Assembly: GCA_014381945.1 (NCBI GenBank)
Contig: JACNKQ010000034.1
Span: 1 to 47,792, forward strand
Reading direction: 5' to 3'
Source of the DNA: Actinomycetota bacterium
GTDB lineage: Bacteria > Actinomycetota > Acidimicrobiia > Acidimicrobiales > MedAcidi-G1
Length of the DNA stretch: 47,792 bases
A model generated the notes under the pieces. The model was not told where the DNA came from. It searched no databases and saw only the letters and a list, made by a program, of their open reading frames with translations. The translations under genes and the position numbers were made by a program. Positions 1 to 47,792 of this stretch are shown one piece after another; position 1 is the stretch's first letter, and every line of letters begins with the position of its first letter.

Positions 1-120
1 GGGAGTGCGGCGGGAGGGGGGGGCGGGGGGGGGGGGGGGGGGGGGGAGGGGGAGGGGCGGGGGAGAGGGGGGGGGGGGGGGGGGCGCGGGGGGGGGGGCG
101 GGCGGCGGGGGGGGGGCGGA
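1..120. other. Poly-G low-complexity left edge, probably unreliable sequence
   Basis: Nearly all bases are G, including an uninterrupted run of about 22 G at 25-46. The regular Thr-linker repeat that is clear from about 180 onward dissolves into G here. Read on the minus strand it would be a proline tract continuing the protease frame without a stop. I infer degraded read or assembly quality at a contig end, not a real element. Confidence 0.6.
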
Positions 121-3100
121 GGGCGGAGGAGGGGGAGCGGTCGTCGTGGGGGGCGGAGCGGGAGGCGTAGGGGGGGGAGGGGTCGTCGTAGTAGGCGGAG
201 CGGTCGTCGTGGTGGGCGGCGCGGTCGTAGTAGGCGGCGCGGTCGTCGTTGTCGTCGTAGTGGGCGGCGCGGTCGTAGTAGGCGGCGCGGTCGTCGTTGT
301 CGTGGTGGTGGGCGGGGCTGCGCCCTCGATGTGGAAAGTGCCGTCAGACCGGTCGGTGAGCAGGCCGACGACCTCGACGAGGAAGTCGCCGCTGATCAGA
401 TCTGCCGGCGGCATCCACTCGAAGGAGGCGAGGTCTGCGTCGATGCCCCCGGCAGCCAGGGTGTCGCCAGCGAACACCGTGAGTTGGGCGCAGTACAAAG
501 AGCCCTGGTCCCAACCCCAGTGGTCGGTGATCTCGATGTGCCAGGTCCCTGCCATCGACTGGCCGGCGAGCGCCGCCATCGACTCGAAGGGACGGTGGCG
601 GCCATCGAACGGGGCAACGCCGGTCTCCACGCTCTGCACGGCATCGTCGGCAAACACCGTGAGAGTGCCGGAACAGTCGTCTGCGCCCGATCCGAAGTCG
701 TTGCGCCAGCCTCCGTTGTGGAATGCCAGACGCACGGATTCGCCGTTCGGGGCTATGAGGCGGACCTCGAGGTCGGCCGTGTAGGTGTGGTCCAGGCGCA
801 GGCCCACCTCGATGGCCTTGGTCGTCCCGGCCCCGGCAATCTCGAATGGCAGCACGAGGGTCTCGTAGTCCTCGATCGGCAGGGCCGATGCCCCCGGGGA
901 CTCCTCCTCGCGGATTCCGGCGCGACGCACAAGGACATCTACATCACCCTCGACGTTGATCGCCGACCAGTCGATCAAGACCTGTTCGCCACGTGTGAAC
1001 GACTCTCCGCCATTTGGTGCCTTGACCTCCAACGATGGAGGCGGCGCAGTCGTGGTCGTCGGCGGCGCAGTCGTGGTCGTCGGCGGCGCAGTCGTGGTCG
1101 TCGGCGGCGCAGTCGTGGTCGTCGGCGGCGCAGTCGTGGTCGTCGGCGGCGCAGTCGTGGTCGTCGGCGGCGCAGTCGTGGTCGTCGAACAGGGTGGCGC
1201 AGTGGTGGTCGGCGCAACCGTCGTGGTGCTGGTCGTGCTGGTCGTGCTGGTCGGCGCAACCGTCGTGGTGCTGGTCGTGCTGGTCGTGCTGGTCGTGCTG
1301 GTCGGAGCAACCGTCGTGGTGCTGGTCGTGCTGGTCGTGCTGGTGGTGCTGGTCGGAGCAACCGTCGTGGTGCTGGTCGTCGAGCACGGCGGCAACGTCG
1401 TGGTCGTTGTCGTGGGTGGGGCTGGGGCGGCGGCCGTGAACGGGGAATCCGACCTGTCCGACAGGCTTCCGGCGACGACCGAGGCCGTCAGGGGGCCCTC
1501 AATCCCTCCCTCGGGCACGATCCAGGTTGCAGAACCCACCGCCGGATCCACGCCGGTGGCCACCTCGGCGACCTCGGAACTGATGGACAGGTCGACGCAG
1601 TAGACCTCGCCCTGGTCCCAGGTCCAGCTGTCGTGGATCCGAAGTGTCCAGGTTCCCGTGGCCGACCTACCGGTGAACACCGAGAGCGCATCGGCGGGCC
1701 GGTGGCGGCCGGCGAACGGGGCGGTCCCAGCATCTATTGCGGTGTCGGCGTCGTCTGCGAAGACGGTCAGCGTCCCGGAACAGTCCGCAGATCCCTCACC
1801 GAAGTTGTTGCGCCACGAACCCACGCCGGAGGCCAGCGAGATCGTCGTGCCATCAGGGTGGATCAGCGATATATGGAGGTCGGAGTCGTATGTGTGGTTC
1901 AGGCGCAGACCCAACTCGACCGTGCCGATGTCGCCGGTATCGGACACCACGAGCGGAATGTCGAGCGTTTCGTGGTCGAGGATCGGAAGGGCGTCGTCGC
2001 CTGCGAACTCCTCGGTCACCTGTGCCCGTCGTTCGATCGATACGTCGACGTCACCGACCGGTCCCTCCACGGTCCACTCGACAACCACCTCGTCGCCGGG
2101 TACGAACGACTCCCCGCCGTTCGGCGTAGTGAGCGTGAGGCTGCGTTGCACCTCCTGAACGTCGAGGAAGACGGCATCTAGGCCCGTCAGTCCGCCGGCG
2201 GTGGCTGCTGCCCTGATGCGCTGCACGCCGTCGACCTGGGGCGTCCAGTCGAATGAGGCTCCCGTGGCCAGGACCGTGCCCGTCGAGTCAGTCCAGGTGA
2301 CGGTCGACGAAAGGTCTGCGCCGTCGGAACCGGTGGCGGTGGCGGCCAGGGCCACCGGGCTTCCCTCGGTGATAGTTCCGTCCGGAACTGTGATCGAGAC
2401 TGCAGGTGCCGCCGGTACCGATGCGCCCACCGCTGCAGCGGCATCGACCCGGCCGCCCGAACCCGAGACAGTCGACAGCGCATCGATCCAGGTGGACGAA
2501 TCGATCAGGCGCTCCTTTACCTGGAGTGCTGTGAGTTCCGGCGCCACCGAGCGCATGAGGGCGGCGACGCCCACCACATGGGGCGTGGCCATCGAGGTGC
2601 CGCTGAAGGAGGCGTACCCGCCGCCGACAACCGAAGAGAGGATCGCCGAGCCCGGCGCCGCCACATCGACTCCGATCTCGCCGTAGTTGGAGAACGAGGA
2701 GCGGGCGCCGTTGATCTGCGTGGAGGCCACCGTCACAACGATGTCCTGGGGATACGACGCCGGGTAGGTGGGCCAGAGGTCGTTGTCGGAGTTGCTGTTG
2801 CCGGCTGCAGCCACGAAGAGGTGGTCGGCAGCAGCGGCCTGGTCGAGCATGCCCGACATCGCCCCACTGGAGCCGCCGCCGCCCCATGAGTTGTTGGATA
2901 TCGAGGCGCCGTTTGCAATGGCGTAGGAGAGCGCAGAAACGGCATCCGACGAGTAACCGCCACCGGATGCGGACAGGAACTTGAGGGCCATGATCTGGAC
3001 CCCCGGTGCCACGCCGACTATGCCGACGTCATCGGCGACCCCTGCGATGGTGCCCGCCACGTGCGTGCCGTGGTTGTTGTCGTCGTTCGGGTCGGAGTCG

Positions 3101-3843
3101 TCGTTGACGAAGTCCCAGCCGTGGACGTCGTCGATGTAGCCGTTGCCGTCGTCGTCGATGCCGTTGCCGGCGATCTCACCGGGGTTGGTCCAGATGTTGG
3201 CCTCCAGGTCGGGATGGTCGAGGTCGACACCGGTGTCGATTACTGCCACCACGACCGACGGGTCGCCCAGAGAATGCGCCCAGGCACCGGGGGCATCGAC
3301 CCCGTTGGCACCGGTGAGGCCCCAGAGTTCGTCGAGCCTCGGATCAGAGGGCAGGTCGGCGACCCGTACCACGACGTCAGGGCCGGCCCACTTGACCACC
3401 CGGGAACTGCCCAGCAACGCCAGGGCGTCGTCGAGGTCACGCAGTGTCTCGACCAGGTACAGGCCGGATCCATCCAGTGATGGTCCGGTCAGGCTGCCGC
3501 CGACGGCGCCGAGCACGTCTGCGACGTCGCCGGCCGATGCCGCCTCGGTGAAGCGGACCAGCAGTCCGAAGGGGTTCCGCTCGGTGGAACTGCCGGCTGC
3601 CAGGACCGCCTTTGCAAGATCGTCAGAGGCGAGTCCCGTGGGAAGGGGGCCCAGGAAGCCGAGGAGCGCCTCTCCATGGGCAGAGAGCGGCAGCACCGAT
3701 CCGTCGTCGTAGAGGGCTGCTGCGTTCGGTTGGGCGATCGGTTCGGCTGCCAGGGGTGCGACCGTCACCACCATCGAAAGGACCGCGGTGACCAGAAGCC
3801 CTGTCAGGCCCCTTGCAGATCCACGGGAAATGGTCCCGTTCAT
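1..3843 (-). CDS. Secreted subtilisin-like (S8) serine protease with two P-domain modules, C-terminus beyond the window
   Basis: An exported endopeptidase whose frame is still open at base 1, so at least 1,281 residues are visible. The ATG at 3841-3843 follows AGGGAG and starts a signal peptide (hydrophobic about residues 13-33). The triad is clear: Asp203 in VIDTGVD, His258 in NNHGTHVAG, Ser417 in FSGTSMATPH; an oxyanion Asn lies in AAAGNSNSD. An Ig-like stretch (about 465-560) is followed by two copies of one module, a PNGGESF beta motif plus a proprotein-convertase P-domain: about 565-800 (ending near GTWTLRIHDSWTWDQG) and about 940-1170 (GTWHIEITDHWGWDQG). Thr/Pro linkers (TTTTAPP) follow each module. 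P-domains are known in convertases and many bacterial exoproteases. The substrate and the C-terminal anchor, if any, cannot be seen. Confidence 0.9.
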   Translation of the reverse strand, partial: MNGTISRGSARGLTGLLVTAVLSMVVTVAPLAAEPIAQPNAAALYDDGSVLPLSAHGEALLGFLGPLPTGLASDDLAKAVLAAGSSTERNPFGLLVRFTEAASAGDVADVLGAVGGSLTGPSLDGSGLYLVETLRDLDDALALLGSSRVVKWAGPDVVVRVADLPSDPRLDELWGLTGANGVDAPGAWAHSLGDPSVVVAVIDTGVDLDHPDLEANIWTNPGEIAGNGIDDDGNGYIDDVHGWDFVNDDSDPNDDNNHGTHVAGTIAGVADDVGIVGVAPGVQIMALKFLSASGGGYSSDAVSALSYAIANGASISNNSWGGGGSSGAMSGMLDQAAAADHLFVAAAGNSNSDNDLWPTYPASYPQDIVVTVASTQINGARSSFSNYGEIGVDVAAPGSAILSSVVGGGYASFSGTSMATPHVVGVAALMRSVAPELTALQVKERLIDSSTWIDALSTVSGSGGRVDAAAAVGASVPAAPAVSITVPDGTITEGSPVALAATATGSDGADLSSTVTWTDSTGTVLATGASFDWTPQVDGVQRIRAAATAGGLTGLDAVFLDVQEVQRSLTLTTPNGGESFVPGDEVVVEWTVEGPVGDVDVSIERRAQVTEEFAGDDALPILDHETLDIPLVVSDTGDIGTVELGLRLNHTYDSDLHISLIHPDGTTISLASGVGSWRNNFGEGSADCSGTLTVFADDADTAIDAGTAPFAGRHRPADALSVFTGRSATGTWTLRIHDSWTWDQGEVYCVDLSISSEVAEVATGVDPAVGSATWIVPEGGIEGPLTASVVAGSLSDRSDSPFTAAAPAPPTTTTTTLPPCSTTSTTTVAPTSTTSTTSTTSTTTVAPTSTTSTTSTTSTTTVAPTSTTSTTSTTTVAPTTTAPPCSTTTTAPPTTTTAPPTTTTAPPTTTTAPPTTTTAPPTTTTAPPTTTTAPPPSLEVKAPNGGESFTRGEQVLIDWSAINVEGDVDVLVRRAGIREEESPGASALPIEDYETLVLPFEIAGAGTTKAIEVGLRLDHTYTADLEVRLIAPNGESVRLAFHNGGWRNDFGSGADDCSGTLTVFADDAVQSVETGVAPFDGRHRPFESMAALAGQSMAGTWHIEITDHWGWDQGSLYCAQLTVFAGDTLAAGGIDADLASFEWMPPADLISGDFLVEVVGLLTDRSDGTFHIEGAAPPTTTTTTTAPPTTTAPPTTTTTTTAPPTTTAPPTTTTAPPTTTTPPPPTPPAPPPTTTAPPPPPSAPPPPPAPPPAPPPPPPSPPPLPLPPPPPPPAPPSRRTP
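1040..1186. repeat. Seven tandem 21-bp units coding a Thr linker
   Basis: Seven consecutive copies of a 21-base unit (GGCGGCGCAGTCGTGGTCGT plus C on the plus strand) lie inside the protease gene. On the minus strand each unit codes for TTTTAPP. Shorter, less regular units continue to about 1390 (TSTTSTT and VAP blocks), and a related tract occupies about 121-315. The unit length is a multiple of three, so copy-number change keeps the frame. Confidence 0.95.
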
Positions 3844-4016
3844 ATGACTCCCTACTGCCCTGCCCCGGTCGGGTCCGCGGCCGCTTGCCGACAGCAGATC
3901 ACACCCGTCCGAAAAAGGACCGAAACCCACTCAGACTGTACTCCCCCGGTGTGACGAAGCCAGATCGCAGAGCGCAGCCTGACAGGGCGCCGGTGCAGTC
4001 CCCCGCCAGTGGCCGC

Positions 4017-5363
4017 TCAACCGCCACCGGCCATGGCTGCCACCAGGTCGTCGGACAGTGGGCCGCTCTCACCTCCGGCGGCCAGCACGACCACGATCAG
4101 GTCCATCTCCGGTACCACCGAGATCTGCTGGCCCAGGAAGCCCACGGCGGCAAGGGCGTCCTCCCCCAGCCACCAACCGGCCCCGTAGCCGGCGAACGAG
4201 GCGCTCGGCGTCCTGGCATGGTCGACCCATCCCTCGGGAAGCAGCCCCTCGTCCTCCCAGACGCCGCCCCGCAGGTAGAGCAGCCCGAAGCGGGCGAAGT
4301 CCTCGAGGGACATGTTGGCGCCGGTACCGCCCAGCCAGATACCGGTGCCGTCCAATTCGAGCTCGACGGACGTGATGCCGAGGGGCCCGAACAGGCGGTC
4401 GTCCAGCCAGGCCTCGAGCGCCCCACCGCCGCCGAGTTCGTCCGCCATCAGCGACGCCACGATGGCCGTGTTGCCGGTGTTGTAGTTGAAGGTCGACGCG
4501 GGTTCGGCCGCCAACGGCTTGGCCGACGCATAGCCGGAGGCGTCGGCGTTGCCTTCGCCGACGACGATTGAAGCGGCGTCACCGCCCACCTCGTTCCACT
4601 CGAGGCCGCTCTGCATGCGCAGCAGGTCGTCGATCGTGATCTCCGAGCGGGGATCATCAGCCGGCCACTCGGCCAGCCCGGTCGGGGCGTCGACGTCGAG
4701 CCGGCCGTCGCCGACGAGAAGCCCCACGGCGGCATGCGTGACGCTCTTGGCGACCGAGAACGACCAGTGGGGCGTCGAGGCGTCGTAGCCCTTGTGGCTG
4801 TCGGCCAGCAGGAGGTTTCCGGCCTGCACGATCGCCACGGCATTGATGGCCCCGTAGGTGCGACTCGCATCGTGCAGTGCCTCGTCTACCAGCGCCAGGA
4901 CCTCTTCCGCCGACCCTGCCGGCAGGTCCGCCCGCGGCCACACCTCCGTCGGCCAGGCCACATACCGGGACTGCGCCGGATAGCTTTCAGCGACGACCGG
5001 CTCGGGCAGCGTGGTGGGAGCGAGGGTCGTGGTCGTCGTTGTGGTGGTCGTGGGAGCAAGCGTCGTGGTGGGCGCCAACGTCGTGGTCGTGGTGGGCGCC
5101 AACGTCGTGGTCGTGGTGGGCGCCAACGTCGTGGTCGTGGTGGGCGCCAACGTCGTGGTCGTGGTGGGCGCCAACGTCGTGGTCGTGGTGGGCGCCAACG
5201 TCGTGGTCGTGGTGGGCGCCAACGTCGTGGTGGGCGCCAACGTCGTGGTGGGCGCCAACGTCGTCGAGACCAAGGGCACCGGTGCGGCCGCATCGTCAGC
5301 ACCACAGGCAGCCAGCAGCACGGCCGACAGAACGCTGGCGACAAGCGGGCGCCGGATCGTCAT
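4017..5363 (-). CDS. Serine beta-lactamase-family (class C-like) lipoprotein
   Basis: A 448-residue lipoprotein with a serine hydrolase domain. I chose the ATG at 5361-5363 because it gives a textbook lipoprotein signal (MTIRRPLVASVL... ending LLAAC with the lipobox Cys). In-frame starts further upstream would run into the divergent fabH gene. Residues about 35-120 are a Thr-rich linker of LAPTTTTT units. The catalytic domain shows SxxK at Ser203-Lys206 (SVAK) and a YNTGNT segment where family members carry their second motif, and it ends with a conserved Gly-rich region. This fold covers beta-lactamases, DD-peptidases and esterases; the sequence does not say which reaction is used, and an esterase or amidase is as likely as a true beta-lactamase. 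It lies downstream of no obvious operon partner. Confidence 0.85.
   Translation of the reverse strand: MTIRRPLVASVLSAVLLAACGADDAAAPVPLVSTTLAPTTTLAPTTTLAPTTTTTLAPTTTTTLAPTTTTTLAPTTTTTLAPTTTTTLAPTTTTTLAPTTTLAPTTTTTTTTTLAPTTLPEPVVAESYPAQSRYVAWPTEVWPRADLPAGSAEEVLALVDEALHDASRTYGAINAVAIVQAGNLLLADSHKGYDASTPHWSFSVAKSVTHAAVGLLVGDGRLDVDAPTGLAEWPADDPRSEITIDDLLRMQSGLEWNEVGGDAASIVVGEGNADASGYASAKPLAAEPASTFNYNTGNTAIVASLMADELGGGGALEAWLDDRLFGPLGITSVELELDGTGIWLGGTGANMSLEDFARFGLLYLRGGVWEDEGLLPEGWVDHARTPSASFAGYGAGWWLGEDALAAVGFLGQQISVVPEMDLIVVVLAAGGESGPLSDDLVAAMAGGG
5071..5268. repeat. Tandem array of 24-bp then 18-bp units (Thr linker)
   Basis: Units begin with GGCGCCAAC at 5071, 5095, 5119, 5143, 5167, 5191, 5215, 5233 and 5251. 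Six intervals are 24 bases (LAPTTTTT) and the rest are 18 bases (LAPTTT). All are multiples of three and almost identical, as expected for a length-variable linker in the beta-lactamase-like lipoprotein. Confidence 0.95.
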
Positions 5364-5456
5364 CCGCCCATTCGAGTCGAAGGCCCGTCGGCGCTGCAAC
5401 CCCACCCGAGGTGCTAGGAAATCGTGCAGGCGACCAACGACCCGAGGAGCCACGCC

Positions 5457-6560
5457 GTGCAAAGAGCGGTGATCACCGGTTGGGGGAAATGCGTTCCGCC
5501 GGTGCGCCTGACCAACGCCGACCTCGAACGGCTCTGCGACACCGACGACGACTGGATCTTCGAACGAACCGGCATCCGGAGCCGGGCCATCTCACACGTG
5601 GAGGGCACCGACCTCGCCGAACTGGCCGCCCGCCGGGCCCTCGCCTGCGCCGGCCTCGAACCCCCCGACCTCGACCTGATACTCGTCGCCTCGACCACGC
5701 CCGAGTTGCTCTGCCCGAGCGTCGCCACGATGATCCAGGAACGCCTCGGCGCCGCCAATGCCGCCGCCTTCGACCTCAACGCCGCCTGCTCCGGCTTCGT
5801 GTACGCCACGGCGACCGTGACCGGGATGATCGAGTCGGGCTTTGCGAACCGGGTCCTGGTGATCGGCGCCGAGAAGCTCCACATCGCCATGGACTACCGC
5901 GACCGCTCCCACTGCATCCTCTTCGGCGACGGTGCCGGTGCCGCCGTCTACGAGGCGTCCGAGTCCACAGATGGCGAATCCGGGGCGGGAGTGATCTCCG
6001 TCGACCTCGGGGCCGACGGCACCAAGGGGGGCACCATGGTCGTCCAGGCCATGGGCACCCGGGGCGAACCCTACGGGGGCCAGCCGCCCGAGAAGACCCG
6101 CCTCCACTTCGAGGGCCAGGCTGTGTTCAAGATCGCCGTGCAGGGCATCGCCGGCTCAGCCATGCGTGCGCTCGAGCGGGCCGGCATGACCGCCGACGAC
6201 GTCGACCTCGTAATCCCGCACCAGGCCAACGCCCGCATCATCGAGTCGGCGACCCGGCGGCTGGGCATCGAACCCGAGCGGGTCTTCGTCAACATCGAGC
6301 ACCTCGGCAACACCGCCGCAGCGTCGATTCCGATGGCGATCCACGACGCCCTCCAGGCGGGCCGGATCGCACCAGGCGACATCGTCGTGCTGACCGCATT
6401 CGGCGGGGGCGTCACCTGGGGATCGATCGTGCTCCGCTGGGGCTACCGCACCGAGCCGCTCGGCACCCACGAAGGCGAACTCCCCCCGACCGACGCCACC
6501 GTGTTCGACCTGCTCCAGTCGAACCTCGACTTCTACGCCCCCCTCCACCCCGACGCCTGA
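5457..6560 (+). CDS. fabH: 3-oxoacyl-ACP synthase III (KAS III, FabH-like)
   Basis: Condenses an acyl-CoA primer with malonyl-ACP in fatty-acid or related acyl-chain initiation. The thiolase-fold family triad is intact: Cys111 in AACSGFVYA, His255 in VIPHQANAR and Asn285 in HLGNTAAAS. I place the start at GTG 5457 and not at the upstream ATG 5424, because GAGGAG lies seven bases before the GTG and the protein then begins VQRAVITGWG, with the catalytic Cys at almost the position known in E. coli FabH. At 367 residues it is about 35 longer than usual owing to a C-terminal tail (from about residue 330). It stands alone, divergent from the lipoprotein gene across 93 bases. A role in secondary or branched acyl metabolism is possible because no other fab genes are present. 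Confidence 0.85.
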   Translation: MQRAVITGWGKCVPPVRLTNADLERLCDTDDDWIFERTGIRSRAISHVEGTDLAELAARRALACAGLEPPDLDLILVASTTPELLCPSVATMIQERLGAANAAAFDLNAACSGFVYATATVTGMIESGFANRVLVIGAEKLHIAMDYRDRSHCILFGDGAGAAVYEASESTDGESGAGVISVDLGADGTKGGTMVVQAMGTRGEPYGGQPPEKTRLHFEGQAVFKIAVQGIAGSAMRALERAGMTADDVDLVIPHQANARIIESATRRLGIEPERVFVNIEHLGNTAAASIPMAIHDALQAGRIAPGDIVVLTAFGGGVTWGSIVLRWGYRTEPLGTHEGELPPTDATVFDLLQSNLDFYAPLHPDA

Positions 6561-6576
6561 GCGCCGGAAGCGCCAC

Positions 6577-7530
6577 TCAGTTCCTCGGGACAACCTCGCT
6601 GCCCGGCTCCTCGGGCTCGTCGTCGACCATCTCTGCAGGGAAACCCGGCGCCCGGATGTCGAGGCCGGTGGCCTCCTCCAGACGGCGGATGATGTTGGGC
6701 GACCACTCCCGGTCGCCGTAGCGCTCCCGACCGTCCTCGAAGATCTCCAGCAACAGGGGCGACACCTCGAGCGGCATCCCGAGCCGGTCGGCCAGGCCGT
6801 CGAACAGACCCATGTCCTTGACCACGAGGTCCATCGTGAAGCTGATGTCGCGGCTGCCGTTGAGGATGACCTGGCCCTCGGTCTCGTGGACGAACGAGTT
6901 GCCCGACGACGCCCGGATCGCCTCGTAGGTCGTGGCGAGGTCCATGCCGGCCGCTGCAGCCGTCGTGAGCGCCTCGCAGAGCGTGACCAGGTTCGCCGTG
7001 GCCAGGAAGTTGGTCACGACCTTGAGGATCGACGCCGAGCCCAGCGGGCCGGTGTGCAGGATGTGCCGTCCCATTGCGGTCAGCACCGGCAGGACCCGCT
7101 CGAACGCCTCCCGTTCGCATCCGGCCAGGATGGAGATGTTGCCGGTTGCGGCACGGTGGCAACCCCCCGAAACCGGGCAGTCGATCGGCATCGCCCCCAC
7201 TGCCTCGACCATGGCACCCATCCGACGAACCTCCGCCTCGTCGGTCGTGCTCATCTCCATCCAGGCCTTGCCTGCGGAGAGGCCGACGATCACCCCATCA
7301 TCACCCTCCATCACCAGAGAACACGCAGCAGGTGACGGCAGGCAGGTGATCACGGCATCGCACCGCTCGGCCAGTTCCCGAGGTGAATCGGCCCACCCCG
7401 CTCCGCCGTCGAGGAACGGCTGGGCCGCAACGCGATCGAGGTCGCGGACGATCAACTCGTAGCCGTTGCGCACAAGGCTGCCCGCCAACTTGCCACCGAC
7501 GTTGCCCAACCCGATGAACCCGATGCGCAT
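6577..7530 (-). CDS. NAD(P)-dependent beta-hydroxyacid dehydrogenase (3-hydroxyisobutyrate dehydrogenase family)
   Basis: 317 residues. The N-terminal Rossmann motif is IGFIGLGNVG (about residues 3-12). The family substrate-binding signature appears as DCPVSGGCHRAATGN and the catalytic Lys as KVVTNFL. The second half is the all-helical 6-phosphogluconate dehydrogenase-like domain. Such enzymes oxidise 3-hydroxyisobutyrate, tartronate semialdehyde or related acids; the exact substrate cannot be read from the sequence. The ATG at 7530 has a good ribosome-binding site (AAGGGGG about eight bases upstream). The last 20 residues are an acidic, Pro-rich tail ending PEEPGSEVVPRN. It ends 17 bases from the convergent fabH stop. 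Confidence 0.85.
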   Translation of the reverse strand: MRIGFIGLGNVGGKLAGSLVRNGYELIVRDLDRVAAQPFLDGGAGWADSPRELAERCDAVITCLPSPAACSLVMEGDDGVIVGLSAGKAWMEMSTTDEAEVRRMGAMVEAVGAMPIDCPVSGGCHRAATGNISILAGCEREAFERVLPVLTAMGRHILHTGPLGSASILKVVTNFLATANLVTLCEALTTAAAAGMDLATTYEAIRASSGNSFVHETEGQVILNGSRDISFTMDLVVKDMGLFDGLADRLGMPLEVSPLLLEIFEDGRERYGDREWSPNIIRRLEEATGLDIRAPGFPAEMVDDEPEEPGSEVVPRN

Positions 7531-7553
7531 GACGCAGGCCCCCTTGTCTGACC

Positions 7554-7564
7554 TTGTCCGACAA
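7554..7564. promoter_or_regulatory. TTGTC-C-GACAA palindrome in a divergent intergenic region
   Basis: A short inverted repeat, with an additional TTGTC half-site at 7544-7548, lies between the dehydrogenase start (7530) and the channel start (7634). It could be an operator, but its length makes chance occurrence quite possible. Confidence 0.25.
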
Positions 7565-7621
7565 CGACGCCGCTTACAGTATCCGCGACCGTCGCACCGT
7601 CCCAGACCCCCCGATCTCGCC

Positions 7622-7633
7622 TACCCTGCGGGA
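7622..7633 (+). promoter_or_regulatory. Leaderless -10 box (TACCCT) of the K+ channel gene
   Basis: TACCCT at 7622-7627 is followed by exactly six bases and then the ATG at 7634. This fits the actinobacterial pattern of a -10 box whose transcript starts on the start codon. Confidence 0.45.
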
Positions 7634-8644
7634 ATGCTGCGTTTTCGGCTTCCCCGCACGAGGAACCACCTCCTGCGGGCAGCCGGCCTGATCGTCGGCG
7701 TGGTGGCCGCGGGAACGTTGGGCTACGGCCTCTTCGGCCTCGACCCGGTCGACGCCTTCTACCAGACGATCATCACGATCTCGACCGTGGGCTTCCGCGA
7801 GCTCGTCGTCGGTGAACCGGACGCCGCCTGGAAATTGTTCACCTCGGTGCTGATCCTCGTGGGAACCGGCTCCATGCTGTACGGGGCCACCGCCGTGATC
7901 GAAAGCATCGTCGAGGGCCGGATCACCGGCCAGTACCGGAGGTACCGAATGCAACGATCCATCGACGAGCTTTCCGGGCACCTGGTCGTGTGCGGTCTCG
8001 GAAGGGTGGGCAGTTCCATCACGGACTTCGTGCAGTCCATCGGCCAGGAGGTGGTTGCGGTCGACATCGATCCCGACCGGCTCGAGGACACCGGCTTCCT
8101 CCACGTGGTCGGCGACTCCCGACAGGAGCATGTCCTACGTCAGGCGGGCATAGACCGGGCATCGACCCTGATCACGGCGTTGGGTACCACAGTCGACAAC
8201 CTCTACGTCACCCTGTCGGCACGCGGCCTCAACGCCCGGCTGTTCATCGTCTCGCGCTGCGACGACCAGGAGGCGCTCACCAAGATGCTCCAGGTCGGTG
8301 CCGACCGGGTGGTCAACCCCTACGAGATCGGGGGCTCGCGCATGGCCAGCCTGGCCACTCAGCCGAACGTGGCCGACTTCCTCGACGTCGTCGTCCACGA
8401 CGGTGCCTTCGAGGCCTGGCTCCGCGAGATCATCATCCCCGACGGCTGCGCCTTCGAGGGCAAGACCATCGACGACCTGGCCCTCCGGCGCGAGACCGGG
8501 GCGGTCGTGCTGAGCGTGCGCGACGCAACCGGCCGCTTCCACACCGACGACGTGGCCCGACGGCCCTTCGAATCGGGTGACGTCATCGTGGCGATCGGAT
8601 CCGATGCCAGCCTCGACCGGCTGGCCGACCAGGTCAACTGCTGA
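7634..8644 (+). CDS. Two-TM potassium channel with cytosolic RCK (TrkA-N/TrkA-C) domain
   Basis: 336 residues, a Kch/MthK-type channel. TM1 is about residues 12-36, the pore helix and filter about 38-60 (TIITISTVGFREL), and TM2 about 68-90. Then comes an RCK Rossmann domain (VVCGLGRVGSSITDF, with the dinucleotide-binding GxGxxG) and a TrkA-C domain after about residue 250. The filter reads TVGF followed by Arg where most K+ channels have TVGYG or TVGFG, so conductance or selectivity may be unusual. I start at ATG 7634: it begins the hydrophobic N-terminus and sits six bases after a TACCCT box, while longer readings extend into the divergent gene. Regulation by a nucleotide or ion bound to the RCK domain is known for the family. 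Confidence 0.85.
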   Translation: MLRFRLPRTRNHLLRAAGLIVGVVAAGTLGYGLFGLDPVDAFYQTIITISTVGFRELVVGEPDAAWKLFTSVLILVGTGSMLYGATAVIESIVEGRITGQYRRYRMQRSIDELSGHLVVCGLGRVGSSITDFVQSIGQEVVAVDIDPDRLEDTGFLHVVGDSRQEHVLRQAGIDRASTLITALGTTVDNLYVTLSARGLNARLFIVSRCDDQEALTKMLQVGADRVVNPYEIGGSRMASLATQPNVADFLDVVVHDGAFEAWLREIIIPDGCAFEGKTIDDLALRRETGAVVLSVRDATGRFHTDDVARRPFESGDVIVAIGSDASLDRLADQVNC

Positions 8645-8670
8645 CCCGCCGATCGCCGAGCCTCAACCCC

Positions 8671-8682
8671 TAACCTCCGCCC
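8671..8682 (+). promoter_or_regulatory. Leaderless -10 box (TAACCT) of metY
   Basis: TAACCT at 8671-8676 lies six bases before the metY ATG. No purine-rich ribosome-binding site is present, which supports a leaderless start. Confidence 0.45.
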
Positions 8683-9975
8683 ATGGTCGAACCCGACATC
8701 CACCGCTTCGACACCCGTGCACTGCACGCCGGCCAGCAGCCGGACCCCACCACCGGGTCCCGGGCGGTGCCGATCCACCAGACCACCTCGTTCGTCTTCG
8801 ACTCGGTCGACCACGCCGCCGGCCTGTTCAACCTCGAGGTAAGTGGCCACATCTACAGCCGCATCTCCAACCCGACCGTCGCCGTCCTCGAGGAGCGCAT
8901 CGCCGCCCTCGAGGGTGGCGTGGGCGCCGTGTGCACCGCCAGCGGGCAGGCGGCAATGCACCTCGCCATCGCCACGCTCCTCTCCACCGGTGACCACATC
9001 GTCGCCAGCCGCAACATCTACGGCGGCACGCACAACGTCCTCAACCTCACGCTGCCCCGCTTCGGCATCACCACGACCTTCGTCGATCCGCGCGATCCGC
9101 AGGCCTTTGCCGACGCCATCCGCCCCGAGACCCGCCTGGTGCTCGCCGAGACACTCGGCAACCCCGGCATAGAGGTTCTCGACGTGTCAGCCGTCGCTGA
9201 GGTCGCCCACGCACACGGTTTGCCGCTGGCCGTGGACTCGACCTTCGCCACCCCCTACCTGCTGCGTCCCATAGAACACGGCGCCGACATCGTCATCCAC
9301 TCGGTGACGAAGTTCCTCGGAGGCCACGGAATCGCCATCGGCGGTGTGCTCGTCGACGGTGGCCGCTTCGACTGGGAGGCCTCCGGCAGGTTCCCCACGC
9401 TCACCGAGCCCTATGCCGGCTACCACGGCATCACGTTCACCGAGGAGTTCGGTCCACAGGCCCTGTCGATGCGTGCCAGGGCCGAGGGCCTGCGCGACTT
9501 CGGCGCCTGCATGAGTCCCGCAAACGCCTTCTACCTGCTCCAGGGAGTTGAGACCCTGTCGCTGCGAATGGACCGCCACGTTGCCAACACCCGACGGGTG
9601 CTCGACCTGCTCGACGACCACGACGCAGTCGAGTGGATCCGACACCCTGAGCACCCCAGCCACCCGGACTATGAGTTGGCCGCCCGCCTCTACCCGAAAG
9701 GCGCCGGCGCCATCCTGTCGTTCGGCGTTGCCGGTGGCCGCGAGGCGGGCCGTCGCTTCATCGAGTCCGTGAGGCTCGCCTCGCACCTGGCCAACGTCGG
9801 GGACGCCAAGACCCTGGTCATCCACCCCGGGTCAACCACCCACCAGCAGATGAGCGCCGACGACCTCGAAGCCGCAGGGATCAGCGAGAACCTGATCCGA
9901 CTGTCGGTCGGCCTCGAAGACCCGGATGACATATGCCAGGACCTCGACCAGGCCCTGCGGGCCTCACAGCGCTGA
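8683..9975 (+). CDS. metY: O-acetylhomoserine sulfhydrylase (PLP-dependent Cys/Met metabolism enzyme)
   Basis: 430 residues, the usual length for MetY. It makes homocysteine from O-acetylhomoserine and sulfide, the direct sulfhydrylation route to methionine. Visible family features are the N-terminal [11 protein letters not shown], the [10 protein letters not shown] segment, the PLP phosphate loop around [10 protein letters not shown], the aspartate in [11 protein letters not shown] that contacts the pyridine nitrogen, and the Schiff-base Lys210 in [10 protein letters not shown]. The C-terminal STTHQQM is also typical. A cystathionine gamma-synthase or lyase would be shorter and lacks the long [10 protein letters not shown] insert seen here. 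No metX is adjacent. The next gene starts eight bases after the stop. Confidence 0.92.
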
Positions 9976-9982
9976 GTCGGCC

Positions 9983-10783
9983 GTGCACCTGGTCGTCGAC
10001 GACAATGTCGTCCATGCTGCAACAGGTGCAGTGCCACTCGAGGGCCGATCCGACCCCCTTGTCGTGCTCCTTCACGGCTCCGGCATGGACCGGTCGGTCT
10101 GGTCGCACCAGACACGGTTCCTCGCCCACCATGGCTTTCGGGCCGTGGCCGTCGACCTTCCCGGCCACGGGCGCTCCGAGGGACCCGCACTCGACTCGAT
10201 CGCTGCGATCTCCGACTGGGTCGCCCATCTCTCCACAGCGCTAGGCGGTCCGGCACACCTGGTCGGGCATTCGATGGGTGCCCTTGTCGCCCTCGACGCC
10301 GCCGCCCGACACCACGATGCCGTCGCCTCGGCTGTTCTGCTCGGAATCGCCGCCGCCATGCCCGTCCATCCCGACCTCCAGGCCGCCGCCGACATCGACG
10401 ACCCGAAGGCGGCGGCCCTCATCACCGCCTGGGCACACGGCCCCCGACAGCACATTGGCCTCAACCCGACGCCGGGCCTCTGGATGATGGGAGGCGTCAC
10501 GGCGATGCTCGAGACGAGCCCACCCGGTGTGCTCGCAACGGACCTCGCCGCCTGCGCCGGCTACGGCGATGCGCCCGCTGCCGCCGCTGCCGTGTCCTGT
10601 CCGGTCACGCTGGTCCTCGGTTCGCAGGACCGCATGACCCCCCGAAGGGCGGCACGGGCACTCGAGGAGGCCTTCAACGAGCCGCCCGGAGTCGTCGAGT
10701 TGGCGAACTCGGGACACATGCTCATGTTGGAGGAACCAGGGGCGGTCAGACAGGCGATCCTCGCCCACCTGGCCGCCTGCTGA
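9983..10783 (+). CDS. Alpha/beta hydrolase
   Basis: 266 residues with the complete hydrolase triad: Ser in LVGHSMGAL, Asp in LGSQDRMTP and His in NSGHMLML. The oxyanion-hole segment is LLHGSGMD and the second strand ends DLPGHGRS, typical of the peroxidase/epoxide-hydrolase-like branch. I start at GTG 9983, eight bases after the metY stop, since upstream in-frame codons lie inside metY. That spacing suggests co-transcription with metY. A homoserine acetyltransferase role (which would suit metY) is unlikely: the protein is much shorter and lacks that family's longer lid. The substrate is unknown. Confidence 0.75.
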   Translation: MHLVVDDNVVHAATGAVPLEGRSDPLVVLLHGSGMDRSVWSHQTRFLAHHGFRAVAVDLPGHGRSEGPALDSIAAISDWVAHLSTALGGPAHLVGHSMGALVALDAAARHHDAVASAVLLGIAAAMPVHPDLQAAADIDDPKAAALITAWAHGPRQHIGLNPTPGLWMMGGVTAMLETSPPGVLATDLAACAGYGDAPAAAAAVSCPVTLVLGSQDRMTPRRAARALEEAFNEPPGVVELANSGHMLMLEEPGAVRQAILAHLAAC

Positions 10784-10801
10784 AACGGTCGGCCCCGAGG
10801 A

Positions 10802-12049
10802 TCAGTTCTGCGGCAGGTCGCGGAAGGGGGTGCCCTTGGCCGGACCCGGCTCCTTGGCAAGGCCGAGCACGCGCTCGCCGATGATGTTGCGCTGAACCTG
10901 GTCGGTGCCCCCGTAGATCGACGGCGCCGGCGAGAAGAGCGTCATCTCCTGGACGATGCCCCCGGTGGAACTGTCGGTGTGGTCGAGCATGCCGTCGGCA
11001 CCGTTGACGAGGTTCCCGACCTCGCGGCTCTGGCGGACCAGTTCACTCATGGCCAACTTCGCCATGTTGCCCTCGCCGCCTGTACGGCCGCCACCAGCCC
11101 GGGCACGCAGCATGTTCCAGCGGTTCACCTCGCCCAGGATGTGCAGACGCATCATCGCCTGCCGAACGACCGGATCACCCAGCACGCCCCGGTTCTTGGC
11201 AAGGTCGACCAGCAGGTCGGTGGTGATCCCCCGACCCCCGGAGCCGTCGGGCCCCCTGGGCGGCCTTTCGAGCAGGTCCCCGACCCGGTTCTCGAGTCGC
11301 CCGGCCTTGGGGCCACCGGTCACCGCAACGGGCCGTTTGCCCCCGCCACCCAGGCTGGCCCGTTCGACGGCGAGCGTGGTGTTGGCCACCGCCCACCCGT
11401 TGCCGAGCCCGCCGATCACATCATCGTTGGACACCCGGGCCTCGTCCAGGAACACCTCGTTGAACAGCGCATCGCCGGTCATCTCGCGAAGCGGACGGAC
11501 CTCGATGCCCGGCTGGTCCATGTCGATGGCGAAATAGGTGATGCCCTGGTGCTTGGGCTGGTCCGGATCGGTGCGTGCGATTAGCATGCCCTTGTCTGCC
11601 ACCTGGCCACCCGAGGTCCACACCTTCTGGCCGGTGACGATCCACTCGTCGCCGTCGCGCACCGCCCTGGCCTGCAGGCCGGCAAGGTCTGAGCCTGCCC
11701 CCGGCTCCGAGAACAGCTGGCACCAGCCAGCCGATCCGTCGAGGATCGGTGCGACCAACCGGTCGACCTGATCCTGGGTGCCGTGCATGGCGATGGTCGG
11801 TGCCGCCAGCATGTAGCCGAGGCCCATCGGCGGACCCAGCACGCCGACGTCGGCCATCGTGGCGTTGAAAGCGGACATCTGTGCGCTGCCGTAGCCCCGC
11901 CCGCCGGCGGCCTCCGGAAGGGCAGGGTGCGCCCAGGCGTCGGCGGCGAGACGGATCCACCAGTCCCGGACCGTCAGGTCCGGGTCCCAGTTCTCGTCCA
12001 GCCAGCTGGAAAGTTCTCCTCGGACCTGTTCGGCGGTGATTTCGCTCAT
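10802..12049 (-). CDS. Acyl-CoA dehydrogenase
   Basis: 415 residues, FAD-dependent alpha,beta-oxidation of an acyl-CoA. The order is an N-terminal helical domain, the beta domain with QLFSEPGAGSDLAGL and KVWTSGGQVAD, and a C-terminal helical domain ending IYGGTDQVQRNIIGERVLGL. In the C-terminal loop where many family members carry the catalytic Glu, this protein reads YGGT, as in the FadE subfamilies of actinobacteria. Its substrate is therefore likely a bulky or unusual acyl-CoA rather than a simple straight chain; that is an inference. It is divergent from proS across 91 bases and convergent with the hydrolase gene (18-base gap). An internal basic Gly-rich segment (about 210-250) is longer than in typical members. 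Confidence 0.9.
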   Translation of the reverse strand: MSEITAEQVRGELSSWLDENWDPDLTVRDWWIRLAADAWAHPALPEAAGGRGYGSAQMSAFNATMADVGVLGPPMGLGYMLAAPTIAMHGTQDQVDRLVAPILDGSAGWCQLFSEPGAGSDLAGLQARAVRDGDEWIVTGQKVWTSGGQVADKGMLIARTDPDQPKHQGITYFAIDMDQPGIEVRPLREMTGDALFNEVFLDEARVSNDDVIGGLGNGWAVANTTLAVERASLGGGGKRPVAVTGGPKAGRLENRVGDLLERPPRGPDGSGGRGITTDLLVDLAKNRGVLGDPVVRQAMMRLHILGEVNRWNMLRARAGGGRTGGEGNMAKLAMSELVRQSREVGNLVNGADGMLDHTDSSTGGIVQEMTLFSPAPSIYGGTDQVQRNIIGERVLGLAKEPGPAKGTPFRDLPQN

Positions 12050-12140
12050 GGCCCAAGTCTCGCGCAGGCCCGTTCGCCGCGGCGCAGCGGGGGCCGATCG
12101 CTAGGGTGGCGCGTCCGTATCCGAAGAGGAGGCACGGCCC

Positions 12141-13856
12141 GTGCGTTGGTCGACCCTGTTCATCCCGACACTGCGCGACGCCCCGGCCGACTCCGAGGCG
12201 GTCAGCCACCGCCTGCTGGTGCGCGGTGGCTTCATCCGACAACTCCAGTCAGGCCACTACTCGATGCTGCCGCTGGGTTGGCGCGTCCACCGCAAGGTCG
12301 CCGAGGTCATCCGCCAGGAGATGGACGCCATAGGCGCCCAGGAGCTGCTGCTGCCAGCCATGCACCCTGCGTCGGTTTGGCAGCAGTCGGGGCGCTGGGA
12401 GTCCATGGGCGACGAGATGTTCCGCCTGGTCGACCGCAGGGGCGCCGACCTGGTCCTCGGCATGACCCATGAGGAGGTCATCGCCCTCATCGGGCTCGAG
12501 CTCTCCTCCTACCGGGACCTGCCGCAGATGTGGTACCAGATCCAGACCAAGTTCCGCGACGAGCCCCGCCCCAAGTCGGGCCTTCTGCGCGTTCGTGAGT
12601 TCGCCATGAAGGACTCGTATTCCATCGACATCGACGACGCCGGCCTCGACCGCTCGTTCGACCTGCACCACCTCGCCTACACCCGCATCTTCGCCAGGCT
12701 CAGCCTCGATGCCCATCCGGTGGAGGCCTCCTCGGGAGCCATGGGAGGAAGTGCATCCATCGAGTTCATGGTCGAATCGCCTGCCGGCGAGGACGATGTC
12801 GCCCGCTGTGCCGATTGTGGCTATGCGGCCAACGTCGAGCGCGCCTCGGCGGCCACCGCACCGGTAGAGAACCGGCCCGGCGGTGCGGCACCGGTGCGCT
12901 TCCCGACGCCGGGCGTTCACACGATCGCCGCCCTCGCAGAAGTCGGCCATCCGCCCGAGCACCAGGTCAAGACGCTCGTCTACGAGGTCGACGGGGACCT
13001 TGTCCTGATCCTGCTGCGCGGCGACCACCCGTTCCTCGAGCAGAAGTTCGCGGACGCCACCGGTGCGGGCGACCTGCGCCCCGCCGAGCCCGACCGCATC
13101 CGCGACGCCCTCGGTGCCTCACCCGGGAGCCTCGGAGCCGTCGGCGTCGATGGGCCGACCATCTATGCCGACCTCGCCCTCCGGGGACGTTCCGGCATGA
13201 CTACGGGCGCCAACGACGACGGCTTCCACCTCGAAGGCGTAGACGTCGGGCGGGACATAACGGTCGACCACTGGTTGGACCATCGGGGGATCCTCGATGG
13301 CGAACCGTGTTCCGACTGTGGCGCTCCCCTCGAGGTCGTCCGCTGCATCGAGGCCGGGCACATCTTCAAGCTCGGTCGCAGGTACGCCGAGGCCATGGAC
13401 ATGTCGGTCCTCGACGCCGAGGGCAACTCCCGCACCCCGACGATGGGCTCCTACGGCATCGGCGTCGGTCGTGCCATGGCGGCGGTCGCCGAGGTCCACC
13501 ACGACGATGCCGGGCTCGTCTGGCCGGTTGCCATCGCCCCCTACGAGGTCGTGCTTACTGTCGTCAAGGTCGACCACGAACCCTCGATGGACCTCGCCGG
13601 GCGTTGGCATGACCACCTCACGGCAGCGGGCATCGACGTCCTGCTCGACGACCGTGACGCCAGGCCGGGCGTGAAGTTCGCCGATGCCGAGCTGATCGGC
13701 ATCCCGCTGAGGGTCACGATCGGTCCGAGGGGCCTCGACAGGGGAAGCGTCGAGTTCACCCGCCGCTCGTCCGGCGAAGGCGACGACGTCGCCATCGACG
13801 ACCTGATCGATCTTGTCGTCGACGCCGTGGTGACCGGCCGCCGGCTGGGCGCCTGA
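12141..13856 (+). CDS. proS: Prolyl-tRNA synthetase, bacterial type with editing domain
   Basis: 571 residues. The class II catalytic core opens with RWSTLFIPTLRDAPADSEA and LVRGGFIRQLQSG, shows motif 2 near TKFRDEPRPKSGLLRVREF, and motif 3 near GSYGIGVGRAM. Between motifs 2 and 3 lies the INS editing domain of the YbaK type (about residues 230-390), which is known to clear Ala-tRNA(Pro). The anticodon-binding domain follows from about residue 465. The start is GTG 12141, with GAGGAGG about eight bases upstream. A TAGGGT box at 12102-12107 is a reasonable -10. Full length with no disruption. Confidence 0.96.
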   Translation: MRWSTLFIPTLRDAPADSEAVSHRLLVRGGFIRQLQSGHYSMLPLGWRVHRKVAEVIRQEMDAIGAQELLLPAMHPASVWQQSGRWESMGDEMFRLVDRRGADLVLGMTHEEVIALIGLELSSYRDLPQMWYQIQTKFRDEPRPKSGLLRVREFAMKDSYSIDIDDAGLDRSFDLHHLAYTRIFARLSLDAHPVEASSGAMGGSASIEFMVESPAGEDDVARCADCGYAANVERASAATAPVENRPGGAAPVRFPTPGVHTIAALAEVGHPPEHQVKTLVYEVDGDLVLILLRGDHPFLEQKFADATGAGDLRPAEPDRIRDALGASPGSLGAVGVDGPTIYADLALRGRSGMTTGANDDGFHLEGVDVGRDITVDHWLDHRGILDGEPCSDCGAPLEVVRCIEAGHIFKLGRRYAEAMDMSVLDAEGNSRTPTMGSYGIGVGRAMAAVAEVHHDDAGLVWPVAIAPYEVVLTVVKVDHEPSMDLAGRWHDHLTAAGIDVLLDDRDARPGVKFADAELIGIPLRVTIGPRGLDRGSVEFTRRSSGEGDDVAIDDLIDLVVDAVVTGRRLGA

Positions 13857-13918
13857 AGCACCTGCTGCAGGCAGCCCACCACTAGATTCCACGCAACCGT
13901 CGCATCCAGGGAGACCCC

Positions 13919-14296
13919 ATGCCCCGAACCATCGATCGCAGCCAACCGATCCGACGCTTTGCCAAGGTCGTCGCCGCCGTCGACCTGCCGGGCGTTCCGG
14001 AGGGAACGGTCGGCAAGGTCCGGGTGGCCAACGGCGTCTCCTGGTACCGGTACTGGGTGTCGTTCGACAACGGCATCGACCTCGGTGGCGTCAGCCACGA
14101 CCAGTTGGCGCAGCGACGGGACTGGCCGCAGTTCCGCATCGACCGAGAATCGACGAAGCTCCACCCCGACTCCGTGGGCGAGGACGCAGCAACCGGCGAA
14201 GACGGTGCCGACGGACCCGCAACGGGCAACAGCCACGGCGTTCCCGAACACCTCCTCGAACGCAGCCGCCTGGCCCGCGAGCGGCTCGGAGCCTGA
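13919..14296 (+). CDS. Small protein of unknown function
   Basis: 125 residues, not recognised. ATG 13919 follows GGGAGA. The first 80 residues look like a compact beta fold (VVAAVDLPGVPEGTVGKV, WYRYWVSFDNG, GGVSHDQL) suggestive of a small SH3/KOW-like barrel. The C-terminal 45 residues are an acidic, low-complexity tail followed by a basic helix (HLLERSRLARERLGA). It lies between proS and carD in the same orientation, with 62 and 87 bases on either side. Coding character matches its neighbours, so I consider it real. A nucleic-acid-related role is a guess from fold and context. Confidence 0.6.
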   Translation: MPRTIDRSQPIRRFAKVVAAVDLPGVPEGTVGKVRVANGVSWYRYWVSFDNGIDLGGVSHDQLAQRRDWPQFRIDRESTKLHPDSVGEDAATGEDGADGPATGNSHGVPEHLLERSRLARERLGA

Positions 14297-14383
14297 CGCC
14301 TCCACCGAGGCCGCCCGCTGCCCGCTATCCTCAAGGGTCCCCCTCTTCCCCCTGTAGTCCAGACTGCCCCCACGGAGACTCCT

Positions 14384-14863
14384 GTGTCCTTCAAGCCCGG
14401 CGACAAGGTCGTCTACCCACACCATGGTGCCGCCATCATCAAGAAGAAGGTGAAGCGCGAGGCCTTCGGCGAGAAGCGCGAGTACCTCGTACTCCAGATG
14501 GCGCACGGCGAGATGACCCTCTCGGTCCCGGTCGACATGGCCGAAGAGGTTGGCATGCGCTGGCCCATCGCCAAGGCCGACGTCGAGGACCTCTTCGAGG
14601 TGCTCCGCAAGCGCGACGTCCGCGAGCCGGCCAACTGGTCCCGGCGCTTCAAGAACCACCAGGAGAAGCTCAAGAGCGGCGACGTCTACCAGGTCGCCGA
14701 GGTCGTCCGGAACCTCGCCCTCCGGGAGGCCGCCAAGGGCCTCTCCGCCGGCGAGAAGACCCTCTACACCAAGGCCCACAGCGTCCTCGTATCAGAACTG
14801 GCCTTCGCCCTGAACATCTCCGAGGACAAAGCAGCCGACAAGGTCGCAGGCACCCTCATCTGA
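14384..14863 (+). CDS. carD: CarD-family RNA polymerase-binding transcription regulator
   Basis: 159 residues, nearly the length of mycobacterial CarD. The N-terminal RNA-polymerase interaction domain runs about residues 1-60 (FKPGDKVVYPHHGAAII). The C-terminal helical DNA-binding domain includes the conserved PANWSRRFKNH, whose Trp is known to wedge into the minor groove at the upstream edge of the -10 bubble. CarD stabilises open complexes, notably at rRNA promoters. The GTG at 14384 has GGAG upstream. The gene follows a small unknown gene and precedes a universal stress protein, each with its own gap. Confidence 0.95.
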   Translation: MSFKPGDKVVYPHHGAAIIKKKVKREAFGEKREYLVLQMAHGEMTLSVPVDMAEEVGMRWPIAKADVEDLFEVLRKRDVREPANWSRRFKNHQEKLKSGDVYQVAEVVRNLALREAAKGLSAGEKTLYTKAHSVLVSELAFALNISEDKAADKVAGTLI

Positions 14864-14943
14864 ACATCAGGATCAGCGTCTCGGGTACCATCGGCACAGG
14901 CGTCCCGAACTGACGCCGGCTTCGAGACACAAGGGAGGCACCA

Positions 14944-15414
14944 ATGGTTGAGCGACGCATCGTCGTCGGAGTCGAAGGATCCGGATATGCCCGGGCTGCC
15001 CTCATCTGGGCCCTCGAGGAGGCAGCGTTCCGGGACGCCTTCGTCGAGGTTGTGACGGCCTACTCCCCCACCTATGTGCCGGCCGCCCCGGACCTCGGCT
15101 ACGTCCCCCTCGACTCCTTCGACCTGGTCGCCGAGATCGAGCGAATGCAGGGCGACGTCATCGAGTCGGCTCTCGACGCTGCCGGCCACCCTGCCGTCGA
15201 GGTCCGGCGCAGCCTTGTGAAGGGCAGGGCCGCCGACACCCTGATGCGTGTATCCGAGGGTGCGGACATGCTTGTCGTCGGCAACCGCGGTCGCGGCGGT
15301 TTCGCCGGCCTGCGGCTCGGTTCGGTCAGCCAGGCCATCGCCCACCACAGCCCGTGCCCGCTTGTGATCGTACGCACCGGGCTCGCCGATGACGCAGGTG
15401 ACGATGCCGACTGA
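14944..15414 (+). CDS. Universal stress protein (UspA family)
   Basis: 156 residues, a single Usp domain. The ATP-binding signature is present as GNRGRGGFAGLRLGSVSQ (the G-2x-G-9x-G-S/T type), so this belongs to the nucleotide-binding branch. The N-terminus RRIVVGVEGSGYARAAL is the usual first strand and helix. ATG 14944 has a strong AAGGGAGG. The role is stress or dormancy signalling by family knowledge; nothing in the neighbourhood narrows it. Confidence 0.92.
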   Translation: MVERRIVVGVEGSGYARAALIWALEEAAFRDAFVEVVTAYSPTYVPAAPDLGYVPLDSFDLVAEIERMQGDVIESALDAAGHPAVEVRRSLVKGRAADTLMRVSEGADMLVVGNRGRGGFAGLRLGSVSQAIAHHSPCPLVIVRTGLADDAGDDAD

Positions 15415-15418
15415 CCCC

Positions 15419-15447
15419 TTGCACGGGACGACGCCGCAAGAAATAAT
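15419..15447 (+). promoter_or_regulatory. Possible promoter TTGCAC-N17-AATAAT
   Basis: TTGCAC at 15419-15424 and AATAAT at 15442-15447 are spaced by 17 bases. The predicted start of transcription is at or next to the ATG at 15455. The -35 match is only moderate. The A/T-rich stretch AAATAATT stands out in this GC-rich sequence. Confidence 0.4.
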
Positions 15448-15454
15448 TCTCGCC

Positions 15455-15538
15455 ATGGCTCGCACTCGTCGCAAATCTGCGCGAACCTACGGTCAATCCG
15501 ACGGACCCGCCGGAGAGCAACCGATGGGGGACACATGA
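15455..15538 (+). CDS. Candidate 27-residue leader ORF overlapping the ogt start
   Basis: A short ORF, starting MARTRRKSARTYGQSDG and ending MGDT, whose TGA overlaps the ATG of the next gene (ATGA at 15535-15538). It sits seven bases after an AATAAT box and so would be leaderless. The peptide is strongly basic at its N-terminus. The tight stop-start overlap suggests translational coupling to the DNA-repair gene, or a regulatory leader peptide. It could equally be a chance ORF; no homologue is recognised. Confidence 0.35.
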   Translation: MARTRRKSARTYGQSDGPAGEQPMGDT

Positions 15539-16119
15539 CAGGGACCTTGGAGGCCACCGAAGCAGGAGAAGACGGCGGAGGCGGTGGTTCGGGAACATGG
15601 CCGGAGCCGGTTGACGAGATCGCCCAGGTAGCGGGACCGGTCGGGGGGCTGTGGATCGCGCACAACGACCGCGGTATCTGCGGCAGCGCCTTCGCCAACC
15701 TCATCACCTTCGCCCGCTTCCGCGAAGAGCTCCACGACCGCACCGGCCGACCCGCTGCCCGGGGCGACGACTTGCCTGACGACCTCTACGACGCCATCGA
15801 GCGTGCATTCGCCACCGGGCGCCGCGACGAGTTGACGTTCGACTTCTCGGGCGCCACGCCGTTCCAGCGATCTGTCTGGGAGGCATGCCTCGGGGTTCCA
15901 CCCGGAGAAACCCGCACCTACGCCGAGATAGCCAAGGTGATCCACCGTCCCAACGCGGTGCGTGCGGTCGGAACTGCACTAGGCGGCAACCCGATCCCGG
16001 TGCTGGTCCCCTGCCACCGTGTCCTTCGGACCGACGGCAGCCTGGGCGGCTACGCCTTCGGTGAACTCGTGAAACAGAAGCTGCTCGACCGGGAGGCCGA
16101 GAGGGCCGCAGCAGCCTGA
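15535..16119 (+). CDS. ogt: Methylated-DNA--protein-cysteine S-methyltransferase
   Basis: 194 residues. It repairs O6-alkylguanine by irreversible transfer to its own Cys160 in the signature VPCHRVL. The C-terminal catalytic domain also shows the helix-turn-helix region TRTYAEIAKVIHRPNAVRAVG, with the arginine finger, and the Asn-hinge segment GGNPIPVLVPC. The N-terminal domain (about residues 1-95) is shorter and more divergent, with an acidic Gly-rich start. ATG 15535 has GGGGGA upstream. It overlaps the stop of a possible 27-codon leader ORF by four bases. Confidence 0.9.
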   Translation: MTGTLEATEAGEDGGGGGSGTWPEPVDEIAQVAGPVGGLWIAHNDRGICGSAFANLITFARFREELHDRTGRPAARGDDLPDDLYDAIERAFATGRRDELTFDFSGATPFQRSVWEACLGVPPGETRTYAEIAKVIHRPNAVRAVGTALGGNPIPVLVPCHRVLRTDGSLGGYAFGELVKQKLLDREAERAAAA

Positions 16120-16192
16120 ACCCGGGGATCTTCCACACCCGTTCAGGCGTGTGCAACGTGTAGGGCGACCTATCCAGAAAGGGCACGCGCCG

Positions 16193-16990
16193 ATGAACCA
16201 GAACCCCGACCCCGACGAGGGCCGGATCACCACAGAGGACCGGGGCCGGATCCTCCTCATGGGCATCGACAGGCCGGCCAAGTTGAACGGCTTCACGCCG
16301 GAGATGAGCCGGCAGTTGGCCGTCGCGTATACACGCCTCGACGAGGACGACGACCTCTGGTGCGGCGTGCTGTTTGCCCACGGCGACCACTTCACAGCCG
16401 GCCTGGACCTGCCGATGTGGACCGAGCGCATGAAGTCGGGTGACCGCCGCAGGGGACCCGACCTGGTGGACCCCACCGCACTCGGCCGCAGGTGCCGCAA
16501 GCCGGTCGTCTCGGCGGTCAAGGGCTACACCTACACGCTCGGCATTGAGATGATGCTGGCAGGAGACATCGTGGTCGCCGCCGCCGACTGTCGCTTCCGT
16601 CAACACGAGCCGCTGCGCGGCATCCATGCCGCCGGCGGTGCGACCATCCGCTTCGTCCAACGGGGCGGTTGGGGCAACGCCATGTACCACCTGCTCACCT
16701 CCGACGAGTTCGACGCCACCGAGGCCCACCGGATCGGACTCGTGCAGGAGGTCGTTCCCACCGGGTCGGAGCTCGACCGGGCGCTCGAGCTCGCCGAGGT
16801 CATCTGTCAGGGTGCTCCGCTGGCGGTCCGGGCCACCAAGGCTTCTTCGCTGCGCTACGTCCAGGAGGGCGAGGAGGCAGCGATCGCCGCCCTCGGGCCC
16901 GTCCAGTCCGAACTGGCCGTCACCGAAGACGCCGCCGAGGGGGTGGCCGCCTTCCGGGGGCGGCGCGATCCCGTCTTCGGGGGCCGCTGA
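16193..16990 (+). CDS. Enoyl-CoA hydratase/isomerase family (crotonase fold) protein
   Basis: 265 residues. The crotonase core is clear: MGIDRPAKLNGF, the first oxyanion-hole segment HGDHFTAGLDL, and the second near RQHEPLRGIHAAGGA. The two catalytic Glu residues of true hydratases are not both present; the position after the GG loop reads GWGNAMYHLL, without the expected Glu. It may therefore catalyse isomerisation, hydrolysis or another crotonase reaction. I start at ATG 16193, with GAAAGGG upstream, rather than an in-frame upstream codon that lacks a ribosome-binding site. It is convergent with the acyl-CoA ligase gene (22-base gap). Confidence 0.85.
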   Translation: MNQNPDPDEGRITTEDRGRILLMGIDRPAKLNGFTPEMSRQLAVAYTRLDEDDDLWCGVLFAHGDHFTAGLDLPMWTERMKSGDRRRGPDLVDPTALGRRCRKPVVSAVKGYTYTLGIEMMLAGDIVVAAADCRFRQHEPLRGIHAAGGATIRFVQRGGWGNAMYHLLTSDEFDATEAHRIGLVQEVVPTGSELDRALELAEVICQGAPLAVRATKASSLRYVQEGEEAAIAALGPVQSELAVTEDAAEGVAAFRGRRDPVFGGR

Positions 16991-17012
16991 GCCGATCTCC
17001 CCGAGCCCGGGC

Positions 17013-18569
17013 CTACGGCCAGGGAACCTCTGCCAGTTCGTCGCGCAGTTCGTACTTGAGGATCTTGAGCGTGGCGTTGCGGGGCAGGGCGCCTCCGTAG
17101 ACGACCAGTTGTTCGGGAACCTTCTGGCGCATCAGCCCTGCAGACCCGCAGGCACCGACCATGTCGTCGAAGGTGAGCGGCTCTGCGCCGTCGGTGGTCT
17201 CGACGACGGCACACACCCGCTCTCCCCGTTCGGCGTCCGGGAGCCCGATCACGGCGACGGCGTTGACCGACGGGTGGGCGAACAGCACGTCTTCGACCTC
17301 CTTGGCGGAGATGTTCTCACCCTTCCGGATGATGATGTCCTTGACACGGCCGGTGAGGGTGAGGTGACCGTCCTCGCGCATGACACCGAGGTCGCCGCTG
17401 CGGAAGCGGCCCTGTTCGTCGAATGCATCAGCATCCAGCGATGCGTCCCGGTAGCCCCTGAACAGCTGGGGTCCGGCGATGAAGACCTCGCCCTCCTCCC
17501 CCGGGTCACAGGTGGAGCCGTCGGGCCGCACGACGCTCACCTCGGCGCCGAAGACCGGTGCCCCGTCGGTGTGGGCAAGTTGGTCGTCGGTGTCGTGGGG
17601 TGACCCCTGGCAGATCATGGGGCTCTCGGTCATGCCGTAGCCGTGCGCAACGGGTATTCCCATCTCCGCCTGCACCTCGAAGAACACCTCGGGTGGCTTG
17701 GGCGCACCGCCGCCCGACAGAAGGCGCAGCGTCGGGATGATGGGCTCGTCCGGGGTCTGGCGCTGGACGTTGAGGAACATCGTGTAGAACGCCGTGCTCC
17801 CCCCGGCCATTGTCACGCCGAGGCGACGGTACGCCTCGATCGTGGGCAGCAGGTCGAACTTCTCCACCAGCACAGCCGGGAACCCGCTTGCCAGCAGGCA
17901 GACCAGGTAGTCGGGACCGCCGATGTGCGAGTAGGGGAAGGCGATCGATCCGACATCGTCGGCCTGCATGCCGAGCGCCCCGGCGAGCCCTACTCCCCCG
18001 GCCATCAGGCTGGCGTCGCTGTGCATGACCCCCTTTGGGTCGGAGGTCGTCCCGGACGTGTAGTAGATCCACCGGATCGGCTCATCATGGGAATCGGGTA
18101 TGGGTGGCAGTTCCGACGGGTCTCCCTCTGGGAGTGAGTCGTAGGCGACCAGGATCCTCGGTGGCGCCTCGAGGTCGGCGGTCGCCCGTTCGACCATTGC
18201 CGTGTAGTCGAAGCCCCCCCATTCGCCTGGCATGAGCACCAGATCAGCTTCTGTCTGTCGGATGCAGAAGCCGACCTCACGCTCCCGATATATGTGGAGG
18301 ATCGGGTTCTGGACGGCTCCTAGCCGGGAGAGCGCCAGCGAGGCAACGACGGTTTCGATGCGGGTGGGCAGGATCCAGGTCACCGCCGTACCCGCACCGA
18401 CGCCCATGGCGGCGAAGCCGGTCGCAACGCGCTCGGCTGCCGCCTTCACATCTGCGAACGTGAGCGAGCGCCCCTCGGTGTCGATCAGCATCTTGCGATC
18501 TGGCGTCGACGCCACACGGCGTTCGAGCAGTTCCCAGAAGGTCCGGGCATCGTAGATGGGGTCGCTCAC
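17013..18569 (-). CDS. AMP-dependent acyl-CoA synthetase (ANL superfamily)
   Basis: 518 residues, activates a carboxylic acid to its CoA thioester through an acyl-adenylate. Visible motifs: the phosphate loop YYTSGTTSDPKGVMHSD, the aromatic/Thr motif HGYGMTESP, the ribose-binding Asp in RFRSGDLGVM, the hinge GRVKDIIIRKGENIS and the C-terminal catalytic Lys in LPRNATLKILKYEL. The closest families by eye are cyclohexanecarboxylate- and medium-chain acyl-CoA ligases; the substrate is not determined. The start is GTG 18567-18569 with GGAGG six bases upstream. It may pair with the adjacent crotonase, though that gene is on the opposite strand. Confidence 0.9.
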   Translation of the reverse strand: MSDPIYDARTFWELLERRVASTPDRKMLIDTEGRSLTFADVKAAAERVATGFAAMGVGAGTAVTWILPTRIETVVASLALSRLGAVQNPILHIYREREVGFCIRQTEADLVLMPGEWGGFDYTAMVERATADLEAPPRILVAYDSLPEGDPSELPPIPDSHDEPIRWIYYTSGTTSDPKGVMHSDASLMAGGVGLAGALGMQADDVGSIAFPYSHIGGPDYLVCLLASGFPAVLVEKFDLLPTIEAYRRLGVTMAGGSTAFYTMFLNVQRQTPDEPIIPTLRLLSGGGAPKPPEVFFEVQAEMGIPVAHGYGMTESPMICQGSPHDTDDQLAHTDGAPVFGAEVSVVRPDGSTCDPGEEGEVFIAGPQLFRGYRDASLDADAFDEQGRFRSGDLGVMREDGHLTLTGRVKDIIIRKGENISAKEVEDVLFAHPSVNAVAVIGLPDAERGERVCAVVETTDGAEPLTFDDMVGACGSAGLMRQKVPEQLVVYGGALPRNATLKILKYELRDELAEVPWP

Positions 18570-18597
18570 CGCAGGCCTCCGCTGACCGCAACCAGCT

Positions 18598-19284
18598 TCA
18601 GTCGCCCCCCTGGCAGCTGTCGTTGCGGAGGGTTCCGTTGCTACCGATGGTGCTGCACCAGAAAGAACGCCGGTCGATCATGCCTTCGACCCGGGCACCG
18701 GTCATGTTGGCCGACTTGAGGTCGGCCTCGACCATCATGGCCGCAGTCAGATCGGAACGGGTCATGTCGGTGTGCGACAGGTCCGTGTGGAAGAACATCG
18801 CAGCAGGCGCCCTGACCTCGCTGAGCGTCGCACCGGCCAGGTTGGTGTTGGACATCGATGCACCTGCCAGGTTGGCGCCGGTCAGGTCGGCGCCGACCAT
18901 CAGCGCCCCGTCGAGGATCGCTCCCTCGAGGTTGGCGCCCATCAGGTCTATGCCGGGGATGACCGCACCGGCAAGGTCCTGTCCAGAGAAGTCGGCGCCG
19001 CTGCACGAACCGTTCGGAACCAGGACACACTCCTGGCCGTCGGCATCCGGTTCCTCCACGGACTCGGTTGTCGTGGTGACGGTCGTCGTGGTCGTGGTCT
19101 CGTCTTCCGTGCCGGTCGTGGTCGTGGTCTCGTCTTCCGTGCCGGATGTGGTCGTGGTGGCTGTCGTCGTGGTCGTCGGTTCCGTGGCATCGTCACCGCC
19201 GCCACCGCACGCCCCGAGTACCACCAGGGCTGCCGCCAACAGGAGCCACCTGCTCCAACTTCGCCTGATTCCGCTGCCCCCCAT
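18598..19284 (-). CDS. Pentapeptide-repeat lipoprotein
   Basis: 228 residues. ATG 19282-19284 follows AGAGGGGA and gives a lipoprotein signal ending VVLGAC; longer readings would overlap the upstream gene. After the lipid Cys comes an acidic Thr-rich linker (TTTTTATTTT and GTEDETTTTT units, about residues 30-85). Then about 20 pentapeptide repeats of the A(D/N)LxG kind (GADFSGQDLAGAVIPG, ADLTGANLAGASMSNTNLAG), expected to fold as a right-handed quadrilateral beta-helix. A terminal hairpin FWC...DSC has two Cys spaced by 13 residues around an NG turn. It begins 43 bases after the stop of the giant repeat protein on the same strand, so the two are probably one operon and may work together at the cell surface. 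No enzymatic function is suggested. Confidence 0.88.
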   Translation of the reverse strand: MGGSGIRRSWSRWLLLAAALVVLGACGGGGDDATEPTTTTTATTTTSGTEDETTTTTGTEDETTTTTTVTTTTESVEEPDADGQECVLVPNGSCSGADFSGQDLAGAVIPGIDLMGANLEGAILDGALMVGADLTGANLAGASMSNTNLAGATLSEVRAPAAMFFHTDLSHTDMTRSDLTAAMMVEADLKSANMTGARVEGMIDRRSFWCSTIGSNGTLRNDSCQGGD

Positions 19285-19327
19285 TACCGAATCCCCTCTG
19301 ATCGCCCGCTTGCACATGGTCATCTCG

Positions 19328-22300
19328 TCATCCATCCTCGGAGGATGTCGCACCCTCGGACGCGAAGTCGTAGGTGTAGGTGACGCCATCGACCTCGACC
19401 GTGACCCCTGAGCTGGTCTTGGTGGACACCGCACTCGTGCCGTCGGCGGACTCGACCGTCATGGTCAGGCCGTCGGACGAGATGCTGGACGTGGCGCCGC
19501 TTTCGGAGGTGATCTCTGTGGACCCGTCGGTCGCTGTGGCAGTCGACACGGCACCCATCACCGCTCCCGCTGAGTCGAACGTGCGGGTGCCGATGGGCGA
19601 CTCGACGGTCATGGAGCCGTCCGTGCCCATGGTGACGACGAGTTCATCACCGTTGCCCATGACGACGTCGATGGTGCCGTCCTCCGGGTTGGCGGTAAGC
19701 GATTCGATTCCGCCTGCGCCCTCCACGTAGTCGTAGGCAACCTGCAACTCGCCGGTATCGCCCGTCGACACCCTGGCCATCGAGCCGTCCTGCGATTCGA
19801 TCAGCTTCCCGTTGGTCGTGATCGCGACAGAACTGGTGGATCCATCCGCGTGTGTGACCGTCTGGGCACCGTTGGGGGCGGTCACGATCTCGGTGCCGTC
19901 AGGAAGGACGGTCCGTGTCGAGCCGTCGGCCAGACGAGTGGTGTCCTGTTCGCCACCGTCGCCCTCGACGTGGGTCGAGACCCTGGTCTTCGGGTTGAAG
20001 GCCGTGACGCTGCCGCCGGCATCGCTGGCCACGATCGTGCCGTCGGACTGCTCACGCGTCTTGTAGACCGCTCCGCTCGAATCAGTGAAGGTCGTAATCC
20101 CCGTGTCCGGGTTGAACCGTTCCTCAGAACCGTCCGAGTACACGATCAGCACCGTGCCGTCGGCGAGCACCATCTCAGTCTCTGTCGCCCCCGATGGGCT
20201 GGTGCGCACGGTCACCGAACCGTCGGCCGTCCGGGTCTCTTCCCAGCCATCGCTGTGGATGGTGAACCGGCCGCCGTCCTCTTCGATGACGGTCGTGTGG
20301 TTGTTGCCCCATTCGTCGGACCAGGTGCTGGATCCGTCGGCGCGGACCATCTCGGTGGATCCGTCGGCATTGCGGACCACGAGGTCGCCGCCCTCGTTGA
20401 GGCTGCCGACATCGACCGTGCCATCCGGATGGCGGTATTCGAAGCTCCCGTCGGGTCGTTCGACCCTGACAGAGCCGTCCGACTCTCTGGTGGTCCTGAT
20501 CCCTGTCGCCGGGTCGACCGTGGTCTCATAGGTGTAGCCGGTGGACTCGGTCCAGACCTCCCGGCCGTCGGCGTATGCGGTCCAGGTCGAACCGTCCTCG
20601 TAGGTGGTTACCTCGGCGGCCTGGTCACCAGACCCGATCGTGGATGTGGACGAGGTCTCGCCGAACGGATCTGTGTACTGAGCCTTTCCGTCCGGGAACA
20701 CGACCCACTTCGAGCCGTCGGAGTAGGTCCAGACCTCGGCGCCATCGCCGCGTGTCCTGAACTCCTCCCAGGACCCGTCGGGATATGCGGTCCTGGAGGA
20801 ACCGTCGAGTTGCACCGTCTCGACCGTGCCGTCCGACCAGGTCATGGTCGTGGAGCCGTCGCTGTTGGCCACCGCGGTCGGCGGGATCCATTCATCGATG
20901 GTTCCATCCACATCGGTCCAGATCGTCCGTCCGTCGTCGCACCAGGTGAAGCTGGTGCCGTCGCTGTAGGAGTCGGTGGAGCAGCCTGTGTCGTCGTCGT
21001 AGGTGTAGACGGGCGGCGCCCAGGACTCGGTTTCACCGTCGGTGTCCTGCCACCAGCCGGTGCCGTCGTCGCACCATGCGCTCTTGGAGCCGTCGGCGTT
21101 CTCGTCGATCTGGCAGCCAGTCTCATCGTCCCAGAACGAGCTGTGTTCGGAGCCGTCCACATCGACCCAGGTGCTGCTGCCGTCCTCGCACCAGATGTTC
21201 CTGGAGCCGTCGGTGCGCTCCTCGGAGGTGCACCCGGTATCCGGGTCGTAGGTGCTGGTCCACTCCTCGTGGTAGCCGTCGGCGCTGGTCCACGAGCCGG
21301 TGCCGTCCTCGCACCAGACGTTGCTGGAACCGTCGGCGTTGAGCGTCTCGGAACAACCCGTCGCCTGGTCCCAGGTAGAGGTAGAGCCGTCGGAGTTGGT
21401 CCAGAAGTTGGAACCGTCGTCGCACCAGGAGTTGGTCGATCCGTCAGAGCGCTCCTCGGTGGTGCATCCGGTATCCGGGTCGTACACCGCCGCCGACCAC
21501 GTGACGGTTTCGCCCGAGTGCGGGTCGGTCCAGGCACCCGAGCCGTCGTCGCACCAGACGTTGGTCGATCCATCCGAGTAGCTCTGGGTGGTGCAGCCGG
21601 TCTCGTCGTCACGGACCTCGTTCCAGGTCTGCACGAGTCCCTGGGAATCGGTCCATGAACCCGAGCCGTCTTCGCACCAGACGCTGGTCGAGCCGTCCCA
21701 TTCGGTGGTTGTCGAACAGCCTGACTCGTGGTCGTAGAGGCTCACCGACTTGTTGCCGTGCTCGTCGGTCCACTCGTTGGTGCCGTCGTCGCACCACTTC
21801 GAGAAACTGCCGTCAGAGCGGGTTTCGACACTGCAGCCGGTGGCTGTGTCGTAGGTCGACTTGGAGGTGTTGCCGAACTCGTCGGTCCACACGTTGGACC
21901 CGTCGTCGCACCACTGGCTGGTGGAACCGTTGGTATAGGTCTCGGTGGTGCAGCCGGTCTCCTCGTCACGGACCTGCGTCCAGGACTCGGTGCGGCCGAA
22001 CTCGTCGGTCCGGGAGCCCGAGCCGTCGTCGCACCAGGTGTCGGACATACCGCTGCTGTAGGTGTTGGTGCGACAGCCGGTCTCCTCGTCGTAGACCTCC
22101 GACCATTGTTCGGAATTGCCGCGTGAATCGGTCCAAGAACCGGATCCGTCTTCGCACCAGGTATTGCTGGAGCCATCCCAGTTGATCGTGACACTGCAAC
22201 CGGTCGCCTCGTCGTAGGTCGTGGAGCTGGTGTTGCCGAACTCGTCGGTCCACATGTTGGAGCCGTCGTCGCACCACATGTTCACGGTCCCGTCGGAACG

Positions 22301-24064
22301 CTCCTCGGTCGTGCAGCCGGTTGTGTCGTCGTAGCTGCTCATCCAGGACTCGGACCGGCCGTATTCGTCGGTGTACGAACCGGAGCCGTCGTCGCACCAG
22401 GTGTCGGCCGAACCGTTCGAGCGGGTGGTCGTGCGGCAGCCGGTCTCTTCGTCGTATTCCTCGTTCCAGGTTTCCTCGTTGCCGAACTGGTCGATGTTCG
22501 ATCCCCGACCGTCCTCGCACCACATGTTGGAGCTGCCATCCGAGTTGGTGGTCATGCTGCAGCCGGTCTCCTCGTCGTAGCTCGACTCCGAGGTGTTGCC
22601 GAACTCGTCGGTCCACGAGTTGTAGCCGTCGTCGCACCAGACGTTGGCACTGCCGTCGCTGTAGGTCGTGGTGCTGCAGCCGGTCTCCTCGTCGAATTCC
22701 TCGCAGCGGGTGCGGATGGAACCGTCCCATTCGGATTCCGTGTAGCAGCCGGTCTCCTCGTCGTAGCTGCTCTCCTGGCGGTTGCCCGAGGCGTCCTCCC
22801 ACCAGTTGGAGCCGTCGTCGCACCAGCCGCTCTCGCTGCCGTCGTCGCTCACGGTGATCGAGCAGCCGGTGGCCTCGTCGTAGCTCGACTCCGAACGGCC
22901 GCCGTCGCTGTCGGTACTCCAGTTCGATCCGTCGTCGCACCAGGCGTTCTCGCTGCCGTCGCTGTACGTCGTGATGGTGCAGCCGGTGGCCTCGTCGTAG
23001 GACTCGCAACGCGTCTGGACCGACCCGTCGCCCCGAGTCTCGGTGTAGCAGCCCGTGGACTCGTCGTACGTCGAGCCGGAAGTGTTTCCGTCGCTGTCGA
23101 CGTACCAGTTCGATCCGTCGTCGCACCAGCCGCTCTCGCTGCCGTCTGAGTAGGTCTGGGTCTCGCAGCCGGTGTCAGGGTCGTACTCGCTGGAGTATCC
23201 GTCGTCGTTTTGTGAACCGCGGGATCCGTCGTCGCAGTTCCAGTCCTCGCCGCCGTCCCAGGTGTTGACCCAGCAACCCGTGGCCTCGTTGTACTCGCCC
23301 GACTGGTCGCCGCCGCCACCGCCATCGCCACCGCCGCCGTCGTCGCACCACTCGTCGGTGATGGATCCCGAGGAATCCCATTCGCTGTAGCAACCCGAGG
23401 GACCATCGAACCAGTAGCCCGAGCCGTCGCCCGAGTTGCCGCCCCAACTGCCGTCGTCGCAGTTCTGGTCGTTGTTGCCGTCGCCGTAGTCGTTGACCCA
23501 GCAGCCCGTGTCCTCTTCGTAGACGCTGCCGTCGCCTCCCGGATCGCCGCCGTCGCTGCCGCCGCACCAGCTGTCGACCGTCGCCCCCGAAGAATCCCAC
23601 TCGTTGTAGCAGTCCGAGCCGGCGTCGTACCAGGCACCTGCACCGTCGGTCGAGTTCCAGCCCCAACTACCGTCGTCACAGTTCTGGTCACCGCTGCCGT
23701 CGCCGTAGTCGAAGATCCAGCATCCGGAGCCCTCGTCGTACCACGAGTTGTCCCCGCCTCCGCCGTCGTCGCTGCCCTCTGCGCACGAGTCGTAGGTGGT
23801 AGCTCCCGTCGAGTCCCAGTCGACCTGGCAACCCGAGGGCCCGTCGTACCTGTAGCCCGATCCGTCCGTCCAGTTGGACCCGTAGCTCCCGTCGTCGCAG
23901 GACTGGTCCCACGCACCGTCCTCGTATGTCGTGATGTCGCAGCCCGAGGCGTCGTCGCGCGAATACTGGGGCCACTCGTCCTGTGCCGCAGCCGGGGTGG
24001 CCAGCACGGAGGCCAGCGGTGCGAGCACCGCAAAGACGAGAATCGACAACCGCCGCAACACCAT
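19328..24064 (-). CDS. Giant exported Cys/Asp-rich DGS-repeat protein, unknown function
   Basis: 1,578 residues, not recognised as a named family. ATG 24062-24064 follows AAGGAG and starts a signal peptide (cleavage likely after ATPAAA, residue 27). Residues about 42-1042 hold 27 cysteine pairs. The usual unit is 39-42 residues: YDEETGC, then SDGS, then WCDDGS, then WTDEFGN. Pair spacing is nearly always 13 residues (12-14 in four early units). There are 54 cysteines, an even number, and none elsewhere. Residues about 1043-1578 lack Cys but keep DG turns every 8-15 residues (AYPDGSW, TYSDGSKW, VFPDGK), resembling the single-layer beta hairpins of the TCP10/CPAP G-box. The mature protein is extremely acidic, with DxDG-like turns that could bind calcium. 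There is no C-terminal membrane anchor or sorting motif. Inference: an extracellular, disulfide-laddered fibre or adhesin. Confidence 0.88.
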   Translation of the reverse strand: MVLRRLSILVFAVLAPLASVLATPAAAQDEWPQYSRDDASGCDITTYEDGAWDQSCDDGSYGSNWTDGSGYRYDGPSGCQVDWDSTGATTYDSCAEGSDDGGGGDNSWYDEGSGCWIFDYGDGSGDQNCDDGSWGWNSTDGAGAWYDAGSDCYNEWDSSGATVDSWCGGSDGGDPGGDGSVYEEDTGCWVNDYGDGNNDQNCDDGSWGGNSGDGSGYWFDGPSGCYSEWDSSGSITDEWCDDGGGGDGGGGGDQSGEYNEATGCWVNTWDGGEDWNCDDGSRGSQNDDGYSSEYDPDTGCETQTYSDGSESGWCDDGSNWYVDSDGNTSGSTYDESTGCYTETRGDGSVQTRCESYDEATGCTITTYSDGSENAWCDDGSNWSTDSDGGRSESSYDEATGCSITVSDDGSESGWCDDGSNWWEDASGNRQESSYDEETGCYTESEWDGSIRTRCEEFDEETGCSTTTYSDGSANVWCDDGYNSWTDEFGNTSESSYDEETGCSMTTNSDGSSNMWCEDGRGSNIDQFGNEETWNEEYDEETGCRTTTRSNGSADTWCDDGSGSYTDEYGRSESWMSSYDDTTGCTTEERSDGTVNMWCDDGSNMWTDEFGNTSSTTYDEATGCSVTINWDGSSNTWCEDGSGSWTDSRGNSEQWSEVYDEETGCRTNTYSSGMSDTWCDDGSGSRTDEFGRTESWTQVRDEETGCTTETYTNGSTSQWCDDGSNVWTDEFGNTSKSTYDTATGCSVETRSDGSFSKWCDDGTNEWTDEHGNKSVSLYDHESGCSTTTEWDGSTSVWCEDGSGSWTDSQGLVQTWNEVRDDETGCTTQSYSDGSTNVWCDDGSGAWTDPHSGETVTWSAAVYDPDTGCTTEERSDGSTNSWCDDGSNFWTNSDGSTSTWDQATGCSETLNADGSSNVWCEDGTGSWTSADGYHEEWTSTYDPDTGCTSEERTDGSRNIWCEDGSSTWVDVDGSEHSSFWDDETGCQIDENADGSKSAWCDDGTGWWQDTDGETESWAPPVYTYDDDTGCSTDSYSDGTSFTWCDDGRTIWTDVDGTIDEWIPPTAVANSDGSTTMTWSDGTVETVQLDGSSRTAYPDGSWEEFRTRGDGAEVWTYSDGSKWVVFPDGKAQYTDPFGETSSTSTIGSGDQAAEVTTYEDGSTWTAYADGREVWTESTGYTYETTVDPATGIRTTRESDGSVRVERPDGSFEYRHPDGTVDVGSLNEGGDLVVRNADGSTEMVRADGSSTWSDEWGNNHTTVIEEDGGRFTIHSDGWEETRTADGSVTVRTSPSGATETEMVLADGTVLIVYSDGSEERFNPDTGITTFTDSSGAVYKTREQSDGTIVASDAGGSVTAFNPKTRVSTHVEGDGGEQDTTRLADGSTRTVLPDGTEIVTAPNGAQTVTHADGSTSSVAITTNGKLIESQDGSMARVSTGDTGELQVAYDYVEGAGGIESLTANPEDGTIDVVMGNGDELVVTMGTDGSMTVESPIGTRTFDSAGAVMGAVSTATATDGSTEITSESGATSSISSDGLTMTVESADGTSAVSTKTSSGVTVEVDGVTYTYDFASEGATSSEDG
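20930..23945. repeat. Tandem coding repeats, about 27 degenerate units of roughly 70-125 bp
   Basis: The plus strand carries a recurring 13-mer (CGTCGTCGCACCA, or CGTCCTCGCACCA) about every 117-126 bases, the complement of codons for WCDDG or WCEDG. Units differ throughout at synonymous and replacement positions, so the expansion is old and under protein-level constraint. The repeat phase always keeps the minus-strand frame. Confidence 0.9.
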
Positions 24065-24160
24065 GGAAACTCCTTGGTCAGGTTGTACGGACATTACTTC
24101 GTGGTGCCCGATGTATGACATCAGGAGCGTAGACCCTGTCGACTCCTACACTCAAGCAAC

Positions 24161-24234
24161 CGGGATGTGGCGCAGCCAGGCAGCGCACCTGCTTTGGGAG
24201 CAGGGGGTCGGCGGTTCAAATCCGCCCATCCCGA
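24161..24234 (+). tRNA. tRNA-Pro (anticodon UGG)
   Basis: A complete cloverleaf: acceptor CGGGATG paired with CATCCCG, D-arm GCGC/GCGC, anticodon arm CCTGC-TTTGGGA-GCAGG with TGG at the anticodon, T-arm GGCGG-TTCAAAT-CCGCC, discriminator A. CCA is not encoded. A TACACT box at 24147-24152 is a plausible -10. Confidence 0.95.
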
Positions 24235-24252
24235 CGGAACCGGCGAGCCGTC

Positions 24253-24358
24253 GAACAGTCGGCGGCGGGTACCGGGGCCGGCACTGTTCATCGAGGCCGA
24301 CCCCACCGGCACGCGATCGACCCCCGGTGGCGGGTACCGGGGGCCGATCTGGGGTCGA
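24253..24358 (+). other. Two tandem hairpins with the same apex and different stems
   Basis: Hairpin A spans 24253-24289 (outer stem GAACAGT with ACTGTTC, perfect 7 bp). Hairpin B spans 24317-24358 (outer stem TCGACCCC with GGGGTCGA, perfect 8 bp; an alternative CCCCCGGT/ACCGGGGG pairing overlaps it). Both hold almost the same apical sequence, GGCGGGTACCGGGGCCG at 24264-24280 and a one-base-longer version at 24329-24346. Conserved apex plus different but paired stems suggests a structured RNA or a duplicated element. No known family is recognised. Confidence 0.45.
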
Positions 24359-24570
24359 CACCGGGCGTTGCCGCTTCGGCGGGAGTGCGGCAATGGCCCG
24401 TTGATGCGCCGGCCCGTTCTGAGGGGCCCTACCGCCGGAAAGCCGTGACGGGGTCCGACGGAACGGACCCGTTGTTCGACACGGAACCTACTCCCCCGGA
24501 TGCGGTTTGTCTCGTGGGTCGCCCCGTGCACCACCACGCCCCGACCCGAACGTCGACCGGCATCGGCCCG

Positions 24571-24584
24571 TAGGCTCCGGCGCC
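24571..24584 (+). promoter_or_regulatory. -10 box (TAGGCT) of the histidine phosphatase gene
   Basis: TAGGCT at 24571-24576 is eight bases before the GTG at 24585, and no ribosome-binding site is visible. This matches the leaderless pattern seen repeatedly in this window. Confidence 0.4.
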
Positions 24585-25190
24585 GTGGAGTTGCTGATCG
24601 TCCGACATGCCCGTCCTGAGGCTGAAACCCGCCCGGAAGGCGAGGGCGCCGACCCTCCCCTCTCCGGGATCGGTCGACTCCAGGCGCAGGCGACGGCCGA
24701 CCTGCTCGCCGGGGAGGGCGAAGAGTCCATCGACCACATCGTCACCAGCTCGATGCGCCGGGCTGTCGAGACGGCCGCCCCCCTTGCGCTGCAACTGGGT
24801 CTAGACCCGGAACTCCTGGCCGACCTCGAGGAATCAGATCGGCACCGCTCCGAATACGTTCCCGCCGAGGAGATGGACGACGACCACGTGATCGTGCGCG
24901 AGTTCCTCGAGGACCGCGAGTCGGTGTTCGGCGGCGACTATCCGGCCTTTCGACGACGTGTCACCGACGCCTTCGACGGTATCGTGGAACAGAACCGGGG
25001 ACGCACCGTCGCCGTGTACTGCCACGGAATGGTGATGGGCGTCTTCCTTCAGTCGATCCTCGGCTACGACGACCCGTTCGCCATCCTCCACGACTACTGC
25101 GGGATCCTGCGGGTGACCGCCTCGTCGAACGGGCTGCGGACCGTGCGCTGCGTAAACGAAGCCGCACACGTCCGACACCTGTTGGGGTAG
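24585..25190 (+). CDS. Histidine phosphatase (phosphoglycerate mutase-like) family protein
   Basis: 201 residues. The N-terminal catalytic motif is LLIVRHARPE (RHA in place of the usual RHG, with the nucleophilic His kept). The second catalytic His is in AVYCHGMVMG, and the phosphate-pocket Arg appears in TSSMRRAVETA. This places it in the histidine phosphatase superfamily branch 1. Substrates range from sugar phosphates to nucleotides and proteins and cannot be assigned. I start at GTG 24585, since longer readings enter the non-coding hairpin region. The stop codon lies in a perfect 18-base direct duplication (25184-25219). Confidence 0.85.
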   Translation: MELLIVRHARPEAETRPEGEGADPPLSGIGRLQAQATADLLAGEGEESIDHIVTSSMRRAVETAAPLALQLGLDPELLADLEESDRHRSEYVPAEEMDDDHVIVREFLEDRESVFGGDYPAFRRRVTDAFDGIVEQNRGRTVAVYCHGMVMGVFLQSILGYDDPFAILHDYCGILRVTASSNGLRTVRCVNEAAHVRHLLG

Positions 25191-25219
25191 GCAAGCGGCT
25201 CGGGGTAGGCAAGCGGCTC
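25184..25219. repeat. Perfect 18-bp tandem duplication including the phosphatase stop codon
   Basis: GGGGTAGGCAAGCGGCTC occurs at 25184-25201 and again at 25202-25219. The first copy contains the TAG stop at 25188-25190, so the duplication lies just at the gene end. A recent slippage event is the simplest reading. Confidence 0.9.
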
Positions 25220-25271
25220 GGGCGTCCGGAAGCGACAGAGCCGGCCCGTGAGGACCGGCTCTGGTGGCATG

Positions 25272-25344
25272 TACCCCGTACGGGATTCGAACCCGTGTTA
25301 CCAGGTTGAGAACCTGGCGTCCTGGGCCTCTAGACGAACGGGGC
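25272..25344 (-). tRNA. tRNA-Glu (anticodon CUC)
   Basis: Minus-strand cloverleaf: acceptor GCCCCGT with ACGGGGT (first pair G-U), anticodon arm CCAGG-TTCTCAA-CCTGG with CTC, T-arm with GGTTCGAATCC, discriminator A. It lies downstream of gltX and tRNA-Gln on the same strand. Confidence 0.95.
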
Positions 25345-25439
25345 CGGTGACAGTGCCCACGGCCGATGCGACCATCGGGTCCGTGGGCGGCGCTCAGTGT
25401 AGCGATAGCCGTTCAGGCCGCGTCTCGCTCAGGAAATTG

Positions 25440-25511
25440 CTCGGGGGGAAGGACTTGAACCCTCAACGACTGGACCAGAACCAGCTGTGTTGCCAATTAC
25501 ACCACCCCCGA
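25440..25511 (-). tRNA. tRNA-Gln (anticodon CUG)
   Basis: Minus-strand cloverleaf: acceptor TCGGGGG with CCCCCGA, anticodon arm GCTGG-TTCTGGT-CCAGT with CTG, T-loop TTCAAGT, discriminator G. It sits 119 bases after the gltX stop on the same strand. Confidence 0.93.
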
Positions 25512-25630
25512 AGGTGGGCCCCGGAGGGCGGCATCAGCGTAACGTCACTCACCTTTCGATCGGCTCGCCTTTCGCCCGACGAGCCTCCGCTCCCCGGGCG
25601 CCGCCCCGCTCCGACCTGCTCCGTCCCGGG

Positions 25631-26968
25631 TCAGAGCCTCGCCCGGGCCACGTCGATGCGCCGCAGTACCTCGGAGCGTTCCATGCACTCGGCCATGGTC
25701 TCGAACAGCGGTGGCCCGACCATGCGACCGGTCACCGCCACCCGGACAGGCGCCTGTGCCTTGCCCAGCTTCAGCCCCAGCCCCTCGCCCACCGTGAACA
25801 CGGCCTGCTTGACCGCCTCGGCCTCCCAGGGGCACTCCCCCAGGGCAGCCGCTGCGCCGCCGAGCATCTCGGCGGCCAGGGGTCCGTCGACCATCACCTT
25901 CCGCCACGAATCGGGGTCGTCGACGGGGTCGTCCAGGAACAGGAAGTCGACGAACCGGACCACGTCGCCGAGCGTCCGCAGCTTCTCCTGGACCAGGTCG
26001 ACCATGCGGTCGAATACATCAGGGTCGAAGCGTTCGGGCTCCCATGGTGCCTCCGCCAGCCACGGGCCCGCCCGTTCGATGAAGTCCGACTTGGCGAGCC
26101 CCCGGAGGTGGGTGGCGTTGACGTGCTCAAGCTTGCGCAGGTCGAAGAATGCGGCCGCCTTGTTGACGTCCTCGATCCGGAACAGCTCGACGATCTCACC
26201 GATGGGCCGCACCTCGACATCGTCGGGCGGGCCCCAGCCCAGCAGCGCCAGGTAGTTGACCATCGCCTCCGGTAGGTAGCCCCGGTCCCGGAAATCGCCC
26301 ATCGCCACGTCGTCGCGCCGCTTGGACAGCTTCTGGCGGGACTCGTTGACCAGCAGCGGCAGGTGGGCATAGGCGGGGTGAGGTGCGCCCATGGCGTCGA
26401 GCAGCAGGAGCACCTTGGGCACGCCCGAGAGCAGGTCCTCGCCGCGGATGGCGTGGGTGATGTCCATGTCGGCGTCGTCGACGGCGTTGGCCAACAGGAA
26501 CATCGGCGAACCGTTCGATCGCCAGATGACGAAGTCCTCGAGGTCGGAGGTGTCGAAGGAGACCTCCCCGCGGACGATGTCGTCGAAGGCCACGGTGCGG
26601 CCCTCGGGCATCCGGAAGCGGACGGCCAGCCCGTCGGACAGGGTCGTGCCGGCGACCTCGTTGTTGTCGGCGTCGCAGAGGTAGGCCAGATCCCTAACCA
26701 GCAGGTCCTCGACGACTTCGCGGTGGCGGTCCCGTCGCTCCGACTGGTAGTACGGGCCCTCGTCCCAGTCGAGGCCCAGCCACTCGAGTTCGGCGAGCAG
26801 CGCCTCGGTCAACTCGGGACGGTTGCGCTCGGCATCGGTGTCCTCGATCCGCAGTACGAAGGTGCCGCCGGTCGAGCGGGCGTGCAGCCAGTTGAACAGG
26901 GCCGTGCGGGCACTGCCGACATGGAGGTAGCCGGTGGGAGACGGGGCGAACCTGACTCGGTGCGTCAC
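25631..26968 (-). CDS. gltX: Glutamyl-tRNA synthetase
   Basis: 445 residues, class I synthetase. The HIGH-type motif is PTGYLHVGSA and the KMSKS-type motif is QKLSKRRDDV; ITHAIRGEDLLSG is the usual adenylate-site region. In actinobacteria lacking GlnRS this enzyme normally charges both tRNA-Glu and tRNA-Gln, and both tRNA genes lie directly downstream. I start at GTG 26966-26968, which begins THRVRFAPSPTG, because a TACCCT box ends seven bases upstream and the longer reading adds a low-complexity basic segment reaching the TetR gene. The protein is somewhat short: between YLCDADNN and AVRFRMPEG only about 20 residues replace the roughly 50-residue zinc-binding insert of E. coli GluRS. Confidence 0.95.
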   Translation of the reverse strand: MTHRVRFAPSPTGYLHVGSARTALFNWLHARSTGGTFVLRIEDTDAERNRPELTEALLAELEWLGLDWDEGPYYQSERRDRHREVVEDLLVRDLAYLCDADNNEVAGTTLSDGLAVRFRMPEGRTVAFDDIVRGEVSFDTSDLEDFVIWRSNGSPMFLLANAVDDADMDITHAIRGEDLLSGVPKVLLLLDAMGAPHPAYAHLPLLVNESRQKLSKRRDDVAMGDFRDRGYLPEAMVNYLALLGWGPPDDVEVRPIGEIVELFRIEDVNKAAAFFDLRKLEHVNATHLRGLAKSDFIERAGPWLAEAPWEPERFDPDVFDRMVDLVQEKLRTLGDVVRFVDFLFLDDPVDDPDSWRKVMVDGPLAAEMLGGAAAALGECPWEAEAVKQAVFTVGEGLGLKLGKAQAPVRVAVTGRMVGPPLFETMAECMERSEVLRRIDVARARL

Positions 26969-26975
26969 CGGGCGC

Positions 26976-26981
26976 AGGGTA
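26976..26981 (-). promoter_or_regulatory. -10 box (TACCCT) of gltX
   Basis: TACCCT on the minus strand is seven bases before the GTG start, inside the 37-base gap after the TetR gene. It fits a leaderless start. Confidence 0.4.
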
Positions 26982-27005
26982 GCGGCGGGCGCACGCAGAG
27001 GCAGG

Positions 27006-27674
27006 TCAGCCGATGACGGCGTGACGCAGGATGCCCGCCACCGTCGCGACGAGGGCATCGTGGTCGACGCCCCACCGTTCGAGGCCGGGCCGGTGGTTGG
27101 CCACGTGGGCCAGCATGGCGATGATCACGCCGGCCGCCGCCTTCGGGTCCATGTCGCTGCCGTGCGCCTCGACCAGGTCCATGAGGGAGTTGGTGGCCCC
27201 GTTGAGCAGCCATGTGCGCAGGTCGCGGAAACGGAAGTCGCCCTCCATCGAGGCCAGGTCGAGCACCTTGAGGATCGCCCGGTGGTCGGTCCAGAAGGTG
27301 AGGAACCCGTCGACCACCTCGAGCGCGGCGGCATCGGGGTTGCCGGACCAGTCGCGCTCTGAGATGAGGAGTCTCAGCTCCTCGTGCCATGCCTCGGTCA
27401 GGACCGCTGCCTTGACCAGCACCGCCGCCTCGGCGTCGGGGAAGTACTGGTAGAAGGTGGCCGGCGAGGTGCCGGCGGAGCGGGCGATGTCGATGACCTT
27501 GAGGTCCCGGTAGCCGCATGACTCGAGTTGTTCTGCGGTGGCGTCGAGGAGACGTTGTCGGGTGGCGAGCCCGCGGCGCCCCGGCATGCGGCCGTCGGCG
27601 GCCCGTTCGTCGAGCCCCGCCGCGAGCCCGTCCCTGGGGACGGATTCCGGTTCGTTCGTCGGGTTCTGGCTCAC
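27006..27674 (-). CDS. TetR-family transcriptional regulator
   Basis: 222 residues. The N-terminal HTH (about residues 30-75) reads TRQRLLDATAEQLESCGY and IARSAGTSPATFYQYFPDAE, a strong TetR signature. The ligand domain is helical and unlike any I can name. The start is GTG 27672-27674, six bases after a TAAGGT box. A perfect 15-base palindrome lies directly upstream, so autoregulation is likely. The family III CoA-transferase lies upstream on the same strand and fatty-acid or CoA enzymes surround it, so an acyl-CoA effector is a reasonable inference. Confidence 0.9.
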   Translation of the reverse strand: MSQNPTNEPESVPRDGLAAGLDERAADGRMPGRRGLATRQRLLDATAEQLESCGYRDLKVIDIARSAGTSPATFYQYFPDAEAAVLVKAAVLTEAWHEELRLLISERDWSGNPDAAALEVVDGFLTFWTDHRAILKVLDLASMEGDFRFRDLRTWLLNGATNSLMDLVEAHGSDMDPKAAAGVIIAMLAHVANHRPGLERWGVDHDALVATVAGILRHAVIG

Positions 27675-27680
27675 GTGCCC

Positions 27681-27704
27681 ACCTTAGGCCTGACGGCCCG
27701 TCAG
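27681..27704 (-). promoter_or_regulatory. TetR promoter with operator-like palindrome
   Basis: The -10 box TAAGGT occupies 27681-27686, six bases before the GTG. Immediately upstream lies the perfect palindrome CTGACGG-C-CCGTCAG at 27690-27704, in the spacer between the -10 and the -35 position. The whole element fits in the 38 bases after the CoA-transferase stop, which points to separate, self-repressed transcription of the regulator. Confidence 0.55.
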
Positions 27705-27712
27705 AGCGGGAG

Positions 27713-28930
27713 TCAGGGCAGCATGCGGGCGGTATCGGCCCCGAGGTCAGCCGCCCGTGGAGCGATCAACCTGGCCCGGGGTGGCTCGGCGTGATGCTGC
27801 CCGGTTGGCACTGGATCGCTTCGGGCCATCCACCGGGCAACGCCGGCCAGCGGCACGTCGAGCACCACGCCGGATCCGCTGTCGAGTGCTGCAAGCACGG
27901 CGACCGCCGCCACCAGCCCGGTCGACGGGTCGGCGACGGCGTCGGCCACGAAGGCGAGAGGATCCTCGAGGAACAGGCCTCCCGAGACTGCGGCGTCGTC
28001 GCCGAACGCCACGCCCCCCGCACGGGGGCCTGTCCGCCCGTAGCCGGTGATCGACAACCAGACGGCACCCCGTTCGACCTCCCGGTGTGCGTCGACCCCG
28101 AGTTGGGCGAGCGCCCGGGGCCGGCTGCCCTCGATGACGACGTCGGCGGCGGCCACCAGTCGGGCGAGCGATTCGCGTCCGGGGCGCCTCCGCAGGTCGA
28201 GTACCACCGAGGCCTTTCCGCCGTTGAGCAGGTCGAAGAACTCCCCCGGCCCCCGGCGGGCGGCGTCAGGCCGGCCGGTGGCCTCGACCTTCACCACCCG
28301 ACAGCCCGAGCGTCTGAGGAGGTCGCCGCACAGGGGAGCCGCCCACAAAGAGCCGAGTTCCACGACCAGGGGGACATCCGGGCGCTCGAAGCCGGCACCT
28401 GCGGCGAGGGCGGTGAAGGGTCCGTCGGGTGCCGTCCCGGGTACCCCCAACGGCACGCCCAACAGGTCGGCCCTCTCAGCCAGCCACGCACCGGTGCACC
28501 CGGCGACCGCACGGCGGACGGCACGGTGGTCGTCTATGTCGATCGCCTGCTCCAGCAGTGCCGGCAACGCTGCCACGTCATCGGGTCGGGCCAGGTTCAG
28601 ACACACCGGTCCATCGGCAGCTTCGAGCAGACGGGCGCTACCACCAACCGAGGTCGCCCCCCCACGACCCAGCCCGGCAATGGCTGCACGTTCGCCCAGC
28701 AGCGCCGGCCCGTCCACTGCAAGGCCACCGAGGCGGTGCAGCGCCTCCGCTGCCGCCTCGAGGCCGGTTGCGACCGACCCCGGGACCTGTCGGGGCGGCC
28801 CGTCGGCTGCCCCGGTCAGCGCCATCGCACCCGAGGCGGCCCAGGTGGCTGCAGCACCGTCGACCTGTCCGACAGCCTCGACCAGCGCTCTGCGGAGTAC
28901 CGGAAGGGGCCCGGCGCGATTCGTCGACAT
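27713..28930 (-). CDS. Family III CoA-transferase (CaiB/BaiF-like) with unusual domain order
   Basis: 405 residues. The conserved N-terminal Rossmann segment of the family (VVELGSLWAAPLCGDLLRRS, VVKVEATGRPD, LLNGGKASVVLDLR) appears only at about residue 190, and VWLSITGYGRTGP follows. The catalytic Asp is probably in AVADPSTGLVAAV. The first 190 residues carry pieces that resemble the family's C-terminal half (AWLAERADLLGVPLGVPG). The protein thus looks permuted or partly duplicated. I start at ATG 28928-28930; in-frame codons further upstream would overlap the divergent small gene. It faces a ligase and crotonase operon across 103 bases, and the TetR gene follows. Confidence 0.75.
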   Translation of the reverse strand: MSTNRAGPLPVLRRALVEAVGQVDGAAATWAASGAMALTGAADGPPRQVPGSVATGLEAAAEALHRLGGLAVDGPALLGERAAIAGLGRGGATSVGGSARLLEAADGPVCLNLARPDDVAALPALLEQAIDIDDHRAVRRAVAGCTGAWLAERADLLGVPLGVPGTAPDGPFTALAAGAGFERPDVPLVVELGSLWAAPLCGDLLRRSGCRVVKVEATGRPDAARRGPGEFFDLLNGGKASVVLDLRRRPGRESLARLVAAADVVIEGSRPRALAQLGVDAHREVERGAVWLSITGYGRTGPRAGGVAFGDDAAVSGGLFLEDPLAFVADAVADPSTGLVAAVAVLAALDSGSGVVLDVPLAGVARWMARSDPVPTGQHHAEPPRARLIAPRAADLGADTARMLP

Positions 28931-29033
28931 CGTGGACGAATCGTACGGCAGCGGCGATTCCGGGGCAGGAGTGGCGCGTACGGTGTCCGGTGACCGATCA
29001 TCGGACCCCACCCACCATCTTCGAGGAGCCGTA

Positions 29034-29342
29034 ATGCCCGAACTCACGCCCGGGAGCCGTTGGGCCAGCCAGGTGTGCACCACCGAGGTGATCGTCGTCC
29101 GGGCCCCCGATGGCGACGTCGACCTGGAATGCGGTGCAAGCCCGGTGGTCGCCGCCGGCGGGAGCGGTCCGGACGGCTCTCCCGACGCCGGGGCCGCCGA
29201 TGGCTCGCTGCTCGGCAAGCGCTACGTCGACGGCGACGACACCCTCGAGCTCCTGTGCACCAAGCCCGGCGACGGTTCCCTGGGGGTCGGTGGCACGCTG
29301 CTGGGCCTCAAGGAGGCCAAGCCCCTCCCCGCCTCCGACTGA
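29034..29342 (+). CDS. Conserved-looking small protein with three cysteines
   Basis: 102 residues, no assigned function. ATG 29034 has GAGGAG seven bases upstream. It starts PELTPGSRWASQVCTTEVIV, has DVDLECGASPVV, a variable Gly/Asp/Pro-rich middle, and ends with GKRYVDGDDTLELLCTKPG and LGLKEAKPLPASD. The three Cys (residues 15, 33 and 75) lie in the better-ordered blocks. I have the impression of similar short proteins beside acyl-CoA ligases in other actinobacteria, but I cannot verify this. It ends 40 bases before the acyl-CoA synthetase on the same strand, so co-expression is likely. Confidence 0.7.
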   Translation: MPELTPGSRWASQVCTTEVIVVRAPDGDVDLECGASPVVAAGGSGPDGSPDAGAADGSLLGKRYVDGDDTLELLCTKPGDGSLGVGGTLLGLKEAKPLPASD

Positions 29343-29382
29343 GGGATCGGCCCCCGCCCCCGAGCAGAACAGACAGACTGCC

Positions 29383-30897
29383 GTGAACCTCATGATGCTG
29401 CTCGAGATGGCGGCCGGTGGCTTCGCCGACCGTGTGGCTGTCGGCTCCCGTGCCGACGGCCTGACCTTCGCCGACCTGTTCGGGCGGGCGGCCGCCACCG
29501 CCGACCGGCTCCGTTCCGTCGAGGCCGGGCACCTGGTGCTCGCCGACGTCTCCTCCGAGGCGCTTCCGGCGCTGCTCTTCGGTTCCTCCTGGGCGGGGAT
29601 CCCCTTCGTCCCCCTCAACTACCGGTTGCCAGACGGTGAGCTGCGCATGCTCGCCGGACGGGTATCGCCGGCCCTGGCCGTCGCCCAGCCCGGCACGACC
29701 GGTCGGCTCGACGGGCTCGACGGGCTCGGGGTCGTCGACCGCGACGTCATGTGGAAGGAACTGCAGACCACCCGTTCCGTCGAACCCGACTGGAGGTTCG
29801 AGGGCGAGGACGTGGCCGTGCTGCTGTTCACCAGCGGCACGACGGGGGACCCCAAGGCGGCTGTCCTGCGCCAACGCCACCTGGTCTCCTACATCCTCGG
29901 ATCCGTCGACTTCGGCTCGGCCGGTGAGGAGGAGGCGGCCCTTGTGAGCGTCCCGCCGTACCACGTGGCCGGAATCGCGGCGATCCTCTCGAACGTCTTC
30001 GCCGGACGCCGCCTGCTCCAGCTCCCGACCTTCGAGCCCGGCGCATGGATCGACCTGGTCCGTGCCGAGGGGGTGACCAGCGCCATGGTCGTGCCGACGA
30101 TGCTGGCCCGGATCGTCGAACACCTCGAAGCCGAGGGCCCGGGCTCCCCCGGGCTCCCCACCCTTCGTGCGCTCTCGTACGGGGGAGGCCGCATGCCACA
30201 GCCGGTGATCGAAAAGGCGCTCGACCTGCTCCCCGACACGAGGTTCGTCAACGCCTACGGGCTGACCGAGACCAGTTCGACGGTCGCCCTGCTCGGACCC
30301 GACGAGCACCGGGCAGCGGTCGCCAGCGACGACCCGGACGTGCGGCGGCGCCTTGCGTCCGTGGGCCGGCCGCTCCCGGGCATCGAGGTGTCGATCCGCG
30401 ACGGGGCCGGCGCAGAGGCCCCGGACCGCGAGCCGGGCGACATCTGGCTCCGGGGCGAACAGGTCTCCGGCGAGTACCGGGGGCAGGGCTCGAGGCTCAC
30501 CGCAGAGGGCTGGTTCCCCACCAACGACGGCGGATGGCTGGACGACGAGGGCTTCCTGTTCGTCACCGGCCGCATCGACGACGTCATCGTCAAGGGCGGC
30601 CAGAACATCTCACCGGGCGAGATCGAGGAGGTGCTGTTGCGGCACCCGGCGGTCGCCGACGCTGCCGCCATCGGCCTCCCCGACCGTGAATGGGGCGAGC
30701 GCATCGTCGTGGCGGTGGTCGCGTATGTCAGCGCAGACGTTTCCGCCGATGAACTGTGCGCACTCGTGCGCCATGAGTTGCGTTCGAACCGCACCCCCGA
30801 CCACGTCGAGTTCCTCGAAGGGCTGCCCTACAACGACACCGGCAAACTCCTGCGGCGCGTCCTGCGCGAGCAGTTGGCGCACCTCGGCGACGCCTGA
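29383..30897 (+). CDS. AMP-dependent acyl-CoA synthetase
   Basis: 504 residues of the ANL superfamily. It shows the phosphate loop LLFTSGTTGDPKAAVLRQRH, NAYGLTETSSTV, the hinge TGRIDDVIVKGGQNISPGE and the C-terminal Lys in YNDTGKLLRRVL. The N-terminus is short (LMMLLEMAAGGFADRVAVGS). I take GTG 29383; ATG 29392 is an equally possible start three codons later, and no strong ribosome-binding site separates them. It lies between the small three-Cys protein and a crotonase-like gene on the same strand, suggesting one catabolic operon. The acid substrate is unknown. Confidence 0.88.
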   Translation: MNLMMLLEMAAGGFADRVAVGSRADGLTFADLFGRAAATADRLRSVEAGHLVLADVSSEALPALLFGSSWAGIPFVPLNYRLPDGELRMLAGRVSPALAVAQPGTTGRLDGLDGLGVVDRDVMWKELQTTRSVEPDWRFEGEDVAVLLFTSGTTGDPKAAVLRQRHLVSYILGSVDFGSAGEEEAALVSVPPYHVAGIAAILSNVFAGRRLLQLPTFEPGAWIDLVRAEGVTSAMVVPTMLARIVEHLEAEGPGSPGLPTLRALSYGGGRMPQPVIEKALDLLPDTRFVNAYGLTETSSTVALLGPDEHRAAVASDDPDVRRRLASVGRPLPGIEVSIRDGAGAEAPDREPGDIWLRGEQVSGEYRGQGSRLTAEGWFPTNDGGWLDDEGFLFVTGRIDDVIVKGGQNISPGEIEEVLLRHPAVADAAAIGLPDREWGERIVVAVVAYVSADVSADELCALVRHELRSNRTPDHVEFLEGLPYNDTGKLLRRVLREQLAHLGDA

Positions 30898-30928
30898 CGG
30901 GGCCGTCGGAACAGGCCACACTGTTGTC

Positions 30929-31900
30929 ATGACACCCGTCGTGTGGTCGGCCGATGAGGCCTCCGAGCGGCTTTCGGGTCCGACCGCCGACCTCGACGCC
31001 GGTGCACTCCGGGGCGTGCCGGCGATCGTGGTCGACGATGCCCACCTGTTGTCGGCCGATGCCCTCGACCCGCTCGGGCTGCTCCCGGTGGTGTCGATCG
31101 GGATCGTTGCGCCCGGTGGCGATGCCCCCGGATTCGACGCCGTCGCCGGCGACCCGGCTTCAGCCCTCCTGCTGGCCGAGGCGGTCCACGGTCGGCCGAA
31201 CGCTGCGACCGCCCTCGCCCAGGTGCTGCGGGCCTCCGAGGGGCTGCCGATCGAGGCGGCGCTCCTACTCGAGTCGACCGCCTACGCCACGCTCCAAGCG
31301 GGGCCCGAGTTCGCCGCCTGGCTGTCCGGTCGGGGCCGCCGTGTCCGACCCGACGAGCCGGAACCGCCGGTGCTCGTCGACGACAACGGCGCCCGGGTGC
31401 ACCTCACGCTCAACCGCCCCCGCCTGCGCAACCTGTTCTCGGCGGCCATGCGCGACGCCCTCGTCGAGGCCCTGCGGGGACTCGCCGCAGGCGACGACCG
31501 GCCCATCGTCCTCGACGGGGCCGGTCCGGCGTTCTGCGCCGGTGGCGACACCGCCGAGTTCGGCAGAGTCGACGACCCGGCCACCGCCCATCTCATCCGC
31601 ACGACGGCCAACGCCGCCCCCTGGATGGACCGGCTGGCCGACCGCCTCACGGTTCGGGTGCACGGGGCAGCGGTTGGAGCCGGTGTCGAGCTGGCCACCT
31701 TTGCCCTTCGGGTGGAGGCCAGAGCCGATGCCACATTCTGCCTGCCCGAGGTCTCGATGGGCCTCATCCCCGGGGCCGGTGGGACGGTCAGCGTTCCCCG
31801 CAGGATCGGCCGTCAGCGAACGATGGCCTGGTGCCTCGAAGGTGAGGCGATCGACGCTGCGACGGCGCTCGACTGGGGTCTCATCGACCGGATCGCCTGA
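30929..31900 (+). CDS. Crotonase-family protein with an extra degenerate N-terminal half
   Basis: 323 residues, about 60 longer than a standard enoyl-CoA hydratase. Residues about 150-323 are a normal crotonase: VHLTLNRPRLRNLF, oxyanion hole AFCAGGDTAEF, and CLPEVSMGLIPGAGGT with one catalytic Glu; the second Glu position reads RQRTMAWCL. Residues 1-140 contain short strands and end with SEGLPIEAALLLESTAY and TLQAGPEFAAWL, which resemble the C-terminal helices of another crotonase. A fused, shrunken copy is the likeliest reading. ATG 30929 is six bases after CACACT and 31 bases after the synthetase stop. Confidence 0.8.
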   Translation: MTPVVWSADEASERLSGPTADLDAGALRGVPAIVVDDAHLLSADALDPLGLLPVVSIGIVAPGGDAPGFDAVAGDPASALLLAEAVHGRPNAATALAQVLRASEGLPIEAALLLESTAYATLQAGPEFAAWLSGRGRRVRPDEPEPPVLVDDNGARVHLTLNRPRLRNLFSAAMRDALVEALRGLAAGDDRPIVLDGAGPAFCAGGDTAEFGRVDDPATAHLIRTTANAAPWMDRLADRLTVRVHGAAVGAGVELATFALRVEARADATFCLPEVSMGLIPGAGGTVSVPRRIGRQRTMAWCLEGEAIDAATALDWGLIDRIA

Positions 31901-31924
31901 GGCGAACCAGGCGCAGGCCCGATA

Positions 31925-33076
31925 TCAGAGCCGCTCCAGGATCGTGACGTTGGCCTGGCCGCCGCCCTCGCACATGGTCTGGAGGCCGAAGCGGCCGCCG
32001 GTGCGCTCGAGTTCGTGCAGCAGGGTCGTCATCAGCTTGGCGCCCGTGCAGCCCAACGGATGCCCCAGGGCGATGGCGCCGCCGTTCACGTTGACCTTCC
32101 CGTGTGGCACGTCGTGTTCGCGCATCCAGGCCAGCGGGACGCAGGCGAAGGCCTCGTTGCACTCGAAGAGGTCGAAGTCGTCGATCGACATGCCGGTGCG
32201 TTCCAGCGCATAGGCGGTGGCGGCGATGGGGCCGGTCAGCATGTAGATGGGATCGTCTCCGCGCACGCTGACGTGGTGGATGCGAGCCCTCGGGGTGAGG
32301 CCGTGCTCATCGACCGCCCGCTCCGATGCGATCAACAGCGCCGCAGCACCGTCGCTGATCTGGCTGGCGACCGCAGCGGTGAGCCGCCCACCTTCGACCA
32401 GCGGTGCCAGAGATGCCATTTTCTCTAGGGATGTTCCTCGGCGGGGACCCTCGTCGTGTTCGACACCGGCCATCGGCACGACCTCGGCGTCGAAGCGGCC
32501 CTCGTCGATGGCCGTGACCGCCCGCTGGTGGCTGGCAAGGGCCAGGGCCTCCATGTCCTCGCGGGTGATGTCCCACTTCTGGGCGATCAACTCGGCGCCC
32601 CGGAACTGCGACACCTCCTGTGTGCCGTAGCGGTCGACCCAGCCGGTCGAGCCCGAGAACGGGTCCTCGTGGCCGTAGGGCACCGCCACCTCCATGGCTG
32701 CAGCGATCGGGATCATGCTCATGTTCTGGACACCACCGGCAACGACCAGGTCCTGCACGCCGGCCCAGACGCCCATGGCGGCGAAGCTGACGGCCTGCTG
32801 GCCGGACCCGCACTGGCGGTCGATGGTGGTTCCGGGAACCGCCTCCGGGAGGCCGGCTGCCAGCCAGGCGGTGCGGGCTATGTCGCCGGCCTGCGGGCCG
32901 ATGGTGTCGAGGCAGCCGAACACCACATCCTCGACCGCCATCGGGTCGACGCCGGTGCGTTCAAGCAGGGCGCTGATCACATGGGCGCCGATGTCGGCGG
33001 GGTGGACCTGTGAAAGGCCACCGCCCCTCTTGCCTGTCGGGGTTCGTACGGCATCGACGATGTAGGCCTCGGCCAC
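31925..33076 (-). CDS. Thiolase (acetyl-CoA acetyltransferase family)
   Basis: 383 residues. The nucleophilic Cys lies in DRQCGSGQQAVSF, the His in NGGAIALGHPLGCTGAK (which also carries the second Cys), and NEAFA is present. This is the biosynthetic/degradative thiolase fold that cleaves 3-ketoacyl-CoA or joins acetyl units. The start is GTG 33074-33076 with GAGGAG six bases upstream. The 5' region contains three copies of a 14-base repeat. It follows the acyl-CoA dehydrogenase gene on the same strand after 83 bases, consistent with a beta-oxidation set. Confidence 0.92.
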   Translation of the reverse strand: MAEAYIVDAVRTPTGKRGGGLSQVHPADIGAHVISALLERTGVDPMAVEDVVFGCLDTIGPQAGDIARTAWLAAGLPEAVPGTTIDRQCGSGQQAVSFAAMGVWAGVQDLVVAGGVQNMSMIPIAAAMEVAVPYGHEDPFSGSTGWVDRYGTQEVSQFRGAELIAQKWDITREDMEALALASHQRAVTAIDEGRFDAEVVPMAGVEHDEGPRRGTSLEKMASLAPLVEGGRLTAAVASQISDGAAALLIASERAVDEHGLTPRARIHHVSVRGDDPIYMLTGPIAATAYALERTGMSIDDFDLFECNEAFACVPLAWMREHDVPHGKVNVNGGAIALGHPLGCTGAKLMTTLLHELERTGGRFGLQTMCEGGGQANVTILERL

Positions 33077-33093
33077 GGGTTCTCCTCGGTTCG

Positions 33094-33135
33094 CTCGACT
33101 ACAACGACTCGACTACAACGACTCGACTACAACAA
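33094..33135. repeat. Three 14-bp direct repeats upstream of the thiolase gene
   Basis: CTCGACTACAACGA occurs at 33094-33107 and 33108-33121, and a third copy from 33122 diverges at its last two bases. It lies in the 83-base gap between the acyl-CoA dehydrogenase stop and the thiolase start. The unit is not a multiple of three and is outside coding sequence. It could be a set of operator half-sites spaced about 1.3 helical turns apart, or simple slippage. Confidence 0.9.
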
Positions 33136-33159
33136 TACGCACCCCGGTCGCAGCGGGAA

Positions 33160-34383
33160 CTAGCGGGGCCCGCGGGGCAGGCCCAGCACCCTTTCCCCGA
33201 TCACGTTGCGCTGCACCTGGTTGGTGCCGGCGTAGATGGTGTGGGCCCTGCTGTACAGGAACGTGCGCTGTAGGCCGTCGAGTTCGTAGCCGAGGCCGAG
33301 CGGATCCTCGGGCGACACCGTCGCGGCATCGCCCGCTGATCCGGCGACCATCCCGCCAGCGCCCCGGATCCTCATGCCGAGCTCGCCGAGACGGCGGTGC
33401 CAGGTGGCCCAGAAGAGCTTGCCGATCGACATCTCCGGGCCGGGTGCACCACCGGTCCCGAGGACGCTGAGCATCCGCAGGTTGTTCCAGCGCATGATCT
33501 CGAGCTCGCTGTGGGCGCGCATCAGGTCCTGGCGCAGCACCGGGTCGTCTATTGCTCCCGTGTCCGCCGCCAGGGCGGTCAGCGCCTCGAGTTCCTGGCG
33601 GAAGCCGGCCTGCTGGCCGAGCGTCGACGCACCACGCTCGAAGCCGAGCGTGCCCATGGCGACCTTCCAGCCGTTGCCCACGCCGCCCACGACCAGGTCG
33701 GCGTCGGTGGCGGCGGTGTCGAAGAAGACCTCGTTGAACTCCGAACCGCCGGTGATCTGGACGATGGGCCGGACCTCGACCCCCGGCTGGTCCATCGGCA
33801 CCAGCAGGTAGGAGAGCCCCCTGTGGCGCTCGCTGTCCGGGTCGGTACGGACGACGACGAACGCCCACTGGGCGAACTGGGCGAGGGATGTCCAGACCTT
33901 CTGGCCGGAGACCAGCCAGCGTCCGCCATCGAGGCGGGCGCTGGTGGACACGTTCGCCAGGTCGGAACCCGCATCGGGCTCGGAGTAGCCCTGGCACCAG
34001 AACTCCTCTCCGGCGATGATCCCCGGCAGGAACCGCTGCTGCTGTTCGACGCTGCCGAACGCCAGGAGGGTCGGGCCCAGCAGCGTCAACCCGATGTTGG
34101 GGAGCCGCCCCGGGGCACGGGCCTCGGCATAGGCCCGGTGGAACACGACCTGCTCGAACAAAGTGGCGCCGCGGCCCCCCATCTCCCTCGGATAGTCGAG
34201 CCCCAGCCAGCCGCCCGAGGCCAACTCCCGCTCCCATGCGATGAGGACCTCGGGTGCGATGTCGTCACGACCCATGCCGCCACGCCCCCTCAGGCCCGCG
34301 AAGTCTCCGACAAGATGCTCTTCGAGCCAGGTCCGGGCCTCGTCGGCGAAGGCGATCTCCGACGCGCAAAACGAGGGGTCCAT
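33160..34383 (-). CDS. Acyl-CoA dehydrogenase
   Basis: 407 residues. Family signatures: WCQGYSEPDAGSDLANV, QKVWTSLAQFAQ, and a C-terminus IYAGTNQVQRNVIGERVLGL. The N-terminal helical domain includes LDYPREMGGRGATLFEQVVF. It is clearly related to the dehydrogenase at 10802-12049 but differs in most positions. I chose ATG 34381-34383, where a TACGGT box lies seven bases upstream; any longer reading passes through the phosphatase gene on the same strand. With thiolase downstream it can supply two steps of acyl-CoA breakdown. Chain type is not determined. Confidence 0.92.
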   Translation of the reverse strand: MDPSFCASEIAFADEARTWLEEHLVGDFAGLRGRGGMGRDDIAPEVLIAWERELASGGWLGLDYPREMGGRGATLFEQVVFHRAYAEARAPGRLPNIGLTLLGPTLLAFGSVEQQQRFLPGIIAGEEFWCQGYSEPDAGSDLANVSTSARLDGGRWLVSGQKVWTSLAQFAQWAFVVVRTDPDSERHRGLSYLLVPMDQPGVEVRPIVQITGGSEFNEVFFDTAATDADLVVGGVGNGWKVAMGTLGFERGASTLGQQAGFRQELEALTALAADTGAIDDPVLRQDLMRAHSELEIMRWNNLRMLSVLGTGGAPGPEMSIGKLFWATWHRRLGELGMRIRGAGGMVAGSAGDAATVSPEDPLGLGYELDGLQRTFLYSRAHTIYAGTNQVQRNVIGERVLGLPRGPR

Positions 34384-34390
34384 GCCGCCG

Positions 34391-34396
34391 ACCGTA
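34391..34396 (-). promoter_or_regulatory. -10 box (TACGGT) of the acyl-CoA dehydrogenase gene
   Basis: TACGGT on the minus strand is seven bases before the ATG, within the 17-base gap after the phosphatase stop. It fits a leaderless start. Confidence 0.35.
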
Positions 34397-34400
34397 CTGC

Positions 34401-34946
34401 TCAGCGCAGGCTGGAAAGCAGGCGGGACAGGGCCGAGCAGAGGCCGTCGAGCCGGTTCGCGATCTGCTCGTAGGCGTCGCGGTTCTCGCCGTACGGGTCG
34501 GCGACCTCGTCGGCCACCCGGCCGGTGGTCATGTGGCCGCCGCGGGCACCGTCGAGGCGTACCGCCCAGGCCCTGAGGCCCTCGTCGGCTGCGGGTGGTC
34601 CCACCTGTCCGCTCAGGCGGGCCGCCTCGCCTGCGAGGAACGTCCGTCCACGGGCCGTCGGGTCGAGCCGGCCCACGACGGCCTGGTGCTGTCGGGTCAT
34701 GGCCACGATCAGGTCGGCCCCGTCGATGATCTCGGCATCGAGGTGTCGGCTGCGGTGCCCGGTCATGTCGATGCCCCGGCCGGCAAGCACCTCGATCCCG
34801 TGTCCCGTCGCCGGCCCGCCGCCCATGGCATGTGTGCCGGCCGAGGCGACCGGCTGGTCGGCCCCGTTGGCGGCGAGGTGGTGGCGCAGCAGCGCCTCGC
34901 CCATGGGTGAACGGCAGATGTTGCCCGTGCAGACGAACAGGATCAT
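34401..34946 (-). CDS. Low-molecular-weight protein-tyrosine phosphatase family protein
   Basis: 181 residues. The P-loop is FVCTGNICRSPMGEALL (C-x5-R-S) at residues about 5-15, and the general-acid Asp is in VADPYGENRDAYE. This is the LMW-PTP fold shared by Wzb/Ptp phosphatases and by some arsenate reductases; the DPYG form favours a phosphatase. The family usually has about 150 residues, so the middle region (about 95-140) is enlarged. The start is ATG 34944-34946 with a TAGCGT box eight bases upstream. No kinase or capsule gene is adjacent. Confidence 0.88.
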   Translation of the reverse strand: MILFVCTGNICRSPMGEALLRHHLAANGADQPVASAGTHAMGGGPATGHGIEVLAGRGIDMTGHRSRHLDAEIIDGADLIVAMTRQHQAVVGRLDPTARGRTFLAGEAARLSGQVGPPAADEGLRAWAVRLDGARGGHMTTGRVADEVADPYGENRDAYEQIANRLDGLCSALSRLLSSLR

Positions 34947-34954
34947 GGGTCGGG

Positions 34955-34960
34955 ACGCTA
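34955..34960 (-). promoter_or_regulatory. -10 box (TAGCGT) of the phosphatase gene
   Basis: TAGCGT on the minus strand is eight bases before the ATG and no ribosome-binding site is visible; another instance of the leaderless pattern. Confidence 0.35.
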
Positions 34961-35055
34961 ACGGGCTGATCCCGCAGCCCGGCCGCCCGACAGGATCGAC
35001 GGGAGCACCGGGACGTAGCGTCGCTGTTCGACGACGACCAGGGGAGTGAGAAGCG

Positions 35056-36279
35056 ATGTCCGGACCGATGACCGGCGTGAAGGTGGTCGAGTTGGGTATC
35101 TGGGTGGCGGGCCCGGCGACGGGTGGGATCCTCGCCGACTGGGGCGCCGACGTGGTCAAGATCGAGCCCCCGTCCGGGGACCCGGCCCGCCTGTTCCGGA
35201 AGATCCTCGGTGGCGACCTGCCGAGCAACCCGCCGTTCGAACTCGACAACCGCTCGAAGCGCAGCATCGCCCTCGACCTGACCGACGCCGACGGCCTCGG
35301 GATCGCCCTCGACCTGATCGCCGAAGCCGACGTGTTCGTCACGAACCTCCGGATCGGCGCCCTCGAACGTCTCGGCCTCGACGCCGAAACGGTCTGTGGG
35401 CGGCTCCCCCGCCTCGTCTACTGCCACATCACCGGCTACGGCCGCGAGGGCGACGACGCCGACCGGGCCGCCTACGACATCGCCGCCTTCTGGTCCCGGT
35501 CTGGTATCGCCCACCTGCTGACCGAACCCGGCGGCGACCCGCCTTTCCAGCGGGGCGGCATGGGCGACCATTCGACGGGCATCTCGGGGGCTGCCGCCGT
35601 GTCGGCGGCCCTGTTCGACCGGGAGCGCACCGGCGAGGGGCAGCTGGTGTCGACGTCGCTGCTCCGGCAGGGCGTGTACACGATCGGGTTCGACGTGAAC
35701 ACGATGCTCATGTGGGGCACCCCGATGCGTCTCGGCACCCGTAGCACGATGGGCAACCCGTGCATGAACAACTACACCGCCGGCTGCGGAAGCCACTTCT
35801 GGATCGTCGGACTCGACGGCGAGCGGCACTGGCCGCCGCTGGCACGCGCTGTCGGCCACCCTGAGTGGATGGACGACGAGCGCTTCGTCACGGTCCGCGA
35901 ACGCGCCATCAACTCCACCGAGTTGATCGCCCTGCTCGACGAGGTGTTCGCCACCAGGACCATGGCCGAATGGGAGGAGGCGTTCGACGCCGAACCCGAG
36001 TTCTTCTGGTCGCCGATCAACGACCTCGAGTCGCTGCTGGGCGACCCGGCATTCCAGTCCTCGGGGGCGATGGTCGAGGTGCCCGACGGTTCATCGAGCA
36101 CGCTGATGGTCGCCTCGCCGGTCGACTTCGCCGGCACCCCCTGGGAGGCCCGTTCGACGGCCCCCGGGATCGGTGAGCACACCCGGGAGGTATTGACCCA
36201 GATAGGCCGCAGCGAAGGAGAAATAGAGGCCCTGCTGGCCGCCGGCACGGCGACCGATGGCGAAGGCGGGCTCGCCTAG
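35056..36279 (+). CDS. Family III CoA-transferase (CaiB/BaiF-like)
   Basis: 407 residues in the normal order: KVVELGIWVAGPATGGILAD at the N-terminus, VVKIEPPSGDPAR, NRSKRSIALDL, and YCHITGYGREG. The probable catalytic Asp is in GGMGDHSTGISGAAAV. The C-terminal domain includes WDDERF-type sequence (EWMDDERFVTVRERA). These enzymes move CoA between carboxylic acids through an aspartyl-CoA. ATG 35056 has GGGGAG upstream. The gene ends inside a 22-base palindrome shared with the convergent esterase gene, so both proteins end Gly-Leu-Ala. Confidence 0.9.
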   Translation: MSGPMTGVKVVELGIWVAGPATGGILADWGADVVKIEPPSGDPARLFRKILGGDLPSNPPFELDNRSKRSIALDLTDADGLGIALDLIAEADVFVTNLRIGALERLGLDAETVCGRLPRLVYCHITGYGREGDDADRAAYDIAAFWSRSGIAHLLTEPGGDPPFQRGGMGDHSTGISGAAAVSAALFDRERTGEGQLVSTSLLRQGVYTIGFDVNTMLMWGTPMRLGTRSTMGNPCMNNYTAGCGSHFWIVGLDGERHWPPLARAVGHPEWMDDERFVTVRERAINSTELIALLDEVFATRTMAEWEEAFDAEPEFFWSPINDLESLLGDPAFQSSGAMVEVPDGSSSTLMVASPVDFAGTPWEARSTAPGIGEHTREVLTQIGRSEGEIEALLAAGTATDGEGGLA

Positions 36280-36288
36280 GCGAGCCCG
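36267..36288. terminator. Perfect 22-bp palindrome holding both convergent stop codons
   Basis: The half-sequence CGGGCTCGCCT is followed by its exact reverse complement, centred between 36277 and 36278. It can fold as a nine-pair stem with CTAG at the tip. CTAG is at once the TAG stop of the plus-strand CoA-transferase and of the minus-strand esterase. There is no T-tract, so a bidirectional terminator role is only inferred. Confidence 0.5.
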
Positions 36289-37208
36289 GCCCGTAGGGCG
36301 GCGGCGATTCTGTCCCGGGCCTCTCCGGCGGCGGGGACCACGTCGGCAAATCCGACGAATCCGTGGATCATGGTAGCGAAGTTGTCGTACCCGACAGCGA
36401 CGCCGGCGGCGGCCAACGCCTCGGCGTATCCGGCGCCCTCATCCCGGAGCGGGTCGTGTCCGGCGGTCGACACGTGGGCCGGCGGCAGCCCAGACAGGTC
36501 GGTGGCCCGGATCGGGGCGGCGTAGGGATCGTCGGTGAACGGCAGCGACCCGACATAGTGCCGTGCGAACCAGTCCATGCCGTCACGGGTGAGCAGGGGG
36601 CCGTCGGCGTTTTCGTCCATCGAGGGCCAGCGGTCGAAGTCGAGGTCGGTGACCGGGTAGACGAGTGACTGGAAGGCGATGGCCGGGCCGCTGCGGTTGC
36701 GTGCCATCTGGCAGACGACGGCCGCCAGGTTGCCGCCGGCGCTGTCGCCGGCGACGGCGAGGCGCCCGGGATCGACGCCCAGGTCGGTGGCGTGGTCGGA
36801 CACCCAGCGGGTCGCCGCATAGCAGTCGTCGGCGGCGGCCGGGTACGGGTGCTCGGGCGCCAGGCGGTAGCCGACCGACGCGAACACGGCGCCGGTGCGG
36901 TTGGCGAGCCCCCGACAGGAGGCGTCGTGGCTGTCGATGCTGCCGAGCACCCAACCGCCCCCGTGGAAGAACACGACCACCGGACCCGGGTCGGGATCGT
37001 CGGCACCCTCGGGCCGGTAGACGCGCACCGGCAGGGGGCCTTGCGGTCCGGGCACCTCCAGGTCCTCGACGGAGGCCACCTCTTCGCCCGGCGGCGGATC
37101 CCGCTGTTCGAACACGGCCCGCACCTCCTGGGCCGTCATGGAACCCAGGTCGTCGAGCACCATCGGAAAGGCCTCGAGGATGGCTGTGAGAACCGGGTCG
37201 ATCGTCAT
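36276..37208 (-). CDS. Alpha/beta hydrolase fold-3 esterase (HSL family)
   Basis: 310 residues. The HSL signature HGGGWVLGSIDSHD forms the oxyanion hole; the nucleophile is Ser in AGDSAGGNLAAV, the acid is in AGHDPLRDEG and the His in MIHGFVGF. Such enzymes hydrolyse carboxyl esters of short to medium chains. ATG 37208 lacks a strong ribosome-binding site. The gene follows the GrdB-like selenoprotein gene on the same strand after 53 bases and may be co-transcribed with it. Its stop overlaps the convergent CoA-transferase stop by four bases. Confidence 0.9.
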   Translation of the reverse strand: MTIDPVLTAILEAFPMVLDDLGSMTAQEVRAVFEQRDPPPGEEVASVEDLEVPGPQGPLPVRVYRPEGADDPDPGPVVVFFHGGGWVLGSIDSHDASCRGLANRTGAVFASVGYRLAPEHPYPAAADDCYAATRWVSDHATDLGVDPGRLAVAGDSAGGNLAAVVCQMARNRSGPAIAFQSLVYPVTDLDFDRWPSMDENADGPLLTRDGMDWFARHYVGSLPFTDDPYAAPIRATDLSGLPPAHVSTAGHDPLRDEGAGYAEALAAAGVAVGYDNFATMIHGFVGFADVVPAAGEARDRIAAALRAGLA

Positions 37209-37261
37209 GGTCTACGTCTCGGAGTTGAGGAAAAGGTTGCGATTGCGGATTGCGGGTGCGC

Positions 37262-38152
37262 TCAGGCGCCTTCGGCGGCCCGGCGGTCGTCGTCGTACTG
37301 GTACTGGGGCTCCGGGCTGCGTTCGCTCCGGGTGTCGCCCTCGGCGCTGACGACCCCGTTGCTGAGGCCGCTGCTGGCGCTGTCCTTCCATGAATCGTCG
37401 TCGGACCAACGGACACCGGTGTCGACGATGGTGCCCGGCGCATCGATGGTGGCGAAGGCGGCGAACGCCCGCCGGAGCAGGTCACGTTGGAAGTCGGGTT
37501 CGTGGGGGCGGCCGGCGGTGTAGCCGAGCGGCATGTCGACGAACGCCGCCCGGGGCGGGTTGGCCGCAGCCGTGATGCTGTGGGCGGCGGTGAGGCAGAG
37601 GGTGGGGACGCCGGCTTCCTCGAGCGCCCGTGCGACCAGACCCACGGTCTGGTGGCAGACCGGTCAGACGGGCACCAGCAGCGCCAGGTCGACGTCCATA
37701 GCCGCGACAGCTTCGACTACCTGTGGCACCAGTTCGGCCTCGGCACGGCGCACCGAGTAGATGCCGCCCATGAAGGCGACGGCCTCGGGGGCAAGCCCTC
37801 CGATGACACCCTCGTCGACGAGTTCGTGGAGTCGGTCGATCGGGAACACGATGTTGGGGTCCTCACGGGCGGGCACCAGGTCGTAGGCGAAGTGCGTGAG
37901 GCGCACGTCGACGGCCGGCTCGTCGGTGCGGACCATGCGGATCCCGGTGTCGTCGTTCCAGTGGAAGGCCACGTGTCCCCGGCGATAGGCGCCGCCGGAG
38001 GCCAGCAGGGCGACGCTCGACTCGGCGACCGGCTTTGCCAGCGGCGTCCAGGGCGGCGGGTCGGGGCGCTCGGCCCAGCGGTAGGGCTCGTAGCCCAGGG
38101 CGTCGTACTGCTCGCGGGTGCGGGCGATGTAGTCCACGGGTGCGCTGCTCAC
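37262..38152 (-). CDS. GrdB-like selenoprotein (glycine/sarcosine/betaine/D-proline reductase family), in-frame UGA
   Basis: 296 residues if TGA at 37664-37666 is read as selenocysteine, Sec163. The frame is continuous on both sides: upstream SSVALLASGGAY and DPNIVFPIDRLHELVDEG, then LALLVPV-U-PVCHQT, then VGLVARALEEAGVPTLCLTA. The UxxC motif (Sec163, Cys166) stands where GrdB/PrdB-type reductases carry their catalytic Sec. A hairpin 17 bases after the UGA fits a bacterial SECIS. I start at GTG 38150-38152. Classical GrdB works with pyruvoyl and GrdA/GrdC partners; none is present here, so the electron donor and substrate are open. The tail from about residue 250 is acidic and low-complexity. 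A nonsense mutation is the alternative, but the coincidence of motif, position and hairpin argues against it. Confidence 0.82.
37635..37653 (-). promoter_or_regulatory. SECIS-like hairpin downstream of the in-frame UGA
   Basis: On the minus strand ACCAGAC pairs perfectly with GTCTGGT (7 bp) around a five-base loop CGTGG. Seventeen bases separate the UGA from the loop, within the range known for bacterial SECIS elements (about 16-37), and the loop has a G at its second position as the loose consensus asks. A competing stem GGTCTG/CAGACC just 5' of it is also possible. Confidence 0.6.
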
Positions 38153-38209
38153 GGGGCCATCATCGCATGTCAGAGGCCGGGGGCGAGCCAGGATGCCTCC
38201 CGACACGAC

Positions 38210-38230
38210 GAGTGTTTACACTCAGAGTGT
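38210..38230. promoter_or_regulatory. Three alternating GAGTGT/ACACTC half-sites (operator candidate)
   Basis: GAGTGT at 38210-38215, ACACTC at 38218-38223 and GAGTGT at 38225-38230 form two overlapping inverted repeats with spacers of 2 and 1 bases. They cover the -35 box of the merR promoter and lie in the 97-base region divergent from the selenoprotein gene. Binding by the encoded MerR-type protein is the simplest inference. Confidence 0.55.
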
Positions 38231-38249
38231 CTGCTCCTACAATCAGGGC
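38215..38249 (+). promoter_or_regulatory. Promoter TTTACA-N17-TACAAT, leaderless merR-men transcript
   Basis: TTTACA at 38215-38220 and TACAAT at 38238-38243 are each one base from the sigma-70 consensus and are spaced by exactly 17 bases. The six bases after the -10 box lead directly to the ATG at 38250, so transcription probably starts on the start codon. This is the best promoter match I see in the window. Confidence 0.7.
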
Positions 38250-38984
38250 ATGTCGGAAGCCCGCACGCTGCGCGTCGAGGACCTGGCCGCCGAGGCCGGC
38301 ACCAGCGTCGACACCATCCGCTACTACCAGCGGCTGCGTCTGCTCGCCCCGCCTCGCCGCGTCGGGCGCCACTCCGAGTACGGCGACACCCATGCCGCAC
38401 GGCTGGCCGAGATCCGCCGGCTGGCCGACGACGGCTTCACGCTCGCCCAGATCCGCGACCTCGGCGACAAGCCGACCGACGACCTGGGCCGGCTCGCCGA
38501 CGGGGCGCGTGCCAGATCGCTCTCCCGCTCCGAGGTCGCCGAACAGGCCGGCGTGCCGGAGGGCCTCGTGGTCCTGCTGGTCGACAACGGGCTGCTCCAG
38601 CCCCTCGAAGGCGACGACCCGGAGCAGCGCTTCGACGATGGCGCCGTGGCGATGGTGCAGGCCGGGCTCGCCATCAGCAACGCCGGCATCCCGCTCGACG
38701 AACTCGTCCACCTCGCCGCCGACCATGCCACCAACGTCGACGAGGTCGTCCGGCGGGCCGTCGAACTCTTCGAGGCACACGTCAAGGCGGATGCCGACCC
38801 GGACCAGGACCTGGCCGAGGTGGTCAGGACCCTGCTGCCCGCCGTCGTCCGGCTTGTGGCCCAGCACTTCCACCGCACCCTCGTAGCCCGGGCCCGCGAG
38901 CGCATGGGCGACGGCGACCGGCACGCCCTGGCCGACGCCCTCGTCGCCGCCGACGACCTTGAGGTCCGCTGCGAATGGCCCTGA
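38250..38984 (+). CDS. MerR-family transcriptional regulator
   Basis: 244 residues. The winged HTH at about residues 5-75 is typical: RVEDLAAEAGTSVDTIRYYQ, then LLAPPRRVGRHSEYGD and IRRLADDGFTLAQIRDL. A second region (about 90-135) with SEVAEQAGVPEGLVVLLVDNGLL looks like another HTH-like helix pair. The C-terminal half is helical and not recognised; there is no Cys-rich metal-binding tail. It overlaps the start of menF by 10 bases, so it is the first gene of the men operon and probably controls it. The start is ATG 38250, given the promoter six bases upstream. Whether it also controls the divergent selenoprotein gene is open. Confidence 0.88.
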   Translation: MSEARTLRVEDLAAEAGTSVDTIRYYQRLRLLAPPRRVGRHSEYGDTHAARLAEIRRLADDGFTLAQIRDLGDKPTDDLGRLADGARARSLSRSEVAEQAGVPEGLVVLLVDNGLLQPLEGDDPEQRFDDGAVAMVQAGLAISNAGIPLDELVHLAADHATNVDEVVRRAVELFEAHVKADADPDQDLAEVVRTLLPAVVRLVAQHFHRTLVARARERMGDGDRHALADALVAADDLEVRCEWP

Positions 38985-40288
38985 ACCCCCTTTCCCATGA
39001 AACCGACGATGTCCTTGCGGCCACCACCGTCGAACTCGACGCCTCGACTGCTGCGGCCGACCCGCTCGCCTGGCTGGCGGCCTCCCCCGGCGACGCCTGG
39101 TACTGGGAGGTACCCGAGGACGACATCGCCTGGGTCGGGCTCGGCCGGGCGGCCTCCGTCCAGCCGGCCGGCAAGGAGCGGTTCGCCGATGCAGCCCTGG
39201 TGGCCGAACGGATCCTGGACCGGCTCGTCGTCGAAGCACCCGACGGCGCGCCCCTCCCCCGCCTGGCAGCCGGCTTCGCCTTCGACCGGAATGAGCCCGA
39301 TGAACACTGGCGGCCACTCGGCTCCGGGCGCCTGGTCCTGCCTTCTGTCCAGGTGCTGCGACACGACGGGCGCTCGTGGATGACCGTCATCGACGGTCGT
39401 CCGGGCCCCGGTCCCTCGACGCCGGCTCCCCTGCCGCTGGAGCATCTCGAGGTCGACCCCGCCGACTGGTCCGACGACACCGGGCGCGAGCACTACCGCC
39501 GCTTGATCCGCCTGGCCCTGGACGCCATCGGCCGTGGTGATCTCGTGAAGGCCGTTCCGTGCCGTTCGATCAGCATCGACCTCCGGCCGGACCTTCCCCT
39601 GCTCCTGGCCACCCTGCGCAGCCAGTACCCCGGGTGCGCCACCTTCTGCGTGGGCGACGGGGCGACTGCCTTCGTGGGGGCAACCCCCGAACGGCTCGCT
39701 GCCCTCCGTGGGGGCCGACTGCACACCGCCGCCCTCGCAGGGTCGGCGCCCCGCCACGACGACCCGACCATCGACGCCGCCCTCGGCCAGGGCCTGTTGA
39801 CCAGCCCCAAGGAACGCAACGAGCACGCCGTGGTGGTCGATGCCGTGACCGCAGCCCTCGAGGGGCTCGGAATCGACCCCCGGCATCCGATCGAACCCGA
39901 ACTGCTGAGGCTCCACGGCATCCAGCACCTCCACACCCCGATCGACGCCGACCTGCCCGACGGCATCGGCCTGCTCGACCTGGTCGGTGCCCTCCACCCG
40001 ACACCGGCCGTCTCCGGCCACCCCGCCGACCTCGCCTCGGGTCTCCGCAGTCGACACGAGGGCATGGAGCGCGGCTGGTTCGCCGGCCCCGTGGGCTGGC
40101 TGGACGCCGCAGGCGACGGCGAGTTCCGGGTGGCTCTGCGGTCGGCGCTGGTCGGGCCCTCCGGCACGGTCCTGTACGCCGGTGCCGGCGTCGTCGCAGG
40201 CAGCGATCCGGACCGCGAGCTGCTCGAGACCGATGTGAAGTTGCGGGCGATGCTGGGCCCGGTGCTGGCCGCATCGGAGGGATCGTGA
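38975..40288 (+). CDS. menF: Isochorismate synthase (menaquinone pathway)
   Basis: 437 residues, chorismate-binding enzyme fold. It converts chorismate to isochorismate, the first dedicated menaquinone step. The C-terminal catalytic domain shows GDLVKAVPCRSISI, AFVGATPERLAALRGG, HTAALAGSAPR, LLRLHGIQHLHTPI, LHPTPAVSGHPAD and AGAGVVAGSDPDRELLETD. The last contains the Glu residues expected for the magnesium site. The pairing with menD favours MenF over salicylate or EntC-type roles. ATG 38975 overlaps the merR stop by 10 bases; GAGG lies about 12 bases upstream. Its TGA overlaps the menD GTG (GTGA at 40285-40288). Confidence 0.92.
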   Translation: MALNPLSHETDDVLAATTVELDASTAAADPLAWLAASPGDAWYWEVPEDDIAWVGLGRAASVQPAGKERFADAALVAERILDRLVVEAPDGAPLPRLAAGFAFDRNEPDEHWRPLGSGRLVLPSVQVLRHDGRSWMTVIDGRPGPGPSTPAPLPLEHLEVDPADWSDDTGREHYRRLIRLALDAIGRGDLVKAVPCRSISIDLRPDLPLLLATLRSQYPGCATFCVGDGATAFVGATPERLAALRGGRLHTAALAGSAPRHDDPTIDAALGQGLLTSPKERNEHAVVVDAVTAALEGLGIDPRHPIEPELLRLHGIQHLHTPIDADLPDGIGLLDLVGALHPTPAVSGHPADLASGLRSRHEGMERGWFAGPVGWLDAAGDGEFRVALRSALVGPSGTVLYAGAGVVAGSDPDRELLETDVKLRAMLGPVLAASEGS

Positions 40289-41982
40289 ACGCCGACCCCG
40301 TCGCCGTCCAGGCGGCTCTGCGGGCGTTCTTCGCCCAACTGGTCGCCGGCGGCGTCGCCCACGTCGCCGTCTCTCCGGGCTCCCGTTCCACGCCGCTGAC
40401 CATCGCCGCCGACCGCACCGACGGCCTGGACCTGTCGATCCACCTCGACGAACGGGCCGGCGCCTTCTTCGCCCTGGCCCTGGCACGCACCACCCGGCGA
40501 CCCGTGGCGCTGGTCTGCACGTCGGGCACCGCCGCCGCCAACTACCTGCCTGCCGTCGTCGAGGCCTTCCACTCCGGCGTGCCGCTCCTCGTGGTCACCG
40601 CCGACAGGCCACCCGAACTGCAGGGCCGTGGCGCCCCCCAGACCATCGACCAGCAGAACCTCTACGGCACCCACGTCCGCCGGTTCGTGGAAGCGGCGGT
40701 CGCCGGATCCGAACCGCCTGCGGCTGCTGCGGCACTGGCCGTTTCGCTGCTCGGGTCGGCCGTCGGACCTGCGACCGGGCCGGTCCACCTCAACTGGCCG
40801 CTGCGCGAGCCGCTTGAGCCACCGGACACCGATCCTGCACCGGTTGACCTGCTGGCCGTACCCGGTCCGGCAACCTGGCCGCGCCCGCCCCCGCTCCCCG
40901 ACACGCCCCGTGGCCTGCTGGTCGCCGGACCCATGGGCCTCGACGAGGCCGGCATCACCGCAGTGGCCGACCTCGCCGTCCGCACGGGCTGGCCCGTCGT
41001 GGCCGACCCGGCCTCCGGGCTTCGCTGCGGACCACACGTTGAGACGGCGCCAGTGGTGGCCTGCGGCGAGCACCTCTTCCCCACACCGTGGGCCGACCGG
41101 CACGTACCCGACGTGGTGGTCCAACTCGGCGCCATGCCGACCAGCAGGGCCTACCGGCTCTGGATGGAGCGGAACCGCCCGACGACGGTCATCACCGTCG
41201 ACCACCTGGGGCGCCATCCCGACGCCGCCCTCGCCGTCACCGACCGGATCGACCACGAGCCGGGGGCATGGGCCGTCACGGTCGAGGCACCGGTGCACGA
41301 CAGCACCGACTGGACCTCGGCATGGACCGGCGCGGAGGAGGCAGCGACTGGTGCCGTCGCCGACTTCGCCGCAGCAGCGCCGTTCGACGAGCCGTCCGTG
41401 GTCGCCGCCATCGACGCCCTGACCGGCCCCCTGAACCTGGTCGTCGCCAACTCGATGCCGATCCGCGACCTCGACGCATTCCTCCCCGCATCGACCCGGC
41501 CCCTGCGCGTGCTCGCCAACCGCGGCGCCAACGGCATCGACGGCCAGGCCTCGACCGCCTTGGGCGTGGCCGTCGGCTCGCCCGATCCCACCGTGCTGCT
41601 GACAGGCGACCTGGCGCTGCTCCACGACCTCTCGGGCCTCACCGCCGCCAGCCGGCTGGGCGCCGACCTCACCGTCGTCGTGGTCGACAACGACGGCGGC
41701 GGCATCTTTTCGTTCCTGCCGATCGCCGACTCCCCGACCGTCGACCACCATCGGCTGTTCCACACGCCGCACGGCCTCGACCTGGCCCACGTCGCCCCGC
41801 TCTGCGGAGCCTCGTACACCGTGGCCACCGACCGATCGACGCTCGACACAGCGTTGGCATCCACCTTCGGGCAGCCGGGGCTCCACATCGTGCACGTCCC
41901 GGTCGATGCGGCCACCAACGTCGGACTGCACCGGGAAGCCGCCGCCGTGGTCGAGGCGTTGCTCCAGGAGGTCGGACCGTGA
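40285..41982 (+). CDS. menD: 2-succinyl-5-enolpyruvyl-6-hydroxy-3-cyclohexene-1-carboxylate synthase
   Basis: 565 residues, thiamine diphosphate-dependent. It joins isochorismate and 2-oxoglutarate to make SEPHCHC. Recognisable MenD features are HVAVSPGSRSTPL near the N-terminus, HLDERAGAFFALALA with the ThDP-activating Glu, ALVCTSGTAAANYLPA, PQTIDQQNLYG, and the metal/diphosphate site around TGDLALLHDLSGL with VVDNDGGGIFSFLP. GTG 40285 overlaps the menF stop by four bases, giving translational coupling. The last codons overlap menH in the same way. Confidence 0.96.
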   Translation: MNADPVAVQAALRAFFAQLVAGGVAHVAVSPGSRSTPLTIAADRTDGLDLSIHLDERAGAFFALALARTTRRPVALVCTSGTAAANYLPAVVEAFHSGVPLLVVTADRPPELQGRGAPQTIDQQNLYGTHVRRFVEAAVAGSEPPAAAAALAVSLLGSAVGPATGPVHLNWPLREPLEPPDTDPAPVDLLAVPGPATWPRPPPLPDTPRGLLVAGPMGLDEAGITAVADLAVRTGWPVVADPASGLRCGPHVETAPVVACGEHLFPTPWADRHVPDVVVQLGAMPTSRAYRLWMERNRPTTVITVDHLGRHPDAALAVTDRIDHEPGAWAVTVEAPVHDSTDWTSAWTGAEEAATGAVADFAAAAPFDEPSVVAAIDALTGPLNLVVANSMPIRDLDAFLPASTRPLRVLANRGANGIDGQASTALGVAVGSPDPTVLLTGDLALLHDLSGLTAASRLGADLTVVVVDNDGGGIFSFLPIADSPTVDHHRLFHTPHGLDLAHVAPLCGASYTVATDRSTLDTALASTFGQPGLHIVHVPVDAATNVGLHREAAAVVEALLQEVGP

Positions 41983-42779
41983 CAGCCGACCTGCACGTCG
42001 AGGTCGAGGGCGACGGCCCGGCGCTGCTGATGCTCCACGGCTTCACCGGATCGACCGCCGCCATGTGGCCGCTCGGCCGCACAGTCACCGACCGGCGGAT
42101 GGTGCTCGCCGTCGACCTCCCGGGCCACGGCCGTACCGGCCTGCTGGACCCCCCCGACCACCGCTTCGAGTCCACGCTCGATGCCCTCGTCCACATCCTC
42201 GACCAGCGGGACATCGACGAGGCCGACGTGCTCGGCTACTCGATGGGGGGGCGCCTCGCCCTGGGCCTCGCCGTCCGCCACCCGGAACGGATCAGGTCCA
42301 CCATCCTCATCGGAAGCACCGCCGGCTACCCCACGGATGCCGAGCGGGCGGCACGACGGCGCTCCGACGCAGCGCTGGCCGACGACCTGGTCGAGCAGGG
42401 CCTCGAGTGGTTCGTCGACCACTGGATGGCCCTGCCGCTGTTCGCCTCCCAGCAGCGTCTCGGAGACCTCTTCCTCGCCGGGACCCGTGCCCAACGGCTC
42501 TCCAACGATCCCGACGGGCTGGTCGCCAGCCTGTTGGGCTCCGGCACCGGGGCACAGCCGTCGTTCTGGGGTGGGCTCCACGGTGTCAGCGGACCGGTTC
42601 TGCTCGTCGTCGGCGAGGAGGACGCCCGCTACCGGCGCCTGGCGTTCCGCATGGCGTCAGGACTGCCGAATGCGACCATCGAGGTGGTCCCCGAGGCGGG
42701 CCACGCCGCCCACGTGGAGAACCTGCCAGCCGTGGCGACGGCGGTCGCCGAGTTCCTCGCAGGCGTGGACGGCACGTGA
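41979..42779 (+). CDS. menH: MenH-type alpha/beta hydrolase (SHCHC synthase)
   Basis: 266 residues. In the menaquinone pathway this enzyme removes pyruvate from SEPHCHC to give SHCHC. It has MLHGFTGSTAAMW, DLPGHGRTG, nucleophile Ser in VLGYSMGGRLAL, Asp in VVGEEDARYR and His in EAGHAAHVEN. The GYSMGGR and GHGRT forms match MenH rather than general hydrolases, and the position between menD and menC supports this. GTG 41979 shares GTGA with the menD stop and its own TGA shares GTGA with menC. Confidence 0.9.
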   Translation: MTADLHVEVEGDGPALLMLHGFTGSTAAMWPLGRTVTDRRMVLAVDLPGHGRTGLLDPPDHRFESTLDALVHILDQRDIDEADVLGYSMGGRLALGLAVRHPERIRSTILIGSTAGYPTDAERAARRRSDAALADDLVEQGLEWFVDHWMALPLFASQQRLGDLFLAGTRAQRLSNDPDGLVASLLGSGTGAQPSFWGGLHGVSGPVLLVVGEEDARYRRLAFRMASGLPNATIEVVPEAGHAAHVENLPAVATAVAEFLAGVDGT

Positions 42780-43789
42780 GCAGGCCCGAGGTCACCGGTG
42801 CCCGACTGGTCCGCCGAACCCTGCGGATGCACCGTCCCGTGGCGACCGCACACGGCCCGGTCGGAGACCGTGAGATCCTGCTGCTGGGCCTCTCCGACGC
42901 CGACGGCAACATCGGTTGGGGCGAGGCCGCCCCACTTCCCGGCTTCACGCCCGAGACCGCCGACGAGGCCGGCCAGGCCATCCTCGACTGGCTGGCCGAG
43001 GACGAACGAATCGAGCCACCGGCCACGCCGACCGCCAGGGCCGCCGTCGACGGGGCGCTCCTGCACCTGGCGGCCCGTGCCGCAGGCCTCCCGCTGCACC
43101 GGCACCTGAACCCCGACAGCCCCTCGTCGTTCGCCGTGTCGGCCCTCGTCGCAGGCGCCACACCCGACGACCTGGCCGCTGCCGGCCGGGCCGCCGTCGA
43201 AGCCGGCCACCGGACGCTGAAGGCCAAGGTCGGGGTGCTCGCCTTCGACGTAGACCTCGACCGGGTTGCAGCCCTGCGGGACGCCGTCGGACCCGGGGTG
43301 GCGATCCGCCTCGACGCCAACGGCGCCTGGGACGTCGACGAGGCCCTGGGCCACCTCGAGCAACTCGCCGGATTCGACATCGAGTTCGTCGAGGAACCGG
43401 TGGCGGGGATCGACGCACTCGCCGCCGTGCGGGCCGGCTCCCCCATCCCCATCGCAGTCGACGAATCCGCCACGTCGCCCGAAGGGGTCGCCGCCGTGAT
43501 CGCAGCCGGCGCCACCGACCTCTTGGTGCTCAAGCCGTCGGCTGTCGGCGGGATCGTCGTGGCCGCCGAACTGACCACCATCGCACGGGAGGCGGGCCTC
43601 GGGATCGTCATCACATCGCTGCTGGACGGTGCCGTCGGCGTCTCGCACGCTGCCCACCTGGCGTCGGCCCTCGGCGCCATCGACCCGGCCCCCGGCCTCG
43701 CCACCTCGGCCCTCATCGCCGAAGACGTCGGCGAATCTCCGAGGCTCGAAGGTGGACGCCTGATGCTCTCCGCCGAAGACGGTCGCTAA
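42776..43789 (+). CDS. menC: o-Succinylbenzoate synthase
   Basis: 337 residues, enolase superfamily (muconate-lactonising subgroup). It dehydrates SHCHC to o-succinylbenzoate. The catalytic motif TLKAKVGV holds the two Lys of the KxK base; the metal ligands are Asp in RLDANGAWDV, Glu in EFVEEPV and Asp in AVDESATSP; the second Lys is in VLKPSAVGG. The lid domain begins WGEAAPLPGF. GTG 42776 overlaps the menH stop (GTGA). The TAA stop overlaps the convergent metallohydrolase stop by four bases (CTAA at 43786-43789), so the men operon ends here. menE, menB and menA are not in the window. Confidence 0.94.
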   Translation: MSRPEVTGARLVRRTLRMHRPVATAHGPVGDREILLLGLSDADGNIGWGEAAPLPGFTPETADEAGQAILDWLAEDERIEPPATPTARAAVDGALLHLAARAAGLPLHRHLNPDSPSSFAVSALVAGATPDDLAAAGRAAVEAGHRTLKAKVGVLAFDVDLDRVAALRDAVGPGVAIRLDANGAWDVDEALGHLEQLAGFDIEFVEEPVAGIDALAAVRAGSPIPIAVDESATSPEGVAAVIAAGATDLLVLKPSAVGGIVVAAELTTIAREAGLGIVITSLLDGAVGVSHAAHLASALGAIDPAPGLATSALIAEDVGESPRLEGGRLMLSAEDGR

Positions 43790-45123
43790 CCGAGCGAACG
43801 GCCGATGGCGTCGCGCATCTTGTCGGTGCCGGTGACCTCGCCGAAGGCGGCCTCGGATTCGCGGGCCGCCGCTGCGTAGACGCCCTTCGCCATGAGGGAC
43901 CGCTCGGCTGCCCGCCTCCGCCAGTAGACCTCGGCCCGCACACGGTGGGCGCCCTCGTGTTCGGGCTCGGCTGCCACGGCCAGTTCGACCAGGTGGCAGG
44001 CCAGGCGCAGGTCTCCGGACCCGGCCAGGTCGAGCGCCCGGTCTGTGAGCGCCTCGACCGACCCGGCCATGGCCACCATCTCGGCTGCCAGGACAGCGTC
44101 GGGCGACGGCTTGAGGTGGGCCGGGTTGCCGTCCCACCAGCCGCCGAACTGACGGTAGACGTTGCGCACCACGAACTCGGGCTCGTCGTACTGGGGTGCC
44201 AGCCATGGCCGGTCGGCGAGGTGTTCGGGCACCCGGACCGAGTGGATGACCTCGTCGATCGTGGCGCCCTCGTTCATCATCTCCAGGGTGGCATCGGCCA
44301 GGTGCTCGAGGGCGTCGGCCATGTCGCCCAGCACGGTCTCGACCCGCGCCCGGCCGACGATCGGCAGACCGTGTGCCGGATAGACCTTCTCGGCACCGGC
44401 GGCGAGCATCTGGCGCAACGCAGCGGCCCACTCGATCGGATAGCGCTGCACCTTCTGCGGGTTGCCGGCGTTGGGGAACACCCAGATCACGAAGTCGCCG
44501 GCATAGACGGCCCGGTCCTCGGGGTCCCAGACCCACGTGTGGTCGTCGGTCTCGCCCCTGGCGTGTCGGAGTTCGAGTCGCCGGCCGCCCACCTCGACCT
44601 CGACCCGGTCGCGGTAGGTCAGATCCGGTTCCGCGACGTCGTCGGGCAGGAAGCGCCGGCCCTCACCGCCGAGGCCGATCTTCGCACGCACCCCGCCGAA
44701 CTGGCGCCGGTTGATGGCCAGGTTCCATCCGTTGGTGAGCCTGTAGCGCTCGAACCGGTCCTGGACAGCCTCGTGTGCAGCCACCCGTGGGCGGGCGTGG
44801 CCCCGGGCCTCGGCATCGGCCACGAACGCCCCGCTGCCGCCCACGTGGTCGACGTGGCCGTGGGTGTAGACCAGCGTGTGGAGCGGATCGTCCGACCATG
44901 CCCTCAGGGCCCCTACCACTGCGACCCCGGACTGGGCGCCGCTGGCGTCGATGCACACCAGGCCCTCGTCGGTGCGCAGCGCCCAGCAGTGCGAGAACGA
45001 CTCGACCACGGCCAGGTTGTCGCCGACCTCGCTGAGGAGTTCGGTGACGCGGTTGTGGGGAGGCTCGGCGGTGCCGGTGTCGATGATCCGGTTCGAGAGT
45101 TCGACAGGATGGACGACGGTCAT
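43786..45123 (-). CDS. Alkylsulfatase-like metallo-beta-lactamase-fold hydrolase
   Basis: 445 residues. The metal motif is YTHGHVDHVGGSGAF (THxHxDH type, with Gly between), followed by further ligands in ARGETDDHTWVWD. The later segment RNVYRQFGGWWDGNPAHLKP is strongly reminiscent of the dimerisation domain of SdsA1-type alkylsulfatases. Those enzymes are longer because of a C-terminal SCP2-like domain, absent here. A sulfatase or related ester hydrolase is likely, with the substrate unknown. ATG 45121-45123 has AGGAG upstream. The stop is shared in CTAA with menC on the other strand. Confidence 0.85.
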   Translation of the reverse strand: MTVVHPVELSNRIIDTGTAEPPHNRVTELLSEVGDNLAVVESFSHCWALRTDEGLVCIDASGAQSGVAVVGALRAWSDDPLHTLVYTHGHVDHVGGSGAFVADAEARGHARPRVAAHEAVQDRFERYRLTNGWNLAINRRQFGGVRAKIGLGGEGRRFLPDDVAEPDLTYRDRVEVEVGGRRLELRHARGETDDHTWVWDPEDRAVYAGDFVIWVFPNAGNPQKVQRYPIEWAAALRQMLAAGAEKVYPAHGLPIVGRARVETVLGDMADALEHLADATLEMMNEGATIDEVIHSVRVPEHLADRPWLAPQYDEPEFVVRNVYRQFGGWWDGNPAHLKPSPDAVLAAEMVAMAGSVEALTDRALDLAGSGDLRLACHLVELAVAAEPEHEGAHRVRAEVYWRRRAAERSLMAKGVYAAAARESEAAFGEVTGTDKMRDAIGRSLG

Positions 45124-45175
45124 GGTGGCTCCTGGCCTTGCGGGAAGCGGGTCTGACAGTAGTTACAGGAGAGGA

Positions 45176-46072
45176 TCAGCCCAGCGCCCGCCGGATCAAC
45201 CGGTCGGCCCGGTCCAGGTCCTCGAACAGCAGGAAGTGCCCGCCATCGACCACCTGCGGCTCGACGCCGAGCACCTCTGCCTGTGCGTCGAACCACTCGG
45301 AAGACAGGTCGGTACGGCTGCCGTAGAGCACCGAGGACGGGCAGCGGACGTCGGCCAGGCGCTCGAAGGAGTAGATCGGACCGTGGGGACGGCTGGTTCC
45401 GAAGATGGTCGCCTCGGTCTCCGGATCGCAGGCCAGCTCGATCCGGCCGTCCGGCCGGTCGACGAACCCCCAACGGACGTAGGCGGCCAGCACCTCGGGG
45501 TCGAGGGCGTCGAGCGGCGCACGGGAACCGTACGAGGCCACCACCGTCGCACGGTCGTCCCAGACGCGGCGCCGGCGCCTTGCTCCCGCTACCAACGGGC
45601 TCTCACCGTCCCCGAACGGAACCCCCAGCCTCTCCCGCTCCCCGGGATCGATGGCGATGGCCTCGCAGAGCACCAGCGACCGGACCCGGTCCGGCGCCTC
45701 GGCGGCCACCACCGCAGCCACGCCGCCACCGAGGGAGACACCGAGCATGGCGAAACCGTCGATGCCGAGGTGGTCGACCACGTCGAGCACGTCACCGGCC
45801 ATGGCGTCGTTACCGAGCAGCGCCCCGTCGGTGACGGTCTCGCTGGCACCGTGGCCCCGGAGGTCAACGCCCACCAACCGGAAGCCGTCGGCCAGTCGGG
45901 CTGCCAGGGGGTGGTACATCCCGGCGCAGAAGCCGTTCGGGTGCAGGACCACCAGCGGGAAGCCGTCGCCACCCCAGTCGAGATACGCGATGCCGGGCCC
46001 GTCACCACCGATCCGACCGGTTTCCGGCTCCCGAAAGTGGGCGACCGTCCCGCCGTTCGTACCATCTGTCAT
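45176..46072 (-). CDS. Alpha/beta hydrolase
   Basis: 298 residues. Oxyanion region VVLHPNGFCAGMYH, second strand end DLRGHGAS, nucleophile Ser in LGVSLGGGVAAV, Asp in YGSRTDLSSEW and His in DGGHFLLFED complete the fold. No closer family can be named. I take ATG 46070-46072 because the longer reading covers the signal peptide of the divergent gene. As a result the two divergent start codons are separated by one base. It lies 52 bases upstream of the alkylsulfatase-like gene on the same strand. Confidence 0.8.
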   Translation of the reverse strand: MTDGTNGGTVAHFREPETGRIGGDGPGIAYLDWGGDGFPLVVLHPNGFCAGMYHPLAARLADGFRLVGVDLRGHGASETVTDGALLGNDAMAGDVLDVVDHLGIDGFAMLGVSLGGGVAAVVAAEAPDRVRSLVLCEAIAIDPGERERLGVPFGDGESPLVAGARRRRRVWDDRATVVASYGSRAPLDALDPEVLAAYVRWGFVDRPDGRIELACDPETEATIFGTSRPHGPIYSFERLADVRCPSSVLYGSRTDLSSEWFDAQAEVLGVEPQVVDGGHFLLFEDLDRADRLIRRALG

Positions 46073-46073
46073 C
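46060..46073 (+). promoter_or_regulatory. -10 box (TACCAT) of the cyclotransferase-like gene
   Basis: TACCAT at 46060-46065 is eight bases before GTG 46074, with no ribosome-binding site. The box lies inside the first codons of the divergent hydrolase gene. Confidence 0.35.
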
Positions 46074-46904
46074 GTGACGCATTCTGTCGCCCAACGCATC
46101 CTTTCCGCGAACCGGGTGCTGGGCCTGCTTTGCCTGTTGGGCCTGTCGGGCCTGTCGGGCCTGCTGTCGGGATGCGCCTCGCCGGGGGATGTTGCAACGG
46201 TGCAGCGCCTCGTGCCCCGGGTGCTAGCCGAGCATCCCCACGACCCGACCGCCTTCACCCAGGGCCTCGAGGTCGTCGACGGACACCTGTGGGAGAGCAC
46301 GGGCATCTACGGAGAGTCGACGCTCCGGGTCGTCGATCGCGCCACCGGGCGCCTGCTCGGATCGGTGGCGCTGGATCCCGGGCTGTTCGGCGAGGGGTTG
46401 ACCGCCCTGGGCGACGGGCGCATCCTCCAGCTCACCTGGAAGGCCGGAAGGGCGTTGGTGTGGGAGGCGGCCACGCTCGAACGGTCCGCAGTCTGGGCAT
46501 TCGGCGGACAGGGATGGGGCGTCTGCCGGCTCGACGACGACACGCTCGTCATGTCGGACGGCTCCGCCACGCTGACCTTCCGGGATGTCGATGGCTTTGC
46601 ACGGAGCGGTGGCGTCGAGATCCACCTAGACGGCGAGCCTGTCGACCGGCTCAACGAGCTCGAGTGCGTGGACGGCACCGTCTGGGCCAACATCTGGCAG
46701 GCCGACCGGATCGTCGCCATCAACCCCGCGTCCGGAAGGGTGACGGTAGTCGTCGATGCCTCGGGACTCCCCGTGGACCGGAGTGGGCTCGGCAGCGACG
46801 ACGTGCTCAACGGGATCGCCCACGATGCATCGACGGGCCGCTTCCTGCTGACCGGCAAGCGCTGGCCGACGCTGTTCGAGGTCGAGTTCGTACCGGAGGC
46901 GTGA
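46074..46904 (+). CDS. Glutaminyl-peptide cyclotransferase-like lipoprotein
   Basis: 276 residues. GTG 46074 starts a lipoprotein signal (LGLLCLLGLSGLSGLLSGC, with the lipobox Cys at about residue 38). The mature part matches the plant-type/bacterial glutamine cyclotransferase five-bladed propeller: HDPTAFTQGLEVVDGHLWES and GIYGESTLRVVD, GEGLTALGDGRILQLTWK, MSDGSATLTFRD, LNELECVDGTVWANIWQ and LNGIAHDASTGRFLLTGK. These enzymes cyclise N-terminal Gln to pyroglutamate on exported peptides. Length and motifs are complete. GTG 46116 is a possible later start, but it would shorten the n-region of the signal. Confidence 0.88.
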   Translation: MTHSVAQRILSANRVLGLLCLLGLSGLSGLLSGCASPGDVATVQRLVPRVLAEHPHDPTAFTQGLEVVDGHLWESTGIYGESTLRVVDRATGRLLGSVALDPGLFGEGLTALGDGRILQLTWKAGRALVWEAATLERSAVWAFGGQGWGVCRLDDDTLVMSDGSATLTFRDVDGFARSGGVEIHLDGEPVDRLNELECVDGTVWANIWQADRIVAINPASGRVTVVVDASGLPVDRSGLGSDDVLNGIAHDASTGRFLLTGKRWPTLFEVEFVPEA

Positions 46905-46931
46905 GGCTGGGCCTCGAACCGCTGGTGCACG

Positions 46932-47792
46932 TCAGGCGAAGTGCTGCTCGATCTCCTGCTCGCTCCAGAAGCCGACCCTCGGCCGGTCGGGACCGTGGGC
47001 GGCGTAGTGGGCCAGGCGTTCCCTGCCGTCGTCGTCGAACATCTCGACGGCATCGAAGACGCCGCGCCCGCCCACGGCCCGCAACGCCCGGTCGCCGTCG
47101 GTCCTCGGACGCGGCAGGTGGGATGTAAGGACCAGCAGGCGTGCATCCTCTTCGGAGGCTGCCAGTACGTGGGCCCTGCCGATGGTCTTCCAGAGGACGT
47201 CGTTGCGGCGCATGCCCGGCCGCGAGGTGGTGAAGGTGCCCGCCACGTCCACGTACCACTGGTGCCCCCGGGCCCGGTCGGTGACGAGGAACGGGTACCC
47301 GACGCCCGTCCCGCGCAGACTGACACCGGCCTTCACGATCTCGAAGCCCGCCTCCTCCAGCAGGGCCTCGGCGATGTCGGCGGCCTTCTTGCCGGCCTCG
47401 GCCGCCCGGTCCAGGACGGCCTCCTGTTCAGCCTGCTCGGCGAACAGCGCCTCCTGGCGACCCGTGGGGGCCAGGTCGCTGCGGCGCCACGTGGCCGTCA
47501 GGCCCTGGGCGACCCGCTTGCGCTCGGTGGCGACCCGCTCTGCTGCCAGGGCTACGAAATCGGGATCCAGGTCGTAGCCGACGCCCCGCCTGCCGGAACG
47601 GACGGCGGCGACAAGGGTGCTGCCCGATCCCATGAAGGGGTCGAGCACCACGTCGTCCCGGTAGGTGTAGAGGTCGATCAGGCGTCGGGGCAGATCCACC
47701 GGGAACGGTGCCGGGTGGCCGACGCGGGTGGCCTGCTCGGCGTCGATGCGCCAGACGTCGAGGGTGGCCTCCATGAACTCGTCGGTGGTGAT
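46932..47792 (-). CDS. DNA methyltransferase (N6-A or N4-C type), N-terminus beyond the window
   Basis: 286 residues are visible and the frame is open at the right edge (ITTDEF is the first sequence seen). Early on are PFPVDLPRRLIDLYTY and VVLDPFMGSGSTLVAAV, which are motifs X and I of the beta-type class, where the catalytic D/S-PP-Y motif lies upstream, here outside the window. GVGYDLDPDFVALAAERV follows. After about visible residue 125 comes an extra domain of about 160 residues (FEIVKAGVSLRGTGVGYPF, HQWYVDVAG, RAHVLAASEEDARLLVLTS) that is not part of standard methyltransferases. It might be a nuclease-like or target-recognition domain. A solitary enzyme or part of a restriction system are both possible. 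Confidence 0.82.
   Translation of the reverse strand: MTTDEFMEATLDVWRIDAEQATRVGHPAPFPVDLPRRLIDLYTYRDDVVLDPFMGSGSTLVAAVRSGRRGVGYDLDPDFVALAAERVATERKRVAQGLTATWRRSDLAPTGRQEALFAEQAEQEAVLDRAAEAGKKAADIAEALLEEAGFEIVKAGVSLRGTGVGYPFLVTDRARGHQWYVDVAGTFTTSRPGMRRNDVLWKTIGRAHVLAASEEDARLLVLTSHLPRPRTDGDRALRAVGGRGVFDAVEMFDDDGRERLAHYAAHGPDRPRVGFWSEQEIEQHFA

Follow-up and report, generated by a model that had tools for sequence, protein, structure and literature searches.

A PrdB-like selenoprotein without a pyruvoyl partner in an aerobic-type marine Acidimicrobiales genome

Introduction

Does a reading frame that continues across an in-frame TGA in an aerobic-type marine actinobacterium encode a genuine selenoprotein, and if so, which reaction could the protein catalyze? 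The frame lies in a 47,792-nucleotide stretch of DNA (here called the window; contig C64) from an Acidimicrobiales MAG of 2.49 Mb that is 97.5% complete. An earlier note, made from the letters of the window, had described a stand-alone GrdB-like selenoprotein missed by ordinary gene calling and had suggested an unstudied reductase. As checks, it had proposed an alignment of homologues and a search of the genome for sel genes and tRNA-Sec; a genome lacking these genes, together with homologues having neither Sec nor Cys at residue 163, would have pointed to a pseudogene or a sequencing error. Neither situation was encountered, and the sections below describe the gene, its decoding, its family, and its possible function.

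Results

Reading frame and conservation of the Sec codon

The PrdB-like selenoprotein gene occupies positions 37262 to 38152 on the minus strand, a strand that the earlier note had left unstated although its coordinates and its frame across the TGA hold. From a GTG at 38152 to the stop codon TGA at 37264 to 37262, the frame comprises 296 codons (a 296-amino-acid product), and its sole interruption is the TGA at 37666 to 37664. This codon corresponds to residue 163, the predicted Sec of a UPVC motif in the context LLVPV-U-PVCHQTVG. The start codon is putative, as initiation at another in-frame GTG farther upstream (38206) would lengthen the product slightly. Gene calling with translation table 11 would split the gene into two pieces (37262 to 37645 and 37664 to 38206), in agreement with the claim that it escapes ordinary annotation. 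Since the window is GC rich, with 196 open reading frames (ORFs) of at least 100 amino acids, the open frame by itself is weak evidence for a gene.

A scan of species genomes recovered eight loci, all in Acidimicrobiales-type MAGs, and the TGA falls in the identical column in all seven relatives that cover the site (other MAGs; 51 to 93% identity). We then surveyed 296 genomes of the class (E ≤ 1e−15), 86 of which contain a homologue, and nearly all of the ∼110 class-wide matches carry TGA at the Sec site. In a 70-sequence tree, the column is TGA in 61 sequences, Cys in 7 (reflecting at least five separate changes), and Ala in 2, and the TGA is present in all 22 members of the subfamily to which the window protein belongs. 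Among the Cys forms are those of two alphaproteobacteria, Haematobacter and Roseomonas, whose genes stand alone. At residue 163, the homologues thus carry Sec or, in some cases, Cys, and they keep the frame past the TGA, the pattern of a bacterial selenoprotein. Downstream (3′) of the TGA, dN/dS between the window protein and six relatives was 0.13 to 0.20, which indicates purifying selection; the upstream (5′) values leave out two relatives (L056 and L057), whose N-terminal length difference leads to misalignment. By this measure, purifying selection acts on the predicted protein both before and after the UGA. We also considered the terminal TGA (37264 to 37262) as a second Sec codon and rejected it because the sequence beyond it shows no conservation.

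SECIS hairpin

A bacterial SECIS hairpin of 17 nt (37636 to 37652, minus strand), with a 6-bp covarying stem and a 5-nt apical loop (CGUGG), lies 14 to 30 nt past the first base of the UGA (positions 15 to 31 counting from the U). Across 36 distinct sequences, standard pairs made up 94.4% of the cells, compared with 71.7% in shuffled alignments, and changes on both sides of the stem were seen in 45 cells, compared with 16 in shuffles. The covariation score was 0.579, against 0.192 for shuffled data, and was reached in none of 500 shuffles, while sliding the partner by 1 to 3 columns left at most 42% of the cells paired. Compensatory changes occur in five of the six stem pairs, as expected of a SECIS element. 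Single-sequence folding gave weak signals (z-score of −1.35 for the window and positive values for the orthologues L015 to L017), so that the hairpin is settled only by the covariation over the 36 sequences. The conserved TGA, its Cys and Ala replacements, the downstream dN/dS, and the covarying hairpin together go beyond chance, and the window gene is, judged by its sequence, a genuine selenoprotein gene.

The same genome encodes a second PrdB-like selenoprotein (G000:C38, 70672 to 71175, minus strand; L002 and L020) with the motif UPLC. Its subfamily has a long C-terminal extension (about 390 amino acids), and downstream of the gene are others of luciferase-like and xanthine-dehydrogenase type (assigned by eye). 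The stem-loop reads CAGACC-GUG-GGUCUG in the window and GCGUACC-GUG-GGUACGC in this paralogue, with the loop equidistant from the UGA.

Sec-decoding machinery

The genome encodes tRNA-Sec (67.5 bits, gathering score of 47; anticodon TCA according to ARAGORN), selA (387.8 bits), selB (264.7 bits), and selD (362.5 bits), the last with one in-frame TGA of its own, and therefore holds the complete tRNA-Sec, SelA, SelB, and SelD set of a bacterium that makes selenoproteins. The tRNA-Sec gene shares a contig (C5) with selA and selB, which are ∼12 kb away; the stretch of C5 that was annotated first holds a sigma factor gene, nadE, and glnA rather than selA and selB. Among the surveyed genomes, selA was found in 80 of the 86 with a PrdB-like gene and in 121 of the 210 without one (P of about 2e−10 by Fisher's test). 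As the earlier note had remarked, no GrdA, PrdA, thioredoxin, or Sec genes were recognized in the annotated neighborhood of the window gene; the Sec genes are located elsewhere in the genome.

Family placement

The window protein matches PF07355 (GRDB) with 27.2 bits (gathering cutoff, 22) over the C-terminal part of the profile, which places it in the superfamily. The best NCBIfam model is PrdB (TIGR04483), at 143.9 bits against a curated equivalog cutoff of 300, while GrdB (TIGR01917) gives 35.8 bits against a curated cutoff of 602. The PrdB, GrdF, GrdH, and mixed selenoprotein-B models each match all 45 aligned relatives, with the best E value for PrdB. In the 70-sequence tree, the protein belongs to a 22-member, all-Sec subfamily (support of 99/95) that is separate from the clostridial PrdBs. 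The earlier term "GrdB-like" was therefore right about the superfamily and the UxxC motif, but the nearest family is PrdB (144 bits) and not GrdB (36 bits).

With PrdB, the 26-kDa selenoprotein subunit of D-proline reductase (an amino-acid-reducing enzyme of anaerobes from gut and mud) from Terrisporobacter and Peptoclostridium, the window protein shares UxxC with Sec at the matching column and a common core with conserved His, Asp, and Arg residues (about 34% identity over 210 residues). It differs from these proteins in its motif (UPVC instead of UGTC), its extra residues (∼35 N-terminal and ∼50 C-terminal), its score below the PrdB cutoff, and its separate subfamily in the tree; moreover, Terrisporobacter prdB sits in a prdC-prdA-prdB cluster, whereas the window gene has no such PrdA/PrdC cluster. 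Proteins annotated as members of the "glycine/sarcosine/betaine reductase selenoprotein B family" in aerobic alphaproteobacteria (WP_035710215.1 and WP_207415257.1) are likewise stand-alone, share the N-terminal extension, and have CPxCHQT at the equivalent place, but they carry Cys for Sec, have cob genes and selO as neighbors, and are only 34 to 35% identical. The subunits of glycine, sarcosine, and betaine reductases (GrdB, GrdF, and GrdH) share the PF07355 domain and the UxxC region; they are longer (about 430 amino acids), the window protein scores 36 to 41 bits against their cutoffs of 600 to 800, and their GrdE partner is absent here.

Absence of a pyruvoyl partner

PF09338, the model of the pyruvoyl-type subunit (GrdE/PrdA), had no match in the genome itself or in the three nearest relatives, although the same search returned 316 to 381 bits for GrdE-type genes in another lineage of the family (f45). 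The PrdA model TIGR04480, which is without a strong positive control, also had no match in these four genomes. Neither the PrdA pyruvoyl proprotein expected alongside PrdB nor the GrdE partner expected alongside GrdB was thus found, and the lack of such a partner, which the earlier note had remarked on for the surroundings of the gene, extends to the whole of this 97.5%-complete genome. The genome also contains several matches to heme-copper oxidase and is therefore of an aerobic type. With PrdA and GrdE missing and the genome of an aerobic type, a classical D-proline or glycine reductase is excluded to the extent that sequence allows. We conclude that the window protein belongs to the GRDB superfamily and is nearest to PrdB, yet it is neither a D-proline nor a glycine reductase, and the missing partner suggests that it carries out some other reduction.

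Structure and proposed mechanism

The AlphaFold2 model of the window protein (pLDDT of 93) places Sec163 in a turn between a strand (156 to 160) and a helix (164 to 179) and puts Cys166 in the first helical turn. An activated chalcogen nucleophile and its resolving thiol are usually arranged in this way. Five polar residues (H87, D91, D98, N100, and R201) are near-invariant among relatives. A sequence search found no relatives of solved structure, and Foldseek returned no PDB match at E ≤ 0.001 and no match to a thioredoxin fold. Generic Rossmann and periplasmic-binding folds, with VIA-align Z values up to 7.5, remained at an uninformative level and were set aside.

The most probable account, which we hold with some confidence, is that the gene encodes a functional GRDB/PrdB-superfamily selenoprotein that needs no counterpart of the pyruvoyl subunit (PrdA/GrdE) of its clostridial relatives. 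As to its activity, we favor a stand-alone Sec/Cys (UxxC) reductase in the cytosol of an aerobic-type cell, a role that we infer from the family. SelB and Sec-tRNA would insert Sec at UGA-163, and the Sec163 selenolate would attack a small electrophilic substrate to give a selenenyl adduct. Cys166 would then resolve this adduct through an Se-S bond, to be re-reduced, presumably, by thioredoxin or by a low-molecular-weight thiol (e.g., mycothiol). Substrate binding would fall to His87, Asp91, Asp98, Asn100, and Arg201, which plausibly shape a pocket. In a protein with no pyruvoyl group, the Schiff base by which D-proline or glycine is activated could not form, and the substrate would therefore have to be electrophilic itself.

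Gene neighborhood and menaquinone genes

On the same strand, 53 bp downstream of the selenoprotein gene, lies a LipP1-type, hormone-sensitive-lipase-like esterase gene (36276 to 37208), in an order kept in the family-level lineage of the window (f1). A MerR-family regulator gene (38250 to 38984, plus strand; a longer ORF starts at 38193) is divergent from the selenoprotein gene and is followed on the plus strand by an isochorismate synthase gene that overlaps it (menF; 38975 to 40288), a menD domain (40318 to 41574, within ORF 39559 to 41982), and a menC domain for o-succinylbenzoate synthase (42818 to 43735, within ORF 41906 to 43789). The arrangement of the selenoprotein gene, divergent from merR-menF-menD-menC and with the esterase gene behind it, characterizes f1. 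The divergent intergenic region contains an imperfect dyad (38202 to 38231) with TTTACA/TACAAT promoter-like spacing that is conserved between the two genera of f1; it is probably a MerR operator and may act in both directions.

In f45, menB is directly behind the selenoprotein gene in seven loci (L061 to L067), where stop and start overlap or abut, and about 450 bp farther on in an eighth (L068). The menB of L062 is a true menB (TIGR01929, 409 bits; cutoff, 343). Adjacency to men genes is nevertheless confined to two of the four family-level lineages of the subfamily (f1 and f45): no menF, menD, menC, or menB was found near the gene in the other two (f19 and f21), and near the phylum-level loci there was none apart from a weak crotonase-type match. 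Across the whole family, no single neighbor is kept; many genes of acyl-CoA, luciferase-like, and enoyl-CoA types turn up repeatedly, but they are common in these genomes.

Discussion

Possible roles and alternative explanations

Given the men neighbors, the first candidate class of substrate is an electrophile related to quinones or naphthoate. A specific form of our explanation is accordingly that the selenoenzyme acts in or protects menaquinone or naphthoquinone metabolism; it might, for instance, reduce or de-adduct a CoA-thioester intermediate or an electrophilic naphthoquinone. The two lineages with men neighbors involve different men genes in different arrangements, which favors such a link, as does the conserved dyad between the selenoprotein gene and merR-menF-menD-menC in f1. 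Against it, f19 and f21 have no men genes, and in f1 the selenoprotein gene is also followed by the esterase gene; the adjacency could be due to chance. We treat the adjacency as a lead and not as proof and regard the menaquinone-linked form as possible but rather unlikely; its fullest version, a PrdB-type UxxC selenoenzyme of menaquinone or naphthoquinone metabolism that works without a pyruvoyl partner in aerobic-type Actinomycetota and shares a MerR regulator with the men operon, we consider doubtful.

The protein might instead be a general antioxidant or thiol-disulfide selenoprotein, peroxidase-like or thioredoxin-like rather than a substrate-specific reductase. UxxC resembles redox-active motifs and would be equally suited to a peroxidase or a disulfide reductase, the organism is of an aerobic type, and a C-terminal CxxC tail in the f19 and f21 orthologues could pass electrons. 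The conserved polar residues, on the other hand, suggest a specific pocket common to the substrate-binding PrdB, and a thioredoxin-fold match is absent, which leads us to rate a general role as improbable, though worth keeping in mind. That the gene encodes an ordinary subunit of D-proline (or glycine, sarcosine, or betaine) reductase with partner genes elsewhere is very unlikely: PrdB is the best family model and the Terrisporobacter prdCAB cluster supplies a PrdB of 34% identity, but the score is under half of the PrdB cutoff, the subfamily is separate from the clostridial PrdBs, the genome is of an aerobic type, and a search able to detect GrdE-type genes in f45 found no PrdA or GrdE in this genome or its three nearest relatives. 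A pseudogene or a sequencing error producing a false TGA, suggested by the single MAG window and the split gene call, is refuted by a TGA shared among independent MAGs (51 to 94% identity), the downstream constraint, the SECIS hairpin, and the Sec machinery.

The PrdB name in marine data

A PrdB-like selenoprotein gene in a genome with no recognized pyruvoyl partner bears on how marine selenoproteins are named. "Proline reductase PrdB" (pfam07355, UxxC) was reported in 2008 from the Global Ocean Sampling data, comprising 235 sequences with Sec and 110 with Cys, as one of the commonest and most abundant selenoprotein families of ocean metagenomes (PMC2398784), and reviews assign PrdB its clostridial function (PMC13188914 and PMC9312934). 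These proteins, like the window protein, are marine, belong to pfam07355, and have UxxC; the study gives only their numbers and the name PrdB, and the set, likened here by description and not by sequence, probably includes the window subfamily. As far as we found, PMC2398784 mentions neither a missing PrdA nor men neighbors, and a literature search covering few subscription journals returned no paper on stand-alone PrdB-like proteins in aerobes or Acidimicrobiia. The phrase "unstudied reductase" is thus apt insofar as the searched literature held no biochemistry, but the kind itself has been known since 2008; the new elements here are the absence of the partner, the subfamily itself, and the link to men genes.

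The PrdB name implies an anaerobic Stickland enzyme, and under that name the family is abundant in surface-ocean data. The window adds a case in which "PrdB" members with a bona fide SECIS element and Sec machinery occur in aerobic-type marine Acidimicrobiales without PrdA, their essential partner, and the marine label is therefore probably misleading and wrong as to function. A Sec-dependent reaction that is common in the ocean may thus have escaped characterization, and the men adjacency offers a first concrete substrate class.

Variants in the wider family

The two sequences with Ala for the Sec codon (L082 and L083; family f36) have the motif APMCSRT. No selA match was found in their genomes (G158 and G194), which are only 80% and 64% complete, and it is possible that the catalytic residue was lost along with Sec decoding. 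Two loci of family f56 (L137 and L139, in G400 and G370) are PrdB-like genes with two in-frame TGAs in the active-site motif, reading UPIUHQSV, so that UxxU replaces UxxC. The C-terminal CxxC tail (e.g., CRACVGFDD) is present in the f19 and f21 orthologues L015, L016, L017, L059, and L060, is degenerate in f45, and is missing from the family of the window; it could be a built-in electron relay. Finally, L072, L073, L080, L093, and L094 (families f31, f34, and f42) form a UPMCHRSVG subfamily with partly kept surroundings that differ from those of the window (named by eye): an alpha/beta hydrolase, a beta-propeller-like protein, a LacI regulator, an MFS transporter, and a dehydrogenase.
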